DNA of 64,000 bases from Bacteroidetes bacterium SCGC AAA795-G10 (lineage in GTDB: Bacteria > Bacteroidota > Bacteroidia > Flavobacteriales > Flavobacteriaceae): contig QFDA01000001.1 in NCBI GenBank assembly GCA_003130815.1, positions 634,131 through 698,130 on the forward strand, written 5' to 3'. The notes below the pieces were generated by a model. The model saw nothing but the letters and a program-made list of their open reading frames with translations, was not told where the DNA came from and searched no databases. Shown here one piece after another: positions 1-64,000 of this stretch (position 1 is its first letter; every line of letters starts with the position of its first letter). Position numbers and translations under genes: made by a program.

Positions 1-54
1 GAAGTAAGGGAATATTCTTGTAATGATGAACTATATAATTAAAATTAAATTGAA

Positions 55-429
55 ATGAAAAAAATATTTCTGATAGTAATTTTATTTCTTTTTTTTAAAT
101 GCGATTCTAAAAAACCACAAAATAAAATTGGAGTGCAATTCTTTCTTGATGTTAAATATCCGGAACTTTATGAAAATGCTTTTCTTAAATTAAGAAAACA
201 AATAAAACCGATTTTAAATGGTGGTGAAATGACAATTGCGAAAATTCATGATGGTGAAGTTATGAATGCAAACTACTATACTTTAATTATGGCTAAAGAT
301 ATAGAACACTTAAGATTCATCCTGGACACAATACCTAAAACTCAATATCACAAAGACTATAAAGTTAAAATTGGTTTAGAAAAAGGAGATGTAAAAATAA
401 TTTCTACCGCTAGCGTAGAGTTTAAATAA
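55..429 (+). CDS. Small predicted lipoprotein, unknown function
   Basis: The 124-residue product starts with MKKIFLIV, followed by a hydrophobic stretch ending at Cys16 (FFKC), a loose lipobox, so export and lipid anchoring are likely. The mature part of about 108 residues alternates predicted strands and helices and looks like a single ferredoxin-type alpha/beta unit, reminiscent of the two-domain exported family found elsewhere in the window. That link is inference; no catalytic motif is visible. It is followed within 2 bases by a hairpin terminator and converges with the next gene on the minus strand. The AT-rich region before the ATG has no Shine-Dalgarno, which is normal for Bacteroidota. 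Confidence 0.6.
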   Translation: MKKIFLIVILFLFFKCDSKKPQNKIGVQFFLDVKYPELYENAFLKLRKQIKPILNGGEMTIAKIHDGEVMNANYYTLIMAKDIEHLRFILDTIPKTQYHKDYKVKIGLEKGDVKIISTASVEFK

Positions 430-430
430 A

Positions 431-451
431 ATCCCTCCATAAAGGAGGGAT
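431..451 (+). terminator. Hairpin terminator, probably bidirectional
   Basis: An ATCCCTCC/GGAGGGAT stem with a five-base loop lies between two convergent genes, with a T-rich flank on the plus side and A-rich flank on the other. It belongs to the recurring CCCTCC-type terminator family of this region. Confidence 0.7.
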
Positions 452-473
452 TTAAATTTATAATAATGAATTT

Positions 474-965
474 CTACTCTGACATTTCTGCCATTGCTGT
501 AGCTTCTTTAACTTGGAAAGTTGGGTCATAATATACTTGAAATCTTACCACTTTTCCATTTTCCCATTTCAAATCAGTGTGGGCTCTGGCGCTAGTTTTT
601 TCTCCAGTAAAGTTACCTTCAAAAGCAAGTGTAAACCAGTGGTTAGTCCAAATTTGTCCGTTGTTAAAATAGTTTGTATGAGCGTAGTCATCTGTAACTT
701 CTATAGACTTAAACAGGGTATGATCTTGACTTATTCCTGCAATAACTGATTTTTTATCAAGAGGAATATTATTGAATAATACCTCACAATCGTCAGAAAG
801 TAATTCTTCCCATAGAGAGAAGTTGTTTTCAACATAAACTTTGAGTAGTTTCTGTACATTGAGAGTCAATTCGTCGTCTGATTTAACAATTGCTCTACTT
901 TGCTGTTGGTTAGAACAAGAAAAGATCAAAACCGACATTAAAATTAGGGATAATATTTTTTTCAT
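474..965 (-). CDS. NTF2/SnoaL-like lipoprotein
   Basis: A 163-residue protein with a clear lipoprotein signal (VLIFSC, Cys17). The mature domain has the layout of an NTF2-like cone: an N-terminal helix (residues 33-50), the segment LWEELLSDDCEVLFNN typical of the first strand, then alternating strands ending with WENGKVVRFQVYYDP. It resembles the lipoprotein at 17392-17922, which shares the W-x-S/N-HW and KWEN-K-V motifs, so the two are probably paralogues. Some NTF2-like proteins are cyclases or isomerases and many only bind ligands; no catalytic residue can be assigned. The leader before the ATG carries the shared ATAAAT..ATTTAAAATG element and an upstream TTTGTATATT. Confidence 0.7.
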   Translation of the reverse strand: MKKILSLILMSVLIFSCSNQQQSRAIVKSDDELTLNVQKLLKVYVENNFSLWEELLSDDCEVLFNNIPLDKKSVIAGISQDHTLFKSIEVTDDYAHTNYFNNGQIWTNHWFTLAFEGNFTGEKTSARAHTDLKWENGKVVRFQVYYDPTFQVKEATAMAEMSE

Positions 966-1005
966 TTTAAATAATTTATTGGTTAACTGAGCAGAATATA
1001 CAAAG
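966..1005 (-). promoter_or_regulatory. Shared cassette leader with promoter-like element
   Basis: Read on the minus strand, TTTGTATATT is followed by AACCAATAAAT and then TTTAAAATG at the start of the NTF2-like lipoprotein gene. The same order recurs before many genes of the first 27 kb. Confidence 0.5.
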
Positions 1006-1017
1006 AACTATTCAAAA

Positions 1018-1809
1018 TTAATTACTTTGTTTTTGCATCATCAAGGTAAGTTCAGCACTTCCATATGGCCTTTTTCTAGAATTACTCATTAACTCAGATA
1101 ATTTCTTTGTTATAAAATCATTTTCTACAAAATAAGGGGGCCATTCAGCACCTTCGACAGGAATATTAAATGTAAAATGAGTTACTTCCTTATTTGAAGT
1201 TTCTCCTCTATTAATAATTTTTGTTAAGGCCCATCCTCTATGTAAGCCATTTTTGACTTGTTCAAGCACATAAGGTTTCCAAATATTCGATTCCATTTGT
1301 TCGTATTCTTCACTGATCTGAACCATAGGATCCATTAATATTTTTTCTCCAATTTTTAGGTCGCCACCCGTAAAAGGAGTTCCGTCAATAGCTTGAATAT
1401 GATAGGTTCTTACTTCTTTTTTGATTTTATTTTTACTCGGTGTTATAAGATTTATAATCGAACTTTTTGACATTCCTTTCATCCCTCTTCTAATAATTGA
1501 TGCGGCTGAAGAAAAAGAAAAATTAGGATTTCCTTTAAGATATTTATCCATTTCTTCCTTTGTTTCAAATTGATTGAAAACTACGTAATCTGCTGCGTTC
1601 TCATTATCATTTGTTTTAGGAGTTCTTTTCCAAACAGCCCAATTCATTTTCTGGCCTTTGTCAATTTGGTTTTGTCTAAAAATAGACCAAGCCAATTCTA
1701 ACTTTTCGTAATCTTTTTCCATACCCTCATTAATAACAATAAAATCAGCTACAGCATATTGAGCTGTAATTGATAATGGTAGTAGAAATAAAAATATTAG
1801 TTTTTTCAT
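1018..1809 (-). CDS. Secreted two-domain protein, dimeric alpha/beta-barrel-like (family copy 1)
   Basis: A 263-residue protein with a Sec signal peptide (MKKLIFLFLLPLSITAQ). The mature protein has two similar halves. Residues about 18-100 and 138-235 each run: a strand, E-x-x-Y-E-x-x-E helix, a Trp-containing strand (NWAVWK; GWALTK), an N/E-rich turn, then a strand ending F-N (DYVVFNQF; THFTFNIP). This repeated pattern fits a tandem dimeric alpha/beta barrel (ABM/NIPSNAP/EthD type), an assignment from pattern only. Five more copies lie at 5136, 8242, 14115, 21405 and 26471. No active-site motif is recognisable. It is preceded by the shared leader CTATAAATCAATTTCAATG. Confidence 0.65.
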   Translation of the reverse strand: MKKLIFLFLLPLSITAQYAVADFIVINEGMEKDYEKLELAWSIFRQNQIDKGQKMNWAVWKRTPKTNDNENAADYVVFNQFETKEEMDKYLKGNPNFSFSSAASIIRRGMKGMSKSSIINLITPSKNKIKKEVRTYHIQAIDGTPFTGGDLKIGEKILMDPMVQISEEYEQMESNIWKPYVLEQVKNGLHRGWALTKIINRGETSNKEVTHFTFNIPVEGAEWPPYFVENDFITKKLSELMSNSRKRPYGSAELTLMMQKQSN

Positions 1810-1894
1810 TGAAATTGATTTATAGTTATACGTAAAGGTAAAATTCTTCGATTACAAATCTGTTAATTTTTTTGTTTTTTACATAATTTAAATT

Positions 1895-2539
1895 CTAATC
1901 AACAAGTTTTTTATATTTATTAAAATTCTCAGTTGCTTTCCAATCTTCAATTTCAATATCTCTTTTTGGTGTATCTCCATCTTTAAAAATTAATTGTTCG
2001 AATGGGGGTTTAATACCTTTTAATCTTAAATATATAGCAAATTTTCCTCTATGATGAGATTGATGCTCAAACCCTTTTCGCGCAAGGCATTCTTTACTAC
2101 AGCTCCATCTATAGTAATAAGTTTTAGCATTAAGATCCTTTTCAATATTTATTTGATTAATCATGACATTATAGCTATTAGAAACAAACTCCATAACTTG
2201 CTTTTTTGATTGTAATTCTTGACGACTCATAATCTCTTTTTCGTCGCTAGCATCATAGCTACCAGCTATCATAGCTGCATATCTGTAGTTTACAAGACCT
2301 AGATGGATAGCTTCTTCTCTAAAAGATAAAATTTCTGGAGTTGGTCTAAAACTATAATTTTCCTCAGGCATGGCATCTAAATACTTAAATGTAAATTGTT
2401 GAGCTCTTTGATAGTCATAAATTAAATTACAAGACACAGTATAGCTTACATTTTCTTTTTCAGTACTTGTACTTTCAGTATTTGAATTTTTACAAGAGGT
2501 TAAAAAAATTATAATTAAAACAGCAGTTAAATTTTTCAT
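1895..2539 (-). CDS. Exported DinB-like lipoprotein
   Basis: A 214-residue lipoprotein (FLTSC, Cys16). The mature part looks like the DinB four-helix bundle: a first helix with R-A-Q-Q-F-T-F-K-Y-L, the PEENYSFRPTPEI segment typical of DinB proteins, a histidine in EEAIHLGLVNYRY, and a C-terminal HQSHHRGKFAIYLRLKGI motif. These His positions are the usual metal ligands of DinB/YfiT-like proteins, several of which are thiol transferases, for example with bacillithiol. An exported form fits this gene neighbourhood of envelope proteins. The substrate is unknown. The leader has a tandem CTATAAAC/CTATAAATCA version of the shared element. Confidence 0.7.
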   Translation of the reverse strand: MKNLTAVLIIIFLTSCKNSNTESTSTEKENVSYTVSCNLIYDYQRAQQFTFKYLDAMPEENYSFRPTPEILSFREEAIHLGLVNYRYAAMIAGSYDASDEKEIMSRQELQSKKQVMEFVSNSYNVMINQINIEKDLNAKTYYYRWSCSKECLARKGFEHQSHHRGKFAIYLRLKGIKPPFEQLIFKDGDTPKRDIEIEDWKATENFNKYKKLVD

Positions 2540-2620
2540 TTTAATTTTAAGTGATTTATAGTTTATAGTTTACAATATACAAAGATGTAATTGACATAAC
2601 CGAGAACAAATACAGAGGAT

Positions 2621-3055
2621 TCAATTTTTAATATATCTCATTCCTTCAACTCCTCTTGTTAACTGTAAATTTATCTTTACAGACATATTATTATTATTTA
2701 TAAACCTAATCACTTCATCAGAAGTAACATACAATCTTAAGTTTCCTTTTGGAGGCAATTCAACTCCTTGAGTATATTCTCCAGTTTGTTTTTTTTCTCC
2801 TTTTATTAGGATTTTAAATTTAGATGTATTGTTAATTTCAGCTCTATAATTTTTAATATTAGATTCTCCAAGAATAAATGTCTCATTTGCTGGTATTATT
2901 ACCCCAGATTTTAATGCATAGCAGCTTAAAAATAAAACCGCTAATAACGATATTAGTTTTTTAATTGATTTATGTTTTTTGATCTTAGATGTAAAAAAAG
3001 TTAATCGAATTTTATGAAGAATAAAAATTGTTGATTTGAACAAATTTTCAATCAT
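2621..3055 (-). CDS. Hypothetical membrane-anchored protein
   Basis: 144 residues. An N-terminal region of about 35 residues precedes a hydrophobic segment (LISLLAVLFLSC, Cys45), which may be a lipobox or a transmembrane anchor; no in-frame ATG lies close to that segment. The rest looks like a small beta-sandwich. The start ATG overlaps the stop of the upstream gene by 8 bases (ATGATTGA), so translational coupling is likely and supports this start. Function unknown. Confidence 0.5.
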   Translation of the reverse strand: MIENLFKSTIFILHKIRLTFFTSKIKKHKSIKKLISLLAVLFLSCYALKSGVIIPANETFILGESNIKNYRAEINNTSKFKILIKGEKKQTGEYTQGVELPPKGNLRLYVTSDEVIRFINNNNMSVKINLQLTRGVEGMRYIKN

Positions 3056-3491
3056 TAATTTGTTCTGAAAAATAAAATTTAAATTTTAATTTTTCATTTT
3101 CTTTTACGAGGTATGCACTCTCAAGCCATTCATATGATAGAGTTTTTGATCCACTTTGAATTGGTTTTTCAAGAGTAAATTCACCAGTATGTTCAAGACT
3201 GATATGAGCCGAATTAAAATCTGTATCAATCTTAATATTTTTAAAATCTCTTTTAGACTCAAATTTCCCAAATCCTTTAACAAATTTTATAAATTCTTCT
3301 GTATTCCATTTTCTGCTTACTTCAAAAATCATAAAGTCATCTGTTAAATAGTCTCTAATTTTATCGACATCATTATCTAATAAGTAAAAGAAATCATTAA
3401 ATGTTTCCATTACTTCTTTTTCAGAAATCTTTTTTGGTTGTTCGCAACAAATAAATAAGGTAATTAATATAGAAAGACAGAAGGGTTTCAT
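3048..3491 (-). CDS. NTF2-like lipoprotein
   Basis: 147 residues with a lipobox-like LFICC at Cys15-16. The mature domain has an NTF2-like layout: KEVMETFNDFFYLLDNDVDKIRD as the first helix pair, YLTDDFMIFEVS as the first strand, then a helix (WNTEEFIKFVKGF) and antiparallel strands ending in LVKENEKLKFKFYFSEQ. It is probably a ligand-binding or cyclase-like domain exported to the periplasm, with no catalytic assignment possible. It is translationally coupled to the next gene through an 8-base overlap, one of the few real operons in this part of the window. Confidence 0.6.
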   Translation of the reverse strand: MKPFCLSILITLFICCEQPKKISEKEVMETFNDFFYLLDNDVDKIRDYLTDDFMIFEVSRKWNTEEFIKFVKGFGKFESKRDFKNIKIDTDFNSAHISLEHTGEFTLEKPIQSGSKTLSYEWLESAYLVKENEKLKFKFYFSEQIND

Positions 3492-3568
3492 AAAATCAAT
3501 TAATATTTAGTAAATAAAAATACAAATTAGTATCTGAAATTAAAGTGGAGGATAAGCTAGTGATTTAA

Positions 3569-4495
3569 TTATTGCATGTAGCCAGGGAATATCCCTTCTT
3601 TTGTAATATAAGTTCCTACAGAGCCTACTAAAGCATTTTTTGATGAAAGATTCATGAAATTTCTTATCGAATATGTGGAATTTAGTCCTGTACAATGTGC
3701 CCCTACAAAATATTTTACTCCAAACTCTATCATCTTTTGAGCCGTCCATTCTAACTTATCTTGTTTAAGATTTAATAAATGAAAACCTCCAATAATTTTA
3801 TAAATAGGTCTATTTGGAATAATACTTTTCACATAATTAAGTGTATTAACAAGACCTGCGTGACCACAACCACTTATTAATACAATTCCATTTTCTGTAT
3901 CAAAAAATAAAGATTGATCTTCAGGTATAGTATCTTCAACTATATTTCCCTTCGAATCAATCATCTTACCTAATTCACTCCAATTTCTTTCATCATATTT
4001 TCTTGGAATCTGTCCAGTAGTCCACAAACCTTTCATTATTTGTGAAGGATTTATATGAGTTGTAAAGCTAACACCTAATGATTCGATTGATTTTTTATTT
4101 TTTAAAATGTAGTGGTCAGTTTCTTTTGGATGTGGTCTTGAATAAAAAATTCCCTCTCCAATATGAGCATTTGAGAATGAATTTGGAAAGTTTTTTTTTA
4201 GGGTTATCAATCCACCAGTATGGTCTTTATGATTATGGCTTAAAAAAACATTATCAATATTATCAAGGCTAATATTTAATTCTCTTGCATTCTGCAGTAC
4301 TGTTTTCTGTCTTGAACCAGTATCAAATAAAATTCTTTGATTATCTGCTTCTATTATTGCAGAAAAACCCCACTCTCCAATATGGGTATCTGAGAGCATA
4401 GTAGAAAGTATAGTAATCTTAAAATCCTTTATTTTATGATGTTGTGAAACACAAAATAAGGGAGTAAATAGAATAATTAGAATTAGCTTTTTCAT
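3569..4495 (-). CDS. Exported metallo-beta-lactamase fold protein (COG1237-like)
   Basis: The start chosen is the ATG at 4495, giving a Sec signal (MKKLILIILFTPLFCVSQ) and matching the shared leader; the longer frame from 4576 would overlap the upstream gene. Of 308 residues, the zinc-binding motif H-x-H-x-D-H is at 87-92 (SHNHKDHTGG), followed by SGCGHAG, GGFHLL and AHCTG, the block order of COG1237 proteins (related to 7,8-dihydropterin-6-methyl-4-aminobenzene-5'-phosphate synthase). The family is normally cytoplasmic, so a secreted version is noteworthy. It is likely a metal-dependent hydrolase in the periplasm; substrate unknown. Confidence 0.8.
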   Translation of the reverse strand: MKKLILIILFTPLFCVSQHHKIKDFKITILSTMLSDTHIGEWGFSAIIEADNQRILFDTGSRQKTVLQNARELNISLDNIDNVFLSHNHKDHTGGLITLKKNFPNSFSNAHIGEGIFYSRPHPKETDHYILKNKKSIESLGVSFTTHINPSQIMKGLWTTGQIPRKYDERNWSELGKMIDSKGNIVEDTIPEDQSLFFDTENGIVLISGCGHAGLVNTLNYVKSIIPNRPIYKIIGGFHLLNLKQDKLEWTAQKMIEFGVKYFVGAHCTGLNSTYSIRNFMNLSSKNALVGSVGTYITKEGIFPGYMQ

Positions 4496-4544
4496 TTTAA
4501 TTGATTTATAATTATAAGTAACTAATATAGAAAACTCGAAATAT

Positions 4545-5015
4545 TTATCTGTCCTTTGTTGGGATACCGGCAGCACCTTTTCTTGGTGACCAGTGTGAAT
4601 GGATTTTTTTCCATAGGCCGTCTACTTTTGTCCAAACAAAAGAGACTCTTACAGCATAGGGTGTTTTATTTCCGTCAAAAATGTAACTCCCATCAACATT
4701 AAATGTTACAACTGCAGTATAACCATTTGGGGAAACTTGAACTGTGTGGTTATTTGTTTCAAAACTTTCCCATTTATACTTTATTGGCGAATTAAAATAG
4801 TTGTCATCATACATCCTAAGTTGAGTTCCATTTGATGAAAAGGTTGATGAATCCATATTTGGTAAAAGAAATTTTTTTGCCTCTTCATAGTTTCTTTCTG
4901 TTGATGCAACCTCAGTCCATTTTATACTTTTTTTAATTAGAGTTTCTTTTAATATCTCGGTTTGCCCAAAAGCGACCATGGGAACAAATAATAAAATAAT
5001 AAGTAGCTTTTTCAT
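4545..5015 (-). CDS. Secreted NTF2-like protein
   Basis: 156 residues with a Sec signal peptide (MKKLLIILLFVPMVAFGQ). The mature part begins with an amphipathic helix and YEEAKKFLLPNMDSSTFSSNGT, the usual NTF2-like helix then strand, then YTAVVTFNVDGSYIF and VRVSFVWTKVDGLWKKIHSHWSPR, closing with the antiparallel sheet and a W-K-I-x-x-H-W motif typical of the SnoaL/ketosteroid-isomerase superfamily. It lies 49 bases upstream of the metallo-beta-lactamase fold gene and could be cotranscribed with it. The leader is less conserved here, but a block at 5087-5101 matches the upstream element shared with other cassettes. Confidence 0.65.
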   Translation of the reverse strand: MKKLLIILLFVPMVAFGQTEILKETLIKKSIKWTEVASTERNYEEAKKFLLPNMDSSTFSSNGTQLRMYDDNYFNSPIKYKWESFETNNHTVQVSPNGYTAVVTFNVDGSYIFDGNKTPYAVRVSFVWTKVDGLWKKIHSHWSPRKGAAGIPTKDR

Positions 5016-5104
5016 TGTAATATTATTCTTATTTAAGATGTCTAAAATATTTCTACTCTGGGTTTTTCTTCCTAAACTTAATGTAGATGATATGCCGGTA
5101 GGAC

Positions 5105-5128
5105 AAAAAACCCTCCACTCAGGAGGGT
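5105..5128 (-). terminator. Intrinsic terminator of the 5136-5867 gene
   Basis: On the minus strand ACCCTCC-TGAGT-GGAGGG is followed by TTTTTT, only a few bases after the stop codon of the upstream gene. Confidence 0.8.
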
Positions 5129-5135
5129 ATTAGAA

Positions 5136-5867
5136 TTATTTATCAGTTGAGCTAATTAGTTTTTCCATAACTACCATTTTTTTAAGTTCTCTCAAACTAT
5201 CCCAATTAAATCCTTGGCCGTTACTATCAGAAGACTCACCAAACCATGCGCTTAAATAATTTTTATAGCTATCATACCAGTCAATTGTAGCGTGAGTAAA
5301 ATAAACGTCACTCCCATATTCACCAATTCTTCTATGGAAATTCCATCCAACTTTGTTTGAATTATTACTGATAGATTTTGTTCTTTTAATTTCTTCTTTT
5401 TCGTAACTACCAGCTTTACCATTTACTACTTTCATCATATTTAATACCATAATTTCTGGAAGGTAGTCTACTCCTTTTTTTCTAGCTGATCCCAAATCAA
5501 TCCATTTAACTTGTGCCACTCGTTCTCTCATTTGATTTACCTCTTCTTGAATTGTAGCCCACTGGAGATTTGTCATTCCAACCATTTCATAGGGTGTGGC
5601 CTCATTTGGATATTTTTCAATGTCATAAATGTAAGTCACCATATGAGTAAAGTCCTCTTGTGGGGTATCAACAACTTTCCATACATCCCATTGAAGTAAC
5701 ATTCCATTTTTGACTCTTTCGTTATGAATTTTGGCATAATGTTCCTTTACAAATTGATCATATTCATAAATATTTTCAGCTTTTATGAAAACATTATCAT
5801 ATAATTTGGTTTGACCATATATTGATATCGTGAATAAAGAAATTGCTAGTAGAAATATTTTTTTCAT
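5136..5867 (-). CDS. Secreted two-domain protein, dimeric alpha/beta-barrel-like (family copy 2)
   Basis: 243 residues with a Sec signal (MKKIFLLAISLFTISIYGQ). As in the other copies, two halves repeat a strand/helix/Trp-strand/strand pattern: YEYDQFVKEHYAKI then LLQWDVWKV and FTHMVTYIYDI in the first half; GSYEKEEIKRTKSI then VGWNFHRRI and VYFTHATIDWYDSY in the second. It is divergent in sequence from copies 1, 3 and 4 but keeps the Trp and T-H positions. No catalytic residues can be named. It is a single-gene unit with the shared leader CATAAATCAATTAAAATG and its own CCCTCC/GGAGGG terminator. Confidence 0.6.
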   Translation of the reverse strand: MKKIFLLAISLFTISIYGQTKLYDNVFIKAENIYEYDQFVKEHYAKIHNERVKNGMLLQWDVWKVVDTPQEDFTHMVTYIYDIEKYPNEATPYEMVGMTNLQWATIQEEVNQMRERVAQVKWIDLGSARKKGVDYLPEIMVLNMMKVVNGKAGSYEKEEIKRTKSISNNSNKVGWNFHRRIGEYGSDVYFTHATIDWYDSYKNYLSAWFGESSDSNGQGFNWDSLRELKKMVVMEKLISSTDK

Positions 5868-5947
5868 TTTAATTGATTTATGATTAATAATATGTCTAAG
5901 ATATAGAGAATGGGTTGAAAAGAAAAGCTTTTGAAAAAAGCAAAAAA

Positions 5948-7006
5948 TTATTCAAAAAATTTAACGATTTGATTATTGATAAAATCGGCATCCTCTTTAA
6001 CAAATCCAGCACCTGCAATGTGCCCCCATAAAGAGGGTATTATTTTAAGATTGACTTTAGGGATAAGTTTTGCTTCACTTCTTAAGGCATCAATGTGAAA
6101 GTACATATCTGTTTCACTAGGCATATATAATACATCTGCTTTTATAGATCCAAGAGCTTTAATATAATCTCCGTTAAATCCTGGTGTATTTCCCACATTA
6201 TTATTTTGCCAAGTTTTGGCTAAGGCTATCAAGTTATTTGCATCCCATGTCAATACAAGTTCTTCAAACCAATTAATTACCTCATCAATATTATTCAGTC
6301 CCATTTCTTTATAAAGCTCTTTGCGAAACCATTCTTGAGACCATCCCCAGCTTGACCAATGAGTCCCTCCAGCTCTTAGACCTTTTTCGGGTGGTGAATT
6401 ATAGTTTCCATTATCAAAAGATGAATCTGCTTTTATTGCAGAAATAAAGCCTTCAAGTCTGACTTTGCCGTGAGGGTATTCAACTGCTGATCCAGCAATA
6501 CCTACAATTTTTTCCATAAAATTAGGATAACTAACAGCCCATTGAAAAGCTTGTTGTGCGCCCATAGAAAAACCTACAACAGCTTTAATTTTTTTCACTT
6601 TAAAAACTTCTGTAATTAACTTATAACCTGCATAAACGTTATCTCTTATATTAATTAAAGGAAAATTAGGACCATTATAAGGGGCTTCAGTATTACTTGG
6701 AGAACTTGAAAGTCCATTTTGAAACATATCTGTTGCGACAATGAAGTATTTCTCAGGATCTAATGCTTTACCAGATTTTATAAGGTAATCAAATCCATGA
6801 TGATCACCAAGATATGCTGATGGTACCAGAATAAGATTATCTTTTCTTTTATTTAATTTACCATGAGTTACATAAGAAAGTTTTGCATTTGGAAGAATTA
6901 CTCCGCTTTCAAGTTTAAAATTGCCAAGATTGAATGTTTCATAGTCATCATGAGCAAACATTAAAAATGATAAAAAAAATATTAAAGTGAAAAAGCTTTT
7001 CTTCAT
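5948..7006 (-). CDS. Exported alpha/beta hydrolase, MetX-like
   Basis: The ATG at 7006 is chosen because it gives a Sec signal (MKKSFFTLIFFLSFLMFA); the frame is open up to 7066. The 352-residue product has the alpha/beta-hydrolase fold of the homoserine O-acetyltransferase (MetX) group: NLILVPSAYLGDHHG, EKYFIVATDMFQNGLSSSP, the nucleophile elbow GFSMGAQQA with Ser147, a late acid in SETDMY and the His in SLWGHIAGAG. MetX proteins proper are cytoplasmic, so a secreted form is more likely a hydrolase or acyltransferase on an envelope or environmental substrate. No methionine-pathway neighbours are present. Confidence 0.8.
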   Translation of the reverse strand: MKKSFFTLIFFLSFLMFAHDDYETFNLGNFKLESGVILPNAKLSYVTHGKLNKRKDNLILVPSAYLGDHHGFDYLIKSGKALDPEKYFIVATDMFQNGLSSSPSNTEAPYNGPNFPLINIRDNVYAGYKLITEVFKVKKIKAVVGFSMGAQQAFQWAVSYPNFMEKIVGIAGSAVEYPHGKVRLEGFISAIKADSSFDNGNYNSPPEKGLRAGGTHWSSWGWSQEWFRKELYKEMGLNNIDEVINWFEELVLTWDANNLIALAKTWQNNNVGNTPGFNGDYIKALGSIKADVLYMPSETDMYFHIDALRSEAKLIPKVNLKIIPSLWGHIAGAGFVKEDADFINNQIVKFFE

Positions 7007-7103
7007 TTTTAATCCATTAGAAATGAATAATACCTCTAAAATATAGAGAAGGGGTTTATATATCAAATCTTAAATCCTTGATTCGATACAAATTAACTAT
7101 GAA

Positions 7104-7538
7104 TTAATTATCAGCACTATGTAATTCAAAATATTTAACCGCAGCTTTTTTCTTTAATAGATCAACATCCCACATCACAAAGTTTAATGCACCATTATTT
7201 ATAGCGTCAGTAAAATAAAATTTAACATTTGCTCCCATCCTTTTCCAAGTTCCCTTCAAAGGTGTAGTTATAAGAGTCCCATTTTCTAAAATAGTCCTTC
7301 CTTGACCATCAAGAGTGCCACTATTTTTAGAGGAATTTATTGATGTTACTTTAAATGCTACATAAACACTTCCGTATCCACTTATTTGACCCTCAAATGT
7401 CATGTCAGAAAACCCATCTCCAGGAATTATTGTTATTATGTCAAGAACTCCACCTCCTTTTGGGTTTGATAGGTCTTGACTAAAAGTAAATCCTGTAAAG
7501 AATATCGTAAATAAAAGTGATAAAAGTAACTTATTCAT
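7104..7538 (-). CDS. Secreted beta-barrel-like protein of unknown function
   Basis: 144 residues with a Sec signal (MNKLLLSLLFTIFFTGFTFSQ). The mature part is rich in Gly, Thr and beta-forming residues, with SGYGSVYVAFKVTSI, SGTLDGQGRTILENGTL and GTWKRMGANVKFYFTDA. This glycine-turn pattern resembles small allene-oxide-cyclase-like or DUF3224-type barrels, but I would not assign it. The shared leader (AACCATAAAACAGTTAAAATG) lies before the start, so it belongs to the cassette set. Confidence 0.6.
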   Translation of the reverse strand: MNKLLLSLLFTIFFTGFTFSQDLSNPKGGGVLDIITIIPGDGFSDMTFEGQISGYGSVYVAFKVTSINSSKNSGTLDGQGRTILENGTLITTPLKGTWKRMGANVKFYFTDAINNGALNFVMWDVDLLKKKAAVKYFELHSADN

Positions 7539-7593
7539 TTTAACTGTTTTATGGTTAATAATGTCCTAAATATATAGAGAATATGTTGAAAAG

Positions 7594-7616
7594 AAAAACC
7601 CTCCACTTGGGAGGGT
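7594..7616 (-). terminator. Intrinsic terminator of the 7626-8120 gene
   Basis: Minus-strand ACCCTCC-CAAGT-GGAGGGT stem followed by TTTT, 10 bases after the stop of the NTF2-like gene. Confidence 0.7.
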
Positions 7617-7625
7617 AACTATGTT

Positions 7626-8120
7626 TTATTTTAGGACAGGTTTTCCATTTGCTTGATACCAATATATAATTTTTCCCTCATGAATTTGATACCATTCCAT
7701 TGTAATTGATCTGTCTTTACCTCTAAATTGAGCATTAATCCATTCCCCTAATTGATTTCTTACAGATGAGTCTTTGGCCCCGACAGCCTTTACACTAAAT
7801 GCTGAAATTGTTTCCCAACCCCAGCCATAAGTCTTTTCAATCTCTTTGTATTGTTTTTCAATTTTTTTAACAAATTCTTTAGGTCCTTTTACAAGTGTAC
7901 CATCATCAAATCTCATTGGAGCATCTTCAGCAATATATGACTTTAATGTTTCATAATCTCTTTCAGCCCAAGCCTTATCAATTCTTTTAAATATATCAAC
8001 AGTAACCTCTGAACCTAAAGCGATACTTTGTCCTTCTGCTGGTCCAAAGCCATTACTTTGTTGAGAGTAACCAAACGAAAAAATAAAAATTAAAATAATG
8101 GAAGAAAATAAATATTTCAT
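7626..8120 (-). CDS. Secreted SnoaL/NTF2-like protein
   Basis: 164 residues with a Sec signal (MKYLFSSIILIFIFSFGYSQ). The mature part is a clear SnoaL-like domain: IDKAWAERDYETLKSYIAED as the helix pair, APMRFDDGTLVKGPKEFVKK leading into the middle strands, and a C-terminal MEWYQIHEGKIIYWYQ strand pair. This is the most typical of the NTF2-like genes in the window. SnoaL-like proteins include polyketide cyclases and many ligand-binding domains; the conserved Asp/His pair cannot be set with confidence. It is a monocistronic cassette with full-length shared upstream region and its own terminator. Confidence 0.75.
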   Translation of the reverse strand: MKYLFSSIILIFIFSFGYSQQSNGFGPAEGQSIALGSEVTVDIFKRIDKAWAERDYETLKSYIAEDAPMRFDDGTLVKGPKEFVKKIEKQYKEIEKTYGWGWETISAFSVKAVGAKDSSVRNQLGEWINAQFRGKDRSITMEWYQIHEGKIIYWYQANGKPVLK

Positions 8121-8200
8121 TTAAATTGATTTATCGTTAATAAACAACAATATACAAATTAGTAACTAAACTTAATTAATAGAATATGCAGATGATAAAA
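8121..8200 (-). promoter_or_regulatory. Cassette upstream region with conserved promoter-like blocks
   Basis: Read on the minus strand: TATCATCTGCATATTCT, then TAAGTTTAG, then TACTAATTTGTATATTG, then AACGATAAATCAATTTAAATG at the start. The same blocks in the same order occur before the genes starting at 9015, 9460 and 10512. Confidence 0.6.
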
Positions 8201-8222
8201 AAACTCCTTCACTTGAGAGGGT
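8197..8222 (-). terminator. Degenerate terminator after the 8242-9015 gene
   Basis: Minus-strand ACCCTCTC-AAGT-GAAGGAGT followed by seven Ts. The stem has two mismatches compared with the other CCCTCC terminators. Confidence 0.5.
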
Positions 8223-8241
8223 AATTATTGAAACAAAATTT

Positions 8242-9015
8242 TTATTCAGTACTCATAACAAATTCAAGTTGGACTCTTGGGAAACCTTTCCTCGATTTCA
8301 ATGCCATATCCCACATCAAACTTTCCTCGTATTCCATTTTATCCCAATCAGTTCTTCTAGATTTTGGAAGATTATCAGATGTATATTTTTCGAAAGTAAA
8401 ATGTGTTATTTCTCTATTTGCATTCTCAGATCTATCTATTATTTTGTCAAATGCCCAAAATGCTTTTCTGTAATCAAGAATATCAATTTCGTGAGATTTT
8501 TTGGCAAATTTCATTTCTAAATTTTCATATTCTTCATTTTTTTCTGCCATTGGATAGATATAAACTGGTGTATTTTTAGAAACAGGAACTGTATTGATTG
8601 TTCTGTCGAGACGTTCTAAAGTGTATGTATTTGTGTATTCTCTCGTACTATCCCAATTTTGGAAATTGTATCTTATTTTGGATTTTGATAATTTACCTTT
8701 ATGAGCTCTCATTGCAAGGTCCAACATATCAATATTAGAATTCATTTCCGCTTTATCTTTATAGAAGTTAAAAACAAAATAGTCATATCTTCTCTCTTTA
8801 CCTTCTTCTACTTTGGTAATATTTTTAAAAACATACCAAGCCCTTAATTTTTCTTCTTTAACTGCAAGTTTTTTTACTTTCCCCCAAAATTTCTCTGTTT
8901 CCAAGTATTCTTTTTCACTGCCTTTTTTAAGTTTTATTGCCTCTAATTGCCATACTTGAGCATTGACCGAAAACGATATTGCACAAATAATTAAACTAAA
9001 TATTATTTTTTTCAT
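8242..9015 (-). CDS. Secreted two-domain protein, dimeric alpha/beta-barrel-like (family copy 3)
   Basis: The ATG at 9015 gives a Sec signal (MKKIIFSLIICAISFSVNAQ) and follows the shared leader; the frame is open to 9045. 257 residues. The two halves are easy to align: KEYLETEKFWGKV / RAWYVFKNI / YDYFVFNFYKD and EEYENLEMKFAKK / KAFWAFDKI / ITHFTFEKY. The repeated E-Y-x-x-x-E helix, the aromatic W-(Y/A)-F strand and the F-x-F-N/E edge strand support a tandem alpha/beta-barrel protein. It is closest to copy 4 at 14115. Function unknown. Confidence 0.65.
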   Translation of the reverse strand: MKKIIFSLIICAISFSVNAQVWQLEAIKLKKGSEKEYLETEKFWGKVKKLAVKEEKLRAWYVFKNITKVEEGKERRYDYFVFNFYKDKAEMNSNIDMLDLAMRAHKGKLSKSKIRYNFQNWDSTREYTNTYTLERLDRTINTVPVSKNTPVYIYPMAEKNEEYENLEMKFAKKSHEIDILDYRKAFWAFDKIIDRSENANREITHFTFEKYTSDNLPKSRRTDWDKMEYEESLMWDMALKSRKGFPRVQLEFVMSTE

Positions 9016-9095
9016 TTTAATTGGTTTATAGTTAATGAACAACAATATACAAATTAGTGCCTAAAGTTAATAGATTAGGATATGTCAATGATTTA
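9016..9095 (-). promoter_or_regulatory. Cassette upstream region with conserved promoter-like blocks
   Basis: Minus strand: TCATTGACATATCCTAAT, TTAACTTTAG, CACTAATTTGTATATTG, then AACTATAAACCAATTAAAATG at the start. It aligns over its whole length with the regions before 8120, 9460 and 10512. Confidence 0.6.
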
Positions 9096-9106
9096 AGTCG
9101 AAAATT

Positions 9107-9460
9107 TTACAAGAGTAGTCCCTCTTTGTAAAGTGCACCAAGAATACCAATTAAAACACCAAAAATAATAGCAGTTCCAACTACTATATTTGATTTTTTC
9201 CTATCAGAATGTAATTTTACAGCTATCCTATTTAAAAAGTCAAATTGTTTTGGATATACTGATTTATCTTCTAAAGAGCGAAATATCTTCAGAGCTTTTA
9301 CAATTGTAATTAAGCCAGAAACCTCTAAAATAATAACCCCAATTAACAAGTAAATTTCAAAGGGGGTGTTTTCTTCAATAATATAAAGAAGAATAATTCC
9401 AGAAAATATTAGTAAATAAGATAAACCTATTAACCTCCAAAAATCTCTTTTTGTTTTCAT
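9107..9460 (-). CDS. Small inner-membrane protein with three transmembrane segments
   Basis: 117 residues without a cleavable signal. Hydrophobic segments lie at about 11-28, 36-57 and 93-112, separated by a charged cytoplasmic or periplasmic stretch (FRSLEDKSVYPKQFDFLNR...SDRKK). I do not recognise the family. It is the only integral membrane protein in this run of exported proteins, yet it carries the same extended upstream block (ATACCATCGGCAGATCC...CTATTTGTATATT...CCATAAATCAATG), so it is part of the same set. Confidence 0.55.
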   Translation of the reverse strand: MKTKRDFWRLIGLSYLLIFSGIILLYIIEENTPFEIYLLIGVIILEVSGLITIVKALKIFRSLEDKSVYPKQFDFLNRIAVKLHSDRKKSNIVVGTAIIFGVLIGILGALYKEGLLL

Positions 9461-9537
9461 AACATTGATTTATGGTTTAGTATAAATATACAAATAGTCT
9501 CTGAACTTAATGAAAAGGATCTGCCGATGGTATAAAA
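9461..9537 (-). promoter_or_regulatory. Cassette upstream region with conserved promoter-like blocks
   Basis: Minus strand: TATACCATCGGCAGATCC, TTAAGTTCAG, CTATTTGTATATT, AACCATAAATCAATG, in the same order as before 8120, 9015 and 10512. Confidence 0.6.
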
Positions 9538-9588
9538 ACCTATTAAAAAGAAGATTGTATTTAAAAAAAGCCTGCTAAAAATTTTTTA

Positions 9589-10512
9589 TTAATTAAGCAA
9601 TGAACCATTATAATAATCAACCAATCTTTGAATCTTACCTTCATTGTTAAGAGTTAATTGATTATGTAAGTATAATTTCGTTTCTTTTTTTGATTTTTTA
9701 TGTTTTAATACAACAACCCACCAAGCAATGATTGTGAAGCCATCTCCATTGTATTTTAATAAATCAGGATAGCCCGATTCATTTATGGAGACTATTTCAA
9801 ATTTCTTTAAAAGTTCTTGATTCCCTTTTTTATGTTCTTCTAATGTTCTTGATTCTCCAAAGGGAAGGTTTATATCGTAAAATTTTGCGTTTGGTAAAAA
9901 ATCCTCATAAGCTTTATCTAATTTTCCTCTTTCAAAATTTGACATCATTCTTCTTACAACACCAATAAATGGATGGTCTTTAAATATTTTACCATTTTCA
10001 ATAGTTGAAAGTGAATTATTGTATTTAGATAAATGAAGAGTATTAAAGCTTTCAATTATGTATTTAATCTTATCCCCTTTTTCATTGAATAAAATTGAAC
10101 GGTCATAAGGAGTTTTTATTTTAAATCCATTTTCTTTGTCGTATCCACTTAAAATGTCATAGGTATAAACCCAAATTCTACCTCCTTTAAACTCTAAAGC
10201 GTCAGGATACGCAGCTCCTCTAGATTCAATTTTAAATTCGTCTAATTTCTCGCTCCAATACTTTGAGTTTCTTAATAAACCATCTAATGTGCTTCCAGTG
10301 TTGTTCGTAAAATTGGTTGAGAGACCATTATAAAGCTTGAAGTCTTCTGTAACTAATTTCTTGATTTTTTCAGTGTCCCCAGAAGTAAAAGCTTTATCAA
10401 ATTTTTTTACTAACTCAATTGTTGGATGTTCAATATATATAGTTCCATTTTTCTTTTTTTGAGCAATTACAAGTGTTTGAAGAAAAATAAATAATAAAAA
10501 GTAATTTTTCAT
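9589..10512 (-). CDS. Secreted tandem NTF2-like protein
   Basis: 307 residues with a Sec signal (MKNYFLLFIFLQTLVIAQ). Two NTF2-like domains follow each other: residues about 25-165 (HPTIELVKKFDKAFTSGDTE... then AAYPDALEFKGGRIWVYTYD) and about 175-305 (HPFIGVVRRMMSNFERGKLD... then SGYPDLLKYNGDGFTIIAWW). The paired YPD-x-L-x-(F/Y) motifs show internal duplication. A second tandem NTF2-like protein, at 20436, is arranged the same way but is not close in sequence. An internal dimer may bind one ligand per protein; no enzyme activity can be claimed. The gene carries the extended shared upstream region. Confidence 0.7.
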   Translation of the reverse strand: MKNYFLLFIFLQTLVIAQKKKNGTIYIEHPTIELVKKFDKAFTSGDTEKIKKLVTEDFKLYNGLSTNFTNNTGSTLDGLLRNSKYWSEKLDEFKIESRGAAYPDALEFKGGRIWVYTYDILSGYDKENGFKIKTPYDRSILFNEKGDKIKYIIESFNTLHLSKYNNSLSTIENGKIFKDHPFIGVVRRMMSNFERGKLDKAYEDFLPNAKFYDINLPFGESRTLEEHKKGNQELLKKFEIVSINESGYPDLLKYNGDGFTIIAWWVVVLKHKKSKKETKLYLHNQLTLNNEGKIQRLVDYYNGSLLN

Positions 10513-10592
10513 TTTAATTGATTAACGGTTAATAAATAACAATATACAAATTAGTACCTGAACTAAATGAAGAGGATATACCGATGATATAA
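10513..10592 (-). promoter_or_regulatory. Cassette upstream region with conserved promoter-like blocks
   Basis: Minus strand: TATCATCGGTATATCCTC, TTTAGTTCAG, TACTAATTTGTATATTG, AACCGTTAATCAATTAAAATG. This is the best-preserved example of the shared region. Confidence 0.6.
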
Positions 10593-10613
10593 AAAACCTA
10601 CACTAGGAGGCTA
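10587..10613 (-). terminator. Orphan terminator-like hairpin facing minus
   Basis: Minus-strand GCCTCC-TAGT-GTAGG followed by TTTTTT, a weakened version of the CCCTCC terminators. No minus-strand gene lies upstream of it, so it may be what remains of a lost cassette. Confidence 0.4.
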
Positions 10614-10635
10614 TTTTCTTAAAGCTAGTCAATAG

Positions 10636-10815
10636 TTTTCCTTTCACCACATATCTCCTGACCATAAAGTTGTTTTACAAAAAGTAAATCAGATAGTTGA
10701 GCCTGTGACAGGGACTATTGAATACCGTGCTACAAAATCGTTGATTGCAGATGCAATCGTTGAATTAAAAACAAAGGATCTGAGAAAAGAAGAAGCCAAA
10801 AAAACTACTTTTTAA
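10636..10815 (+). pseudogene. C-terminal gene fragment without a start codon
   Basis: A 59-codon open frame bounded by TAG at 10633 and TAA at 10813, with no plausible start codon before its protein-like part. The translation reads like the tail of a conserved soluble protein (SPDHKVVLQKVNQIVEPVTG, then IEYRATKSLIADAIVELK, ending EEAKKTTF) and its codon use and charge are unlike random AT-rich DNA. I cannot name the parent family. It sits exactly where the minus-strand cassette array stops and is probably debris from a recombination event. Confidence 0.5.
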
Positions 10816-10958
10816 CAACAAATAAAGCCCCTTTAAAGAATCTTTTTTTATTGGTAACCAGCTTATTAGTAACTACCTCCATATATTAATTAATCTTCTT
10901 GGGTATGATCTTTTGAGGAGTAACAATACTTTTTTAATTTTAAGTAAATACCTAATAA

Positions 10959-11645
10959 ATGAAAAAGTTAATTTTAAAATACTTATTAGAATTTATAGTA
11001 ATTGTTTTTGGTGTTTCCCTATCATTTTATGTAGAAAATTATATTGAAAATAAAAAGAAAGATGGTTTAAAAAATCAATCTCTAAACAGAATCCTCCAAA
11101 ATATAGAAACTGATATCCATGATAATAACGTCAACCTTAAATTTCATAGTGGATCACTAAGTTCTTCATATTGGCTAATAAAAAACAAAAAAAAACTTTC
11201 AAATTTTTCACGCGATACAGTAGGATACCATTTTTCAAAAGCTATAGATGAAGTAAGCTATTTTGTTGACAACCAAGAGGAATACAGAACTCTTCAGAAT
11301 TCTGGTTATATGGAACTTATTGAAAATGACGAATTAGTAAAAAATTTACAAAAAAAATATTCTGAACATACTTTTATGAAAACAATTGAAGCACAAATAA
11401 TTGAAAGATCAAAGAAGCTAATGGAATTTCAATTTATTAACTCGTCAATAATGAATGATACGATTTTAGGAGTGTATAAGTTTAATAAAAAGTTTACGGG
11501 AAATCTAAATATCCCAAATAACGTATTTGACAGAATAATAGATAAAGCCTTTTTTGATTGGTTTTACATAAGATCTATAAAAAGGCGTCTTAAAGATGAC
11601 AGTTTGATTATTAAACAAATCAATAAAGAAATAAACACAAAATGA
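10959..11645 (+). CDS. DUF6090-like membrane-anchored protein, copy 1
   Basis: 228 residues with an N-terminal transmembrane segment (LLEFIVIVFGVSLSFYVENYIENKK), the hallmark of the flavobacterial DUF6090-type proteins of unknown function, followed by a long, mostly helical, charged domain. The motif QEEYRTLQNSGYMELIENDELVKNLQKKYS (split here across residues about 108-137) is shared with the next gene. The two genes overlap by 4 bases (ATGA) and are obvious tandem duplicates. The DUF6090 name rests on the N-terminal pattern. Confidence 0.65.
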   Translation: MKKLILKYLLEFIVIVFGVSLSFYVENYIENKKKDGLKNQSLNRILQNIETDIHDNNVNLKFHSGSLSSSYWLIKNKKKLSNFSRDTVGYHFSKAIDEVSYFVDNQEEYRTLQNSGYMELIENDELVKNLQKKYSEHTFMKTIEAQIIERSKKLMEFQFINSSIMNDTILGVYKFNKKFTGNLNIPNNVFDRIIDKAFFDWFYIRSIKRRLKDDSLIIKQINKEINTK

Positions 11646-12331
11646 AAAATACCATTGCAAAATATTTAATTGAATTCATTGTAATAATAACTGGTATTTC
11701 TCTATCATTTTATGTAGAGAAATTGAATGAAACTAATTATAAAGAGAATTTAAAAAATCAATCTCTAGGCCGAATTCTTAAAAATATTGAAGTTGATACA
11801 AAAGATTTTAAATTTAATTTAGATGCAAATAAAAAGTCAATTTATTCAACTGAGTGGTTAGCAGAAAGAAATGACGAACTACAACTATACTCTAGAGATT
11901 CTGTAGGTTATCATTTGAATAGAGCCATATTTTTTAATACAATACTTGTTGATAATCAAGAGGAATATCGTGGATTACAAAATTCAGGATTGATTGAGCT
12001 AATTGACAATGAAAACCTTGTAACAAATTTGCAGGAAAAATATGTGAGACACGAGTTTTTTAAAAAGATTGAGGATTTTATTTTAAAAAAAATGTCACTT
12101 TTTGAAGATTTTTCATCTAAAAATCTCAGATATAATAGTTATCGAACTGATGAAATAGGGATGTCTAATGATAGAATATTTATTGGTAGAAAAAATATTC
12201 CTTACAATATTATTGAGTCACTAAAAGATAAAAGAACATATCATAATTTTTATACTTTTCAAATTAAAGAAAGGCTTGAAGCTGACAAAATATTGGTAGA
12301 TCAAATCAAAAAAGAAATAAATAGAAAATAA
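11642..12331 (+). CDS. DUF6090-like membrane-anchored protein, copy 2
   Basis: 229 residues, paralogue of the upstream gene with the same anchor (YLIEFIVIITGISLSFYVEK), the same SLGRILKNIE motif after it and the same NQEEYRGLQNSGLIELIDNE block in mid-protein. It starts inside the stop of the previous gene (ATGA), so it is translationally coupled. A third, more distant relative lies at 14940-15620 on the minus strand. Function unknown; the helical periplasmic or cytoplasmic domain may mediate protein contacts. Confidence 0.65.
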   Translation: MKNTIAKYLIEFIVIITGISLSFYVEKLNETNYKENLKNQSLGRILKNIEVDTKDFKFNLDANKKSIYSTEWLAERNDELQLYSRDSVGYHLNRAIFFNTILVDNQEEYRGLQNSGLIELIDNENLVTNLQEKYVRHEFFKKIEDFILKKMSLFEDFSSKNLRYNSYRTDEIGMSNDRIFIGRKNIPYNIIESLKDKRTYHNFYTFQIKERLEADKILVDQIKKEINRK

Positions 12332-12531
12332 AAAACGGAACTAGTATCTTAAAAAGAGCGGTTTAGATTAAGTTCATCTATTTAATACTATTTTCTTGAA
12401 AGATGAATGACAGTTGCAAATGTGCCACAATTAGAAAGTAGCCTAATTTATAACTATAGGTAAAATCTCCTCAGAGTCGCTATATAGTTGTAATGAGAGA
12501 CTTGGTCTCGAATGAAATTCGACTAAAAAAG

Positions 12532-12551
12532 CGTGCCAAATACGTGCCAAA
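12532..12551 (+). repeat. Direct repeat CGTGCCAAA, two copies
   Basis: Two exact 9-base copies with an 11-base period, followed by TCACGC, which can pair with the leading GCGTG. Confidence 0.55.
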
Positions 12552-12613
12552 ATCACGCTATTTTTCGTAAATTTAAGTGTAAATCGTTCTTATACTTGTA
12601 TTCGCTTTTTTAG

Positions 12614-12632
12614 GAGGATGCAGCTGGCTAGC
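12614..12632 (+). repeat. Inverted fragment of the tRNA-Ala 5' region
   Basis: GAGGATGCAGCTGGCTAG matches the tRNA start GGATGTAGCTCAGCTGGCTAG except for a 5-base deletion; CAGCTGGCTAG is an exact 11-base match. It lies on the opposite strand about 50 bases from the tRNA 3' end. Confidence 0.4.
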
Positions 12633-12677
12633 CTCAATAAAAAGGTCCTTTGAAAAGAAACTTAGATTTATTTTAAG

Positions 12678-12751
12678 TGGAGAAGATGGGACTCGAACCC
12701 ACGACCTCTTGACTGCCAGTCAAGCGCTCTAGCCAGCTGAGCTACATCCCC
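12678..12751 (-). tRNA. tRNA-Ala (GGC anticodon)
   Basis: Read on the minus strand the gene folds as a cloverleaf: acceptor GGGGATG/CTTCTCC, D-arm with AGCTCAGCTGGCTAGAGC, anticodon stem CTTGA/TCAAG with loop CTGGCAG (anticodon GGC at loop positions 3-5), and T-arm GTGGG-TTCGAGT-CCCAT. The acceptor has the G3:U70 pair that identifies alanine tRNAs. The discriminator base is A, and CCA is not encoded (CTT follows). Confidence 0.93.
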
Positions 12752-12874
12752 AAATTATAACTACTTGAAATTAAGTAATTTATTAAAATAAAATTGCTTA
12801 TTTAAGTTACTTAATAGGAGACAAATCTATTAAAATTAACTTTTATCACCATTCCCTTTTTTGTAGATTTATAA

Positions 12875-12967
12875 ATGGAAAAGAGTGAAAAACAAAAGTG
12901 GATAATCGTAATTATCGTTTTGACATTAGGAATATGTGCCACGTTATTAAATGAATACCTAGGCTAA
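12875..12967 (+). CDS. Small single-pass membrane peptide
   Basis: A 30-residue ORF starting MEKSEKQKW, then one hydrophobic segment (IIVIIVLTLGICATLL) and a short polar tail. Such tiny membrane proteins are common in Bacteroidota and usually missed. Its support is the clear charged-then-hydrophobic layout and its position in otherwise empty sequence; expression is unproven. Confidence 0.4.
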   Translation: MEKSEKQKWIIVIIVLTLGICATLLNEYLG

Positions 12968-13036
12968 CTTAACTTTTTTGACTCTTTTTAGATTTAGTGT
13001 TTCAATATTTTAGCCTAGCAACTAAAATCAAAAAAA

Positions 13037-13321
13037 TTATTTTAAAGCGTCCTTAGTAACAAATCCAATATTTATTTCACCAGCATTTCCGTAAGGTAAG
13101 TAAATGTTATAGAATTCATTATTGAAAATCTCTAATCTCTCTGTCTCAATAACCGTTCCTTCCCTTAAAATTCTTGTCGGTTTGAAATCTCTGTTAGCAA
13201 TAAGGTAAAAAGGGGTATCCTTACTAAGAAGAATCTCATTTTCTTTTAAATCTTTTGGTTTATTATTATGACTACAAGAAAATGAAACAATAATGTAAAC
13301 AAATAAAAATATTTTTTTCAT
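13037..13321 (-). CDS. Small SH3-like lipoprotein
   Basis: 94 residues with a lipobox (VSFSC, Cys16). The mature part (NEILLSKDTPFYLIANRD, ILREGTVIETERLE, YNIYLPYGNAGEINIGFVTKDAL) has the spacing of a bacterial SH3-like domain: a first strand, an RT-loop like segment, GT-V, and a closing G-F/W-V strand. This is a fold guess. It would be a small envelope-anchored binding domain. There are no operon partners. Confidence 0.5.
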   Translation of the reverse strand: MKKIFLFVYIIVSFSCSHNNKPKDLKENEILLSKDTPFYLIANRDFKPTRILREGTVIETERLEIFNNEFYNIYLPYGNAGEINIGFVTKDALK

Positions 13322-13420
13322 TAGTTTGATGGTTTAGTCAAAATTAATTTTTTAAATCTTAATCTCTAAATATAATTTCTAGTGTTCATTAAAATATTAA
13401 GTTTTAAAGATATATTACGC

Positions 13421-13449
13421 TGATTTTTATTTTTTTTTAATAAAAATCA
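13421..13449. repeat. AT-only inverted repeat
   Basis: TGATTTTTATT and AATAAAAATCA form an 11-base-pair palindrome around a 7-T loop. It could act as a weak terminator or cruciform between two divergent genes. Confidence 0.4.
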
Positions 13450-13577
13450 ATTTTAATTAAGAATATTGTAACAAATAGAAAAAAACTTTTTTGCAAATTA
13501 ATTTCATTTTTGATTTCACAAGGATTAAGTTCAATATTAATATTTTGTAAATTCAAGTGGACTTAAAATTTAGTTAT

Positions 13578-14042
13578 ATGAAAAATATTTTAGGTGCTAT
13601 CCTAGTTTTTATATTAATAGCAAACTGCAATACAAATAAATCTAACAAAGAACTTAAAGTTTTAGATAATTCGGATTCTGAGGAAATAACCTTTATTATT
13701 GAACTAAACACAAAGGGCAATGAGACATCTGCTGTAGAGGAATTTACCCAATATTTATCTGATTTTATTGTTGAAAGAGAACCATCCACTGTTTATGGAT
13801 ATTTTATATCAGATGATGGGAAAAGAGTTACACTTATTGAACGATATAATAACAGTCAAGATGGAATTCAACATGGGATAGATTTTATAAACGGGCCTAA
13901 CTTCACAAAATTTTTTGAAATATTCGAAATAGAATCCTTTATAACAATAGGTAATGCAACCGAAGAATTTAAACAATTTGCCTCAGATAATGGTTTTACA
14001 ATTGAATATCGAAAATCAATTGGTGGATATGTAAGAAGGTAA
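13578..14042 (+). CDS. Lipoprotein with ABM-like alpha/beta-barrel domain
   Basis: The ATG at 13578 gives a lipoprotein signal (MKNILGAILVFILIANC, Cys17); the frame is open from 13557. 154 residues. The mature domain EEITFIIELNTKGNE..., VEEFTQYLSDFIVEREPSTVYGYFISDDGKRVTLIERY followed by a D-G-I-Q-H-G-I helix and GPNFTKFFEIFEIESFITIG reads like an antibiotic-biosynthesis-monooxygenase (ABM)-type domain, which has one ferredoxin-like unit and dimerises. This supports the same fold idea for the two-domain family next to it (14115). Ligand unknown. Confidence 0.6.
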   Translation: MKNILGAILVFILIANCNTNKSNKELKVLDNSDSEEITFIIELNTKGNETSAVEEFTQYLSDFIVEREPSTVYGYFISDDGKRVTLIERYNNSQDGIQHGIDFINGPNFTKFFEIFEIESFITIGNATEEFKQFASDNGFTIEYRKSIGGYVRR

Positions 14043-14114
14043 CTTATATTGAGTCAGAATTTTATTAAGTGGCTTATTTGTATATTTATGATTATTAATC
14101 ATAAATCAATTGAA

Positions 14115-14897
14115 ATGAAACAATTCAAACTATTACTATTTTTATTATTCTTACCTATTTTTGCTTTTTCACAAGTCTTTGATGTTGAACAGGTAAAAGT
14201 TAATCCTTCGATGATGGGGGATTATGAGAAATTCGAGGGAATGTGGGCAAACGCCCATGAAGAAATTCACAAAATTGGAAATAAAATTGGCTGGTTTTTA
14301 TTTAAGGTAGTACCTAATTCTAATCAACCAAAGCCTGGATTTGATTACGTAATTTTAAATTTCTATAAAGATGCTGAGGCTAAAAAAGCAGGTTGGGGAG
14401 TAAAAAATATGCAAACTCTTATGAAGAAAGCTAATTATGGGAAAATTAAGAGCTCGGAAGTTAAAAGACTTTCGTCTTTAGGAGGTAAAATAAAATCTGA
14501 AGTTAAAGGTTATTCTTTGAGTGTTTTAGACGCTACTATTGAAGTGGGTAGTGGACCCGTAATTGGAGATAGAGTAATATACCATGGAGTTAAAGCATTA
14601 AATGATGATTACGAAAACTATGAAATGAAATGGTTTAAAGATGGTCATAACCAAGACATTATAGAAGGAAGAAGGTTAGCTTGGTATTTTAATAAAGTAC
14701 AGTCATCAACTGATAATGCTGATAAATCAATGACACATGTGATTTTTGAAAGGTTCAATCCTAGTGCACCTCAAAGGGAAGCTTTTGAACCAACATTTAT
14801 TCAACAGATGATGTGGAAACACGGTGGCGCATCAAGAGAATTTATTGAGGATGCTACTTTGGAATTAGTTAATTTTAGATCTTCTTTACCACAATAA
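14115..14897 (+). CDS. Secreted two-domain protein, dimeric alpha/beta-barrel-like (family copy 4)
   Basis: The ATG at 14115 follows the shared leader CATAAATCAATTGAAATG and gives a Sec signal (MKQFKLLLFLLFLPIFAFSQ); the longer frame from 14049 would bury it. 260 residues. Halves: GDYEKFEGMWANAHEE / KIGWFLFKVV / FDYVILNFYKD and DDYENYEMKWFKDGHN / RLAWYFNKVQ / MTHVIFERFN. These repeat the family pattern almost position by position with copy 3. It ends in a strong terminator. The upstream ABM-like gene may be a related single-domain form. Confidence 0.65.
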   Translation: MKQFKLLLFLLFLPIFAFSQVFDVEQVKVNPSMMGDYEKFEGMWANAHEEIHKIGNKIGWFLFKVVPNSNQPKPGFDYVILNFYKDAEAKKAGWGVKNMQTLMKKANYGKIKSSEVKRLSSLGGKIKSEVKGYSLSVLDATIEVGSGPVIGDRVIYHGVKALNDDYENYEMKWFKDGHNQDIIEGRRLAWYFNKVQSSTDNADKSMTHVIFERFNPSAPQREAFEPTFIQQMMWKHGGASREFIEDATLELVNFRSSLPQ

Positions 14898-14902
14898 TTA
14901 GA

Positions 14903-14938
14903 AAAGCCCTCTTAAATCAAATTTAAGGGGGTTTTTTA
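14903..14938 (+). terminator. Intrinsic terminator
   Basis: CCCTCTTAAAT-CAA-ATTTAAGGGGG stem followed by TTTTTT, directly after the 14115-14897 gene; the A-run on the left lets it also serve the convergent gene. Confidence 0.85.
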
Positions 14939-14939
14939 A

Positions 14940-15620
14940 TCAAGTAGATAGATAAATTAAATTTTTGAGTTCGGCTAAACTATTTTTGTAACGTTGTAAA
15001 AATATTATTTTACTTTTCATAAATCTAAGTTTTGATGTCAGTAGTGATTTGAGCGTTCTGTCTTCTTGAACAACTTTAGTGAATAGTTTTATTTTTTCAA
15101 AATCGGGTATTTTCATTTTACCAATTTCAATTAAAAGCTGAGGATGATTAAACTGAATATATTTTAATACTTCCCTTTGGACAATAACTTCATCTTGTGT
15201 ATTAGCTAAAACACCAGATTTAGTTCCATTGTAAAATGATTCTATTGCAACTTTTATTTTACTATTTCTTATAAATTTTAAACCCCCATCGTATTTAAGT
15301 GAGGTGTAAATTTCTTCACTTGGACTAAAGCCACGATAATCAATTGAAGCGATTAAGAGTTCAAAATAAGAAAAGTTGACATTAGGAATACTGTCATCAA
15401 TTACTTTAGCTAAATTTTCTGCATCATATTTAAAAACACTGTCTCTATTTTTAACGGTATTTTCAATGACTTCCAGCTCTGTTGATAATTCTGAGAGCAC
15501 CTCCTTTTCTCTGTCAATATTATCAAGCGATGTCTGATATTTGTCAAACCAAAAGGATACAGAAATACCAAGCACTATAACAGAAAATTCAATTACATAT
15601 TTTAAAACAATTTTCTTCAT
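14940..15620 (-). CDS. DUF6090-like membrane-anchored protein, copy 3
   Basis: 226 residues from the ATG at 15620 (an in-frame ATG at 15635 is possible). The N-terminal anchor KYVIEFSVIVLGISVSFWFDKY matches the anchors of the genes at 10959 and 11642, followed by a long helical region (REKEVLSELSTELEVIENTVKNRD, positions about 34-57). The remainder is more divergent than the other two. It is a stand-alone gene and function is unknown. Confidence 0.6.
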   Translation of the reverse strand: MKKIVLKYVIEFSVIVLGISVSFWFDKYQTSLDNIDREKEVLSELSTELEVIENTVKNRDSVFKYDAENLAKVIDDSIPNVNFSYFELLIASIDYRGFSPSEEIYTSLKYDGGLKFIRNSKIKVAIESFYNGTKSGVLANTQDEVIVQREVLKYIQFNHPQLLIEIGKMKIPDFEKIKLFTKVVQEDRTLKSLLTSKLRFMKSKIIFLQRYKNSLAELKNLIYLST

Positions 15621-15681
15621 CGATAATAGATTCACTAAAATTCAAAACTTTAAATAAATTTTAAGACTCTTTTCAAAGTAA

Positions 15682-16101
15682 TTAAAAAAGAGTCGCATTT
15701 AACTTAATTTCACAATTTAAGACCCCTGAAACGGGACAATTATTTTTTGCTTCTTCAGCTAGTTCAGTAAATTTATCCTGATTAATACTTGGCACATTTC
15801 CATTTAAGATTAATTCGATAGATGTTATTACCCCATCTTGAAAAGTTAAATGTGCCTTTGTATTTAGTTCGTTTGGATTAAAATCAGCTTCATTTAGAAC
15901 AAAGGCAAGTTTCATGTTAAAACAACCAGCAAGTGCAGAGGCTATAAGCTCCTCAGGATTTGTTCCCAGTTTACCGTCTTCATTTTCGAACCTTGTTTTG
16001 AAACTATATGGCATATTACTGAATGCACCACTTTGAACATTTAAATGGCCAATTCCATCAGCACCGCCACCTTTCCATATTGCATTTACTTCTCTTTTCA
16101 T
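15682..16101 (-). CDS. OsmC-family peroxiredoxin
   Basis: 139 residues with no signal peptide, hence cytoplasmic. OsmC fold with both redox cysteines: Cys60 in the helix motif PEELIASALAGCFNM and Cys122 in NNCPVSGVLNC. OsmC proteins reduce organic hydroperoxides with these two Cys at the dimer interface. The length matches the OsmC (rather than OhrR-regulated Ohr) group, whose N-terminus also carries the W-K-G-G-G-A-D-G segment seen here. Stand-alone gene with its own leader. Confidence 0.9.
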   Translation of the reverse strand: MKREVNAIWKGGGADGIGHLNVQSGAFSNMPYSFKTRFENEDGKLGTNPEELIASALAGCFNMKLAFVLNEADFNPNELNTKAHLTFQDGVITSIELILNGNVPSINQDKFTELAEEAKNNCPVSGVLNCEIKLNATLF

Positions 16102-16596
16102 TTTTATTTAGATTTACGATTAACAGTAACCAATATACTATAATGCTTAATATAAACCATATGCCATATAATTTTGAAAGATATTTGAAGAGGTATATGT
16201 AAATCAATATTAATAACTTTCTAAAACTAACCTCTAAAATTAAATAGTATAATAGAATTTAATTTGGTACTATTACATATAAAATTTTACTTGTTTGAAT
16301 TACAGCATATTACCATCAGCTACCTCTATTATACTATAAGATTTTTCATTAAGATTAATTTTTTGATACTAAAAACTAATGTAGTTTTGTAAATATTCTT
16401 TTTTGAATAAGTTGGTTTATGGTTTAAGGGTACCACTTCTTAGGTGCCCTTTTTTATTTTCACGATTATTTGCTTTATACATACTCAGAGTATATTTATA
16501 ATTCATTGTTATTTAGAATTAGTTTAATTATGTATTAGTCCAGTAATTTGGAAACTTACGATACCTTAATATATATTTGTGGTAAATAAAAAAGAT
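16102..16596. other. Long gene-free stretch
   Basis: No ORF of note is present. The left end holds the start region of the OsmC gene (minus strand). The right half contains a promoter-like element and a strong terminator that together would give a short transcript (see 16382-16456), and a second promoter-like TATATTTG at 16572-16579 just before the small Cys-rich ORF. The central 200 bases show nothing recognisable. Confidence 0.5.
16382..16456 (+). ncRNA. Candidate short transcript (promoter to terminator)
   Basis: TAGTTTTG at 16382-16389 fits the Bacteroidota -7 element TAnnTTTG, with a TTG 16 bases before it. About 40 bases later comes a strong hairpin AAGGGTACC-ACTTCTTA-GGTGCCCTT followed by TTTTTTATTTT (16426-16456). 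Nothing in between codes for protein. It could be a small RNA or a prematurely terminated leader. Confidence 0.4.
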
Positions 16597-16731
16597 ATGG
16601 ATATTTTAAAAATAAGTAATAGTTGTATAAACTGTGACAACTTAAACCACGAACTTAAAAGATGTGGTATTCACGAAGTTGAAGTAAGTGAAAAATATAC
16701 TTGTGCAGAATTCAGAACTGATTCCGCTTAA
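16597..16731 (+). CDS. Small four-cysteine protein
   Basis: A 44-residue ORF with a C-x2-C pair at residues 10 and 13 (SCINCDN) and two more cysteines at 23 and 36 (KRCG, YTCAEF). The spacing suggests a tiny zinc- or iron-binding ribbon. It has a promoter-like TATATTTG about 20 bases before the ATG and its own terminator afterwards, which strongly supports a real transcription unit. Function unknown. Confidence 0.6.
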   Translation: MDILKISNSCINCDNLNHELKRCGIHEVEVSEKYTCAEFRTDSA

Positions 16732-16762
16732 CCTACCACACAACTCAATTTTATAAATTATT

Positions 16763-16790
16763 AAAGAGCTTTTGATAAAGCTCTTTTTTT
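16763..16790 (+). terminator. Intrinsic terminator
   Basis: AAAGAGCTTT-TGAT-AAAGCTCTTT stem followed by TTTT, just after the small Cys-rich gene. Confidence 0.85.
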
Positions 16791-16903
16791 ATGCAATATA
16801 ATCACATAAATTTCATAATTATGTTTTGCGATATATGGTTAAAATTTTAGACAATAGATCTACAAAATGTAAATTAGATTAACCAAGAAAAAAATTTAAG
16901 ATT

Positions 16904-17305
16904 ATGAAAATTATTAACGAATTTAAAGAGTTTGCCTTAAGAGGTAATATGATTGAAATGGCTGTGGGAATAGTGATAGGAGCATCATTTAACTCAGTAG
17001 TTGATTCACTAGTTAAAAATATTTTATTGCCACCACTGTCAATGTTATCTCAAGGCATAAATTTTCAAGAAAAAAAATTAATTCTAAGAAAAGCAACTGA
17101 AAGCTACAGTGAAGTGTCGATTGAATATGGCTTATTTATAAATAATATGGTTGATTTTACTATTGTAGGCTTTACAATATTTTTGGTAATTAAATTATTT
17201 AATTCATTGAGGAAAAAATCTGAAGATATTTCAGATAAATCTGTTGAGACACCAAAACAAATTATTTTGTTGACAGAGATTAGAGACCTTCTAAAAAAGT
17301 CTTAG
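16904..17305 (+). CDS. mscL: Large-conductance mechanosensitive channel MscL
   Basis: 133 residues, the usual MscL length. The N-terminal amphipathic helix and first transmembrane helix are intact (FKEFALRGNMIEMAVGIVIG, then ASFNSVVDSLVKNILLPPL), followed by a shortened periplasmic loop, the second transmembrane helix (GLFINNMVDFTIVGFTIFLVIKLFN) and a C-terminal charged helix ending LTEIRDLLKKS, which forms the cytoplasmic bundle. The homopentamer opens on membrane tension as an osmotic safety valve. Stand-alone gene. Confidence 0.97.
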   Translation: MKIINEFKEFALRGNMIEMAVGIVIGASFNSVVDSLVKNILLPPLSMLSQGINFQEKKLILRKATESYSEVSIEYGLFINNMVDFTIVGFTIFLVIKLFNSLRKKSEDISDKSVETPKQIILLTEIRDLLKKS

Positions 17306-17344
17306 ATTCATTTTAGACATCATTTAAATTAACACAAAGTAAGT

Positions 17345-17391
17345 TTGTAAATCTTTGTATATTAAAGCATTAATATATAAATCAATTTAAA
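17345..17391 (+). promoter_or_regulatory. Shared cassette leader with promoter-like element
   Basis: TAAATCTTTGTATATT at the left end and ATATAAATCAATTTAAAATG at the start codon repeat the arrangement seen on the minus strand before 8120, 9015 and 10512. Confidence 0.55.
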
Positions 17392-17922
17392 ATGAAAAAG
17401 TTTTTAATCTTAATGATATCTATTGGAATTCTTAGCTGTGCTAATAATAAGACAGAGCAGGTTTCTACAATCAAAATAAAAGATGAAAAAGCTCAGAAAA
17501 TTTCTGAAATGATGAAGAGTTACGTTAGTAATAGCTTAGATTCCAGTATTATTTCTGATGATGCTAAAATTAAATTTAACCAGCTTGAAATGACTAAATC
17601 TGATTTTGAAAATTTGGTAAATACTCATCATGCCATGTTTAGTGAGATTAGTTTTCCAGAAGGTTGGATGGAGACGGTTAATTACACAGGTGATGATGTA
17701 AAAAATGCAGGAGGCAACTATGCTGAAGATTATGGAAGCACTTGGACAAGTCATTGGAGTGATTGGACAGCTGTATCGAAAATCTCTGGCGACACAATAT
17801 CAAATCCCTGCTTTTTTGGTTACAAATGGGAGAATGACAAGGTTGTGGTGATAAATGCTATTTTTCCAGATGAGGCTTTTAACAAAGAAGTTGCGTTGTT
17901 CATGGAAGCGAATAAAAAATAG
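17392..17922 (+). CDS. NTF2/SnoaL-like lipoprotein
   Basis: 176 residues with a lipobox (IGILSC, Cys16). The mature domain follows the pattern of the 474-965 lipoprotein: SNSLDSSIISDDAKIKFNQLEM, THHAMFSEISF, then SWTSHW-type motif (STWTSHWSDWTAV) and a closing GYKWENDKVVVINAIFPDE. It is an NTF2-like domain, probably ligand-binding. The shared leader ATAAATCAATTTAAAATG sits at the start with CTTTGTATATT upstream. Confidence 0.7.
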   Translation: MKKFLILMISIGILSCANNKTEQVSTIKIKDEKAQKISEMMKSYVSNSLDSSIISDDAKIKFNQLEMTKSDFENLVNTHHAMFSEISFPEGWMETVNYTGDDVKNAGGNYAEDYGSTWTSHWSDWTAVSKISGDTISNPCFFGYKWENDKVVVINAIFPDEAFNKEVALFMEANKK

Positions 17923-17999
17923 TTTTATTTAATTACTTTTTGGGGGTAAAGTATGATAAATATTTTTCACCCCCCCCAAAAAGCATAACTTTTAAAAAA

Positions 18000-19040
18000 T
18001 TGAAAAGACAGTTTACTTTTCTTTTCATCTTATTAATTCATCAAGCAGCTAATTGTCAAAGTGAATTCGATAGTTTATTTGTAAACTCACCAAAAGAGAG
18101 CATAAATAAAATAAAAATTGAATTTAATGATGACTATGGTAATAAAACCTTTTTGCCCTTAATTGTTATAAAAGGGAAAGATCAAGGAATCGTATTTACC
18201 ATTTTAGCTGGAGTTCACGGAGCAGAATATGCTCCTATTATTGCAACTCAAAAATTAATTAAAAAATTAGAATTAAATAAGTTATCAGGGACCATCATTA
18301 TACTCCCTATAACAAATATTGGTGCGTTTTATTCGAGTACACCATATGTAAACCCGATTGATAATTTAAATATAAATAGAATTTTCCCTGGTAATGAAAA
18401 TGGAAGTGTTTCAGAAAAAATAGCACACTTCATTGCAACAAAGATTATTCCCGTAAGTGATTTTTTTCTTGACGTTCACAGCGGTGATGCCAATGAAGAT
18501 CTTCTACCTTTTGTATGTTATTATGACAACGAAAATTATCCTTTTCAAACTAAAATGGCAAAGGAGCTTTCTGAATATAGTGGCTTTGAAAATGTAATAT
18601 CTTATCCATATACAATTAAAATTACCGAGCCTGCACTCTATGCATTTAAACAAGCTACTCAAGTTGGGAAAATTGCTTTAAGTTTTGAAAGTGGTAAACT
18701 TGGATATCTTCAACCAAAAGCAGTCTCCAGAATTTTAAGAGGATATTTTAGAATATTTGATAAATTAAAAATTTATGAATACAACGATCCTTTGGGGGAA
18801 ACAAAATTCAAAATGTTGAATAGCCCCTATTATATAAAGTCTAAATTTCAAGGTATTTTATATTCAGAGTACAAGGCAGGAGAGAAAGTACTTAAAAATA
18901 GAGAGTTGGGTTTTATTACAGATGAGTTTGGTAAAATTATTGAAAGATACTTTGCCACCAAATCGGGAACTATTTTGTATATGAAGGGTACCCCTCCTGT
19001 AAATATTGGTGATACCGTATTTAGCATAAGTCCTAATTAA
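18000..19040 (+). CDS. Exported M14-type aspartoacylase/succinylglutamate desuccinylase
   Basis: 346 residues from a TTG at 18000, the start that gives a Sec signal (LKRQFTFLFILLIHQAANCQ). The zinc site of the AstE/AspA group is complete: His73 and Glu76 in GVHGAEYAPI and His160 in FLDVHSGDA, with NLNINRIFPG supplying the substrate-binding Arg and SFESGKLG the late catalytic Glu. It should deacylate a small N-acyl amino acid or related amide in the periplasm. Upstream in the same frame lies a TTG at 17940, and out of frame an ATG at 17954 separated by a run of eight Cs (17970-17977); one more C would join that ATG to this frame. Confidence 0.8.
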   Translation: MKRQFTFLFILLIHQAANCQSEFDSLFVNSPKESINKIKIEFNDDYGNKTFLPLIVIKGKDQGIVFTILAGVHGAEYAPIIATQKLIKKLELNKLSGTIIILPITNIGAFYSSTPYVNPIDNLNINRIFPGNENGSVSEKIAHFIATKIIPVSDFFLDVHSGDANEDLLPFVCYYDNENYPFQTKMAKELSEYSGFENVISYPYTIKITEPALYAFKQATQVGKIALSFESGKLGYLQPKAVSRILRGYFRIFDKLKIYEYNDPLGETKFKMLNSPYYIKSKFQGILYSEYKAGEKVLKNRELGFITDEFGKIIERYFATKSGTILYMKGTPPVNIGDTVFSISPN

Positions 19041-19059
19041 TTAAAAATGTTTTAGATCA

Positions 19060-19563
19060 ATGAAAATTAAAAATAGCAAATTAGAGGACTTGGATACCAT
19101 TTTCAAATTATATGAAATAGCGACAGCCTTTATGAAATCAAAAGCGGAAGTAGCTTGGCCAAAATTTGAAAAAAAAATGGTAATAGCTGAGATAAAAAAT
19201 AAATCGCAATGGAAATTAGAAATTGATGGACAAGTTGCCTGCGTTTGGGCAACTACTTTTAAAGATGAGTTGATTTGGGGAGAAGACGACGCACCTTCAC
19301 TTTATATTCATCGTATTGCGTCGAATCCTTCATTTCGAGGGCAGAGATTGGTGGGGAAAATTTTAGACTGGAGCAAAAAATATTGTATCGAAAACAAACT
19401 TAAGTTTGTAAGAATGGATACAGTAGGGTTAAATAAAGGGCTAATAAAACACTATGGAAGTTTTGGCTTTGATTTTATGGGTATAAAAAAACTAAAAGAC
19501 ACAACAAATTTGCCAGACCACTACAAAGAGGATGACGTTTGTTTATTTCAAAAAGAGCTTTAA
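19060..19563 (+). CDS. GNAT-family N-acetyltransferase
   Basis: 167 residues with no signal. GNAT fold in order: IKNSKLEDLDTIFKLYEIA (strand 1 and helix 1), EIDGQVACVWATT (strands 2-3), LYIHRIASNPSFRGQRLVGKILDWSKKY containing the acetyl-CoA pyrophosphate loop R-G-Q-R-L-V, then KFVRMDTVGLNKGLIKHYGSFGFDFMG, the usual N-x-x-x-x-x-Y-x-x-x-G-F end motif. It acetylates an unknown small substrate in the cytoplasm. It starts 19 bases after the M14-type gene and could be cotranscribed with it. Confidence 0.88.
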   Translation: MKIKNSKLEDLDTIFKLYEIATAFMKSKAEVAWPKFEKKMVIAEIKNKSQWKLEIDGQVACVWATTFKDELIWGEDDAPSLYIHRIASNPSFRGQRLVGKILDWSKKYCIENKLKFVRMDTVGLNKGLIKHYGSFGFDFMGIKKLKDTTNLPDHYKEDDVCLFQKEL

Positions 19564-19682
19564 CAGCAAATTACTTTTTTTAGAAAACTTTTAATTTAAT
19601 CTCTCTAAAAATATAAAGAATTACCATCGGGAAAGATAAAATCTAATTATGTAAATTGTATATGAATATAAATTAACTTAAA

Positions 19683-20327
19683 ATGAAAAAACTGTTTATT
19701 ATTAATCTTCTTCTTTTTGGACTATTAGCTTGCAATAATGCTCCAGCAACAGTTGAGAAAGAAACAACAAAAGATAATGGGGAACCAGACCTACCTCATA
19801 CTTCAGCTGAATGGAAAATATGGGCTTTAAGTACTGCAGCACCCTCGTTTATAGCAGCAAATTGCACTGTAATTGATTCTGATGGGAAAACTATTTTAAG
19901 AGAAGGAACAAATGGTTGGACCGCAATGGCCGGAAATCCTAGGGGGATGTCAGATCCTGAAAATGGATGGAAAGATCCTCATGAAGCAATGCCAATGGTA
20001 ATGGATGCTCAAGGTATGAAATGGGCTATGGCTTTTATGACAGGACAAAAGCCTGAACTAGATCGAGATGGTTGGATGTATATGCTTCATGGAGACATGG
20101 GAGAAGATAATACAAAGCAATTGGTTTTTAATAAAGAGGATGCCGCTGAAGGACATTGGATTGTATCAGGCCCTCACTTGATGCTAATGCCTAAAGATCC
20201 TTCCTCTTTAAAAGGTTTAACAACAGACTTTAATTCCGGAGGACCATACATTATGTTTGAAGGAACAGGATATGATCATGTTATGATTCCAATTGAAGAC
20301 TATTATCGTTATCAACCTCAAAAATAA
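19683..20327 (+). CDS. Methionine-rich lipoprotein of unknown function
   Basis: 214 residues with a lipobox (FGLLAC, Cys17). The mature part is highly polar and rich in Met, Trp and Gly: EWKIWALSTAAPSFIAANCT, GTNGWTAMAGNPRGMSDPE, HEAMPMVMDAQGMKWAMAFM, LMLMPKDPSSL and YIMFEGTGYDHVMIP. The high count of Met near His may point to copper binding, though this is only a compositional hint. The sequence looks well conserved rather than random, but I do not recognise the family. A leader ATATAAATTAACTTAAAATG and an upstream ACCATCGGG block tie it to the cassette set. Confidence 0.6.
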   Translation: MKKLFIINLLLFGLLACNNAPATVEKETTKDNGEPDLPHTSAEWKIWALSTAAPSFIAANCTVIDSDGKTILREGTNGWTAMAGNPRGMSDPENGWKDPHEAMPMVMDAQGMKWAMAFMTGQKPELDRDGWMYMLHGDMGEDNTKQLVFNKEDAAEGHWIVSGPHLMLMPKDPSSLKGLTTDFNSGGPYIMFEGTGYDHVMIPIEDYYRYQPQK

Positions 20328-20334
20328 TTTATCG

Positions 20335-20358
20335 AAACCCTCCATTCAGGAGGGTTTT
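20335..20358 (+). terminator. Intrinsic terminator
   Basis: AAACCCTCC-ATTCA-GGAGGGTTTT directly after the Met-rich lipoprotein gene. Confidence 0.8.
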
Positions 20359-20394
20359 AAGTTTTCAAAATATCCTTTTTATAAATTTTATTAC

Positions 20395-20435
20395 TTCTTT
20401 GTATATTGCTTTTCTAAAAACATAAATCAATTAAA
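20395..20435 (+). promoter_or_regulatory. Shared cassette leader with promoter-like element
   Basis: TACTTCTTTGTATATTG, a 10-base spacer, then CATAAATCAATTAAAATG at the start of the tandem NTF2-like lipoprotein gene. Confidence 0.55.
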
Positions 20436-21335
20436 ATGAAAAAATATATTTTTATTTTCTCTACACTTATAACCATATCCTTTTTTTCTTGTCAAAATGA
20501 TGGAGGAGTTTGGCTTGGTGAAGGAGATAGTTACGGAAAATCATACACATTTGGAACACAAGCTGAAATTGACAACCTACAGGGTTTAGCTAAAGCATAC
20601 TCAGATTTAGATCTTGAAAAATCGTTTCCATACTATGCTGATGAATTTCTAACTGATAAGTTTAAAGAAAACCAAGCCAAATGGGCAGATGCAATGGAGA
20701 GCTTATCTATGGTTCCATATAAAATAATTCCTTTACATCAGAAAGATGGTGATTTTAAGCAGGTTTTGGCTTGGTCCAAAGAAGAAAGAATCTTTAAAAA
20801 TGGATCTTACCAGAAATTAGATTTAATGGAACAATTTGTTCTTGACAAAGCTGGGAAAGTCAAAGGATTTAAACAATGGGTAGCAATAGACTCTGCAAAT
20901 TACGGATTCCCTTACGGAGGTAAATTTTTTGGTAGAAAAGAAAGTGAGTATACAGGAAGACCTTTTGTTTTTTCTAATAGAAATGAAACAAAGATTATAG
21001 AACAAATGGTTGAAAGTTATAATAAAATGGATACAGAAGGTATGAAGATGGCTTTTGCAGATGAATTTGTTTTTAATGATTATAGGGGTCAAAAAGCTAC
21101 GTATAAAAAATCAGATCTAGCAAATTTTTTCAAACCCTTTAGATCTGTAAATTGGAAACTCAATGCAATAATTCCAATTAAAATTGCAAATACCGATGCT
21201 GCAAGCGGAGTAATTGTTAGGGGGACAGAGTCAAGAGTTTTTAAAAATGGTAGAAAATGGAACAAAGAACTAATGGAAATTTATTATTTCGATTTAGAAG
21301 GTAAAATTTCCTCCATGGAACAATTTGCTAAATAA
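20436..21335 (+). CDS. Tandem NTF2-like lipoprotein
   Basis: 299 residues with a lipobox (ISFFSC, Cys19). Two NTF2-like domains: residues about 45-155 (LAKAYSDLDLEKSFPYYADEF ... EERIFKNGSYQKLDLMEQFV) and about 180-298 (MVESYNKMDTEGMKMAFADEF ... ESRVFKNGRKWNKELMEIYYF). The shared Y-x-x-x-D, ADEF and R-(I/V)-F-K-N-G motifs make the internal duplication unmistakable. Its exported, lipid-anchored state matches the other NTF2-like proteins here. Function unknown; ligand binding is the safest guess. Confidence 0.75.
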   Translation: MKKYIFIFSTLITISFFSCQNDGGVWLGEGDSYGKSYTFGTQAEIDNLQGLAKAYSDLDLEKSFPYYADEFLTDKFKENQAKWADAMESLSMVPYKIIPLHQKDGDFKQVLAWSKEERIFKNGSYQKLDLMEQFVLDKAGKVKGFKQWVAIDSANYGFPYGGKFFGRKESEYTGRPFVFSNRNETKIIEQMVESYNKMDTEGMKMAFADEFVFNDYRGQKATYKKSDLANFFKPFRSVNWKLNAIIPIKIANTDAASGVIVRGTESRVFKNGRKWNKELMEIYYFDLEGKISSMEQFAK

Positions 21336-21341
21336 ATAGAT

Positions 21342-21369
21342 AACCCTCCAAAATATGGAGGGTTTTTTT
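21342..21369 (+). terminator. Intrinsic terminator
   Basis: AACCCTCCA-AAATA-TGGAGGGTTTTTTT after the tandem NTF2-like gene. Confidence 0.85.
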
Positions 21370-21404
21370 ATATTGCATTTTTATTAACCATAAATCAATT
21401 AAAA

Positions 21405-22136
21405 ATGAAAAAATTATTAATTACAATACTACTTTTTGCATTCTTTAGTAATGTAAACGCTCAAATTCTACAAATGAGAGTGCTAACTGTTGAAAATAAG
21501 GATATCCAAGAATTTGAATCGGCAGTTGCAAAAAAAACTCAAATGTATAATGGCAAAGGAGCCAAAGAAAAGTTTTTTACATTCAAAATTTTAACAGGTC
21601 CCAATGCTCAAAATTATGCTAGGGTGAGGGTAGTAAGAAATTTAGGCGAATTAGATTATCAAAATAGTAAAGGGAATAGTTACTGGTTCAAAAATGTTCC
21701 TCACACATCAGGTAGGGTAAGTCTTTGGGCCGTTAATAAAGATGCGAGTTATAGAACTGGTAATTATGAGGGAAATGATCATAGGAGAATTGCTATTTTA
21801 AGTTATAAAGAGGACAAAAAAGATGATTTTTGGACTTTCCAAATGAGGGCAAAAAAAGCTTATGAAAAAATTGGTCATCCATATAATAAAAGTATTTTAA
21901 ATCAGATCTCTGGAGGCTCCCGACGAAATGTTGTCATGATTCGGTGGGTATTTAAAAACTTTGAGGATGAAGAAAATTGGAGAAAAAATAGCGTTCCAAA
22001 ACTCATCGCTGCTTACAATGAATTATTTGGAGCATGGGATGTGGACTATAAAAAATTTAGAGAATCTCTTTCAGACGATTGGGGCTTGACAAGACATCAT
22101 AAATTTATGCCTAAATTAAGTTCTCCTAGGGAGTAA
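21405..22136 (+). CDS. Secreted two-domain protein, dimeric alpha/beta-barrel-like (family copy 5)
   Basis: 243 residues with a Sec signal (MKKLLITILLFAFFSNVNAQ). Halves: LQMRVLTVENKDIQEFESAVAKK / KFFTFKILTG / YARVRVVRNLGEL and RIAILSYKEDKKDDFWTFQM / KSILNQISGG / NVVMIRWVFKNFED. The repeat is weaker than in copies 1, 3 and 4 and lacks the E-Y-x-x-x-E motif, so it is a divergent member. It sits in a tight single-gene unit: the shared leader AACCATAAATCAATTAAAAATG begins right after the previous terminator, and its own terminator follows. Confidence 0.55.
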   Translation: MKKLLITILLFAFFSNVNAQILQMRVLTVENKDIQEFESAVAKKTQMYNGKGAKEKFFTFKILTGPNAQNYARVRVVRNLGELDYQNSKGNSYWFKNVPHTSGRVSLWAVNKDASYRTGNYEGNDHRRIAILSYKEDKKDDFWTFQMRAKKAYEKIGHPYNKSILNQISGGSRRNVVMIRWVFKNFEDEENWRKNSVPKLIAAYNELFGAWDVDYKKFRESLSDDWGLTRHHKFMPKLSSPRE

Positions 22137-22166
22137 ATTTTCTAATCTCGTATAAATTTATATTAT

Positions 22167-22200
22167 AAAAACCCACATAGTTGTTTCTATGAGGGTTTTT
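22167..22200 (+). terminator. Intrinsic terminator
   Basis: AAAACCCACATAG-TTGTTT-CTATGAGGGTTTTT, one internal A-A mismatch, after the 21405-22136 gene. Confidence 0.8.
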
Positions 22201-22230
22201 GTAATTTTATGGCAATACTAAAAGATTATT

Positions 22231-22680
22231 ATGATAAAAATTAAAGTATTACAAGCTCTATTTATTATTTCTGCTTCTCTAAGTGGTCAAGAAACAAGCT
22301 ATGGTGAAAATATAGAAGAGGGAAGTGTAATTGAAAATTCCCAAATCCAAAATTTATTTGCAGCTAAAAGAAAATTTAATGCAAAATTAGAAGCTAAAGT
22401 AACTGATGTTTGCCAAATGAAAGGATGTTGGATGAAATTAGATATCGGAAACGAAAAGGAAATTATGGTCAACTTTAAGGATTATTCATTTTTTGTACCT
22501 AAAAATATAATTGGAAAAAAAGTTGTGGTAAGTGGCGAGGCTTTTAAAAGAAATATATCTGTTGATGAATTAAAACATTATGCACGTGACAGAGGAGAAA
22601 AAGAGTTAGCTATTAGTTTAATTGTTGAACCGAAAGAAATATATTCCTTAACTGCCAAAGGAGTTGTCCTTTTACAATAA
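22231..22680 (+). CDS. DUF4920 exported protein
   Basis: 149 residues with a Sec signal (KVLQALFIISASLSGQ). It has the DUF4920 pattern: YGENIEEGSVI, AKLEAKVTDVCQMKGCWMKL with the paired cysteines C-x4-C, MVNFKDYSFFVPKNIIGKKVVVSGEAFK, and SVDELKHYARDRGEKE. These are small OB-fold-like periplasmic proteins of Bacteroidota, of unknown function. The two Cys could bind metal or form a disulfide. The gene end overlaps the widest possible frame of the downstream large lipoprotein gene, so the two may be cotranscribed. Confidence 0.85.
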   Translation: MIKIKVLQALFIISASLSGQETSYGENIEEGSVIENSQIQNLFAAKRKFNAKLEAKVTDVCQMKGCWMKLDIGNEKEIMVNFKDYSFFVPKNIIGKKVVVSGEAFKRNISVDELKHYARDRGEKELAISLIVEPKEIYSLTAKGVVLLQ

Positions 22681-22690
22681 AAAAAGAGTG

Positions 22691-25129
22691 TTGAAAAGAG
22701 TTTTATTTTCCTTAGTTTTTTTGTTTGTCATATCAAGTTGTACCAAAGAATTTGTATTAGATATAAGAGTAAACCCGCCCGAAAGTGGTTCTGTTTTTCC
22801 GTCCAATGGGACATTTAAAAATGGGACTACAGTAACTCTTAATGCCACACCAAACAGTGAGTATGTTTTTACAGGATGGTCAGGTGATGCAATTGGTAAT
22901 AACACCTCTGTACAAGTGACTGTAGATGATAATAAAAGTATAATTGCAAATTTTAGATTAGTACAATACGAATTAACTACAAGTGTAAATGGACAGGGGA
23001 GTATAACAGAAACAATTATAAACACAGGGAAAACAGATTATGATTCGGGCACTAAAGTAAGACTTGAAGCTGTTCCTGCACAAGGGTATTATTTTAAAGA
23101 GTGGTCGGGAGATTTACAAGGAGATACAAATCCTGCTGAACTAACAATAAACAGTGCCAAAAATGTCACAGCAACTTTTGAAAAATTATCTTACGAACTT
23201 CGAATTCAAACTGTAGGAGAGGGTACAGTAACCGAAGAAATTATTAATACCGGGAAATCTACAGATTATCTTTATGGCACTACTGTAAGGTTAACAGCAA
23301 CCCCTAAAGAAGGATCCGACTTTTATGGTTGGGAGGATGAAGAAGTTCTATCCACAGACAACCCACTTGATGTAGTCATTTCTGAGCCGAAATTTATTAA
23401 AGCTTTTTTTGAATATGAACTTTTTAACGAGGTTGTAGGTAAATGGAAAATAAAAAAGAAAAGACAACAGCAGCAACAAAAATCAAGGAACTTTGACGTT
23501 AAAAGTATAGTCTTTAACCAAGATAAAACTTTTAAGTTAAATTACTCTGCAGGACAGATAAGCGGAACATTTTCTGTTGATTCTAACAGTGCAATCACAC
23601 TTAATGGTAATGGGTCGCTTTCTAATATTGTAGTCATTAATAATCAAATTAATTTTAATTTGAATGTGACTTCACTATTTCAATTCGAAGTAACAGGAAC
23701 AAAAGATCTGGATTACCAACCAAACAGAACAGCAATACCAGATCAAAATTTTGAGCAAGCGTTAATTGATTTAGGTTATGACGATCTTATTGATGGCTTT
23801 GTTAATGATTCTGAATTGATAGTTATAAATGATCTTGATTTAAGCAATAAACAAATTACTGATTTTTCAGGATTAGAAGAATTTATAAATCTTGTTAATC
23901 TAAATTTATCTAATAATACTCTCTCTGACGTACCCCTTGTAAATTTAAATAAACTTACTTCACTAAATTTAAGTAACACGGGACTTACTCAGATTGATCT
24001 CTCTCAAAATAATAGTATTACTGCTTTAGATATAACAAACAATCCCAACTTAAGTTGTGTTAAGGTCAGTTCTCAGGTATTTCAACAAATACCTTCAGGT
24101 TGGCTTTATGATGGGGTGACAAGTTTTGGACTTGAAGATTGTCCAAAATTATTACTTATCTCAGGTGAAAAAAGTCAAGTAATTTGTAATGGTCAGCCAA
24201 TAGATCCAATTGTGTTTGAGTATGGTGGTGAAGGGGTAAGTGTAAATACAGATACATTACCCTCAGGGTTGGAATCTAATATTGTTAATGATGAATTAAT
24301 AATATCAGGAACACCCATCTTTACAGATGAGAATTATACTTTTTCTGTTTATACATCTAATGTTAGTTCAAATTTTAGTCAAGCTTCGCAGACGATTTCG
24401 TTAACCAAAAATGAAAACTCTTCAGGTATTACTCTTATTTCAGGATCATTTAATCAGACGATAAACGTTTTAGATGTCATTCAACCTATTGTTGTGACAT
24501 ATTCAGGAGCAGCAACCGGCTTAAATATTGTTGGCCCTGATGATGAAGGTGAGATATCACAATCTGGAACTAATTACACTATTAATGCATCTTTCACAGC
24601 TGCTGGAACCTACAGTGGGACAATAACAACAATAAGTGGTGGAGGCTGTCCTGAAGTGGTTCAAGATATTGTAATAATCGTTAATCCTTTACCTGTCACA
24701 AATACAGGAGGCACTGATAATAGTGGGAACACTAACAATACCAACGATTCATCAGATAGTAGTCAATCGGGAACTTCTTCTTCAACCAATGATTCTTCAA
24801 GTTCAGCTGAAACTTTTTCAATAGACGTGAGTGCGGCTAGTTTTAGTGATTATAGTCTTAGTGGAAGAGACAGAAATGGATCGTTATCAGGAAATGACGC
24901 TTCTATAACTGTAAAAGTTGGAGATACAATAAACTTTAATTTGAGTGTTTCTGGACATCCTTTTTATATTAAAACAAGTCAGGGTACAGGGACAAACAAC
25001 TTAGCAAATAGTGTATCAAGAAATGGTAGTGAAAGCGGTACAGTTTCCTGGACTCCAAACGCTGCGGGAACTTATTACTATCAATGTTCGCTTCACAACG
25101 GGATGTATGGAACAATAACAGTAAATTAA
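22691..25129 (+). CDS. Large multidomain lipoprotein with InlB-type repeats, LRR and C-terminal cupredoxin
   Basis: 812 residues from a TTG at 22691 (GTG at 22688 is equally possible), giving a lipoprotein signal (LVFLFVISSC). Domain order: three beta-repeats of the 'FTGWSGD...VTANF' type at about 25-245 (bacterial InlB-B/Flg_new-like repeats), a lipocalin-like segment (VVGKWKIKKK, about 250-345), leucine-rich repeats (about 365-455, LDLSNKQITDFSGL and similar), Ig-like strands (about 465-675), a Ser/Thr/Asn linker (about 680-710) and a cupredoxin. The type-1 copper ligands are visible: His756 in SGHPFYIK, Cys799, His802 and Met805 in CSLHNGM. It is a surface or periplasmic adhesin-like protein able to bind copper. 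No sorting domain is seen. Confidence 0.8.
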   Translation: MKRVLFSLVFLFVISSCTKEFVLDIRVNPPESGSVFPSNGTFKNGTTVTLNATPNSEYVFTGWSGDAIGNNTSVQVTVDDNKSIIANFRLVQYELTTSVNGQGSITETIINTGKTDYDSGTKVRLEAVPAQGYYFKEWSGDLQGDTNPAELTINSAKNVTATFEKLSYELRIQTVGEGTVTEEIINTGKSTDYLYGTTVRLTATPKEGSDFYGWEDEEVLSTDNPLDVVISEPKFIKAFFEYELFNEVVGKWKIKKKRQQQQQKSRNFDVKSIVFNQDKTFKLNYSAGQISGTFSVDSNSAITLNGNGSLSNIVVINNQINFNLNVTSLFQFEVTGTKDLDYQPNRTAIPDQNFEQALIDLGYDDLIDGFVNDSELIVINDLDLSNKQITDFSGLEEFINLVNLNLSNNTLSDVPLVNLNKLTSLNLSNTGLTQIDLSQNNSITALDITNNPNLSCVKVSSQVFQQIPSGWLYDGVTSFGLEDCPKLLLISGEKSQVICNGQPIDPIVFEYGGEGVSVNTDTLPSGLESNIVNDELIISGTPIFTDENYTFSVYTSNVSSNFSQASQTISLTKNENSSGITLISGSFNQTINVLDVIQPIVVTYSGAATGLNIVGPDDEGEISQSGTNYTINASFTAAGTYSGTITTISGGGCPEVVQDIVIIVNPLPVTNTGGTDNSGNTNNTNDSSDSSQSGTSSSTNDSSSSAETFSIDVSAASFSDYSLSGRDRNGSLSGNDASITVKVGDTINFNLSVSGHPFYIKTSQGTGTNNLANSVSRNGSESGTVSWTPNAAGTYYYQCSLHNGMYGTITVN

Positions 25130-25138
25130 TTGGATTCA

Positions 25139-25909
25139 ATGAAATCTGTTTTTATTTATCTGTTTATTCTATTCGGCTATGGTTTAATTTTTTCTCAATC
25201 AGATAAAACTTTTTTTATAAGAGGGAATTTAAATGTCAACAATAATGGTATTGATTGGGTTCCCCTTTTTTCAAGAGATAAGCCGTCACTTATTACAAAT
25301 TTTTCTTTTGGTGGAGAGAGACTCTCAATAAGCCCACTTATTAGATATGAATTAGATGGTTTTCAACCATGGGGTTTTGATATATGGTGGGATTATAAAA
25401 TAAAAAAGTCAGGAAAATTTAATTTTTCTATTGGAGGTGTTTTCCCAGGAATAGTGAACCAGAAAATAACGGTTCAAGACGAGGATTTACCAACAACTAT
25501 ACTCCAACCTTGGTCTTCAGCTATAATAAAACCAAGTATTTCCTATTTTTTTAATAAAAACTTTGGATTAAACCTTTCTTACTTTGAAATAATACCATTA
25601 AAACTTGTAAATGCAAATCAAATTGAATCAGGGAGAGTTATTATTTTATCACCACTTATAAAGTCCTTCACAATTAAAAATTCTGTCTATATTAGATGGG
25701 AGCCTTTACTTTATGCTTTACAAATTGAAGACACTGAAACTGGGTTTTTTTCAGCTCAAACAATAAATTTTGGTATTGTTAACTTCCCATTCTCTATAAG
25801 CACAGTAATGAATAAACCTGTTGATTTTGGTGATTTAACAGGGAAAAAATTTGATTGGAATATTGGGTTAAATTATTCTTTTGAATTAAAACTTGTAAAA
25901 GCAAAATAA
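25139..25909 (+). CDS. Outer-membrane beta-barrel-like protein, copy 1
   Basis: 256 residues from the ATG at 25139, with a Sec signal (MKSVFIYLFILFGYGLIFSQ). The mature part alternates amphipathic strands (FFIRGNLNVNNNGIDWVPLF, LSISPLIRYELDGFQPWGFD, FNFSIGGVFPG) and ends in FDWNIGLNYSFELKL, suggesting a small outer-membrane barrel. It is homologous over its length to the gene at 34866-35666, with matching NNG, PLFS, LDG-x-x-PW and FDWNIG-x-NYSF motifs. It starts 10 bases after the cupredoxin lipoprotein and probably shares its mRNA; a structural partnership is possible. Confidence 0.65.
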   Translation: MKSVFIYLFILFGYGLIFSQSDKTFFIRGNLNVNNNGIDWVPLFSRDKPSLITNFSFGGERLSISPLIRYELDGFQPWGFDIWWDYKIKKSGKFNFSIGGVFPGIVNQKITVQDEDLPTTILQPWSSAIIKPSISYFFNKNFGLNLSYFEIIPLKLVNANQIESGRVIILSPLIKSFTIKNSVYIRWEPLLYALQIEDTETGFFSAQTINFGIVNFPFSISTVMNKPVDFGDLTGKKFDWNIGLNYSFELKLVKAK

Positions 25910-25968
25910 GTATACCTTTATTATATACATTACTATATTACATATTATTAACTCTAAAACGATATTAG

Positions 25969-26403
25969 ATGATTCCAATCAAACATTTAATGCATATTAA
26001 TTCACCTGTTGAAGATGTTTTTAGTGCATTATCAAGTTTAGAAAAAATGAAAAAATGGTATACTACCAAAATTGAAGGTATTTTTTCAAAAGATGAGGTT
26101 GTAACTTTTGAATTTGTAAATCTGGCTACATTTAAATTTAAGGTTATACATTTTGAGCAAAACAAATCAATTCATATAGAATGTGTTGATTCTGAATGGG
26201 AAAACATAGGCCATGTAATGAAATATGACTTGGATGAGAATAATGGTAAAACCCGTGTCAGATATTCCTATGAAGGATTTGAAGAAATGGACGATGCATA
26301 TGCAAATATGAATTATAGCTCAGGGAAATATTTGGAAAGTTTAAGACAATTCTGTCAAACTGGAATAGGTGAAGCTTTTGGATCAGTAACTTACAGAGCT
26401 TAA
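25969..26403 (+). CDS. SRPBCC (START/Bet v1-like) protein
   Basis: 144 residues, cytoplasmic. The SRPBCC/AHSA1-like layout is clear: HLMHINSPVEDVFSALSSLEKMKKWY as the first strand and helices, EVVTFEF, FKFKVIHFEQNKSIHIECV, RVRYSYEGFEEMDDAYANM and a long C-terminal helix (SGKYLESLRQFCQTGIGEAF). Such proteins bind hydrophobic ligands in a deep cavity. Single gene; substrate unknown. Confidence 0.8.
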   Translation: MIPIKHLMHINSPVEDVFSALSSLEKMKKWYTTKIEGIFSKDEVVTFEFVNLATFKFKVIHFEQNKSIHIECVDSEWENIGHVMKYDLDENNGKTRVRYSYEGFEEMDDAYANMNYSSGKYLESLRQFCQTGIGEAFGSVTYRA

Positions 26404-26439
26404 AATTTCAAAACTAATTTTAAAAACTTTATCTATATT

Positions 26440-26470
26440 AGAACTATTATTAATCATAAATCAATTTAAA
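26440..26470 (+). promoter_or_regulatory. Shared cassette leader
   Basis: ATTATTAATCATAAATCAATTTAAAATG at and before the start codon, with TTTATCTATATTAG further upstream, matches the leader class seen before the genes at 5867 and 14115. Confidence 0.5.
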
Positions 26471-27148
26471 ATGAAAAAAACTATTTTTTTATTGGCTTTA
26501 CTATTTAGTTTCAGCCTTATTGCTCAAGGGTCACTTCGTATTTATAACCTTAATGTTAAAAGAGGTTATGAATCAAGTGTAGTGGAAACGTTTTCTGACT
26601 TTGCTGGTGGCGAAAAATGGAAATCAGGAGGTGTTATGCTTCAAGCCGTTGGATTTAAAAATGGAGTAACACACAGAATAGTGGTCTTTGGCGATCCTGA
26701 AAATTGGGGAACAGAAAGAGAAAGGTCAGACGAGGAATGGGCCCTTTATGGAGAGAGAATGAGTAATTACACATATCCAAACACAGCGGATAATGCAATG
26801 GGATCAATATTAGCTTTTACAGAAGGAGATTGGAAAAAAAATCTTTCAGCAAGAGTTTATGATGTTAAAGTTTACGACCCTGTTAAATTCAAAAAAGCTT
26901 GGGATAAAAACGCAAAAGCAGCTGAAAAAATTCTTGGCGATAGAAGAATAGGACTAGTAAGCTATGAAGTTGGAGGTACGCCTGGAGCTACTCACGGTCT
27001 AGTTATATATGGTAAAGATCTGAATGATGTTCAAGTCACTTTACGTAAAATACAAAAAACAAAAGCTTTCCAAGAATACATCACATCTAGAGGGAAAGTA
27101 GACTATATTCAATCTTATACAACCTATACAGTAAAAAGATTCCAATAA
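26471..27148 (+). CDS. Secreted two-domain protein, dimeric alpha/beta-barrel-like (family copy 6)
   Basis: 225 residues with a Sec signal (MKKTIFLLALLFSFSLIAQ). Two halves: LRIYNLNVKRGYESSVVETFSDF / MLQAVGFKNGVTHRIVVFGD and ARVYDVKVYDPVKFKKAWDKN / GLVSYEVGGTPGATHGLVIYGKD. The paired T-H-x-x-V-x-(F/Y)-G motifs show the internal duplication best of all copies and resemble the T-H-F-T-F edge strand of copies 1 and 3. It is the shortest member. A strong terminator follows. Function unknown. Confidence 0.6.
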   Translation: MKKTIFLLALLFSFSLIAQGSLRIYNLNVKRGYESSVVETFSDFAGGEKWKSGGVMLQAVGFKNGVTHRIVVFGDPENWGTERERSDEEWALYGERMSNYTYPNTADNAMGSILAFTEGDWKKNLSARVYDVKVYDPVKFKKAWDKNAKAAEKILGDRRIGLVSYEVGGTPGATHGLVIYGKDLNDVQVTLRKIQKTKAFQEYITSRGKVDYIQSYTTYTVKRFQ

Positions 27149-27166
27149 AAAGAGTCTTTAACAATT

Positions 27167-27194
27167 AAAACCCCTCAAACTTGAGGGGTTTTTT
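27167..27194 (+). terminator. Intrinsic terminator
   Basis: AAAACCCCTCAA-AC-TTGAGGGGTTTTTT, a strong hairpin with poly-T tail, after the 26471-27148 gene. Confidence 0.9.
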
Positions 27195-27255
27195 ATATTG
27201 ATGTCTAACAACTCGATTGTTTAGACTATATTTAAATAATATCAAATAAATAAAT

Positions 27256-27777
27256 ATGAAAAAAATAATATGTTTAATTTTTTTAATTCCAGCAATTTTC
27301 TACTCTCAAGATTGGGTAACTCCCGTAATTAAAGGGTATGGGAAAATAAAATATTCAAAAAATATTGCGGTTCAACCAGACGAAAACTTGCATTATAAAG
27401 CGGTTTACAAGATTACTACAAGCGAAAAAAGAGAAGGAATTAATAAGGGATTAAATGGAATTGCCCATGCTATAAATATGCTCGGATGCAAAAATATCAA
27501 AAAAGAGAGTGTTGATATTGTAGCAACCATTCAAGGACAAGCAACTACAGTAGTTTTGTCTGATGATGCATATGAAAAGAAATTTGGTACAAAAAATCCC
27601 AACACGAAAGTAATAGAGCTTCTGTCTCAGTATGGAGTGAAATTATTTGTTTGTTCTCAAGCAACTGCTTACAGGGAAATTAAATCATCTGATATAAATC
27701 AAAATATTACTGAAGCTCTCTCTGGCTCTAGTGTTCTTTTAAATTATCAATTAAATGGGTATGCATTAATGCAATAA
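27256..27777 (+). CDS. Secreted DsrE-family protein
   Basis: 173 residues with a Sec signal (MKKIICLIFLIPAIFYSQ). The mature domain fits DsrE/DsrF-like folds: YKAVYKITTSEKREGINKGL as strand 1 and helix 1, INMLGCKN, VDIVATIQGQATTVVL as strand 2, NPNTKVIELLSQYGVKLFVCSQA containing the usual conserved Cys, and a final NYQLNGYALM strand. DsrE relatives relay sulfur on a Cys; here the candidate is the Cys of FVCSQ. Exported members are known in Bacteroidota, and their role is unclear. Stand-alone gene. Confidence 0.75.
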   Translation: MKKIICLIFLIPAIFYSQDWVTPVIKGYGKIKYSKNIAVQPDENLHYKAVYKITTSEKREGINKGLNGIAHAINMLGCKNIKKESVDIVATIQGQATTVVLSDDAYEKKFGTKNPNTKVIELLSQYGVKLFVCSQATAYREIKSSDINQNITEALSGSSVLLNYQLNGYALMQ

Positions 27778-27825
27778 TATCTATTTTTTGATTTTGTTTT
27801 AGAGCTAGAATTAAAGGAATAACAA

Positions 27826-29085
27826 ATGAAAAGGGGAATACTCTATTTGCCAAAAAATACTTTTTTCAAATATTTATTTGGCTTCCTAGCTATTATAATA
27901 TTTAACTACTCTTGTAAAGACAAAAGTCTAGCAGAATATGAGGACGAAGAATTTAATGTTATTGAATTTGAACCTATTTCTGTATACAAAACAATTAAAA
28001 CGCCGGTGTATGCCCATTATATGCCTTGGTTTCAAACACCAGAGCTAAGCGGATATTGGGGGAACCATTGGACAATGGCGAATAAAAATCCAGAGGAATT
28101 TATTAATGGGCAAAGGTCAATAGCTTCTCACTACTACCCTCTAATTGGACCTTATGATAGTAATGATGAGTATTATCTCGAATACGCTTTGATTTGCATG
28201 AAGCTATCGGGTATTGACGGTATTTTAATTGATTTCTACGGGCAATCTCAATTTAATGATTACCCTCAACTACTTGTTGCTTCAAATGCTGTTATAGAGA
28301 TGTGTGAAAAAGTAGGATTAGATTTTGCAATAGTTTATGAGGACAGAACAATAAAAAGTATTCTTGATCAAGGCTATGGCAATAAAGTAGATTTAGCCAA
28401 AGAAGATTTGCTTTACATTGAAAAAAATTACTTTTCAAAAAGCCATTACATAAATATTGACAATAAACCGATTCTTTTAAACTTTGGACCTATTACATTG
28501 ACCTCAAACGAAGATTTGGAAAACGCATTTTCTGAAATTAAAACTGATTTTTATTTTTTCCCACTAGCTTATCATCCACAATATTATAATTTGAATACGA
28601 TTGTAGATGGCGTTTATTCATGGGTTGGCGAGGCTCAAAGTGACGATTTTTATAATTACGGCAAACAATTTGATTATTTGGGGGGATCAGGAATTTTTGA
28701 ATTCAGAGAATTCTATGAAGAAGGAGGCTGGGATGAAACTGGGCAAAGTGATATTTTACCTAGAGATGGTAATCTACTTAGAGAAACACTTGAAAAATCA
28801 ATAGCTTCAGGTGTAGATTTTATTCAACTTATAACTTGGAATGATTGGGGTGAGGGGACAGCTATTGAACCTTCAGTTGAATATCAGTTTGAACCTTTGT
28901 CAATAATTCAAGAGTTTATTGGGGTACCATTTAAAAAGGAAGATCTAGATCTTCCAATAACCCTTTATTTTATGCGGAAGGAGTATAAGAATAATACTCT
29001 TATTAATAAAAAACTTGATCAGGTATTTTATTATCTAGTTTCGCTTCAAACGGAAAACGCTAAAGAAATATTAGATGATCTTTAG
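27826..29085 (+). CDS. Glycoside hydrolase, family 71/99-like lipoprotein
   Basis: 419 residues with a lipoprotein-type signal (AIIIFNYSC, Cys31). The barrel core shows features of GH71/GH99-like enzymes: VYAHYMPWFQTPELSGYWGNHW, ASHYYPLIGPYDSNDEYYLEY, SGIDGILIDFYG and the C-terminal ITWNDWGEGTAIEPS. In GH99 the last motif holds catalytic carboxylates. GH99 cleaves alpha-mannans and GH71 alpha-1,3-glucans; which applies here cannot be read off. It marks the transition from the exported-protein archipelago to the carbohydrate region. Confidence 0.8.
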   Translation: MKRGILYLPKNTFFKYLFGFLAIIIFNYSCKDKSLAEYEDEEFNVIEFEPISVYKTIKTPVYAHYMPWFQTPELSGYWGNHWTMANKNPEEFINGQRSIASHYYPLIGPYDSNDEYYLEYALICMKLSGIDGILIDFYGQSQFNDYPQLLVASNAVIEMCEKVGLDFAIVYEDRTIKSILDQGYGNKVDLAKEDLLYIEKNYFSKSHYINIDNKPILLNFGPITLTSNEDLENAFSEIKTDFYFFPLAYHPQYYNLNTIVDGVYSWVGEAQSDDFYNYGKQFDYLGGSGIFEFREFYEEGGWDETGQSDILPRDGNLLRETLEKSIASGVDFIQLITWNDWGEGTAIEPSVEYQFEPLSIIQEFIGVPFKKEDLDLPITLYFMRKEYKNNTLINKKLDQVFYYLVSLQTENAKEILDDL

Positions 29086-29107
29086 TTTGGAAACTTCCAA
29101 AAACTCT

Positions 29108-29512
29108 TTAAATAGTTCCTTTTTTAGAGCCATAATAAAAAAGTCCCATACTTATTAACCCGAGAATTATAACTGGCAGGGGTGCTGTTGGTTGTCCACT
29201 TAAAACATTTATTAAGTCAGGAAGTGCAAAAAAACCAGCCAATGCAAAAAATAAAAGTGATAACCTTTTTAAAGTACCTTCATCATTGAATGAGAGTGAC
29301 CCATATAAAAAAATAATTATACCAATAACAGTAAGTCCTAGGACTAAAGCAAATTGCTCAAACATAACTACAGCATCCTTTGAAGGACCTTCTCCAAAGG
29401 CGTCTGTCATTAGCATTATTTTGAATTCAGGAGAAAATAATGAAATAATTAATGGCAACACTTGCAATGCAATTATCACCATGTTTATTTTAAAAATTGT
29501 TTTGATTTTCAT
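29108..29512 (-). CDS. Small four-helix membrane protein
   Basis: 134 residues with hydrophobic segments at about 10-27, 51-74, 82-101 and 108-127. It resembles generic DUF4345-type or doublet membrane proteins but has no motif I can name. Convergent with the GH71/99-like gene (22-base gap). Function unknown. Confidence 0.6.
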   Translation of the reverse strand: MKIKTIFKINMVIIALQVLPLIISLFSPEFKIMLMTDAFGEGPSKDAVVMFEQFALVLGLTVIGIIIFLYGSLSFNDEGTLKRLSLLFFALAGFFALPDLINVLSGQPTAPLPVIILGLISMGLFYYGSKKGTI

Positions 29513-29580
29513 TTAAGTTTGATTTCTAATTAGTTTAAACTAAATATACAAATTGGTTAGAAAAAACCCCCCTCATTAAT

Positions 29581-29694
29581 TTAGTAGCCTTCGTTAGGAA
29601 TAGGATCATAAGATTGGCTTTCGTCATCTTTTTCGCATGATGTTAAAAATAGAGTTAAAGCGAGTAAGGTGAATGCTATTTTTTTCATTTTCAT
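29581..29694 (-). CDS. Very small lipoprotein
   Basis: 37 residues on the minus strand: MKMKKIAFTLLALTLFLTSC followed by an acidic tail (EKDDESQSYDPIPNEGY). The signal and lipobox (FLTSC, Cys20) are textbook; the mature peptide is only 18 residues. It sits alone between two operons. The quality of the signal makes a chance ORF unlikely. Confidence 0.65.
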   Translation of the reverse strand: MKMKKIAFTLLALTLFLTSCEKDDESQSYDPIPNEGY

Positions 29695-29774
29695 TTTTTT
29701 TGTAAAATTAAACAAATAATAAAAAATTTGGATAAAAATACAATTTTGTATAAGTTTAGAAAAAATAGCTAAAC

Positions 29775-29894
29775 ATGAAATTTAAAAGAAAAGAGCATAT
29801 TTATTTTGATGTTCGCGAGCAAAAAGTAAGATTTGACAAGTATTCTTGGCTAGAAACAATCAAGTGGTATATGGTCAAATTTTTTAGTTTTTAA
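29775..29894 (+). CDS. Small basic/aromatic peptide
   Basis: A 39-residue ORF (MKFKRKEHIYFDVREQKVRF, then DKYSWLETIKWYMVKFFSF) with many basic and aromatic residues and no membrane segment. It lies between two minus-strand genes with a normal AT-rich start region. It may be a genuine small protein; there is no homology I recognise. Confidence 0.35.
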   Translation: MKFKRKEHIYFDVREQKVRFDKYSWLETIKWYMVKFFSF

Positions 29895-29978
29895 AAAAAT
29901 GGTTTTCACAGATAATTAAACAAAAGTTTATTATTAAGGAAAGATTTCAATGAAATTTTTTTTTATTAAATAATAACT

Positions 29979-31376
29979 TTATGAAGCATTCTTATTTAAA
30001 ACCTTTAGTATTTCCTTTTTCCATACCTTGTAACCCTTGCTACTTAAGTGCAGATTATCTTTAAGAAAGTAAGACTTAATTATTTTTTTGTCTTTATTTA
30101 AAAACAATTTAAATATATCTATGTAGGAATTTTGATCACTTTTCATTAATTCCTTTTCAATAAGATCGTTTAACTGCATTATTTGGTCAAACTTATCAAT
30201 TCTGTGATAGCTGGGTTTTATTGAAACTGATATAACTCTAGCATTTGGGAATTGGGATTTTATTTTTTTTAAAAGGTTTTTAAACAAGGAAATAATTTTT
30301 CTATTAGAATATTCTAAAGAAAGATCATTACCTCCAACATAAAGTACAAATACAATTGGATTTAAATTAGAAAAAAGCTTATCAAAATATCTAATACAAT
30401 CTTCAATAAAAGCTCCACCGAATCCGAAATTAAGTACGTTATACGCTTTAAAATCTTCATTTAAATTATTCCAAAGTCTAAATGAAGAACTGCCATAGAA
30501 GGCAACAATGTTTTTTTTTGAAATAAGTTTATCTTTTTTCAAGATCAATTTTTTTATTTCCTGATCATACCCGTCATTAAATTTTCTAAGATCGTTAACC
30601 CAATTTCTATAATTAAAATTTAAATCGATTAAAAAATTATCTAATTTTTTTCTATCATCATAGTTATCTATAACACTTGAAAGACGGAAAGGTTTTTTAA
30701 TTTCACATCTATAGATAGTTTCAGAACTAAGTTTGTCAAAGTTTGTCATCACAAGCGGTACAACAAATGGATCTAATCCTGAACGGATAATCATTTTAAA
30801 TATACCAGCTTTAAAATCAGATGGAGACATTTCAGTAGAAGAAGAAATCCCTTCAGGATTTACTATTAGATTTTCACCTTTTGCCAAGGTATCCTTAGCT
30901 TTCTTATAAAATTCTTTTTTAGCATCATTTATTTTCTCTTTTGAAATATTTTCTGGCAGATAATTTTTGGAATATACTTTTATATAGTCAAATTTATTAT
31001 AGTAAATCGCATGTTCTTTTTCATTGGGTAAACTATGACGTATAATCCTTACGCCTGGTGATTTGTAATAATTATAGGATATCATACTGCTAATAAAATG
31101 ACTATCTAAAGTTATTTGAAAGTCTTTTTTTAGAAAATATTCGTCATTATTTGAGATATGGTTGTAAATAAATACAACACCCGATTTCGTAGGAAGATTT
31201 TCAGTTCCAATTAAGGTATATTTATTTAAGGAAAAAATTTTTTTTAGGGCTCTAGCTGAAAAAACTCTCACCTTTTGATAAGAATTAAAATTACCGGTAA
31301 TAATTTTTTTGTAGTATTCGCTTAAAGCTTTTTTAAAGGTTGTCTCTTTTTTAACCATCAAGTTTAACTTATGCAC
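29979..31376 (-). CDS. Fusion of PlsC-type acyltransferase and SGNH hydrolase
   Basis: 465 residues (ATG at 31358 is an alternative start). Residues about 40-235 are a PlsC-type acyltransferase with the H-x4-D motif at His73/Asp78 (YNHISNND) and the EG motif at Glu175 (VNPEGISSS). Residues about 285-463 are an SGNH/GDSL hydrolase with block I Ser296 or 297 (FYGSSSF), block II Gly (NFGFGGA), block III Asn350 (VGGND) and the Asp440/His443 pair in KDNLHLSS. No transmembrane span is seen. The enzyme might both attach and remove acyl groups on a lipid or glycan. It is divergent from the oxidoreductase at 31445. Confidence 0.8.
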   Translation of the reverse strand: MHKLNLMVKKETTFKKALSEYYKKIITGNFNSYQKVRVFSARALKKIFSLNKYTLIGTENLPTKSGVVFIYNHISNNDEYFLKKDFQITLDSHFISSMISYNYYKSPGVRIIRHSLPNEKEHAIYYNKFDYIKVYSKNYLPENISKEKINDAKKEFYKKAKDTLAKGENLIVNPEGISSSTEMSPSDFKAGIFKMIIRSGLDPFVVPLVMTNFDKLSSETIYRCEIKKPFRLSSVIDNYDDRKKLDNFLIDLNFNYRNWVNDLRKFNDGYDQEIKKLILKKDKLISKKNIVAFYGSSSFRLWNNLNEDFKAYNVLNFGFGGAFIEDCIRYFDKLFSNLNPIVFVLYVGGNDLSLEYSNRKIISLFKNLLKKIKSQFPNARVISVSIKPSYHRIDKFDQIMQLNDLIEKELMKSDQNSYIDIFKLFLNKDKKIIKSYFLKDNLHLSSKGYKVWKKEILKVLNKNAS

Positions 31377-31444
31377 ATTTATTTAAATAGGTTGTACAAA
31401 GAATATGAAAATAAAGTTGACGCAAAAATATCTAATTTTACAAT

Positions 31445-32458
31445 ATGAGAAACTTGAGATTTGGAATAGTTGGTTTGGGGCGCATGGGTAAAATTCATTT
31501 TGACAATATCAATTTAAATATAAAACAAGCAACTATTTTAGGAGTTTCGAATTTGAATCCAGAAAATAAAAAATGGGTAAAAGAACGGTCTGATGCTAAA
31601 ATTTATGATCATTATGATAAAATGGTTAGAGATTCCAAAATTGATGCAATAATTATCTCTTCGCCAACTTCTTTTCACATAGAACATATAAATATTGCTC
31701 TTAAAGCTGGCAAAGCAATTTTTTGTGAAAAACCAGTAGAACTATCATTTAAAAAAGTAAAATTGATAAAAGATTCGATTAAAGATTCAAAGGTTCCATT
31801 TATGGTTGGATTTAATAGGCGTTATGATCAAAGCATGCAAAAAATAAAAAAATCTATTAAAAATGGAACTATCGGGACACCACAAATTATTGGAATTACA
31901 AGTCGCGATCCGGCACCACCTGATATTAATTATTTAAAAACATCTGGCGGTTTATTTTTAGATATGGCGATACATGATTTTGACATGGCATGCTTTTTAA
32001 ATGAAAATCCGGTAGAATCAGTTTATTCCACAGGCAGTGTTTTTGGTGATAAACAGATAGAAAATTTAGGAGATGTTGATACTGCTGTGACGACCTTAAA
32101 TTTTGAAAACGGATCGATTGCAACTATTAACAATAGTAGAAAAGCAGCCTATGGCTATGATCAAAGAGTTGAAGTTTTTGGAGATTTGGGAATGTGTGCA
32201 ACAAACAATCAGTTACCGGATAATCATTTTATTTCAGATAAAAATGGAATCCACACACCAAGACCAATAGGATTTTTTTTTGAACGTTATGCTGATTCTT
32301 ACAGGTCAATTATTAAAGAATTTATCTCTTGCTTAATAGAAAAAAGGGAGATGCCAAACGGAATTAATTCAGGATTAAATTCATTGCATATTTCACTAGC
32401 GGCAAAAAAATCATTTCAAGAAAAAAGAGTTGTTTATTTGAAAGAGGAATTTAACTAA
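31445..32458 (+). CDS. Gfo/Idh/MocA oxidoreductase, inositol 2-dehydrogenase-like
   Basis: 337 residues, cytoplasmic. N-terminal Rossmann fold with GIVGLGRMGKIH, the EKPVE motif at about residue 98-102, and the C-terminal substrate domain with GGLFLDMAIHDFDMACFL, in which the Lys-Asp-His set (K of EKP, D and H of the AIHDFD motif) fits the IolG catalytic triad. IolG-type enzymes oxidise myo-inositol or similar polyols with NAD. No other iol gene is nearby, so the natural substrate is open. The gene is divergent from the acyltransferase fusion with 68 bases between. Confidence 0.85.
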   Translation: MRNLRFGIVGLGRMGKIHFDNINLNIKQATILGVSNLNPENKKWVKERSDAKIYDHYDKMVRDSKIDAIIISSPTSFHIEHINIALKAGKAIFCEKPVELSFKKVKLIKDSIKDSKVPFMVGFNRRYDQSMQKIKKSIKNGTIGTPQIIGITSRDPAPPDINYLKTSGGLFLDMAIHDFDMACFLNENPVESVYSTGSVFGDKQIENLGDVDTAVTTLNFENGSIATINNSRKAAYGYDQRVEVFGDLGMCATNNQLPDNHFISDKNGIHTPRPIGFFFERYADSYRSIIKEFISCLIEKREMPNGINSGLNSLHISLAAKKSFQEKRVVYLKEEFN

Positions 32459-32543
32459 TGGGGACATGCGTATTTTAAATTTGGATCAAATATTTTAAGT
32501 ACGCCATATTAGGTATATTTGATTTTATTTAACATTAAAATTT

Positions 32544-33017
32544 TTGGAAAAATTTATAGTTCCTTTTTTATTTTTTACAATTAATGTTCACTCGCAGTGG
32601 GAGTATACAATTAATAGTTCAAAAAGTATAAGCGAAGCAATTGGACAAATAGAGTTTACATATACAAAGCAGGATACTCTTTCATTAGTTTTATCTAATT
32701 CTAAAAAATTAGGATTAGATCTTTCATTAAAAGGCAATGTTTTTCACGAAGATCAAGAATATTATATTCTATTTGAAATATCCGAAAGAAAATTTAAGCC
32801 TTCTAATTCAACAATTGAAAATGAAAAATATCGAATCTTTGAGATGAAGGATTTAGTTACAAGTGAAAAATATGAACTAGAAGATTTTTTGAAAATTTTA
32901 AAGTCAGGTAAGTCATTAAACCTTACAGTTCGTTTAAAAGATAGGGTAATTCAAGGCTTTAACGATCTAAACAGCAGTTTTTCACCAATTAATAGTGTTA
33001 TAGGTGACAAGTTTTAA
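32544..33017 (+). CDS. Secreted protein of unknown function, TTG start
   Basis: 157 residues from a TTG codon giving a short signal peptide (MEKFIVPFLFFTINVHSQ). The mature domain appears beta-rich with charged helices (SISEAIGQIEFTYTKQDTLS, LGLDLSLKGNVFHEDQEYYI, LKSGKSLNLTVRLKD), possibly an Ig- or lipocalin-like fold. I do not recognise the family. Confidence 0.5.
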   Translation: MEKFIVPFLFFTINVHSQWEYTINSSKSISEAIGQIEFTYTKQDTLSLVLSNSKKLGLDLSLKGNVFHEDQEYYILFEISERKFKPSNSTIENEKYRIFEMKDLVTSEKYELEDFLKILKSGKSLNLTVRLKDRVIQGFNDLNSSFSPINSVIGDKF

Positions 33018-33030
33018 TCCGTTGTTTTAG

Positions 33031-33228
33031 TTAATCATATTGATAACGATCTCCTTTTTTATCTAAATATTGTTTTTTATCAGTATAATAGGTAGTACCA
33101 GTTTTTTTATCGAACACTACATTATTTTCAATATGTTCGAAACGCTCCGTCTGACTAGACCCCAAGATTGCAAACCCAATAATTAAAGAAGAAATCAGAA
33201 TAGAAATAGGAATTATATAATCTTTCAT
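33031..33228 (-). CDS. Small single-pass membrane protein
   Basis: 65 residues with one N-terminal membrane segment (YIIPISILISSLIIGFAIL) and a polar tail ending in TTYYTDKKQYLDKKGDRYQYD, which is Tyr/Lys/Asp rich. Lies 29 bases from the GH16 gene in the same direction. Function unknown. Confidence 0.5.
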   Translation of the reverse strand: MKDYIIPISILISSLIIGFAILGSSQTERFEHIENNVVFDKKTGTTYYTDKKQYLDKKGDRYQYD

Positions 33229-33257
33229 TTAGAATTTTTTATAAATAGGAGTTTAAT

Positions 33258-34787
33258 TTACTTATAAAATCTAACAAAATCTATTTCCATTGAGTCTTGA
33301 ATAAAATCTCCTGGGATATCTCCGCCTAATGTGCCTCCCATGGCAACATTCAAAATTAAGTAATGAGGATTATCAAAGGGGACAGAGGCATTGTTGATTA
33401 ATTCACAGATGAGTAAATTATCAACATAAATTCTGAGAATTCCAGTAGTCCACTCTAATGAGTATAGGTGAAATTCGTTAGTCACATCTGTGATACCTAA
33501 TGAATTGATATCTTTTGTTAAGCCGTAAGAGGCTTGCTGGCTTGAATTGTCGGCCCAATGGAAGGTGCCATAAAGTATTTGTTTATTAGAGCCGTTTTGT
33601 TCCATAATATCTATTTCGCCGCATTCAGGCCAACCTACGTTACCATCTTGGTTTCCATGATAATTTCCAATTTCACCCACATTTGTCCCTAGAGTCCATA
33701 TAGCTGGCCAAGTACCTACAGATTTAGGAAGTTTTGCTCTTACATCTATTCGACCATATTGAAAATCAAACTTTGAATTTAGTCTAGCTGATGTGTAAGA
33801 TTTTGTTATCCCTTCATAATCGTATATTTCATTTTTTGCTACGATTTTTAATGTCCCATTTGAAACATAAGAATTTTCTCTTCTATTTGTGTAATGCTGT
33901 TTTTCATTGTTAGCCCATCCACCCTCTAAAATAGGGATTACTTGATAGTGCCATTTATCTTCTAAAGGTGCGCCCTCATAGTTGAATTCATCATTCCATA
34001 CTAATTGGTAACCTGAATATCTAGTCACTTGTTCACTTGAGTCTATATTTAATTGGTCAACAATAATTTGAATAGGATTCGAAAATTGAATATTATCCAT
34101 AAAGTAATTTACTTCTGACTGATTTGAAATATCATAACCTAGGATGAAAGTGATAGTATTGTAGATGTTGTTTCTTCCATCAAATTCTGGAATATTAAAA
34201 ATTAGTGTTTCCCAACCAGTTGTTGTAGTTATTGCGAAAAGATCACCCGTAGTTTTTTTTCCTGGAGTTCCATTTGGTAAACCGTCTTCTAATTTTAAAA
34301 GAACTTTATGTCCCGGTTTAGGAGAGTAAAATAAAATTGAAATAGCCTCTTTTCCTTCGGGGAAATTAATTTTTTCTTCTAAAACGAAATAAAAACCAGC
34401 CCATGATTGAATTCCTGAGGGTTCTTTAATTTTGATAACTTTTGTTGAATTATTGATGTTATCAATATTAGGATTTTCGTCATATTCTAAAGACAAATTG
34501 GTTGAACTTATTCCTCCAAACCTCCCCCAGTTCCCTGAACTTCTGTTATCAGGCTGAATATTTTGTTCTGAGAAATTTACTAAGTTATCTTCAAAATTTA
34601 TTATTCCGTCATTTAGGTTGAAACTTAAAATTTCTGGTGTGGTTGTAGCTGAATCTATATTGTTTTCACTTTGAGGTATGGTATTGCTTGCACTATTAGA
34701 TTCAGTTTCGTCGTTTTCACTACAAGAGAAAAGTTGTAAAAAACAAATAAATAATATGGTTTGCAGAGGTGAACTAGTTTTTTTCAA
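33258..34787 (-). CDS. GH16 endo-beta-glucanase/laminarinase lipoprotein with CBM-like module
   Basis: 509 residues from a TTG at 34787, lipobox FSC at Cys22. Residues about 60-240 form a CBM4/9-like beta-sandwich, an assignment from layout only. Residues 258-509 are a GH16 domain with the catalytic motif E-I-D-I-M-E at 391-396 (nucleophile Glu391, acid/base Glu396) preceded by GTWPAIWTLG. The motif with the extra Met between the Asp and second Glu is that of laminarinase-type GH16, so beta-1,3-glucan (algal laminarin) is the likely substrate. It is surface or periplasm located. Confidence 0.9.
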   Translation of the reverse strand: MKKTSSPLQTILFICFLQLFSCSENDETESNSASNTIPQSENNIDSATTTPEILSFNLNDGIINFEDNLVNFSEQNIQPDNRSSGNWGRFGGISSTNLSLEYDENPNIDNINNSTKVIKIKEPSGIQSWAGFYFVLEEKINFPEGKEAISILFYSPKPGHKVLLKLEDGLPNGTPGKKTTGDLFAITTTTGWETLIFNIPEFDGRNNIYNTITFILGYDISNQSEVNYFMDNIQFSNPIQIIVDQLNIDSSEQVTRYSGYQLVWNDEFNYEGAPLEDKWHYQVIPILEGGWANNEKQHYTNRRENSYVSNGTLKIVAKNEIYDYEGITKSYTSARLNSKFDFQYGRIDVRAKLPKSVGTWPAIWTLGTNVGEIGNYHGNQDGNVGWPECGEIDIMEQNGSNKQILYGTFHWADNSSQQASYGLTKDINSLGITDVTNEFHLYSLEWTTGILRIYVDNLLICELINNASVPFDNPHYLILNVAMGGTLGGDIPGDFIQDSMEIDFVRFYK

Positions 34788-34865
34788 TTAAAAGAGTGTT
34801 TTTTGTAAACTTCAGTATTTTAAATCATAAGATCAAAATTTATTAAAAAAATTTTTAGATGGTAT

Positions 34866-35666
34866 TTAATTTTGTTTTTTACTATAAGTAGATCTAAATG
34901 AATAATTAATTCCAATATTCCAATCAAAGGGTTTAGCATCAATGGAAGTGCTAATACTTTGGTTTAATGTTGAGGAAATATAAAAGGGAATTTTTTTGTG
35001 TTTCAGTGCAAATGTATTTGCAAAATAAAAGCCACTATTATTATCAATTTGAAGAAAATATATTTCTGGATTGAAATTTATATATATACTATCAGTCAAT
35101 GATAGATTATTCACTCCTGTCCTTATTGTTATAAAATTTGCTTGATCACTTTGATCTCTTTTTTCGAGACCATGACCGTTAATATAGAATAAAGTAAAAT
35201 TTATTTTTTTAGAGACCTTATAGTTAAGTAAAGAATTTAAAATGAAAAACCTTTGCGGCGTTAAAATATCCACTGATTCAGAATTCCTGGTATAATTTAA
35301 TTTAGTAAAAGCATAAACGAAACTTGTCCCTACACGAAGCAAAAGGCGATTCTTTTTTAATAGCTTGTAGTTCCATCCAAATAATAAAGACCAAGGTCTC
35401 AGTCCGTCAAGATCAAATCTAAGCTGAGGATCAAAACTAAAACGCTTACCTGTAACAGACAGATTTACTGTTGCTGCTGGTTTTCCGAGTGAAAATAGTG
35501 GAATAAAGGAAAAACCATTATTAGTTAAATTTATATTCCCTGAAAATTCTAAATGTTTTTTAATTTCATCATTCTGGGCATTTAATTTTAGCCCAAATAG
35601 ATATATAAAACTAAAAGTGAAAATGGTAAATCTTAAAAAGATAGAATTGGTGATTTTAAATTTAAT
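34866..35666 (-). CDS. Outer-membrane beta-barrel-like protein, copy 2, non-standard start
   Basis: The frame is open over 266 residues back to an in-frame stop at 35673-35675, yet no ATG, GTG or TTG lies before the signal peptide. The first usable codon is an ATT at 35666 followed by a clear signal (KFKITNSIFLRFTIF ... LKLNAQ). A later TTG at 35342 would remove the signal and first strands. The protein is homologous to the barrel at 25139 over its whole length (NNG, PLFS, LDG-x-RPW, FDWNIGINYSF). It may be a real ATT-started gene or one that lost its ATG. It lies downstream of nothing and just upstream of the GH16 gene. Confidence 0.6.
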   Translation of the reverse strand: MKFKITNSIFLRFTIFTFSFIYLFGLKLNAQNDEIKKHLEFSGNINLTNNGFSFIPLFSLGKPAATVNLSVTGKRFSFDPQLRFDLDGLRPWSLLFGWNYKLLKKNRLLLRVGTSFVYAFTKLNYTRNSESVDILTPQRFFILNSLLNYKVSKKINFTLFYINGHGLEKRDQSDQANFITIRTGVNNLSLTDSIYINFNPEIYFLQIDNNSGFYFANTFALKHKKIPFYISSTLNQSISTSIDAKPFDWNIGINYSFRSTYSKKQN

Positions 35667-35793
35667 TTTAGGTTATTAGTTAGTCATTAAAAATTGACAA
35701 ACTTTTTAATTATTTAAAAAAACTATTCAATAAAATTACAATATCATAATGTATTTTATTATATATCTTTAAATAAACCTTAATTATTTTTTG

Positions 35794-35886
35794 ATGGATT
35801 GGTACATGAAAAATAGGTGGTGGATTTGGACAATCACTGGAATTTATCTTGCCTATAGAATTATAGTAGGCATTTATTACGGTTAA
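35794..35886 (+). CDS. Small Trp-rich membrane peptide
   Basis: A 30-residue ORF (MDWYMKNRWWIWTITGIYLA, then YRIIVGIYYG) with a single hydrophobic segment and four tryptophans. Sits 53 bases before the GH3 gene in the same direction. Plausible small membrane protein; expression unproven. Confidence 0.4.
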   Translation: MDWYMKNRWWIWTITGIYLAYRIIVGIYYG

Positions 35887-35939
35887 AGTTTTTTAAATAA
35901 AAAACCAACTTTTGTAATAAAAATCTAAATTTTCATTTT

Positions 35940-37886
35940 ATGAAAAGAATTGTAAAACCTTTTTTATTGACAATATCAACAATTTTTCTTTTGTTGATAA
36001 TCATCTATATATTTTTCACAATTAAGTGGAAGCTTGATTCCACAAAGAACTTTGATCTTTTAGGAGATAAAGCCCCAATTATTAATGTTGGTGAAAATTC
36101 TTTAAGAGATTTAAATAAAAACGGAAGGCTTGACCCATACGAGAATCCTAATAACACAATTGAAGAAAGAGTTGAGGATTTAGTGAATCAAATGACAATT
36201 GAAGAGAAAGCAGGATCCCTATTTATTAATATGATAGGAGTAAATGCAGATGGAAGTCTGATGGAGGTTCCAAACATATTAAATCCCTTTAGCTTTTTGA
36301 TGGGATCGTCATCTGAAAAATTGATTGTAAAAAAAATGAACCATTTTAATATCAGAGCATCTCATTCTAAAGAGAATATGTTAAAATGGCACAATAAGAT
36401 TCAAGAAATAGGCGAAAGATCTAGATTAGGGATTCCCATCACAATAGCGTCTGATCCTAGACATGGTGTACCAAATACTTTTGGAGCTTCAATATTTACC
36501 CCATATTTCTCCAAATGGCCTTCTGCTTTAGGATTAGGTGCAACTCAAGACAGTTTATTAGTTTATGAGCACGCTAAAATTGTTAAAGAAGAGTATAAAG
36601 CCATAGGAATTAGAGTTGCTTTAGGTCCTATGGCAGATATTTCAACTGAACCTAGATGGGTAAGAGTAGATGGTACTTTTGGAGAAGATGTTTTAAATAA
36701 CTCCAAACTTACTGCAGCATATGTGAAAGGAATACAAGGAGACTCGATAGGGATTAATTCTGTAGCTTCAATGGTAAAGCATTTTCCAGGCGCAGGAACA
36801 CCTTTAGACGGAAACGATACTCATTTTCCTCCAGGAATTCAAATCTATCCCGGAGGTGAATTTGATAAACACTTAAAACCTTTTGAGGCGGCATTTAATG
36901 CCGGAGTTTCCTCAGTTATGCCATATTACAGCATACCAAAAGGAATAACATCTGAGGATGTAGGAGGTGGTTACAATAAAGACATTATAACGGGACTACT
37001 AAGAGAAAAATATAATTTCCAGGGTATAATTTGTACAGATTGGGCTACTATTACAGATTTAAAACCGCTAGGGATCATTTTCAAGCCCGCATCAGCTCAC
37101 GGAGTAGAGCATTTAAACACTGATCAAAGATTAAAAAAACTATTTAATGCAGGTATTGATATGATTGGTGGAGAATCCTTATCAAATGAATTAAGTGAAC
37201 TTATAAAAAAAGGTGAAATAAGTTTAACCAGAATCAATAAATCTGTTAAAAGAATAATGAGGCAAAAGTTTCAATTAGGATTATTTGACAACCCATATCT
37301 TGATTTGAAAGTTTTAAATGTTTTCAATAATCAGGAAAATCTAAATAAAGGAATTGAAGCACAAAAAAAATCACTTGTTCTTTTAAAAAATAACCAAAAA
37401 TTATTACCATTAAAAAAAGAGGCTAAAGTTTATTTTCATGGATTTGATTTTTATCCAAATAGTTTATTTCAATCATATCGTTTGGAGAACGCGGATATAA
37501 TTATTGCAAAAGTAAAATCTCCAAATTACGGTAAAGATTCAGAATATTTAATGGAAAAAATGATTGGAGGTGGAGATCTTGATTTTTTAGAAAGTGATGT
37601 TAATCAAATGATTAAATTATTTAAATCCAAACCTACCGTAATAGTTTTAAATTTAAAAAGGCCAGCAATTATAAGTAAAATTGAACCGTACTCAGAAGCT
37701 ATAATTGCAGATTTTGATGTTGACGAAAAAATCATTCTTGAGCTGATTTACGGGGAATTCTTACCTACAGGGAAATTACCCATCCAACTACCTTCATCAA
37801 TGAAAAGTGTTTTAGAGCAAGATGAAGATGTACCATTTGATCTTAAAAATCCTCTTTATGATTATGGCCACGGTCTAAGTTTTTGA
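35940..37886 (+). CDS. GH3 beta-glucosidase-like enzyme
   Basis: 648 residues with an N-terminal membrane segment (about 8-29), so it is exported and probably anchored. The (beta/alpha)8 domain runs from about 60 to 440: NQMTIEEKAGSLF, ASDPRHGVPNTFGAS, ALGPMADISTEPRW, MVKHFPGAG with the Lys-His pair, and CTDWAT with the nucleophile Asp367. A C-terminal alpha/beta sandwich follows from about 465, and the GKLPIQLP motif near residue 610 is typical. No fibronectin-III domain follows. It fits completion of beta-glucan breakdown begun by the GH16 enzyme on the opposite strand. Confidence 0.9.
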   Translation: MKRIVKPFLLTISTIFLLLIIIYIFFTIKWKLDSTKNFDLLGDKAPIINVGENSLRDLNKNGRLDPYENPNNTIEERVEDLVNQMTIEEKAGSLFINMIGVNADGSLMEVPNILNPFSFLMGSSSEKLIVKKMNHFNIRASHSKENMLKWHNKIQEIGERSRLGIPITIASDPRHGVPNTFGASIFTPYFSKWPSALGLGATQDSLLVYEHAKIVKEEYKAIGIRVALGPMADISTEPRWVRVDGTFGEDVLNNSKLTAAYVKGIQGDSIGINSVASMVKHFPGAGTPLDGNDTHFPPGIQIYPGGEFDKHLKPFEAAFNAGVSSVMPYYSIPKGITSEDVGGGYNKDIITGLLREKYNFQGIICTDWATITDLKPLGIIFKPASAHGVEHLNTDQRLKKLFNAGIDMIGGESLSNELSELIKKGEISLTRINKSVKRIMRQKFQLGLFDNPYLDLKVLNVFNNQENLNKGIEAQKKSLVLLKNNQKLLPLKKEAKVYFHGFDFYPNSLFQSYRLENADIIIAKVKSPNYGKDSEYLMEKMIGGGDLDFLESDVNQMIKLFKSKPTVIVLNLKRPAIISKIEPYSEAIIADFDVDEKIILELIYGEFLPTGKLPIQLPSSMKSVLEQDEDVPFDLKNPLYDYGHGLSF

Positions 37887-37953
37887 AATTTTAACCACTT
37901 TATAATTAATATTTTAATTTATATCAACGAAATGATAAAAACATTGAACTCAA

Positions 37954-39081
37954 ATGATTAGTTACTGGGAAAAAACACAATTGTTGCATTATGATTTAGT
38001 TGTACTTGGAGGAGGAATCACTGGTATTTTTTGTGCTCTTCACTTTAGAAAAAATAATCCTACTGCATCAATTGCAATTCTTGAACGTGGATTATTTTCG
38101 TCCGGGGCAAGTACCAAGAACGCAGGCTTTGCATGTTTTGGATCTCTTTCTGAATTAATTGAGGATGAAAGTGAGCTTGGAGAAGAAAAATTATTATCAA
38201 TTATTAAAATGCGTTTGGACGGTCTTTCCATGTTAAGGGAAACTGTTGGAGACCATAAAATGGATTTAAAATGGGATGGAGGCTACGAACTTTTTTTTGA
38301 TAAAAATTCAAAAAAACTAAATCAGATAGATCATATAAATTCAATACTAAAGCCCTTTTTTTCAAAAGATGTTTTTATTATTAATAATAAGAAAATTAAA
38401 AAATTCGGATTTAACACAGATATGGTAAATCATTTAGTTCAAAATTCTTTTGAAGGACAACTAAATACTGGTAAATTAATGAGAGTTCTGAGAACAAAAT
38501 TAAATAAGAAAGACATCACCTTTTTTTCAAATACAGAATTGACAGATTTTGAGTCTAAATCAAATAAAAATCAGCTATTAATAAGTTTAAAAAATCAAAA
38601 ATTTAATCTTACTTGTAATAAACTAGCAATTTGCAACAATGCATTTGCAACTCAAATTTTACCAAAATTTAATGTTGTACCAGGTAGAGGATTAATAATT
38701 TTAACAAAGCCATTTTCAAAACTCAATATAAAAGGTTCATTTCATTACGATCGGGGCTTTTATTATTTCAGAAATATTGAAAACAGAATATTATTTGGTG
38801 GAGGGCGAAACTTAGATTTTAAAAAAGAGAAAACAATCGAATTTGGTATAAATAAAAAAATAAAAAACAAGCTAATTACTGACCTAGAAAAATTTATTAT
38901 TCCTAAACATAAAATTGAGATTGATATGGAATGGTCTGGTATAATGGCCTTTGGGAAAAGTAAAATTCCAATTATAAAAAAAGAGTCAAATTCTGTTGCT
39001 GTAGGTATTAAGTCTTCAGGAATGGGTGTTGCCATAGGAAGTTATGTAGGCAAAAGCGTAGCAGATATTTTATTGGATTAA
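37954..39081 (+). CDS. FAD-dependent oxidoreductase (DAO/DadA-like)
   Basis: 375 residues. N-terminal FAD motif GGGITGIFCALHF followed by the acidic residue of ILERG, and the DAO-family segment SSGASTKNAGFACFGS. The C-terminal part has GRGLIILTKPF, YYFRNIENRILFGGG and the closing SSGMGVAIGSYVGKSVAD. These proteins oxidise amines or amino acids. The DAO fold is clear; the substrate is not. It begins 67 bases after GH3, without an obvious functional link. Confidence 0.85.
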   Translation: MISYWEKTQLLHYDLVVLGGGITGIFCALHFRKNNPTASIAILERGLFSSGASTKNAGFACFGSLSELIEDESELGEEKLLSIIKMRLDGLSMLRETVGDHKMDLKWDGGYELFFDKNSKKLNQIDHINSILKPFFSKDVFIINNKKIKKFGFNTDMVNHLVQNSFEGQLNTGKLMRVLRTKLNKKDITFFSNTELTDFESKSNKNQLLISLKNQKFNLTCNKLAICNNAFATQILPKFNVVPGRGLIILTKPFSKLNIKGSFHYDRGFYYFRNIENRILFGGGRNLDFKKEKTIEFGINKKIKNKLITDLEKFIIPKHKIEIDMEWSGIMAFGKSKIPIIKKESNSVAVGIKSSGMGVAIGSYVGKSVADILLD

Positions 39082-39137
39082 AAAAGTTTAATTACTAATC
39101 TAATTAACTATGTTTTTAAACTTACGTACATTTAAGC

Positions 39138-39464
39138 ATGAAAAAAATATTATTTTACTTTTCATTTTCTTATTTAAAGCCAAATTACTACTGGCCTATT
39201 AGGGTTACTTTAATTTTGTATTTAATAACAATTTGTTCGGGATTAATCTATGACCTCAATACTAAAAAAGTAGAGTATTATTCAAGCACAGATGAATATT
39301 TAAATATTCTTTTTTCAGATTCACTATTTTACTATATATATATTCTGCCATTTTTTGGAGTTTATTTTGTATCAGTTTTATTAGAGTTTTTTATCAGTAT
39401 CAAAAACGATAATAAAGGGACCAAAAAAAAAACCGCCTCTAAAAAGAGGCGGCTAAACAAATGA
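39138..39464 (+). CDS. Small membrane protein with a lysine-rich tail
   Basis: 108 residues, two hydrophobic segments (about 22-38 and 60-82) and a very basic tail GTKKKTASKKRRLNK. The bases that encode this tail form a perfect minus-strand intrinsic terminator (see next feature), so the tail may be a by-product of overlap with a non-coding element rather than a selected sequence. Function unknown. Confidence 0.5.
   Translation: MKKILFYFSFSYLKPNYYWPIRVTLILYLITICSGLIYDLNTKKVEYYSSTDEYLNILFSDSLFYYIYILPFFGVYFVSVLLEFFISIKNDNKGTKKKTASKKRRLNK
39423..39453 (-). terminator. Strong minus-strand terminator inside the 3' end of a coding frame
   Basis: On the minus strand GCCGCCTC-TTTTT-AGAGGCGG is followed by ten Ts. 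No minus-strand gene lies upstream, so it implies either a short minus transcript from about 39.5-39.8 kb or use for blocking read-through. Confidence 0.75.
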
Positions 39465-39804
39465 ATAAATTAACAAAGAATAAATACCAAGCTTTTAATG
39501 ATGAAAAAAGCGTTCTGTATTTAAAAAAATGCAACTAAATAGGCTTTACATTTTTTATAATTCAAAGATAAATGCAATTCACAGAAAATTATATTAAGAA
39601 ATTGTAAAAAATTCACTTTTTATTGAGTATTTAATAATTAGGCTTATAAAATATGGATTGTATTAAATATTTTAACTTATTTTAAGATTATAGTGATAAA
39701 TGTGATTTATTAATATTATAAAATCATACTATTTTTTCACTAAATTAAACTCAAAAGACAAACGTATGATTTGTTTTGTAGGTATTGCTACTAATTAGGA
39801 CGTG
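39465..39804. other. Gene-free AT-rich stretch
   Basis: About 340 bases without a supported gene. A 25-codon plus-strand ORF at 39461-39538 has no distinctive features. The rest is very AT-rich and includes the promoter region of the sulfatase gene. A minus-strand transcript ending at the 39423-39453 terminator would start somewhere here. Confidence 0.4.
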
Positions 39805-41208
39805 ATGAAATTTTTTTTTGCATATATAATTTTATTTTTTCTCATAAACTGTAGCACATATGATTCTCCAAATGTAATTTTTATTCTTACAGATGACCAA
39901 GGTTATGGTGATGTAGGAGTTTATGGAGCTAAGGATATATTAACGCCAAATTTGGATAAATTGGCTAGAGGTGGTGCTTATTTTACGTCATATTACGCTA
40001 CTCAACCAGTATGTTCAGCCTCAAGGGCATCAATTCTAACAGGTTGCTATCCTGACAGAATTGGAATCTTCAATGCCTATAGTCCGGGCTCAAAAGTGGG
40101 TCTTAATCCTGACGAAACAACTGTTGCTGAGCTATTAAAAGAAAAAGGATATTCCACTGCAATTTTTGGGAAATGGCATTTGGGAGATGCTCCCAAGTTT
40201 AATCCCTTAAAACACGGCTTTGATGAATTCTACGGGATATTGTATTCTAACGATATGTGGCCAAAACATCCTGAACAGGGCACAGTATTTAACTTTCCGG
40301 ATATAATGTTATATGAAAATAATAAACCGATTAAAGTTTTAAATGATCAAACTTTTTTAACAGAGGCTTTAACCGATAAAGCAATTAATTTCATAAAGCG
40401 CAATAAAAACAATCCTTTTTTTCTATACTTGCCGCATCCCCAACCACACGTTCCTTTATTTGCATCTGACAAATTCATAGGATCACAGAAAAGAGGACTC
40501 TATGGTGATGTAATTAATGAAATTGACTATTCAGTTGGGCGTATTTTAAAAACCCTAAAAATGGAAAAATTAGAGGAAAATACGATAATAATTTTTACTT
40601 CTGACAATGGGCCATGGCTCTCTTATGGTGGACATTCAGGATCTGCTGGTATTTTTAGGGAAGGTAAAGGAACTAATTGGGAAGGTGGTCATCGTGTTCC
40701 TGGGATAGTATATTATCCAAATAAAATAAAAGCAAATACAAAAATTGATGTACCTGCCATGGGAATTGATTGGTTACCTACATTAGTGGAATTTACCCAT
40801 AGCCAATCACCTAAAAATAAAATTGATGGTGCTTCACTTGTCCCTTTATTGACTGGTGAAACAGATCAGTCACCTCACAAAAATTTCTTTTTTTATTATA
40901 GGGTTAATGAACTACATGCTGTAAGACACAAAAATTGGAAACTCTACGTACCTCACACTTATCGTTCGCTTAATGGTAGGGTTGGGACTAATGATGGTTT
41001 TCCAATTCCATATGAAATGAATACTATTAAGTACCCAGCTCTATTTGATTTAGAGAAAGATCCTAAAGAGCGGAATGATTTAGCTTCAAAACACCCAGAA
41101 ATTGTGATAAAAATCTCTAAAATAGCAGATTCAATTAGAACAATTCTTGGAGACAAATTGACTGGGACAAAGGGTAAAGAGGTACGGCCTGTTGGGAAAA
41201 TAGATTAA
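39805..41208 (+). CDS. S1-family sulfatase lipoprotein
   Basis: 467 residues from ATG at 39805 (GTG at 39802 is possible), lipobox LINC at Cys16. The formylglycine site C-S-A-S-R is at 70-74 in QPVCSASRASILTG, and the metal-binding DD is at 30-31 (TDDQGYGD); GKWHLGD, HPQPHVP, TSDNGPW and KGTNWEGGHRVPG complete the S1 set. The type-I C-x-A-x-R site is activated either by anSME or FGE, neither seen here. It removes sulfate esters from a polysaccharide, probably algal. The stop overlaps the convergent gnd gene by 4 bases. Confidence 0.93.
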   Translation: MKFFFAYIILFFLINCSTYDSPNVIFILTDDQGYGDVGVYGAKDILTPNLDKLARGGAYFTSYYATQPVCSASRASILTGCYPDRIGIFNAYSPGSKVGLNPDETTVAELLKEKGYSTAIFGKWHLGDAPKFNPLKHGFDEFYGILYSNDMWPKHPEQGTVFNFPDIMLYENNKPIKVLNDQTFLTEALTDKAINFIKRNKNNPFFLYLPHPQPHVPLFASDKFIGSQKRGLYGDVINEIDYSVGRILKTLKMEKLEENTIIIFTSDNGPWLSYGGHSGSAGIFREGKGTNWEGGHRVPGIVYYPNKIKANTKIDVPAMGIDWLPTLVEFTHSQSPKNKIDGASLVPLLTGETDQSPHKNFFFYYRVNELHAVRHKNWKLYVPHTYRSLNGRVGTNDGFPIPYEMNTIKYPALFDLEKDPKERNDLASKHPEIVIKISKIADSIRTILGDKLTGTKGKEVRPVGKID

Positions 41209-42629
41209 TTTTTAATTCTCCAAGGTCCATTTATAATTTCACCTTTGTTATTATCTAAAGTCATAATACCATGAGCTCCAAAATAGTCTCTTTGCGCCTG
41301 GATTAGATTACCGCTGCTTTTTTCTTGAGTCATAGAAATTAAAAAATTCCAAGATGAAGAAATACATGGAATTGGAATCAGTCTCGCAGCAGCAAAGTTT
41401 AGAATTGAATTCCAATTAGTTTGAGCTTCCAATATATTTTTTTTAAAAACATCCATTTCCAAAATCGATGCCTTAGTTTTAAATTCCTTCTCTAACGTTT
41501 TCATTAATCCAGATTTTATAATACAACCCTCTGACCACAAATGAGCAATTACATGTAAATCTGCATTCCAATTATAAATTTGGTTTGAATTTCGTATCAT
41601 TTCAAAGCCTTGGTGATGATTAATTAAACGACATATATCGTAAATGATTTTTAATTTTTTAATTGAAATTGTAGCATCCTCTTTTTTTAGAGTGATGATT
41701 TTGGAAAGATTTTCCCGTTGAGTTTTCATTTTGGAAGTAAATCTAGCTTGCAATGCAGCGATCATTGAACTATTAGGGTAACCCATTGAGATCCCACTTT
41801 CCGAAGCCCAAGCACCGGTACCTTTAGCTGAGGCAATATCAATTATTTTATCTATAAAAAGACCATTATCGTCCTTATATGTAAGAATTTCTGATGTAAT
41901 TGCTAGCAGGTAACTCTCACTTGAACTTTTTTGCCAACTCTCCAATTCTTTTTGAATATTATTTATTTTACCCTGGAAGGTTTCCATCAAAAGAGAAAAA
42001 ATTTCAGCAATTAATTGCATTTCTGCATATTCAATCCCATTGTGTATCATTTTAACAAAATGACCAACACCTAGGTTACCTAAATAAGTGCAGCAAGGCT
42101 TTCCTTCAACTCTTTTTGCAGACACATTCTCTAGATCCTTGGCTACAAATTTATATGCTTCTTTATCACCACCAAGCATTAATGAAGGGCCATTTAAAGC
42201 ACCTTTATCACCACCTGAAATACCCATTCCCAAAAAATAAATCTTTTTTTTGTTGAGTTGTAAATTAATTTTTTCAGTCTCTTTATAGTGAGAATTTCCA
42301 CCATCAATAATAATGTCACCTTCTGATAATAATGGGATTAGTTTTTTTAAAAATATTTTCAGTGCTGATCCAGCTGATATTAAAATTATTATTTTCCTGG
42401 GACGCTTTATTGAAGAAACAAAATTAGCTAGTGATTCAAAAGCTAAGGCATCTTTGAGCTCTGGAAATTTCTTTTTTTGTTTGAGGGCTATTTGTTCTTC
42501 TTTACCTTTAAGATGTCTGTTATAAAGTGACAATCTATATCCATTTAAAGCAAAATTTCTGCTCAGATTAGTACCCATTGAACCCATACCAACAATTCCC
42601 CATTCTATTTTTTTACTTTCCAAGCTCAC
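41205..42629 (-). CDS. gnd: 6-phosphogluconate dehydrogenase, decarboxylating
   Basis: 474 residues from a GTG at 42629 located inside the end of the gluconokinase gene. NADP-binding GIVGMGSMGTNLSRNFALNG, the 6PGDH signature in GISGGDKGALNGPSLMLGG with the catalytic Lys in HFVKMIHNGIEYAEMQL, and a long helical C-terminal domain ending QRDYFGAHGIM. Full length for the GndA group. It oxidises 6-phosphogluconate to ribulose 5-phosphate and CO2. With the overlapping kinase it forms a gluconate-use operon: gluconate to 6-phosphogluconate to pentose phosphate. Confidence 0.95.
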   Translation of the reverse strand: MSLESKKIEWGIVGMGSMGTNLSRNFALNGYRLSLYNRHLKGKEEQIALKQKKKFPELKDALAFESLANFVSSIKRPRKIIILISAGSALKIFLKKLIPLLSEGDIIIDGGNSHYKETEKINLQLNKKKIYFLGMGISGGDKGALNGPSLMLGGDKEAYKFVAKDLENVSAKRVEGKPCCTYLGNLGVGHFVKMIHNGIEYAEMQLIAEIFSLLMETFQGKINNIQKELESWQKSSSESYLLAITSEILTYKDDNGLFIDKIIDIASAKGTGAWASESGISMGYPNSSMIAALQARFTSKMKTQRENLSKIITLKKEDATISIKKLKIIYDICRLINHHQGFEMIRNSNQIYNWNADLHVIAHLWSEGCIIKSGLMKTLEKEFKTKASILEMDVFKKNILEAQTNWNSILNFAAARLIPIPCISSSWNFLISMTQEKSSGNLIQAQRDYFGAHGIMTLDNNKGEIINGPWRIKN

Positions 42630-43101
42630 GGTCTATTTTTTTAATTTGTTCTTCGATTGTCAAAGAGCTGATTAGATAAAAAGCATTTTTTGGTTTTTCA
42701 AATATTTTTATTTGGCTTTCAAGTAAGTCGACAGGCATAAAATGGCTTCTTTTTTGCATTCTTTTTTTTAACTCTTTGATTTCACAATCTAAAACTACCC
42801 AGAGTATATTTTTTTTGGGCACAAATCTAACTAATAGTTCACGGTACTTTTCTTTTAGTGCCGAACATGCCACAACAACACCATTTTTGTGACTTTCAAA
42901 TATTTTTTTAGAAAGTTTAATTAGCCACGGTTTTCGATCTTTGTCATTTAGTGGTATAGATTTTTTCATTTTTTCAATATTATCTAGACTATGAAAATCA
43001 TCTCCATCAATAAATAATATACCAAGCTTTTTTGATAGTACTTCTCCAAGAGTACTTTTACCACTTCCACTCACACCAATCAAAATAATTATATTTTTCA
43101 T
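42613..43101 (-). CDS. gntK: Gluconokinase (GntK/IdnK type)
   Basis: 162 residues, P-loop GVSGSGKST at 8-16, followed by IDGDDFH and KMKKSIPLNDKDRKPWL, VVACSALKEKYRELL and RSHFMPVDLLESQ, all signature blocks of the GntK family. It phosphorylates gluconate with ATP. It overlaps the gnd start by 17 bases on the same strand, so the two are cotranscribed and translationally coupled. Source of gluconate: no transporter or glucose oxidase is in the window. Confidence 0.95.
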   Translation of the reverse strand: MKNIIILIGVSGSGKSTLGEVLSKKLGILFIDGDDFHSLDNIEKMKKSIPLNDKDRKPWLIKLSKKIFESHKNGVVVACSALKEKYRELLVRFVPKKNILWVVLDCEIKELKKRMQKRSHFMPVDLLESQIKIFEKPKNAFYLISSLTIEEQIKKIDRELGK

Positions 43102-43166
43102 AGGTTAAATTTATAAAACTAGTCTTTAAAGTGTTTTTTGTAGATATTTTTAAAGTAAAACAAAAA

Positions 43167-44285
43167 CTACTCCCAAAACTGAGTTTTTTTAGTAACAGAA
43201 GCTTTCAAAGCAAGGCTTAAAATTTTAGAAACAATCAAATTATTCTCAACACTATATAATGAAAAAGGCTCTAGTTTCTTATCATTAAATACAACCTCAT
43301 ATAGTAATCTAAATGGATCTTTTTTATTTTTTGGAATAGGCGAAGGAATATATTTTTGTCTTCCTATATTTTCATTTTCCATAAATTCCATTTGATCACT
43401 ATTTTGGCAATCTATAAAACCTTTTGTTCCGTATAGCTGCATATCTTTTCTATTGTGGGACCAATTCCAGGAGGCCTGAATAATAACTTGCTGATTGGTG
43501 TATTCCAATAAAATAGTAGTATCATCATCTACTTTTGGGTAAAGCTTAGGCTTAGTTTGTTTGGCAACACAACTAATACTTATTGGAGTTTCACCGTCTA
43601 ATAACCAGGTTGTAATATTTGCACCGTAACATCCAAAATCTGTGAGTGCTCCAGCTCCATTTAGAACGGGATCTGTCAACCAAGAAAGAAATTCTGGCGT
43701 ACACCCAATTTCTTTTGGGCCAGGATGTCCGGTATTGAAAACTATTTTAGTAAGTGATCCAAAGCTACCCTGATTCAAAAGGGTTTTGGCCTCATAAGTG
43801 GTTTCATACCATGATGTTTCATAATTCACCAGCAAAGGGGTTTTGTAATTTTTAATAATTTCAGCCATTTCTTTAGCTTCATTATAATTCGTTGCCATCG
43901 GTTTTTCTACCATAATTGGGATTCCCTTTGGAGCAAAATATTTTACTACATTAAGATGCTCTTTAGTTGAATTGAAAGCAGAAATAGCATCTATTTCAAC
44001 ATTTTGTAAAAGAGATTCATAACTATCGAAAAATAGACTGTCGGGGATATTATAGCGTTTTTTATACCGGTTTATGGATTTAAGATTTGTTTCCACAATG
44101 CCAACTATTTTTACATCGCTTTGCTTTCTATTTAAAATCCAATTGACATGATCATGAACTAACCCAATAACAGCTAAACGAAGAACATTTTTTTTTGGAT
44201 ATTCTAAATCAACTGCCTTTAATGAATGACTTATCATAAGAGTTAAAAAAAAGCAGGATAGTTTTAAAAAAAAAGAAACTCGCAT
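43167..44285 (-). CDS. Exported Gfo/Idh/MocA family protein
   Basis: 372 residues with an N-terminal hydrophobic signal (FFLKLSCFFLTLMISHSLKA). The Rossmann core is RLAVIGLVHDHVNWIL, where the usual G-x-G-x-x-G is altered (GLVHDH), then FNSTKEHLNVVKY, the VEKPMATNYNEA motif with its Lys, and FGCYGANITTWLL in place of the usual G-x-x-x-D-x-x-x-H block. It could be a periplasmic oxidoreductase carrying its own NAD(P), or a relative that has lost strict cofactor binding. It is divergently placed against the PIG-L gene. Substrate probably a sugar derivative. Confidence 0.8.
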   Translation of the reverse strand: MRVSFFLKLSCFFLTLMISHSLKAVDLEYPKKNVLRLAVIGLVHDHVNWILNRKQSDVKIVGIVETNLKSINRYKKRYNIPDSLFFDSYESLLQNVEIDAISAFNSTKEHLNVVKYFAPKGIPIMVEKPMATNYNEAKEMAEIIKNYKTPLLVNYETSWYETTYEAKTLLNQGSFGSLTKIVFNTGHPGPKEIGCTPEFLSWLTDPVLNGAGALTDFGCYGANITTWLLDGETPISISCVAKQTKPKLYPKVDDDTTILLEYTNQQVIIQASWNWSHNRKDMQLYGTKGFIDCQNSDQMEFMENENIGRQKYIPSPIPKNKKDPFRLLYEVVFNDKKLEPFSLYSVENNLIVSKILSLALKASVTKKTQFWE

Positions 44286-44339
44286 ATTTTTATTAAATTC
44301 ATTAACGGTAATTTAACCATTAAAAACTAAGTAAGTACT

Positions 44340-45122
44340 ATGAAAAAAATAATTCTGAGTTTGTTTTTTTTAATAACAAATTTCTATATGCTAAGCGCTC
44401 AAAATGAACCTAAAAAATTACTAGCAATTTTTGCTCATCCTGATGATGAGCAATCAGTGGCACCCTTACTAGTAAAATTGGTTGAAGAAGGTGTTGAAGT
44501 AACTTTAGTCATTGCTACTGACGGTAGGCTTGGTGTAAATGAATATAATGACAATAAAGCAGGCGTCGGTTTAGCAAACATTAGAAGAAAGGAGATGATG
44601 TGTGCTGCTGATATTTTGGGAGTAAAATTGATTCACTTAGATTATCATGATCAGCTTAAGGCAGCTGAAGGCTTTGATGGACATGTACCTCATGCACAAA
44701 AGTTAATTCTAGAATTAAAAAATATTATCGACAAAGTTCAGCCAGACGCAATAATAACTTGGGGACCTGATGGTGTTACAACTCATATGGATCACAGATT
44801 AGTAGGCGCTTCAGTAACTCAAGTATTCGTATCTCAAAAATGGAAAAATTCTATGAAATTATACTTCTTTGGTGTACCTAGTGATATGCTAGGTTCTCAA
44901 AAAGTTAAAACTTTGAGAGGCCAGGAAAGATCATTTTTAAATGTTCAAATACCTTTCACTTGGGATCAATACGATAAAGCTTATCAATCTTTGTTATGCC
45001 ACGAAAGTCAATACCCAGCTGAAGTTGTTATGAAAATGAAAGAAGATAGAAAATCATTTGGGAATAGGATTTATTTAAGACAATTTATGTCGTCAAAAAA
45101 GGTTAAAAATAGATTATTCTAA
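44340..45122 (+). CDS. Secreted PIG-L family deacetylase
   Basis: 260 residues with a Sec signal (MKKIILSLFFLITNFYMLSAQ). Zinc-binding A-H-P-D-D-E at 32-37 and H-M-D-H at 149-152 are the two conserved PIG-L/LmbE blocks, with the intervening TDGRLG and R-x-x-E motif (IRRKEMMCAADILG). It deacetylates N-acetyl sugars such as N-acetylglucosamine conjugates; the exported form would act on a glycan in the periplasm. The last 9 bases overlap the end of the convergent cytochrome gene. Confidence 0.9.
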   Translation: MKKIILSLFFLITNFYMLSAQNEPKKLLAIFAHPDDEQSVAPLLVKLVEEGVEVTLVIATDGRLGVNEYNDNKAGVGLANIRRKEMMCAADILGVKLIHLDYHDQLKAAEGFDGHVPHAQKLILELKNIIDKVQPDAIITWGPDGVTTHMDHRLVGASVTQVFVSQKWKNSMKLYFFGVPSDMLGSQKVKTLRGQERSFLNVQIPFTWDQYDKAYQSLLCHESQYPAEVVMKMKEDRKSFGNRIYLRQFMSSKKVKNRLF

Positions 45123-46472
45123 GTTTCCAACAATTTCAATTCCTTCAAATTTTTGATTTTGATTATTTATTTCTTTTGAAGTAACAAGGGTATTCCATAG
45201 AAACACTTTTTTTAAAGACTTTGAATTTTCAATCAGTTCAAAAATTTCTTTATCAACCCTAGTGCTATGCAGATTTAAAATTTCTATATGATCTAAATTT
45301 GAAAGTGGTTTTAGCGCATCTGTTTTCAAATTATTTTTTTGAAGTGATAAACGTGTTAAATTTTTCATCTTGGAGATAAACTTAATGTGACCATCCTTTA
45401 ACCTGCACTCACCTAGATTTAACCAAGTAATGTATGGGGCATATTTCTCTAAAGTTAATAGGTCTTTTTCTTGAATTTGAGAACCATTATAACGAATATC
45501 TAAAAGTGAATTTTCTGAAGAAAGTTTTTTGCAGCTGAAATTGTGTTTATCTAGATCATTGAACACCGATTCATCAATTGCAGGTAATTTTACTATTTCA
45601 TACCATGGTTTTTTACGTAAATCAATAGAGTAATTTTTAAAAAGTAATGATTGAATTTTAAAATCAGGTTTTATATCAGTAAGAGATGTTTTTAAAGAAG
45701 CTCCTTGATTTATCCACCATTCCAATAATTTGATTTCATCATAAGTAAGGGGAATTCCAGTTGGTGGCATAAACTGATTATTATCTTGAGATCTTGTGAC
45801 TCTATTGAATACAAGACTTTTTTTAAGATCATTAGCCACAATCGAAGGACCACTTCTACCACCTTTAAAAAGACTTGTTGTAGTACTCATGTTAAGACCT
45901 CCTCTAGCAATATTATTATTATGACACGCGATACATTTTGATAAGAAAATAGGATGTATTAAGTCTTTATAAACTCCTATAGAATCTAGTGGTACCTCTT
46001 CAAAATTTTTTTGTTTTGTTTCAGAAATCAAAACTGTTTTAATTGGTTCAGGGGCATATTCAAATAAATAGCTTTCGCCATGTGTTAGATTTCCACCGAG
46101 ATGACCAACAACAATTAAAAATACTAAGATTAGAGCATGATTAAATTTCTTTAAATACTTTGGTATGTTAAGAAATTGAAATATCCATCCCAATCCACTC
46201 AAAAAAACCAAAATGAATCCTGTTAACTTGTGTAAAAATAATTGTTCTTCTATATAATACCCATTTTGTGACAAAAGCCATCCCATAAGGGCTGAAAAAA
46301 AAGCACTTATAAAACTCAAAAACCAAATTATTCGTAAAACTCGAGTGTAACTAAAATTATTTACTTGATTAAATGCACTTAGTATAATAGAAATTATTAA
46401 AAAACCGATAGGTAAGTGAACAAGTAAAGGGTGGAATCTGCCAAAAAAATTTGTTATTTCAAATAAATACAT
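45114..46472 (-). CDS. Membrane protein with DUF2231-like, c-type cytochrome and LRR regions
   Basis: 452 residues. Residues 13-135 hold four transmembrane segments starting HPLLVHLPIGF, the DUF2231 pattern. A c-type heme motif C-I-A-C-H is at 180-184 (PSCyt1-like), then NQFMPPTG and IDQGASL segments. Leucine-rich repeats follow (LDHIEILNLHSTRVDKEIFE). It is the last gene of a tight minus-strand operon with the propeller, DUF1501 and PSCyt/DUF1553 genes. It may carry electrons between the membrane and the DUF1549/DUF1553 protein. Confidence 0.85.
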   Translation of the reverse strand: MYLFEITNFFGRFHPLLVHLPIGFLIISIILSAFNQVNNFSYTRVLRIIWFLSFISAFFSALMGWLLSQNGYYIEEQLFLHKLTGFILVFLSGLGWIFQFLNIPKYLKKFNHALILVFLIVVGHLGGNLTHGESYLFEYAPEPIKTVLISETKQKNFEEVPLDSIGVYKDLIHPIFLSKCIACHNNNIARGGLNMSTTTSLFKGGRSGPSIVANDLKKSLVFNRVTRSQDNNQFMPPTGIPLTYDEIKLLEWWINQGASLKTSLTDIKPDFKIQSLLFKNYSIDLRKKPWYEIVKLPAIDESVFNDLDKHNFSCKKLSSENSLLDIRYNGSQIQEKDLLTLEKYAPYITWLNLGECRLKDGHIKFISKMKNLTRLSLQKNNLKTDALKPLSNLDHIEILNLHSTRVDKEIFELIENSKSLKKVFLWNTLVTSKEINNQNQKFEGIEIVGNLE

Positions 46473-46476
46473 AAGA

Positions 46477-47523
46477 TTATACTCTAGTCAATTTTAGTGG
46501 ATAGGTTTTTCCAGAATTCCATTGTGGTACATAAATGTTTTCATCATTATCTACACACACATCATGTGGATTAAAAAAAGTTTTTTGATCGTATATAGGA
46601 GGGATTAAAGACGAACCATTGTATGTAGGCTTATTCCCTCCTGGCATTGACACAACAGTATTATTTTTATCTAAGATTGCCAACATTCCGTCATAAGTCC
46701 CCCAATCCCTTGTAACGATTACGGCAAAATATAAATTTCCATTTTTAAGTACAGGTCTACATATAAAACATGATGGTAGATTTATGGTTTCGATATGTTT
46801 TCCATCTAACGTAAAACGTTTAAAACAATTTGCTGTGCGTGAAGTAATTAATAAGCTATTATTCCCGTCACGAGAATCTAAAGTTATTCCATGACAGCAA
46901 TCAAAATGATGATTTTCTTTTCCCTTTCCACCAAAATGTTGAATATAATTTCCATTTGAATCATAGCGGATTATAAAATCAAGACCGTATCCATCTGCTA
47001 CATAAATATCACCATTAGGTGCGATGGCGGTTTCGGTTGGTTTAAACTGATCTTTCTTCTTATAATTGCTAATTTCTTTTGGAGTGGCAAGCTCAAAGAT
47101 TTTCCTCCCTTTTAATGTAGTTTTACAAATCTTATGTGTCTCGGGATCAGTAATGTATAAAAACTCTTCACCACCTTCGTCATTAAGAGTAAGGCCGTGT
47201 GCTCCAGGGAATTCTTTTCCCCAAGCATCTAGTACTTTACCTCTACGGTCATATATCAAGATATTATTCTTGGGATGTGTAGTGGTCATGAAAATTCGAT
47301 TTTTCTTATCTAAAACCATCTCATGACAATCATTGACTGGAAATTTAGAAGGATCTTGGACACCCCAGTTTCTGTCAACTTTATATTTAAAGTCGCCATG
47401 CCCAACAATAGGATTTTTATAAATTACTTTTTTTGTGATCGGATAAATATTTTTAAACGGACTTATTATTATCCCTGCTGCTAAACCTGTTTTTTTTAAA
47501 AACTGCCTCCTTGTTTTTTTCAT
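46477..47523 (-). CDS. Exported NHL/SMP-30-like beta-propeller protein with twin-arginine signal
   Basis: 348 residues. The N-terminus TRRQFLKKTGLAAGIIIS fits a twin-arginine (Tat) signal. The mature part is a six-bladed propeller of the NHL type: KNRIFMTTTHPKNNILIYD, AHGLTLNDEG, IYVADGYGLDFIIRYDSNG, GITLDSRD and PHDVCVDNDENIYVPQW. NHL propellers may bind or hydrolyse sugar acids and lactones or mediate binding. It lies 4 bases from the following gene and 2 from the preceding one, so it is part of the four-gene operon. Confidence 0.8.
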   Translation of the reverse strand: MKKTRRQFLKKTGLAAGIIISPFKNIYPITKKVIYKNPIVGHGDFKYKVDRNWGVQDPSKFPVNDCHEMVLDKKNRIFMTTTHPKNNILIYDRRGKVLDAWGKEFPGAHGLTLNDEGGEEFLYITDPETHKICKTTLKGRKIFELATPKEISNYKKKDQFKPTETAIAPNGDIYVADGYGLDFIIRYDSNGNYIQHFGGKGKENHHFDCCHGITLDSRDGNNSLLITSRTANCFKRFTLDGKHIETINLPSCFICRPVLKNGNLYFAVIVTRDWGTYDGMLAILDKNNTVVSMPGGNKPTYNGSSLIPPIYDQKTFFNPHDVCVDNDENIYVPQWNSGKTYPLKLTRV

Positions 47524-47525
47524 AA

Positions 47526-48983
47526 CTAACTTAGTATGTCCTTTACAAGATTACCGTGCACATCGGTTAATCGATAGCGTCTTCCCTGAAATTTAAATGT
47601 AAATTTTTCATGATCAATCCCCATTAAATGCATAAGGGTTGCTTGGAAATCATGAATATGAACCGGATTTTCAACAATATTATATCCGAATTCATCTGTT
47701 TTACCATAGGTTATGCCCTTTTTAATTCCAGCACCTGCCATAAAAATGGTAAAGCACGAAGGGTGGTGATCTCTTGCGTAATTTGTTTCTGTTAATTGTC
47801 CTTGAGAATAATTTGTTCTTCCAAATTCCCCTCCCCATATAACAAGAGTGTCCTCTAAAAGGCCTCTTTGTTTTAAATCTTTAATTAGAGCAGCAGTAGG
47901 TTGATCAGTTTCTTTGCATTGAACTTTTATGTTTTTTGGAAGATCTCCGTGGTGGTCCCATCCTTGATGATAGAGCTGCACAAAGCGAACATCTTTTTCA
48001 ATTAATCTTCTGGCAAGTAAACAGTTTGCTGCAAAGGTTCCTGGTTTTCGGGAATCTTCGCCATACATTTCGAAAATAGAATTTGGTTCATTAGAAATAT
48101 CCATAACTTCAGGAACAGAAGTTTGCATCCTAAAAGCCATTTCGTATTGACTAATTCTGGATAAAATTTCAGGGTCACCAATATCTGAATGTCGATCCTT
48201 TTGCATTTTTGAAAGAAAATCCAATTGTTCCTTTCTTAAATCTTTTGTTACCCCAGGAGGGTTGTCTAAATATAATACTGGATTTTTTCCAGATCTGAAT
48301 TGAACTCCTTGATGCTGTGATGGTAAAAATCCATTCCCCCATGATCTTGAGTAAAGAGGCTGTCCGTATTTATCCTTAGTAATTAAAACTACAAAACCAG
48401 GAAGATTTTTGTTATCACTTCCCAAGCCATAACTTAACCAGGAACCAATTGAAGGTCTCCCCGGAATCTGAGAACCTGTTTGAATGAAAGTCACTGCAGG
48501 ATCGTGATTTATAGCTTCGGTATGCATAGATTTAATAAAACAAAGTTCATCGGATATTTTACTTATATGAGGCATCAAATCACTAATCCATGCTCCACTA
48601 TTTCCGTGTTGTTTAAATTCAAATTGACTTCCTGCCAAAGGGAACGAATTTTGACCTGCAGTCATTCCAGTTAATCTTTGACCACCAAAAACACTTTCAG
48701 GAATTTCTTCACCATTCATTTTATTTAAAAGAGGCTTGTGATCAAATAAATCAAGTTGTGAAGGTGCTCCACTTTGGAAAAGGTAAATTACTCGTTTTAC
48801 TTTGGGGACAAAATGAGGTAACCCTGTGTTGTTAGATTTGTATGATTGAATTTTTTCTGATGCAAAAATGTTTTCAGTATTTAGCATGCTAGCCAGACTA
48901 ATTCCACCTAAACCAAGAGTAGTTTTTGTCAAAAAATCTCTTCTAGAGTAATTTGAATTATCGTGGTTGTGATTGCAATTCAT
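47526..48983 (-). CDS. DUF1501 (sulfatase-like) exported protein
   Basis: 485 residues with a Tat signal (YSRRDFLTKTTLGLGGISLA). Typical DUF1501 sequence blocks: KVKRVIYLFQSGAPSQLDLFDHKP, NSGAWISDLMPHISKISDEL, SIGSWLSYGLGS, VRFVQLYHQGWDHHGDLPKN and LVIWGGEFGRTNYSQG. The protein is a relative of the alkaline-phosphatase superfamily. The family is abundant in Planctomycetes and Verrucomicrobia and is almost always paired with a DUF1549/DUF1553 protein, as here (3-base gap). Confidence 0.93.
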   Translation of the reverse strand: MNCNHNHDNSNYSRRDFLTKTTLGLGGISLASMLNTENIFASEKIQSYKSNNTGLPHFVPKVKRVIYLFQSGAPSQLDLFDHKPLLNKMNGEEIPESVFGGQRLTGMTAGQNSFPLAGSQFEFKQHGNSGAWISDLMPHISKISDELCFIKSMHTEAINHDPAVTFIQTGSQIPGRPSIGSWLSYGLGSDNKNLPGFVVLITKDKYGQPLYSRSWGNGFLPSQHQGVQFRSGKNPVLYLDNPPGVTKDLRKEQLDFLSKMQKDRHSDIGDPEILSRISQYEMAFRMQTSVPEVMDISNEPNSIFEMYGEDSRKPGTFAANCLLARRLIEKDVRFVQLYHQGWDHHGDLPKNIKVQCKETDQPTAALIKDLKQRGLLEDTLVIWGGEFGRTNYSQGQLTETNYARDHHPSCFTIFMAGAGIKKGITYGKTDEFGYNIVENPVHIHDFQATLMHLMGIDHEKFTFKFQGRRYRLTDVHGNLVKDILS

Positions 48984-48986
48984 AAG

Positions 48987-51900
48987 TTAATATTTATAGT
49001 AAGATTCATTTAGATTTAGAAGAGTATTTGCAACCATTGTCATGGCAGCAACTTGAGGAGCCTTTTTATAAAATTTTGTTTTTGAGGCTCCAATATTAAT
49101 TACTTTATAAGCTTCACCTTTATTTTTTTTGTAAAAACTAAGCTTATTTAAATAAAGCTCTTTTAATAGTTTAACTTCAGATTCTTTAGGAAATCTTGAA
49201 GTTGCTAATCTAAAACCGTATATAATTTGATCACTTAAGTCATTTTTTGATTGTGAAATAATTCGCTCAGCAAATACTCGGGATGCCTCAAAAAATTGAG
49301 TGTCATTTAAAAGCACTAGTGATTGCAAGGGAGAAGATGTTTTTTCCCTTTTTATTATACAAATTTCTCTTGATGTAGCATCAAAGGTTATTAATGAGGG
49401 TGGAGGAGAACCTCTTTTTATAAATGTATACATTCCTCTTCTATATAAATCCTCTCCTTGAGACTCTTTATATTCTAAAAGTCTAAGTGAAAATGTATTT
49501 TTTTCTTTCCATAAGCCCTTCGGCTGATAAGGTTTTACACTTGGGCCACCGACTTTTTTTGATAGCAACCCACTTAAAGCTAGTGCATTGTCTCTTATCA
49601 TTTCTGCTGGAAGGCGATGACTACTTGCTCTAGATAAGTATATATTGTTGGGATCAATTGAGTTTTTTTCCTTTCCAAAAAGAGACTTTTGTTTGTAAGT
49701 CCTTGAGCTCACTATTATTTTAATTAAATCTCTTATATTCCAATTTTTATCAATGAAATATAAAGATAGCCAGTCTAATAATTCAGGATGTGATGGTAAA
49801 CTACCCTGTACTCCAAAGTCAGTAGGTGTCGAAACTAAACCATTTCCAAAAATAAGTTGCCAGTAGCGGTTTACAGCCACTCTTGATGTTAGCGGATTAT
49901 CATCTTGAAAAAGCCAACGGGCTAGGCCTAATCTATTTTTTTTATACCCATCTTTCATCTTTGGGAGTATCTCAGGAGTATTTGTTTTAACAACTTTTGA
50001 TGGTTCATTATAGTTACCTCGGTTGTATAAAAAAGTTTTTCTTGGTTTTGACATTTCTTCCATTACCATAACCTCAACTACAGGTTCGATTTTTTCTCTC
50101 CAAGAGTTTAAATTCTTAAGTAATTCTTTTTTAAGACTTGTATATTTGGGATTGTTTTTTATCCAATACTCTTTTATTAATTCTTGTTCATATTTATCTT
50201 TTGTTTTAGAATGTTGATTATACAAAATTCTCATCTCTAAATCAGTGAGCTCCTTTTTGTAAATTCGGATTTCATCCATTTTACCCATGAAAAGACCATT
50301 ATCACCAGTTGAACCCTCATATGTTTTACCTATTAATATTGGCCTTTTTTCAAGTTTTAATCCACTAGCTGTAACCGGTTTGATAGATTTAGAGAGGTTA
50401 TCGATTTTAGCTATAAAATCAAAGGCTCTACCATTTTTATATATCTTAACACCTTTAGCTTTTCCAGTACCATCATAGGAAAATGCAAGTTGATTCCATT
50501 CGTGAACTTTTATATTTTCCTTAGATTTTATGTGGATCATATTACCAGGTGCAATATTTATCAATCTTAAATTGACATAATTTTTGTCGTCAAGGTAAAA
50601 GTCCCAACCGCGCCACCAATTATTTTTTCCTCCTGTTGTGCCAAGAAGAAATTGCCTTGAATTTTCTTTTTTCTGATATGTTTGAGCCCACATTGAAATC
50701 GAAAATGGATCTGTCCATTCAAAACTGGGAATCTCCTTTTCTATTCTTACACGATCATAATCACCGCTAAATTCTAATGCTTTTCCACTTACACCTTTAA
50801 CTAATTTTGGTGACTGTTTAGCTTTAACATTTCTATTTTCATCAAGTATAAAGTAGTCTGGCTTTAAGGAGGATTTTTCTGAGATAATATATTGTGAATT
50901 CTTTTTTGTTTTGACAGGATTGATTTTGTCAAAAGGATAATATCCAATAAGGTTTTTATCAATTTGATTTTTGGATGGAAGATCATTCACATATTTATAT
51001 AAATCGGAAAGCTCCTTTTTTGTTAAATCAAGTTTAAATTTCGTTTTATTTACAACCTTATTTAAATCATTAAGATTTTCTTCTTGATCATCATTAGGAA
51101 GATAAAGCAATGGACCGTAATTACCGTCGTCTCCAGTCATTCCTAATTCTCTAATGTTATTAAAAAATCCGCTAAGTTGATAGTAGTCCTTTTGCGAAAT
51201 AGGATCAAATTTGTGATCATGACATTTAGCACATGCCACCGTGAGTCCTAAAAAAGCTGTGCTGAATGTTTCTGTTCTATCAAAAACATAATGTAATCTC
51301 CACTCCTCGTCAATAACTCCTCCTTCGGCAGTCATAGGTGAGTTTCTGTTAAAAGCAGTAGCTAATTTTTGTTCTCTTGTAGCGTTAGGCAGAAGGTCGC
51401 CAGCCAATTGAAGTGTGACGAATTGATCGTAAGGCATGTTATTCTCAAAAGCTTTGATTACCCAATCCCTCCATGGCCACATTGTTCTGAGACCATCGGC
51501 GTGTAGACCATGAGAATCTGCATAACGAGAAAGATCAAGCCAGTCAAGGGTTAGTCTTTCAGCAAAAGCACTAGAACCCATCAAACGGTCTACTAATCTT
51601 TCATAACTCCCATCAAGAGTGTCACTTAGGAATTTATTTATTTGCTTTATTGTAGGGGGTAATCCAGTAAGGTCGAAAGTTAATCTACGAACTAAGGTTT
51701 CTTTATCTGCAATCGGTTCAAAATCTAATTTTTTTTCTTTTAGCTTGTCGTAAACAAATTGATCAATCTCATTGGAAAAAAACTGTTGAGATTCTTGTGA
51801 AGGAAATTTTCTTTCCGGGGGAAGGAATGCCCAATGGTCTTTCCATTCTGCTCCCTGATCAATCCATTTTATAAGAATTGCTCTTTCTCTGTTTGATAAA

Positions 51901-52253
51901 TTTAGATTTGATTCTGGAGGAGGCATTTGAATATCAGGATCATCACTTAAAATCCTGTGGATACTTTCACTCCTATAAATACTTCCTTTTACAAATGCTC
52001 GGTTATTAGTTTGAAGCTTCGAGAATGCTACAGATTCTAAATCCAATCTAAGTCCAGCTTTCCTAGTTTTTGCATCAGGACCGTGACAAGCATAACACCG
52101 ATCTGAAAGAATTGGTTTTACATGATAATTGAAATCGATACTCTCAGGCAGACTCTCTATTTCTAATGCAACCTCTTTTGGAATATCAACGGAACACTTT
52201 GATAAAACAAAAACTAAAATCAAACAAAATGATTTCCTTAAAAACATTTTCAA
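48987..52253 (-). CDS. PSCyt1-DUF1549-LamG-DUF1553 lipoprotein
   Basis: 1088 residues with a lipobox (VFVLSKC, Cys20). Order of domains: PSCyt1 with heme motif C-Y-A-C-H at 53-57, DUF1549/PSCyt2 (about 160-370) with a second C-A-K-C-H heme motif at 341-345, a LamG/concanavalin-like insert (about 470-690, FSISMWAQTYQKKENS and MGKMDEIRIYK), and DUF1553/PSD1 (about 770-1075, VNRYWQLIFGNGLV). Such proteins dominate planctomycete genomes and are thought to bind or oxidise polysaccharides, but no activity is proven. First gene of the operon, presumably transcribed from the 52.25-52.31 kb gap. Confidence 0.93.
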   Translation of the reverse strand: MKMFLRKSFCLILVFVLSKCSVDIPKEVALEIESLPESIDFNYHVKPILSDRCYACHGPDAKTRKAGLRLDLESVAFSKLQTNNRAFVKGSIYRSESIHRILSDDPDIQMPPPESNLNLSNRERAILIKWIDQGAEWKDHWAFLPPERKFPSQESQQFFSNEIDQFVYDKLKEKKLDFEPIADKETLVRRLTFDLTGLPPTIKQINKFLSDTLDGSYERLVDRLMGSSAFAERLTLDWLDLSRYADSHGLHADGLRTMWPWRDWVIKAFENNMPYDQFVTLQLAGDLLPNATREQKLATAFNRNSPMTAEGGVIDEEWRLHYVFDRTETFSTAFLGLTVACAKCHDHKFDPISQKDYYQLSGFFNNIRELGMTGDDGNYGPLLYLPNDDQEENLNDLNKVVNKTKFKLDLTKKELSDLYKYVNDLPSKNQIDKNLIGYYPFDKINPVKTKKNSQYIISEKSSLKPDYFILDENRNVKAKQSPKLVKGVSGKALEFSGDYDRVRIEKEIPSFEWTDPFSISMWAQTYQKKENSRQFLLGTTGGKNNWWRGWDFYLDDKNYVNLRLINIAPGNMIHIKSKENIKVHEWNQLAFSYDGTGKAKGVKIYKNGRAFDFIAKIDNLSKSIKPVTASGLKLEKRPILIGKTYEGSTGDNGLFMGKMDEIRIYKKELTDLEMRILYNQHSKTKDKYEQELIKEYWIKNNPKYTSLKKELLKNLNSWREKIEPVVEVMVMEEMSKPRKTFLYNRGNYNEPSKVVKTNTPEILPKMKDGYKKNRLGLARWLFQDDNPLTSRVAVNRYWQLIFGNGLVSTPTDFGVQGSLPSHPELLDWLSLYFIDKNWNIRDLIKIIVSSRTYKQKSLFGKEKNSIDPNNIYLSRASSHRLPAEMIRDNALALSGLLSKKVGGPSVKPYQPKGLWKEKNTFSLRLLEYKESQGEDLYRRGMYTFIKRGSPPPSLITFDATSREICIIKREKTSSPLQSLVLLNDTQFFEASRVFAERIISQSKNDLSDQIIYGFRLATSRFPKESEVKLLKELYLNKLSFYKKNKGEAYKVINIGASKTKFYKKAPQVAAMTMVANTLLNLNESYYKY

Positions 52254-52314
52254 ATCTATATCCCAATCAAACTGATAAATTCTAAGATAAAAAATTTAAT
52301 CGAAAAGAAAACTG

Positions 52315-53244
52315 TTAGAGGTCAAATTCTTGACCAACCCTAGCAACGTTGAAGCCTTGTTTAACGACCCATTCAGTGGAATCGCTATTTGGATCTAAAA
52401 GAGGATTTGTGTGATTCATATGTATGAAATAAATTTTATTTTTAATTGCCGTAGTTTCATTTTCCAAATATTTTATTGTCTCATGAACTAATGGATGTGG
52501 TATCTCTGATATAGGCCTGTAGTTTACTTCTTCGGCATTAAAAAAAGTCGCGTCTAAAAAAGCAAGATCAACTTCTTTTAAAACAGAGATTAAATTTTTA
52601 TTCCAAAGCGACCACTTATCAATGTCTGGAATAAATAGCACCTTTTTTTTTGGGCCAATAATTTTGTATCCAACAGTTTCTGAAAATTCATCTCTGTGCG
52701 GTACCAAAATTGGTATAATTTTCACTTTATTAAGAACTTGAACAGTTTTATTTTCATGAAGTTTTTTTAGTAAAATATTTTTCTGAGTTATTAGCTGACT
52801 CCAAGGCCCATTTTTGCTTAGAAAATTATACATTTTGGGCATTACATAAACTGGTATATTTTTACTCGATAAGGCCTCTTTACCTAGATGAAGTAATCCA
52901 GAATAATGGCCCATGTGCGCATGGGTTATAAATATTCCACTAGCAGGAAAATTCATTAAATTCCATTGTGAAATTATATCAGGGGAAGCTTCAAATAAAA
53001 GGCTTTTGTCTGTTCCAATTTGATATAACTCTAGCGAGGTTACTTTCCTCTTTTTTTTCTCTTCTAAACTTAAATCTTTACAACAACTTTTTTGACAACC
53101 AATGTGAGGAGAGCCTCCGTCTTGGACAGTTCCTAAAACCTTTAGGTATGTTTTATATCGATGATCTTGGCCATTAGCTGAGACCATTAATAGATACATT
53201 ATTACTATTTTAAAAAAATTGGATATGTTTTTTTTATAAACCAT
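52315..53244 (-). CDS. Exported PqqB-like metallo-beta-lactamase fold protein
   Basis: 309 residues with an N-terminal signal (IVIMYLLMVSANGQ). PqqB-type motifs: LGTVQDGGSPHIGCQKSCC, LLFEASPDI, ITHAHMGHYSGL, VPHRDEFSETVGYKI, LFIPDIDKW and LDATFF, with IHMNHTNP at the end. PqqB acts in pyrroloquinoline quinone synthesis, but no pqqA, C, D or E is nearby and stand-alone PqqB-like proteins are common in marine bacteria. A hydrolase role in the periplasm is more likely. The His pattern of the true PqqB site is kept. Confidence 0.85.
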   Translation of the reverse strand: MVYKKNISNFFKIVIMYLLMVSANGQDHRYKTYLKVLGTVQDGGSPHIGCQKSCCKDLSLEEKKKRKVTSLELYQIGTDKSLLFEASPDIISQWNLMNFPASGIFITHAHMGHYSGLLHLGKEALSSKNIPVYVMPKMYNFLSKNGPWSQLITQKNILLKKLHENKTVQVLNKVKIIPILVPHRDEFSETVGYKIIGPKKKVLFIPDIDKWSLWNKNLISVLKEVDLAFLDATFFNAEEVNYRPISEIPHPLVHETIKYLENETTAIKNKIYFIHMNHTNPLLDPNSDSTEWVVKQGFNVARVGQEFDL

Positions 53245-53328
53245 AAAGCTGAAAACTATAATTGTGTTATCTAATTACAAATTAGTTATTTTAGTACAAA
53301 ACATGATTAATTAACACTTATATTAAAA

Positions 53329-53706
53329 ATGAAAAAACTTATAGGCTCATTTATTTTTCTAATTTTTGCTGCATGTGGGACGCAGAAAAAAGCCATTGTA
53401 GATCCTTTCGTTGGAGTTTATGACATGACTGTGTTCGAAGTCACTCAAATAGGTGACATTCCTTTAAAGTTGATAATCAAAAAAGATAATGGCGGATATG
53501 TATCAGAAATTGAAACAAATAGTCAAGATCCTGCTGCCTCTGAATATTTATGGGAAGTAACGTCTACTTCCATAGATGACGACATAATTTATATAGATGC
53601 AACTATAGCTAATTATGACTTAAGCTTTGAATTAAATCTAGACAATAATGATATATCAGGATCTATGATGGGAATGTTTGATGTAGAGGGTATAAAACTC
53701 CAATAA
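53329..53706 (+). CDS. Small lipoprotein of unknown function
   Basis: 125 residues with a lipobox (IFAACGT, Cys16). The mature domain (VGVYDMTVFEVTQIGDIPLK, KDNGGYVSEIE, IIYIDATIANYDLSFELNLD and SGSMMGMFDVEGIKL) has the repeated pattern G-x-Y-x-M/V strands and a 'M-F-D-V-E' end seen in small lipid- or polysaccharide-binding beta-proteins. I do not know the family. Single gene. Confidence 0.6.
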   Translation: MKKLIGSFIFLIFAACGTQKKAIVDPFVGVYDMTVFEVTQIGDIPLKLIIKKDNGGYVSEIETNSQDPAASEYLWEVTSTSIDDDIIYIDATIANYDLSFELNLDNNDISGSMMGMFDVEGIKLQ

Positions 53707-53743
53707 AAAACAAATGAAAAAAACAACTTATTATGAGGCTTAA

Positions 53744-53851
53744 TCAATCATTCTTTTTCTTTTTAGACAAGCCCCTTATACCATTATATAACATCCACAA
53801 AACAATTGCAATTGCTCCATAAACCAAAATATTTCTTATGAAATATCCCAT
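53744..53851 (-). CDS. Very small membrane protein (pair member 1)
   Basis: 35 residues: MGYFIRNILVYGAIAIVLWM, then LYNGIRGLSKKKKND, one transmembrane span and a lysine-rich tail. It lies 4 bases downstream of a second tiny membrane ORF on the same strand, so the two make a mini-operon. The span and positive-inside tail argue for a real protein, and its start is unambiguous. Confidence 0.5.
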   Translation of the reverse strand: MGYFIRNILVYGAIAIVLWMLYNGIRGLSKKKKND

Positions 53852-53855
53852 AAAG

Positions 53856-53945
53856 TTATTTTATATGTCGTTCTTTTATTTCAATAATTAGGGCTATAAC
53901 TAAGCAAAGACCAAGACTGCCGAAAAAAATGCCACCAACTCCCAT
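53856..53945 (-). CDS. Very small membrane protein (pair member 2)
   Basis: 29 residues: MGVGGIFFGSLGLCLVIALI, then IEIKERHIK, a single span with a charged tail. It sits directly upstream of the 35-residue membrane ORF. Such pairs of tiny subunits occur with transporters or oxidases, but no such gene is adjacent here. Confidence 0.5.
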   Translation of the reverse strand: MGVGGIFFGSLGLCLVIALIIEIKERHIK

Positions 53946-54065
53946 GATTTTTTTTTTAAAAGTAAAAATTATTTGTAAAAGATTGCGCTTAGAAATTTAA
54001 TAAACTTGAAATCTAAAAGATTTAACTATTTTTAATTAAACAGAAAACCTAGCAAAGTAAAACAG

Positions 54066-55466
54066 ATGAAAAATTTGAATCGTAGAAATTTCATAAAAAA
54101 ATCTAGCCTTACAGCAGCCTCCCTTTACAGTGTGGTAAATTTAGCTTGCTATGACGAAAATGAAAAAACATCTTCTGGGGGTAAATATATGGGAGATTTT
54201 TCAGCACCAAAACTAGAAACTGTCCGTATAGCAGTTATAGGTGTCGGAGCTCGGGGCTCAGGCCATATTGAACAATTTGCAGCGATAGAAGGCACAGAAA
54301 TTGTTGGTATAGCAGATCTTTATGAGGATTTGGTAGATAAGTCAGTTTCATCTTGTTTAGAAATTGATTCCAAAAGACATCAAAACATAGCAAGGTATTT
54401 TGGGAGTGAAGATCAATGGAAAAAAATGCTTGTAGACATTAAGCCAGATGCAGTAATTATTGCTACTAACTGGAATAATCATGCAAAAATGGCAATTGAG
54501 TCTATGAAAAAAGGGGCTCACGCATTTGTCGAGGTTCCTATAGGGGTTACAATTAAAGAAATGTGGGAAATAGTAAATACCTCAGAAAAAACACAAAAGC
54601 ACTGCATGATGATGGAAAATGTTAATTATGGAAGAGAGGAACTTTTATATCTTAATTTATGCCGTAAAGGAATAATTGGAGATTTACTTCATGCAGAAGC
54701 AGCTTATATCCATGAGCTTCGTTTTCAAATGGAAGAACAACAGAGGGGAACCGGTTCTTGGCGAACGCATCATTATTCAAAAAGAAATGGGAATCTTTAC
54801 CCCACGCATGGGTTAGGACCTGTTGCGCAATACATGAATCTGTCTAGAGGAGAAGATCAATTTAACACAATTGTTTCATTATCTACCCCAGCCATTGGGA
54901 GGAAGTTATATGCTCAAAAAAATTATGCTAAAGGGCATAAGTGGAATAATCTAGATTATAAAGGGGGAGATTTAAATACATCAATTATTAAGACAAATTT
55001 AGGAAGAACTATAATGGTTCAGTGGGACGAAACAAGCCCTAGGCCTTATTCTAGACTTAATCTCATCCAAGGGACAAAAGGGACATTAGCGGGCTATCCA
55101 ACTAGGGTTGCATTAGAGGGAGGTGTTCCTGGAGCAAATAAAGATCATCATACTTGGGCACAAGGCGATCAATTAGAAACTCTATATGCCAAATATGAAC
55201 ACCCTTTATTTAAACGAATAGGTAATTTGAGAGAAAAAAATCATGTCGGTGACCATGGGGGTATGGATTTTATAATGAGATACCGTATCATAGAATGCTT
55301 AAGGGAAGGAATGCCGTTGGATCAAAATGTGTATGAGGGATGTTTTTGGAGTGCTGTTTCCCCTTTAAGCGAGGCCTCTGTGGCTCAGGGAGGAATGCCC
55401 CAAAAATTTCCAGACTTTACAAGAGGGGCTTGGAGTCAAACAAATCCTTTAGCAATTGTATCCTAA
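54066..55466 (+). CDS. GH109-like (Gfo/Idh/MocA fold) exported enzyme
   Basis: 466 residues with a Tat-type N-terminus (NRRNFIKKSSLTAASLYSVV). NAD-dependent glycosidase layout: RIAVIGVGARGSGHIEQFAA, GIADLYEDLV, ATNWNNHAKMA, HAFVEVPIG in place of EKP, then MMENVNYGREELLYLNL, GDLLHAEAAYIHELR and NLYPTHGLGPVAQYMN, which matches family GH109 (alpha-N-acetylgalactosaminidase-like, using a bound NAD). It would release GalNAc or a related sugar in the periplasm. It is followed after 14 bases by the sugar kinase and nucleotidyltransferase genes, which fits a salvage pathway. Confidence 0.85.
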   Translation: MKNLNRRNFIKKSSLTAASLYSVVNLACYDENEKTSSGGKYMGDFSAPKLETVRIAVIGVGARGSGHIEQFAAIEGTEIVGIADLYEDLVDKSVSSCLEIDSKRHQNIARYFGSEDQWKKMLVDIKPDAVIIATNWNNHAKMAIESMKKGAHAFVEVPIGVTIKEMWEIVNTSEKTQKHCMMMENVNYGREELLYLNLCRKGIIGDLLHAEAAYIHELRFQMEEQQRGTGSWRTHHYSKRNGNLYPTHGLGPVAQYMNLSRGEDQFNTIVSLSTPAIGRKLYAQKNYAKGHKWNNLDYKGGDLNTSIIKTNLGRTIMVQWDETSPRPYSRLNLIQGTKGTLAGYPTRVALEGGVPGANKDHHTWAQGDQLETLYAKYEHPLFKRIGNLREKNHVGDHGGMDFIMRYRIIECLREGMPLDQNVYEGCFWSAVSPLSEASVAQGGMPQKFPDFTRGAWSQTNPLAIVS

Positions 55467-55480
55467 TTTTATGTATAAGA

Positions 55481-56539
55481 GTGATAAAAGTTGAAGCACC
55501 CGCACGTATTTGTTTTTTTGGAGACCATCAAGACTATTTAAATTTGCCTGTAATTGCAGGAACCATTAACAGATTCATACGTATTGAAGGCAAGCCAATA
55601 AATAAAAAAACTTTTTTTTTAGAACTAATTGATATAAATAGAGTTATAACTATTGATCTCAATAAAAGATATAGTAAAATTAAGAATGGAGATTATTTTC
55701 TTTCTGCATTAGACATACTAAAAAGAGCAGGCTTTTTCTTCAATCAGGGTTATAAGATTAAAATATTTGGTGAAATACCAATTAATGCTGGTATATCAAG
55801 TTCTTCAGCATTAGTGGTTGCATGGATACGTTTTTTAATTTCAATACAAGATCATAAACCTGAGGTAACTGATCTGCAAATAGGTAAATGGGCTTACGAA
55901 GCAGAATCTGAATTTTTTAATCAACCAGGGGGATTGATGGATCAATACACCATATCCCAAAAGGGCCTGTTATATATAGATACAAAAACAACTCAAACAG
56001 AGAGACTAAATCCTGATATTGGAAATTTAGTGATTGCTGAATCTGGAATTGCTAAAAAAACCTTGAGCATTCTTCAAAATGCTAGAGTCTATGCAGAGGC
56101 ATCGATTAATGCAGTAAAGAAAAAAGTTCCAGATTTTGATATTTTCAAAGCAGACGAAGCTGATTATGATGAGTATTTAGCATTTGTACCTGAAATATAT
56201 CGGGATCATTGGTATGCAACTATTTTTAATCACATATTAACACAAAAGGCAAGAAAAATGTTAAAACTAGGTCCTTTGGATTTAGAGCAATTAGGAGCTT
56301 GGATGGATTCTCATCAAAAAATATTACAAGAAAAAATTCAAAATACACCTAAAAAAATGGAATTACAGATGCAAGCTGCACGAAAGGCAGGAGCTTTAGG
56401 AACAAAAATTATTGGCTCAGGAGGAGGTGGGTGTATGGTAGCTATTGTATCTGAAAAATCAAAAGAAAATGTAATTAAAGCTTTTTTAGATAACGGAGCT
56501 AAAGCTGCCTATGAAATCAATTTAACAAACCCTATATGA
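55481..56539 (+). CDS. GHMP-family sugar kinase
   Basis: 352 residues from a GTG at 55481, the first start that yields the normal N-terminus (MIKVEAPARICFFGDHQDYL); the frame stays open far upstream inside the previous gene. GHMP motif 1 includes the galactokinase-like GDHQDYLNL, motif 2 is PINAGISSSSALVVAW with the Ser-Ser-Ser-Ala ATP-binding loop, and motif 3 is KIIGSGGGGCMVAI. Likely a sugar-1-kinase acting on galactose, GalNAc or a similar sugar. It overlaps the nucleotidyltransferase gene by 4 bases (ATGA). Confidence 0.85.
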   Translation: MIKVEAPARICFFGDHQDYLNLPVIAGTINRFIRIEGKPINKKTFFLELIDINRVITIDLNKRYSKIKNGDYFLSALDILKRAGFFFNQGYKIKIFGEIPINAGISSSSALVVAWIRFLISIQDHKPEVTDLQIGKWAYEAESEFFNQPGGLMDQYTISQKGLLYIDTKTTQTERLNPDIGNLVIAESGIAKKTLSILQNARVYAEASINAVKKKVPDFDIFKADEADYDEYLAFVPEIYRDHWYATIFNHILTQKARKMLKLGPLDLEQLGAWMDSHQKILQEKIQNTPKKMELQMQAARKAGALGTKIIGSGGGGCMVAIVSEKSKENVIKAFLDNGAKAAYEINLTNPI

Positions 56540-57375
56540 AAAATGTAATTATTATGGCTGGTGGAGCATCCTCTAGAATGAAACGTTCTCTATCTCAAAG
56601 TCAACTATCTCAAGATGAAAGGAATTTAGCAGAAAAAGTACACAAGAGTTTAATCCCCCTTGGCAAATCCAAAAAACCATTACTTTTTTATTTAATGTCT
56701 AATGCCGTGGCAGCAGGTATAATTAAAATTTATTTGGTTACAAGTCCAGAAAACGTGGCTTTTAAAAGATGGTTAGAAATTTGGCAAAAAAAGAATTTTT
56801 TTGAAGGAATAAAAATCCAAATCGCAATACAATATCTCAGAAAAGGTTACGAAAAACCTTTAGGTACAGCTGATGCCATTGAACAAACAATAGATCAATA
56901 TCCTGAGTTACTAAATACAACTTTTATTGTCTGCAATGGAGATAATTTGTATTCAAAAGAAGCCTTTCAACAGTTAATCAAACCGAGAAGTGCGCCGCAT
57001 GCTTTAATTAGCTATGCTCGATCTGGATTGAAATTTGATGATGAACGTATTAAAAAATTTGCAGTGATGGATATAAATGATCTGGGATATTTGAATCGAA
57101 TAATTGAAAAGCCTAACTCTGAAACTGTTGAAAGATGTAGGGATACCTCAGGAGAAATAAGAGTAAGTATGAATATGTTTAGTTTTTTTGGTCAGAAACT
57201 TTATCCCTATTTGAAAAACTGCACTATTCACCCTATCCGAAAAGAAAAAGAGCTTCCAGAAGCAATTAGATTAATGAATAAAGTGGATTCTAATCAGATT
57301 ATTTGTTATTCTAGGAAAGAAAACATTTTAGATTTAACATCAGCTGAAGACATAGCTAGTTTTAACCTACTATAA
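56536..57375 (+). CDS. Sugar-phosphate nucleotidyltransferase
   Basis: 279 residues. Nucleotidyltransferase start VIIMAGGASSRMKR (the G-G-x-x-x-R-M signature), a Lys in HKSLIPLG, the metal-binding CNGDNLYS, then a central FAVMDINDLGYLNRIIEKP segment with the usual E-K-P, and SMNMFSFFG. A lengthened loop of charged residues (SLSQSQLSQDERNLAEK) follows the signature. Coupled by a 4-base overlap to the GHMP kinase, it would activate the sugar-1-phosphate made by the kinase to a nucleotide sugar. Confidence 0.85.
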   Translation: MKNVIIMAGGASSRMKRSLSQSQLSQDERNLAEKVHKSLIPLGKSKKPLLFYLMSNAVAAGIIKIYLVTSPENVAFKRWLEIWQKKNFFEGIKIQIAIQYLRKGYEKPLGTADAIEQTIDQYPELLNTTFIVCNGDNLYSKEAFQQLIKPRSAPHALISYARSGLKFDDERIKKFAVMDINDLGYLNRIIEKPNSETVERCRDTSGEIRVSMNMFSFFGQKLYPYLKNCTIHPIRKEKELPEAIRLMNKVDSNQIICYSRKENILDLTSAEDIASFNLL

Positions 57376-57419
57376 GCATGTTCAGCCAAATAACATGATA
57401 ATAGTTTTAAAATAATTTT

Positions 57420-58613
57420 ATGGTAAAAAATTTTATTATTGTTTTTTCTATTTCTTTTATAATTAGTTGTAGTACCTCTCCTACGGTTTTAGATAAAGTA
57501 CTAAACAAAAATATTAATGAATTACAAAAAGTGTTGAAAAATAAAGAAAAACACGAGCTACAAATTCTTTTAACTCAAATTAAAAGAGATGATTCAGGTA
57601 AAGCTGTATTTAAAGAAAATACATTTCAACTTGATGAAGGCCGTTATTTTTATCCTGCAAGTACAGCTAAACTTCCAATAGCAATACTTTCACTTCAGAA
57701 ATTAAATGAATTAAGATCAAATGGGCTTCAAATTTCTGGAGACACCCCTTTTTTTATAACTGACAAAAATGGGGAAATTTTGGTTAAAACGGATTCAACT
57801 CATTTTAAAGGAATTCTAACTATAAATCATCTAATAAAAAAGATTTTTTTAGTTAGCGACGATAATGCATATAATTATCTTTTCGATTTCTTAGGCACTG
57901 ACTATATCAATAAAGAATTAACTCAAAGAGGTTTAAGTAATACTAGGCTTTACCATAAATTTCTTTTTGGAGCTGATAATACTAACACTTGGGGATTTAC
58001 TTTTTTGAATGAAAATCAAAAAATTATTTACCATCAGCCCTCCATAAGTGCTTTGGTTGATTTGAAAATAAATAATTTGGAGGGTAATTTGAAGGGAATT
58101 GGACATATAAAGTCCAAAAACATTGTCTTCGAACCAATGAATTTTGAAAGAAAAAATAGAATTTCGATACGTAACCTCGAGGGTATTCTTAAAAGAATAA
58201 TTTTCCCTGAAGCTTTTACAGAAAAAGAACTTTTCAATTTGACTAAAGCGGATTATAAATTTTTAAGACATTGGATGAGCAGAACTACATTAGAAAGTAA
58301 TGATCCTAATTTTAATGATGGAAAACATTGGGATAGTTATTGTAAGTTTTTTATTTATGGAGATAAAAAAGGCGCAATGATACCTGAGATTAGAATATTT
58401 AATAAAGTTGGGCAAGCTTACGGTACGGTAACAGATGTTGCCTACATAAAAGATGAAAAAAATAAAATTGAATTCTTCCTCACGGCAACAATTTTAGTTA
58501 ATGAGAATATGATTTATAACGACGATATTTATGAATATGACGAAATTGGAATCCCATTTTTAGCTGCTTTAGGTAGGGGTGTACATGAAGAAATTATGAA
58601 ATCTAGTTTTTGA
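57420..58613 (+). CDS. Serine beta-lactamase-like lipoprotein
   Basis: 397 residues with a lipobox (FIISC, Cys17). Class A-like features: S-T-A-K at 81-84 (SxxK), S-D-D-N at 146-149 (SDN position with D for N) followed by AYNYLF, and K-V-G in FNKVGQAYGT instead of KTG. There are about 100 residues more than in class A enzymes. These changes suggest a penicillin-interactive or carboxypeptidase/esterase function rather than resistance. A Glu166 equivalent cannot be placed. It is convergent with the 2OG oxygenase, overlapping by 11 bases. Confidence 0.7.
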   Translation: MVKNFIIVFSISFIISCSTSPTVLDKVLNKNINELQKVLKNKEKHELQILLTQIKRDDSGKAVFKENTFQLDEGRYFYPASTAKLPIAILSLQKLNELRSNGLQISGDTPFFITDKNGEILVKTDSTHFKGILTINHLIKKIFLVSDDNAYNYLFDFLGTDYINKELTQRGLSNTRLYHKFLFGADNTNTWGFTFLNENQKIIYHQPSISALVDLKINNLEGNLKGIGHIKSKNIVFEPMNFERKNRISIRNLEGILKRIIFPEAFTEKELFNLTKADYKFLRHWMSRTTLESNDPNFNDGKHWDSYCKFFIYGDKKGAMIPEIRIFNKVGQAYGTVTDVAYIKDEKNKIEFFLTATILVNENMIYNDDIYEYDEIGIPFLAALGRGVHEEIMKSSF

Positions 58614-59553
58614 TTAAACCTAGTTCCTTCAATCTTTGGTTTAAAAATTCGCCTGCTAGAATGTCATCATATTTTTTTAAATTTTTCTTATTGTAAGTTT
58701 GTGGTAAGCAGTTCAACGGCATTTCTGGTATTGGATGCATAAAAAAGGGGACTGAATATCGAGAACTTCCCCAGAATTTCTTTGGAGGATTTACAACTCG
58801 ATGCAGAGTAGAAGGGAAAAAATTATTTGTTAATCTTGAGAGCATGTCACCAATATTAATTATCAATTCGTCTTTTTCTGCAACAGCCTCTATCCACTGA
58901 TTTTTTCGACTTAAAACTTGCAAACCTCCACCTTGAGCACCCATTAATAACGTAATCAAGTTGATATCACTGTGGGCTGCAGCCCGTTCAGCTTCTTTTG
59001 GGTGTTCTTTGATTGGTGGATAATGTATTGCTCTTAAGATAGAATTTCCACCATCAACGAATTTGTCAAAATAAAATTCATCTAGATTTAAAAAAATAGC
59101 TAAAGCTCGAAGTACTAATTTTGCAGTTCTCTCTAATTCCAAAAAGGCTAAATTGCCAACGTGATTAAAATTTTTTAATTCTTTAACTTTTATATTTTCT
59201 TCGTATTTTTTTTTGAGATATTTCTTTGTATTTAAATCCTGACCGAAATGCCAAAATTCCTTTAAATCACCTACTGACCTACCAGCTGCACTCTCTTTTC
59301 CAAATCCAGTATAACCTCTTTGACTTCCTCCATCTTTAATTTCGTATGATGACTTGATTTCATCAGATAGATTAAAAAAATCACGAATTTCCTTATAAAG
59401 ATTTTCTTGAAGTGAGCTGCTTAGAGAATGACCCTTTAAGACAAGAAATCCAATTTCTTGAAATGCTATGCCAATTTTTTTGACAAATAATTTTTTCGTT
59501 TTTGAATTTTTAGAAGTGAAATCTTCTAAGTTTGCTTTAGGAATGTTGTTCAT
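58603..59553 (-). CDS. 2-oxoglutarate/Fe(II)-dependent oxygenase, isopenicillin N synthase-like
   Basis: 316 residues. N-terminal DIOX_N-like region (AFQEIGFLVLKGHSLSSSLQ) and a C-terminal double-stranded beta-helix with the iron ligands H-x-D at 194-196 (HSD) and His251 (STLHRVVNP), plus the 2-oxoglutarate-binding Arg265 in SSRYSVPFF. This is the IPNS/2OG oxygenase superfamily (naringenin 3-dioxygenase-like group). Substrate unknown. The start is 6 bases after the U-run of an intrinsic terminator, with a leader peptide ORF further upstream, so it is likely regulated by attenuation. Confidence 0.9.
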   Translation of the reverse strand: MNNIPKANLEDFTSKNSKTKKLFVKKIGIAFQEIGFLVLKGHSLSSSLQENLYKEIRDFFNLSDEIKSSYEIKDGGSQRGYTGFGKESAAGRSVGDLKEFWHFGQDLNTKKYLKKKYEENIKVKELKNFNHVGNLAFLELERTAKLVLRALAIFLNLDEFYFDKFVDGGNSILRAIHYPPIKEHPKEAERAAAHSDINLITLLMGAQGGGLQVLSRKNQWIEAVAEKDELIINIGDMLSRLTNNFFPSTLHRVVNPPKKFWGSSRYSVPFFMHPIPEMPLNCLPQTYNKKNLKKYDDILAGEFLNQRLKELGLIKN

Positions 59554-59559
59554 TTCAAT

Positions 59560-59588
59560 AAAAAAAGCGGATCCATCGATCCGCTTTT
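59560..59588 (-). terminator. Attenuator-like intrinsic terminator
   Basis: Minus strand: GCGGATC-GATG-GATCCGC stem (extended by AAAA/TTTT) followed by TTTTTTT. It lies between the leader peptide and the oxygenase start, so transcription would stop here unless the hairpin is prevented. Confidence 0.9.
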
Positions 59589-59605
59589 GTAATAGATAAG
59601 GAAAG

Positions 59606-59668
59606 CTACAGCAGACTGCAATTGGGTACCTGCTGTCTCGAATTCCTTAAATGATTATAATAAGACAT
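59606..59668 (-). CDS. Leader peptide with strong Shine-Dalgarno
   Basis: A 20-codon ORF on the minus strand, MSYYNHLRNS-RQQVPNCSLL, stop TAG. It is preceded by AAGGAGGT with 5 bases between GGAGG and the ATG, a nearly ideal Shine-Dalgarno, whereas the other genes in this window show none. Its last codons overlap a hairpin, ACAGCAG pairing with CTGCTGT. The peptide has no membrane or signal features, so its role is likely as a translated sensor. Confidence 0.7.
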   Translation of the reverse strand: MSYYNHLRNSRQQVPNCSLL

Positions 59669-59728
59669 AGACACCTCCTTTCAAATTTGGTTAGACATCA
59701 CTGTTGTCACAGCATAAACTACTCACAT

Positions 59729-59760
59729 CAAATATAACTACCACTTTAATGGTTTTCAAA
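59729..59760 (-). promoter_or_regulatory. Promoter of the leader-peptide/oxygenase unit
   Basis: Minus strand: TTTG (59760-59757), a 20-base spacer, then TATATTTG (59736-59729), a close match to the Bacteroidota TTG / TAnnTTTG consensus. Transcription would start about 55 bases before the leader peptide. Confidence 0.7.
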
Positions 59761-61029
59761 TTATTTAACTATTTTTTTCAAGGTTAATCCTTGAACCAAA
59801 ATTGTAAATAAAACAACTCCATAAGTAAGTATTAAAATAAGGTCTTTTCCTGCACCAATGCTATTAGGTAAGTTTAATGCCAATGCAATACTTAGTCCCC
59901 CACGGAGCCCTCCCCATGTAATTATAAGTGCAGTATTTTTTTCAAAACTTTTTTTAATAGAAAGAATTTTTATTGGGACAAATACCCCAATCCCCCTAGA
60001 AACAACAACTATCACAATCATAACAATAACAATGATTAGATAAGAGAAATCAAAATTTTGTAAAATAGGAATTACCTCTAATCCGATTAGGATAAATAAT
60101 ATTGCATTTAACGTTTCATCAAGAAGATGCCAAAATTTATAAACGTAGTCACCCATAACTCTTTGTAGTCCCTCAGCCTTTTTGTCACCATCAATATTTT
60201 GATTAAGAAATAGCCCCATAACCACGACACCTAATACAGCAGAAAAATGAAATATGTGGGAAATTACAGGAACTAATAATACCATAGAAAGCGTAATCAA
60301 AACTTCCAATTCAACATGTTCATTTTCTATATATTTAACCAGTTTCAAGCCTAAAAATCCCATTACAGCACCGAGTAATACTCCTCCGATAACTTCTGTA
60401 GCAAATAATGACCCAACGCTTGCAAGGCTAATATTTTCTATACCTTCAGCCTTCATGCTTAGAAGAGTCAAAAAAACAACTACTCCGATTCCGTCATTGA
60501 AAAGTGATTCTCCGGCAATTCTAGTTTCTGTTATTGAGGAGAGATTCATTTTTTTGACCATTGCTAAAACCGCTATAGGGTCTGTGGGGGCTATTAGAGC
60601 ACCAAAAAGCAAACAGTCAACATAAGTTAAACCTAGATCAGATAGCCCAAAAAGTGATTGTTGTGTTAACCAAAAAAGACCTGTTCCAACTACAAAAGTT
60701 GAGAAAACAACACCAAAGCTTGCTAACAAAAGTATGGTTAACTTATCTTTTAAAAGTTCATGAACATTTACACTAATAGCACCAGCAAATAATAAAAAAG
60801 GCAACATCACGTCGATTAATAAAACGCTGAAGTCAAATTCTTCAGTTAATGAGGTTGCAAATTTTAATAAGTCAGGTTCAATTAAACCTGCAAATAAGAC
60901 AACAGCAGATAAAACGATAGCCAAAACCATTAGACCTATTGTCTGGGGAAGCTTTAGAAGGCGAAGATTTATAATTGAAAAAATTGAGGCAAGTAGTAAT
61001 AATACAGTTGCAAGTTCTAGAAAATTCAT
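59761..61029 (-). CDS. Na+/H+ antiporter, CPA1 family
   Basis: 422 residues with about 12 transmembrane segments. It has the CPA1 pattern: GALIAPTDPIAVLAMVKK, ESLFNDGIGVVVF with the conserved N-D pair, GVVVMGLFLNQNI and TWGGLRGGLSIALAL. It exports Na+ (or K+) in exchange for H+. No cytoplasmic regulatory tail follows. The leader peptide promoter lies just after its stop. Confidence 0.93.
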   Translation of the reverse strand: MNFLELATVLLLLASIFSIINLRLLKLPQTIGLMVLAIVLSAVVLFAGLIEPDLLKFATSLTEEFDFSVLLIDVMLPFLLFAGAISVNVHELLKDKLTILLLASFGVVFSTFVVGTGLFWLTQQSLFGLSDLGLTYVDCLLFGALIAPTDPIAVLAMVKKMNLSSITETRIAGESLFNDGIGVVVFLTLLSMKAEGIENISLASVGSLFATEVIGGVLLGAVMGFLGLKLVKYIENEHVELEVLITLSMVLLVPVISHIFHFSAVLGVVVMGLFLNQNIDGDKKAEGLQRVMGDYVYKFWHLLDETLNAILFILIGLEVIPILQNFDFSYLIIVIVMIVIVVVSRGIGVFVPIKILSIKKSFEKNTALIITWGGLRGGLSIALALNLPNSIGAGKDLILILTYGVVLFTILVQGLTLKKIVK

Positions 61030-61058
61030 TTGATTTAGTTTTTACTAAAGATAAAAAA

Positions 61059-61646
61059 TTAACCTTTTAAATGGAGTTTAGCAATGTATTTTCCAATCAT
61101 ATCAAATTCAAGATTAACAAAACTTCCTATTTCAATTTGTTTAAAATTCGTATGCTCAAATGTGTAAGGTATTATAGCGACTGAAAACCGATTTTCTTCA
61201 GAGTTTACAACTGTAAGACTTACTCCATTAACTGTTATTGATCCTTTTTCAATAGTCATATTACCTGACTTCTTATTGTATTCAAATGTAAAAAACCAAC
61301 TTCCGTCCAATGTCTCAGCGGAAATACATTTTGCGATTTGATCTACATGACCCTGAACAATATGTCCATCTAATCTATCTCCAATTTTCAGAGAACGTTC
61401 AATGTTAACATAATCTCCAATTTGCAAAAGGCCAAGGTTAGTTTTATCTAAGGTTTCTTTGATAGCAGTAACAGAATAGTACTTTCCCTCACATTTTTCA
61501 ACAGTAAGGCAGACACCGTTATGTGAAACACTCTGATCAATTTTTAATTCTTCTGCCAGGTTACATTCAAATTTTATTTGAAGATTTTCACCTACCTTAT
61601 TGAGTGTTTTAACTTTCGCGAATGCTTCAATAATTCCTGTAAACAT
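61059..61646 (-). CDS. ribE: Riboflavin synthase alpha chain
   Basis: 195 residues in two similar lumazine-binding domains: FTGIIEAFAKVKTL... HNGVCLTVEKCEGKYYSVTA and GHIVQGHVDQIAKCIS... VNGVSLTVVNSEENRFSVAI. Both halves have the N-G-V-(C/S)-L-T-V signature, the hallmark of the enzyme that dismutates two 6,7-dimethyl-8-ribityllumazine molecules into riboflavin. The conserved MFTGII N-terminus confirms the start. It is divergent from pdxA, with a 49-base shared promoter region. Confidence 0.96.
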   Translation of the reverse strand: MFTGIIEAFAKVKTLNKVGENLQIKFECNLAEELKIDQSVSHNGVCLTVEKCEGKYYSVTAIKETLDKTNLGLLQIGDYVNIERSLKIGDRLDGHIVQGHVDQIAKCISAETLDGSWFFTFEYNKKSGNMTIEKGSITVNGVSLTVVNSEENRFSVAIIPYTFEHTNFKQIEIGSFVNLEFDMIGKYIAKLHLKG

Positions 61647-61695
61647 TGATATTTAATTACATTTGCATCAAAATTAAAATAAAAAACTAGCACAT

Positions 61696-62718
61696 TTGTC
61701 TGAATCGTCAAAAATTAAAGTCGGAATTTCTGTAGGTGATCCTAATGGAATTGGATTTGAAATAATTTTAAAAACTTTTCAAGAAAAAAATCTTTTCAAG
61801 AAATTTATTCCTATTGCTTTTGCACACCCTCAAAATTTTTTTGAGGAAAGTGAGAAGTACAAATTAGATACAAATATTTTAGAAGTAAAAAATATTGGGG
61901 ATATACAAGAAAATTTCCTTAATGTTATTGATATTTGGGATAATCCTTTTCCAATTAATTATGGTAAAGATGAATTAACTGCAGGCAATTTTGCTTTTAG
62001 TTCTTTAGAAGCTGCTACTACGGCCTTAATAAAAAACAAAATAGATGTTTTAGTTACAGCACCAATCAACAAAAAAAACATTCAATCGAAGCGGTTTCAA
62101 TTTAAAGGTCACACTGATTATTTGGATAAAGAAATTAATGGTGAGAGTTTGATGTTTATGATATCCGATCAAATAAAGCTTGCACTTGTAACTGATCACA
62201 TCCCTTTAGCCAAAGTAAATGAATTTGCAACAAAAAATACAATCATAAAAAAAATTAAAATTCTAGAACATAGCTTAAAAAGTGATTTTAATATTTCTGA
62301 GCCAAAAATTGCCATTTTAGGCATTAATCCACATGCTGGTGATTATGGAGTTATTGGAGAAGAAGAGGAGACTTTTTTAAGACCATTGGTAAAAGCTCAA
62401 TTTGATAAAGGTATTAGAATCGATGGCCCTTTTCCTGCTGATGGATTCTTTGGAAGTCAGTCATACCAAAAATTTGACGCTATACTTGCTATTTACCATG
62501 ATCAAGGGCTGATTCCATTTAAAACATTATCATTTGGGGAAGGTGTCAATTTTACTGCAGGACTCGATAGAGTTAGAACATCTCCTGATCACGGTACTGC
62601 ATATGATATTGCTGGACAGGGAAAGGCGAATCATAATTCTTTTAAAAAAGCACTTCATGCGGCAGGAGAAATTTTCTTAAATCGTAAAAAATTTAATGAC
62701 GCTGTCAATCAAAATTAA
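61696..62718 (+). CDS. pdxA: 4-hydroxythreonine-4-phosphate dehydrogenase PdxA
   Basis: 340 residues from a TTG at 61696. Motifs of PdxA: GISVGDPNGIGFEI, TAPINKKNI, FKGHTDYLD, ALVTDHIPLAKV, GINPHAGDYGVIG, AIYHDQGLIPFK and TSPDHGTAYDIAGQGKA, with the three His metal ligands. It oxidises 4-phosphohydroxy-L-threonine in pyridoxal phosphate synthesis. TTG is the only close in-frame start. Confidence 0.96.
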   Translation: MSESSKIKVGISVGDPNGIGFEIILKTFQEKNLFKKFIPIAFAHPQNFFEESEKYKLDTNILEVKNIGDIQENFLNVIDIWDNPFPINYGKDELTAGNFAFSSLEAATTALIKNKIDVLVTAPINKKNIQSKRFQFKGHTDYLDKEINGESLMFMISDQIKLALVTDHIPLAKVNEFATKNTIIKKIKILEHSLKSDFNISEPKIAILGINPHAGDYGVIGEEEETFLRPLVKAQFDKGIRIDGPFPADGFFGSQSYQKFDAILAIYHDQGLIPFKTLSFGEGVNFTAGLDRVRTSPDHGTAYDIAGQGKANHNSFKKALHAAGEIFLNRKKFNDAVNQN

Positions 62719-62742
62719 TTAATTAGAAATATTTAGGAGTAA

Positions 62743-63657
62743 TTAATTTTTATTTTTAAATATGCTCACAAAAAAACTTCCTAAAAGAGAATGGACAAGA
62801 CTGGATAATGCAGCTGGTATAGCTACCAAAGGGCTATTAAAGTTTTCACGAGCAAGAACAACTCCTAGTCCTGAGTTTTGCATTCCTACTTCTATAGAGA
62901 TTGTTTTTGCAACTTTTAAGTTTTTAAATGCAATCAAACTTATCGAAAAACCAATAATAAAGCCTGAAAGATGAAGTAAAATCAATGAAACTAAAAGTTT
63001 AAATCCTGATTCCAAAATAACATCTTTTCCCTGCCCTACAATACTGCCTACAATAAGACATATTAATAACACAGCTAAAGGTGGAGCATAATGTAAAACT
63101 TTTGAAACATACTTTGATAAGTACTTATTTAAAATTATACCAATTGAAATAGGAATTAAAACAACCTTAAGAGTACTATAAAATAGTCCCATTGCAGATA
63201 TATCAAGATAACTTCCAGAAAGTTTGAGAGTTAAAAAGGGGGTCATAAAAATTGCAATCATCGTTGAGCAGGCAGTCATACAAACTGAAAGAGCAACTTC
63301 AGCTTTAGACAAATATGAAATTACATTAGAAGCTGTTCCCCCAGGACAGCATGAAACTAAAATCATACCTACGGCAAAAAGAGGAGGCAAATCAAAAATC
63401 TTAGCAATTCCCCATCCTAAAAAAGGCATAATAAGAAACTGAAGTATTAACCCTGTAATTACCCAATTAGGACTTTTTAGTACTTCAATAAAATCAGAAC
63501 TTTTTAATGTAAGACCCATCCCAAGCATTATTCCTGCCAAACCAAGTGTTATTGATGATCCACTAAACCATGTTGTCAATGGAGGATGTAATAAACCCAA
63601 AAAAGCGAAAATTGAAACAATCCATGGGAATGCATTAGTAAATCGAGTCATAACCAT
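62743..63657 (-). CDS. Bile acid:sodium symporter family (BASS) transporter
   Basis: 304 residues with about nine hydrophobic segments. Family motifs: GLAGIMLGMGLTLKSSDF, PFLGWGIAKIF, VSCCPGGTASNVISYLSKAEVALSV (the G-G-x-x-S-N region) and VGMQNSGLGVVLA. It is a sodium-coupled carrier of an organic anion (pantothenate, pyruvate or bile-acid-like), not further defined. The ATG at 63651 is an alternative start. Confidence 0.88.
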   Translation of the reverse strand: MVMTRFTNAFPWIVSIFAFLGLLHPPLTTWFSGSSITLGLAGIMLGMGLTLKSSDFIEVLKSPNWVITGLILQFLIMPFLGWGIAKIFDLPPLFAVGMILVSCCPGGTASNVISYLSKAEVALSVCMTACSTMIAIFMTPFLTLKLSGSYLDISAMGLFYSTLKVVLIPISIGIILNKYLSKYVSKVLHYAPPLAVLLICLIVGSIVGQGKDVILESGFKLLVSLILLHLSGFIIGFSISLIAFKNLKVAKTISIEVGMQNSGLGVVLARENFNSPLVAIPAALSSLVHSLLGSFFVSIFKNKN

Positions 63658-63809
63658 TCAATTAAAAATAATAAATGTAGCACTTTAACAGGATTTAATT
63701 ATCCGTAAAAAAAGCAATATATTTTACAATAAAAAGATTCTTTTTTATTTTTGCTCCTCATTAATAACCATATGTGTTTAGTTAATTAAAATAATTCGAA
63801 TAAGATTGT

Positions 63810-64000
63810 ATGAAAAATTCCACTTTACTTTCAAATTTAAAAAGCGACATACCAGCAAGTATAGTAGTATTTTTTGTCGCACTGCCACTTTGTTTAGGGA
63901 TTGCTTTAGCAAGTGGTGCCCCACTATTTTCTGGTCTAATTGCTGGAATAATAGGTGGAATAATTGTGGGTATTATCAGCGGTTCTCAAATAGGAGTAAG
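63810..64000 (+). CDS. SulP-family anion transporter, N-terminal part
   Basis: The gene runs off the right end; 63 codons are visible. The start [20 protein letters not shown] followed by [20 protein letters not shown] and [19 protein letters not shown] is the N-terminal SulP pattern (DIPAS[19 protein letters not shown]). It is probably a bicarbonate or sulfate importer. Confidence 0.88.

Follow-up and report, generated by a model that had tools for sequence, protein, structure and literature searches.

A candidate small structured RNA gene with a short open reading frame behind an rpsU-type Shine-Dalgarno sequence in marine flavobacteria

Our analysis points to a small RNA gene ahead of a 2OG-Fe(II) oxygenase gene in the genome of Bacteroidetes bacterium SCGC AAA795-G10, within a stretch of 64,000 nucleotides (contig QFDA01000001.1, positions 634,131 to 698,130) that is referred to here as the window. 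A promoter box, a first hairpin, an extended Shine-Dalgarno (SD) sequence, a short open reading frame (ORF), a doubly complementary segment behind the stop codon and an intrinsic terminator are conserved together, as read from the sequences, beside differing neighbouring genes (Table 1). We see about an even chance that the element is an independent gene for a structured RNA of approximately 165 nt, equipped with a promoter and a terminator of its own. Its ORF of about 18-21 codons lies behind an extended SD of the rpsU class, and the RNA would serve as a small mRNA or small RNA read by bS21-poor ribosomes with a free anti-SD. That the RNA probably stands alone is suggested by the varied genes downstream of it, by an oxygenase that is unlinked or missing in many genomes, and by the lack of a conserved antiterminator. 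In this phylum the anti-SD is normally concealed within the ribosome, from which we infer that translation of the ORF falls mainly to ribosomes with a free anti-SD.

Table 1. Features of the element and its downstream neighbours in the window.
Feature	Position	Strand	Basis
-10-like promoter box TATATTTG (TAnnTTTG)	59729..59736	-	read from sequence
Hairpin 1 (P1), GCUGU-GACA-ACAGU	59700..59713	-	sequence and genus comparison
Extended SD GAAAGGAGGTG (as RNA GAAAGGAGGUG), containing AAGGAGGT	59672..59682	-	sequence and genus copies
20-codon ORF, peptide MSYYNHLRNSRQQVPNCSLL	59606..59668	-	sequence and conservation
Helix P2, 5' strand, UAAGGAA within the ORF	59643..59649	-	minimum-energy fold and compensated versions
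Hairpin P3, 3' half of the ORF, ACAGCAG/CUGCUGU	59608..59636	-	sequence and fold
Post-stop segment UUUCCUUAUCUA, P2 3' strand and alternative SD partner	59593..59604	-	alignments, pairing tests
Intrinsic terminator, 11-bp stem, loop GAUG, U-run	59560..59588	-	sequence; stem 59563-59588
2OG-Fe(II) oxygenase (DIOX_N and 2OG-FeII_Oxy)	58603..59553	-	domain matches; downstream neighbour, linkage variable
Beta-lactamase2-domain protein, convergent with the oxygenase	57420-58613	+	domain match

The anatomy of the element can be read directly from the window. All parts that the original prediction had named, namely the promoter box, the small hairpin, the strong SD, the 20-codon ORF and the hairpin at the end of the ORF, were located, and the terminator was indeed found to end in a run of seven T (U in the RNA) six bases ahead of the oxygenase ATG. 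Two of its measures needed correction, with four instead of five bases between AAGGAGGT and the ATG of the ORF and a terminator stem of 11 instead of 7 bp. On inspection the promoter pattern reads TTTG-N20-TATATTTG, which would place the transcription start near 59724. The arms of P3 pair 59630-59636 with 59608-59614, and 17 nt lie between the stop codon and the terminator stem. Upstream of the element the same strand encodes a sodium/hydrogen exchanger and a riboflavin-synthase-like protein with lumazine-binding domains. The window RNA folds at -44 kcal/mol compared with a shuffle mean of -33.1 kcal/mol (z -2.97), and one of 200 shuffles folded equally well. There is one exact occurrence of GAAAGGAGGT in the 64-kb window, while the six matches with one mismatch allowed are not above chance (mean 3.66). 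The pattern AAGGAGGT-N2-10-ATG has seven sites in the genome of the window (its own genome in the following) against 18 for the reversed pattern, so that such sites are not enriched there as such; the ORFs at these seven sites are the window ORF (20 codons), rpsU (64 codons) and five of 3, 3, 7, 18 and 21 codons.

Conservation in close relatives, which the original prediction had proposed as a check, was evident. Of 60 genomes searched by DNA similarity, its own among them, 37 belong to the genus and 33 of these gave a match; the 23 genomes of other genera gave none. All 33 genus copies, when read, contained GAAAGGAGG and an ATG followed by an ORF of 20 or 21 codons. A covariance model (R1) was built from 31 of these copies, leaving out L027 as well as L010, which is the same as L009. 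With this model 34 of 38 genomes of the genus score as carriers, among them all seven that are at least 90% complete; these matches are largely so by construction, since R1 was made from those very copies, and the DNA search provides the unbiased count. Beyond the genus, about 85,000 genomes were scanned with a pattern of hairpin 1 and SD that did not contain the ORF. This yielded 77 stretches, mostly from metagenome-assembled genomes (MAGs), with titles naming Flavobacteriaceae, Flavobacteriales, Flavobacteriia, Crocinitomicaceae, Bacteroidetes or a member genus; the same pattern gave no stretch in viral contigs. Eight of the 77 loci were set aside at seed choice (containing N, cut off, or failing the terminator regex), removal of near-duplicates left 50 seeds of which one (L059) was empty, and the resulting alignment A2 comprised 41 sequences, without L059 and eight similar genus copies.

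Model searches outlined a scattered distribution. Among 395 sampled Flavobacteriales genomes R1 returned its own genome and two weak matches. A second model (R2) found its own genome strongly and gave five weak matches at 3.3e-4 to 9.9e-4, none of them convincing, in the other 394; three of the seven weak matches of both models (L048, L157, L159) resemble plain terminators. In 397 genomes of the family R2 had 24 matches, 17 of them strong (E<=3.8e-12) and distributed over 9 of 237 genera, and the seven weak ones, two of which were viewed (L210, L212), were treated as chance. These large searches scored seven candidates per genome under strict filters, so weak copies can be lost. Fourteen strong matches come from other genera, and GGAGG is kept in 13; eight of the 14 are absent from the 77 pattern loci, and GGAGG is present in seven of these eight. 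The exception, L207 (about 1490-1680, minus strand; genus g153), is a decayed copy with an SD that now reads GGAAG and with eroded hairpin 1 and terminator loop; a congener of that genome carries an intact copy (L199). Most RNA copies derive from draft genomes. Two MAGs (UBA11891 and ERR315863_bin.92) have two differing copies each (L099 and L102; L110 and L123), either as two loci per cell or as a consequence of mixed bins. Six loci (L067, L081, L093, L097, L113, L126) from MAGs labelled Crocinitomicaceae or Flavobacteriales show a very different peptide type (MSIEKNSKEL..LLVP) and a different gene neighbourhood, which might reflect either ancient inheritance or transfer between families.

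The ORF is kept in nearly all copies. Four pattern loci were not readable (two cut off, two containing N), and in 71 of the remaining 73 the SD is followed by an ATG that opens a frame of 18-21 codons. In L065 the start codon is replaced by AGG and in L054 the stop is lost, both in otherwise intact copies, owing to either sequencing error or early decay. Within the ORF, the gaps of the 41-copy alignment are three columns wide, whereas the stretch from stop to terminator varies by any size. A census of 80 distinct sequences, conditional on a regex that demanded SD, length and terminator loop, counted 57 ORFs of 20, 21 of 21 and two of 19 codons, ending in TAA (53), TAG (21) or TGA (6). For dN/dS we obtained 0.54 with the 57 ORFs that have 20 codons; the HLRN type gave 0.41 (30 sequences) and the LGQQIP type 0.52 (15 sequences). 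These values are soft because RNA pairing constrains synonymous sites too. That they lie only moderately below 1 counts against the reading of a stand-alone ORF-bearing RNA.

Such constancy raises the question of whether the element is a small protein gene, with the peptide of 20 amino acids as its product and an RNA structure that merely tunes synthesis. Frame, start, stop and length are conserved, dN/dS is 0.41 in the HLRN type, and the related cores HLRNSRQQVP and NLRKLGQQIP recur across clades. However, the C-terminal part of the peptide is variable, and L205 and L206, both from one genus, encode an unrelated peptide (MSNTKYSSWNGLDDAFLVI in L205) with almost no shared sequence although hairpin, SD, ORF length and terminator loop are kept. 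Conservation of codons is moreover due in part to pairing with the post-stop segment, and five peptides searched against Pfam and NCBIfam gave no match. On balance we consider a small protein gene somewhat unlikely. Type I toxin mRNAs encode short hydrophobic membrane peptides; this class was rejected by inspection, the window peptide being polar with Arg, Gln and Asn.

The genes behind the RNA vary. At 41 of the 77 loci the next gene is a same-strand oxygenase and at 15 a glycosyltransferase, with starts assigned mechanically and with names read from the sequences where a Pfam match was lacking; four loci have a TonB-dependent-receptor-like gene at a greater distance, and 11 have a convergent gene (esterase-like in six, EtfA-like in four, other in one); in 10 of these 11 the opposing gene ends at the terminator or at most 16 nt from it. 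No assignment was made for six loci: sequence or ORF stops too early in L095, L110 and L116, and the terminator regex did not match L065, L084 and L125. The latter three have a convergent gene behind the RNA, related to the Beta-lactamase2-domain protein of the window. Upstream, the neighbour is the exchanger in 57 loci, the riboflavin-synthase-like gene in nine and a divergent exchanger-like gene in six, with nothing readable in five. We also followed the oxygenase in 16 chosen RNA-bearing genomes, namely its own, G024 and 14 with strong family matches, G670 having a decayed copy only and the genus members G023 and G033 being left out. It was adjacent to the RNA in seven, on another contig in three (G584, G590, G744), and no relative of it was found in six (G024, G475, G488, G648, G670, G679; completeness 58 to 91%).

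The promoter box TAnnTTTG occurs at most 50 nt from hairpin 1 in 64 of the 75 loci with enough upstream sequence and mostly ends 17-18 nt before TGTGAC. In Flavobacterium psychrophilum, TAnnTTTG at -12 to -5 is given as the sigma-A consensus in the part of the study drawn on here (PMC9723704). This placement suggests that the transcript probably starts just ahead of hairpin 1 and ends at the terminator.

The original prediction had interpreted the element as a leader-peptide attenuator in which the ribosome on the 20 codons decides between termination and read-through into the oxygenase gene. Its components did prove to be conserved as a set, i.e. the ORF, the exceptional SD, hairpin 1 and the terminator, and the scan with hairpin 1 and SD recovered the 77 loci with their largely intact ORFs. 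An oxygenase directly behind the terminator in somewhat more than half of these loci agrees with attenuation, as does the absence of TAnnTTTG between ORF and oxygenase in 39 of the 41, so that some read-through may supply the oxygenase there. Against a primary role of this kind stand the 30 loci with a convergent gene (11) or another same-strand gene (19) behind the RNA and the nine of 16 genomes in which the oxygenase is unlinked or not found. Pairing of upstream sequence to the 5' arm of the terminator was no better than in shuffles (median p about 0.7; p<=0.05 in one of 31 representatives, L072; the 32nd, L059, is cut off and has no value), which speaks against a conserved antiterminator, and the 17 nt between stop and stem likewise do not fit. 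A specific aminoacyl-tRNA had also been proposed as a signal, but in MSYYNHLRNSRQQVPNCSLL no more than two identical codons follow each other, and the peptides of relatives vary. We therefore regard an attenuator of the oxygenase as unlikely. Another signal that had been proposed, the state of the ribosome, appears plausible, since rpsU of the genus has the same extended SD.

Pairing in the RNA was evaluated helix by helix. Covariation, which had been suggested as a test for two hairpins, was seen for hairpin 1 in 31 genus copies as compensated changes in L019, L020 and L036, with one broken pair in L038; in the set of 41 sequences four of the five pairs are invariant by design of the scan pattern. 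P3 was recognised in many genus copies on reading the alignment and was changed or absent in other genera. In the terminator both sides have changed in seven of the 10 stem pairs counted over 41 sequences, whose loop is GAUG throughout. Strong terminators with GAUG loops were also encountered at unrelated flavobacterial loci (L157, L159), hence the loop may not be special to this RNA, which suggests a common terminator design in the order.

A strong conserved terminator on a stand-alone transcript is found in many trans-acting small RNAs, and would also suit a non-coding regulatory RNA that pairs with mRNAs and has SD and ORF incidentally. An extended SD positioned 5-7 nt ahead of an ATG and a nearly constant ORF length (71 of 73 readable loci) would not be expected of such an RNA, and we hold it to be very unlikely.

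The post-stop segment (UUCCUUAUCUA) pairs with the ORF interior, forming P2, in the minimum-energy fold of the window RNA. Over 44 representatives the mean pairing energy was -8.49 kcal/mol with the own interior, -6.80 with swapped and -5.79 with shuffled interiors, and none of 2000 permutations was as good. The same permutation test on the nearly constant SD, included as a control, also gave 0 of 2000 at a difference of 0.25 kcal/mol, so that the count alone can reflect relatedness; the support for P2 comes for this reason from explicit compensations, as in L084, L102, L070, L087 and L109, which have long matching P2 helices in different wording. In L035, L081, L126 and L205 the best pairing of the segment uses other bases. 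The segment can pair with the SD as well, at a mean of -8.3 kcal/mol against -5.1 for shuffles in 36 representatives, reaching p<=0.01 in only five of them, and in two (L067, L077) of five minimum-energy folds viewed the SD was paired with the segment instead of P2 being formed. Sequestration of the SD as the sole role of the segment was dropped once the pairing with the ORF interior had appeared.

The element and rpsU of its genus share one extended SD. While GAAAGGAGG is present in 33 of 33 leader copies, it is found at rpsU in 24 of the 30 genus rpsU loci that were read (34 matches found), and bS21 genes are present in 33 of 38 genus genomes. At two rpsU loci the SD is eroded (L240 with AAAAGTAGGT in G015; L243 with GAAAAGAGGT in G017), and the small RNA of both genomes keeps GAAAGGAGGTG. 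When GAAAGGAGG-N3-7-ATG was searched for in general, 221 of 395 genomes had matches, but the reversed control was similar in look and the result carries no weight here. The pattern GGATCACCTCCTTTCTA, containing what we take to be the 16S tail, matched none of 38 genus assemblies and the 16S 3' end of the own genome is masked, for which reason rpsU was used as a proxy; for these genomes a 16S 3' end that is complementary to UAGAAAGGAGGUG is predicted. Work on Flavobacterium johnsoniae provides the context, as far as its passages used here go: ribosomes of Bacteroidia fail to recognise SD sequences, the 16S tail sits in a pocket that bS21, bS18 and bS6 form, and bS21-free ribosomes favour mRNAs with an extended SD and initiate faster on rpsU mRNA (PMC9976891). 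The same source concludes from a survey of 200 Flavobacteriales, again in those passages, that rpsU alone is under SD-dependent control (PMC9976891). A survey based on genes would probably miss an unannotated ORF of 20 codons. With the same extended SD at rpsU of the genus, a link of the element to the state of the ribosome is plausible.

For the stand-alone RNA we propose the following mechanism. The ORF would be translated mainly by ribosomes that lack bS21 or have an opened platform. As long as the post-stop segment is held by the ORF interior in P2, the SD would be open; a ribosome entering codons 7-12 would melt P2 and free the segment, which might then capture the SD behind the ribosome and limit further rounds of initiation. 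The output, whether peptide, captured 30S subunit or RNA stability, would act away from the neighbouring gene, and an oxygenase gene immediately past the terminator may in addition be fed by leakage through it. The post-stop segments (UUUCCUUAUCUA in the window; CUCCUUUCUA in L067 and L113) resemble the 16S rRNA tail as we presume it to be. This allows the speculation, which we judge to be quite unlikely, that the element is a sensor and decoy whose SD captures 30S subunits with a free anti-SD and whose tail-like segment (CUCCUUUCUA) may bind free bS21 or the bS21-bS18-bS6 pocket, one RNA thereby titrating both and setting how much SD-dependent translation is allowed.

The RNA does not appear to belong to a known family. 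At gathering thresholds Rfam recognised only a tRNA in the window, and permissive thresholds gave nothing convincing either: membership of the element in an Rfam family was rejected at best scores of 20.8 and 19.3 bits against thresholds of 47 and 75. No description of this RNA was found in titles and abstract openings of the open-licence PMC literature, so this small RNA gene common to many ocean flavobacteria is apparently undescribed. It would be a second conserved carrier of the rpsU-type SD signal, and the marine flavobacteria in which this structured RNA occurs include names assigned to NS5, an abundant group. With the element one can test directly whether specialised, bS21-poor ribosomes exert control beyond bS21 itself; it also offers a new RNA family for which a clean alignment is supplied.

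Several known systems share features with the element. The independent transcripts Rfp1-89 of F. psychrophilum are likewise short and flavobacterial, the transcript of our element being deduced from sequence; they differ, by their description in the part of that study considered here, in being typically without coding potential (PMC9723704). Dual-function RNAs such as SgrS/SgrT and RNAIII are also stand-alone with a short ORF and a terminator, but the SD class of the element is unusual, and the interior of its ORF is itself in a helix with the post-stop segment. With the leader-peptide attenuators of trp, ilv and pheA it has in common the short ORF, hairpins, an intrinsic terminator and, in some lineages, an adjacent gene, whereas a run of control codons, a conserved antiterminator and a constant target gene are lacking. 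The closest parallel in terms of the SD is the autoregulation of rpsU by bS21-lacking ribosomes, described for F. johnsoniae in the passages cited (PMC9976891), where an extended SD complementary to the 16S tail occurs in a phylum that hides its anti-SD; the element has the GAAAGGAGG stretch of rpsU in its genus and is presumed to have the like complementarity. Unlike rpsU, the element is not a ribosomal protein gene, and it combines an ORF of 19-21 codons with a structured, terminator-ended RNA and a segment able to mask the SD.
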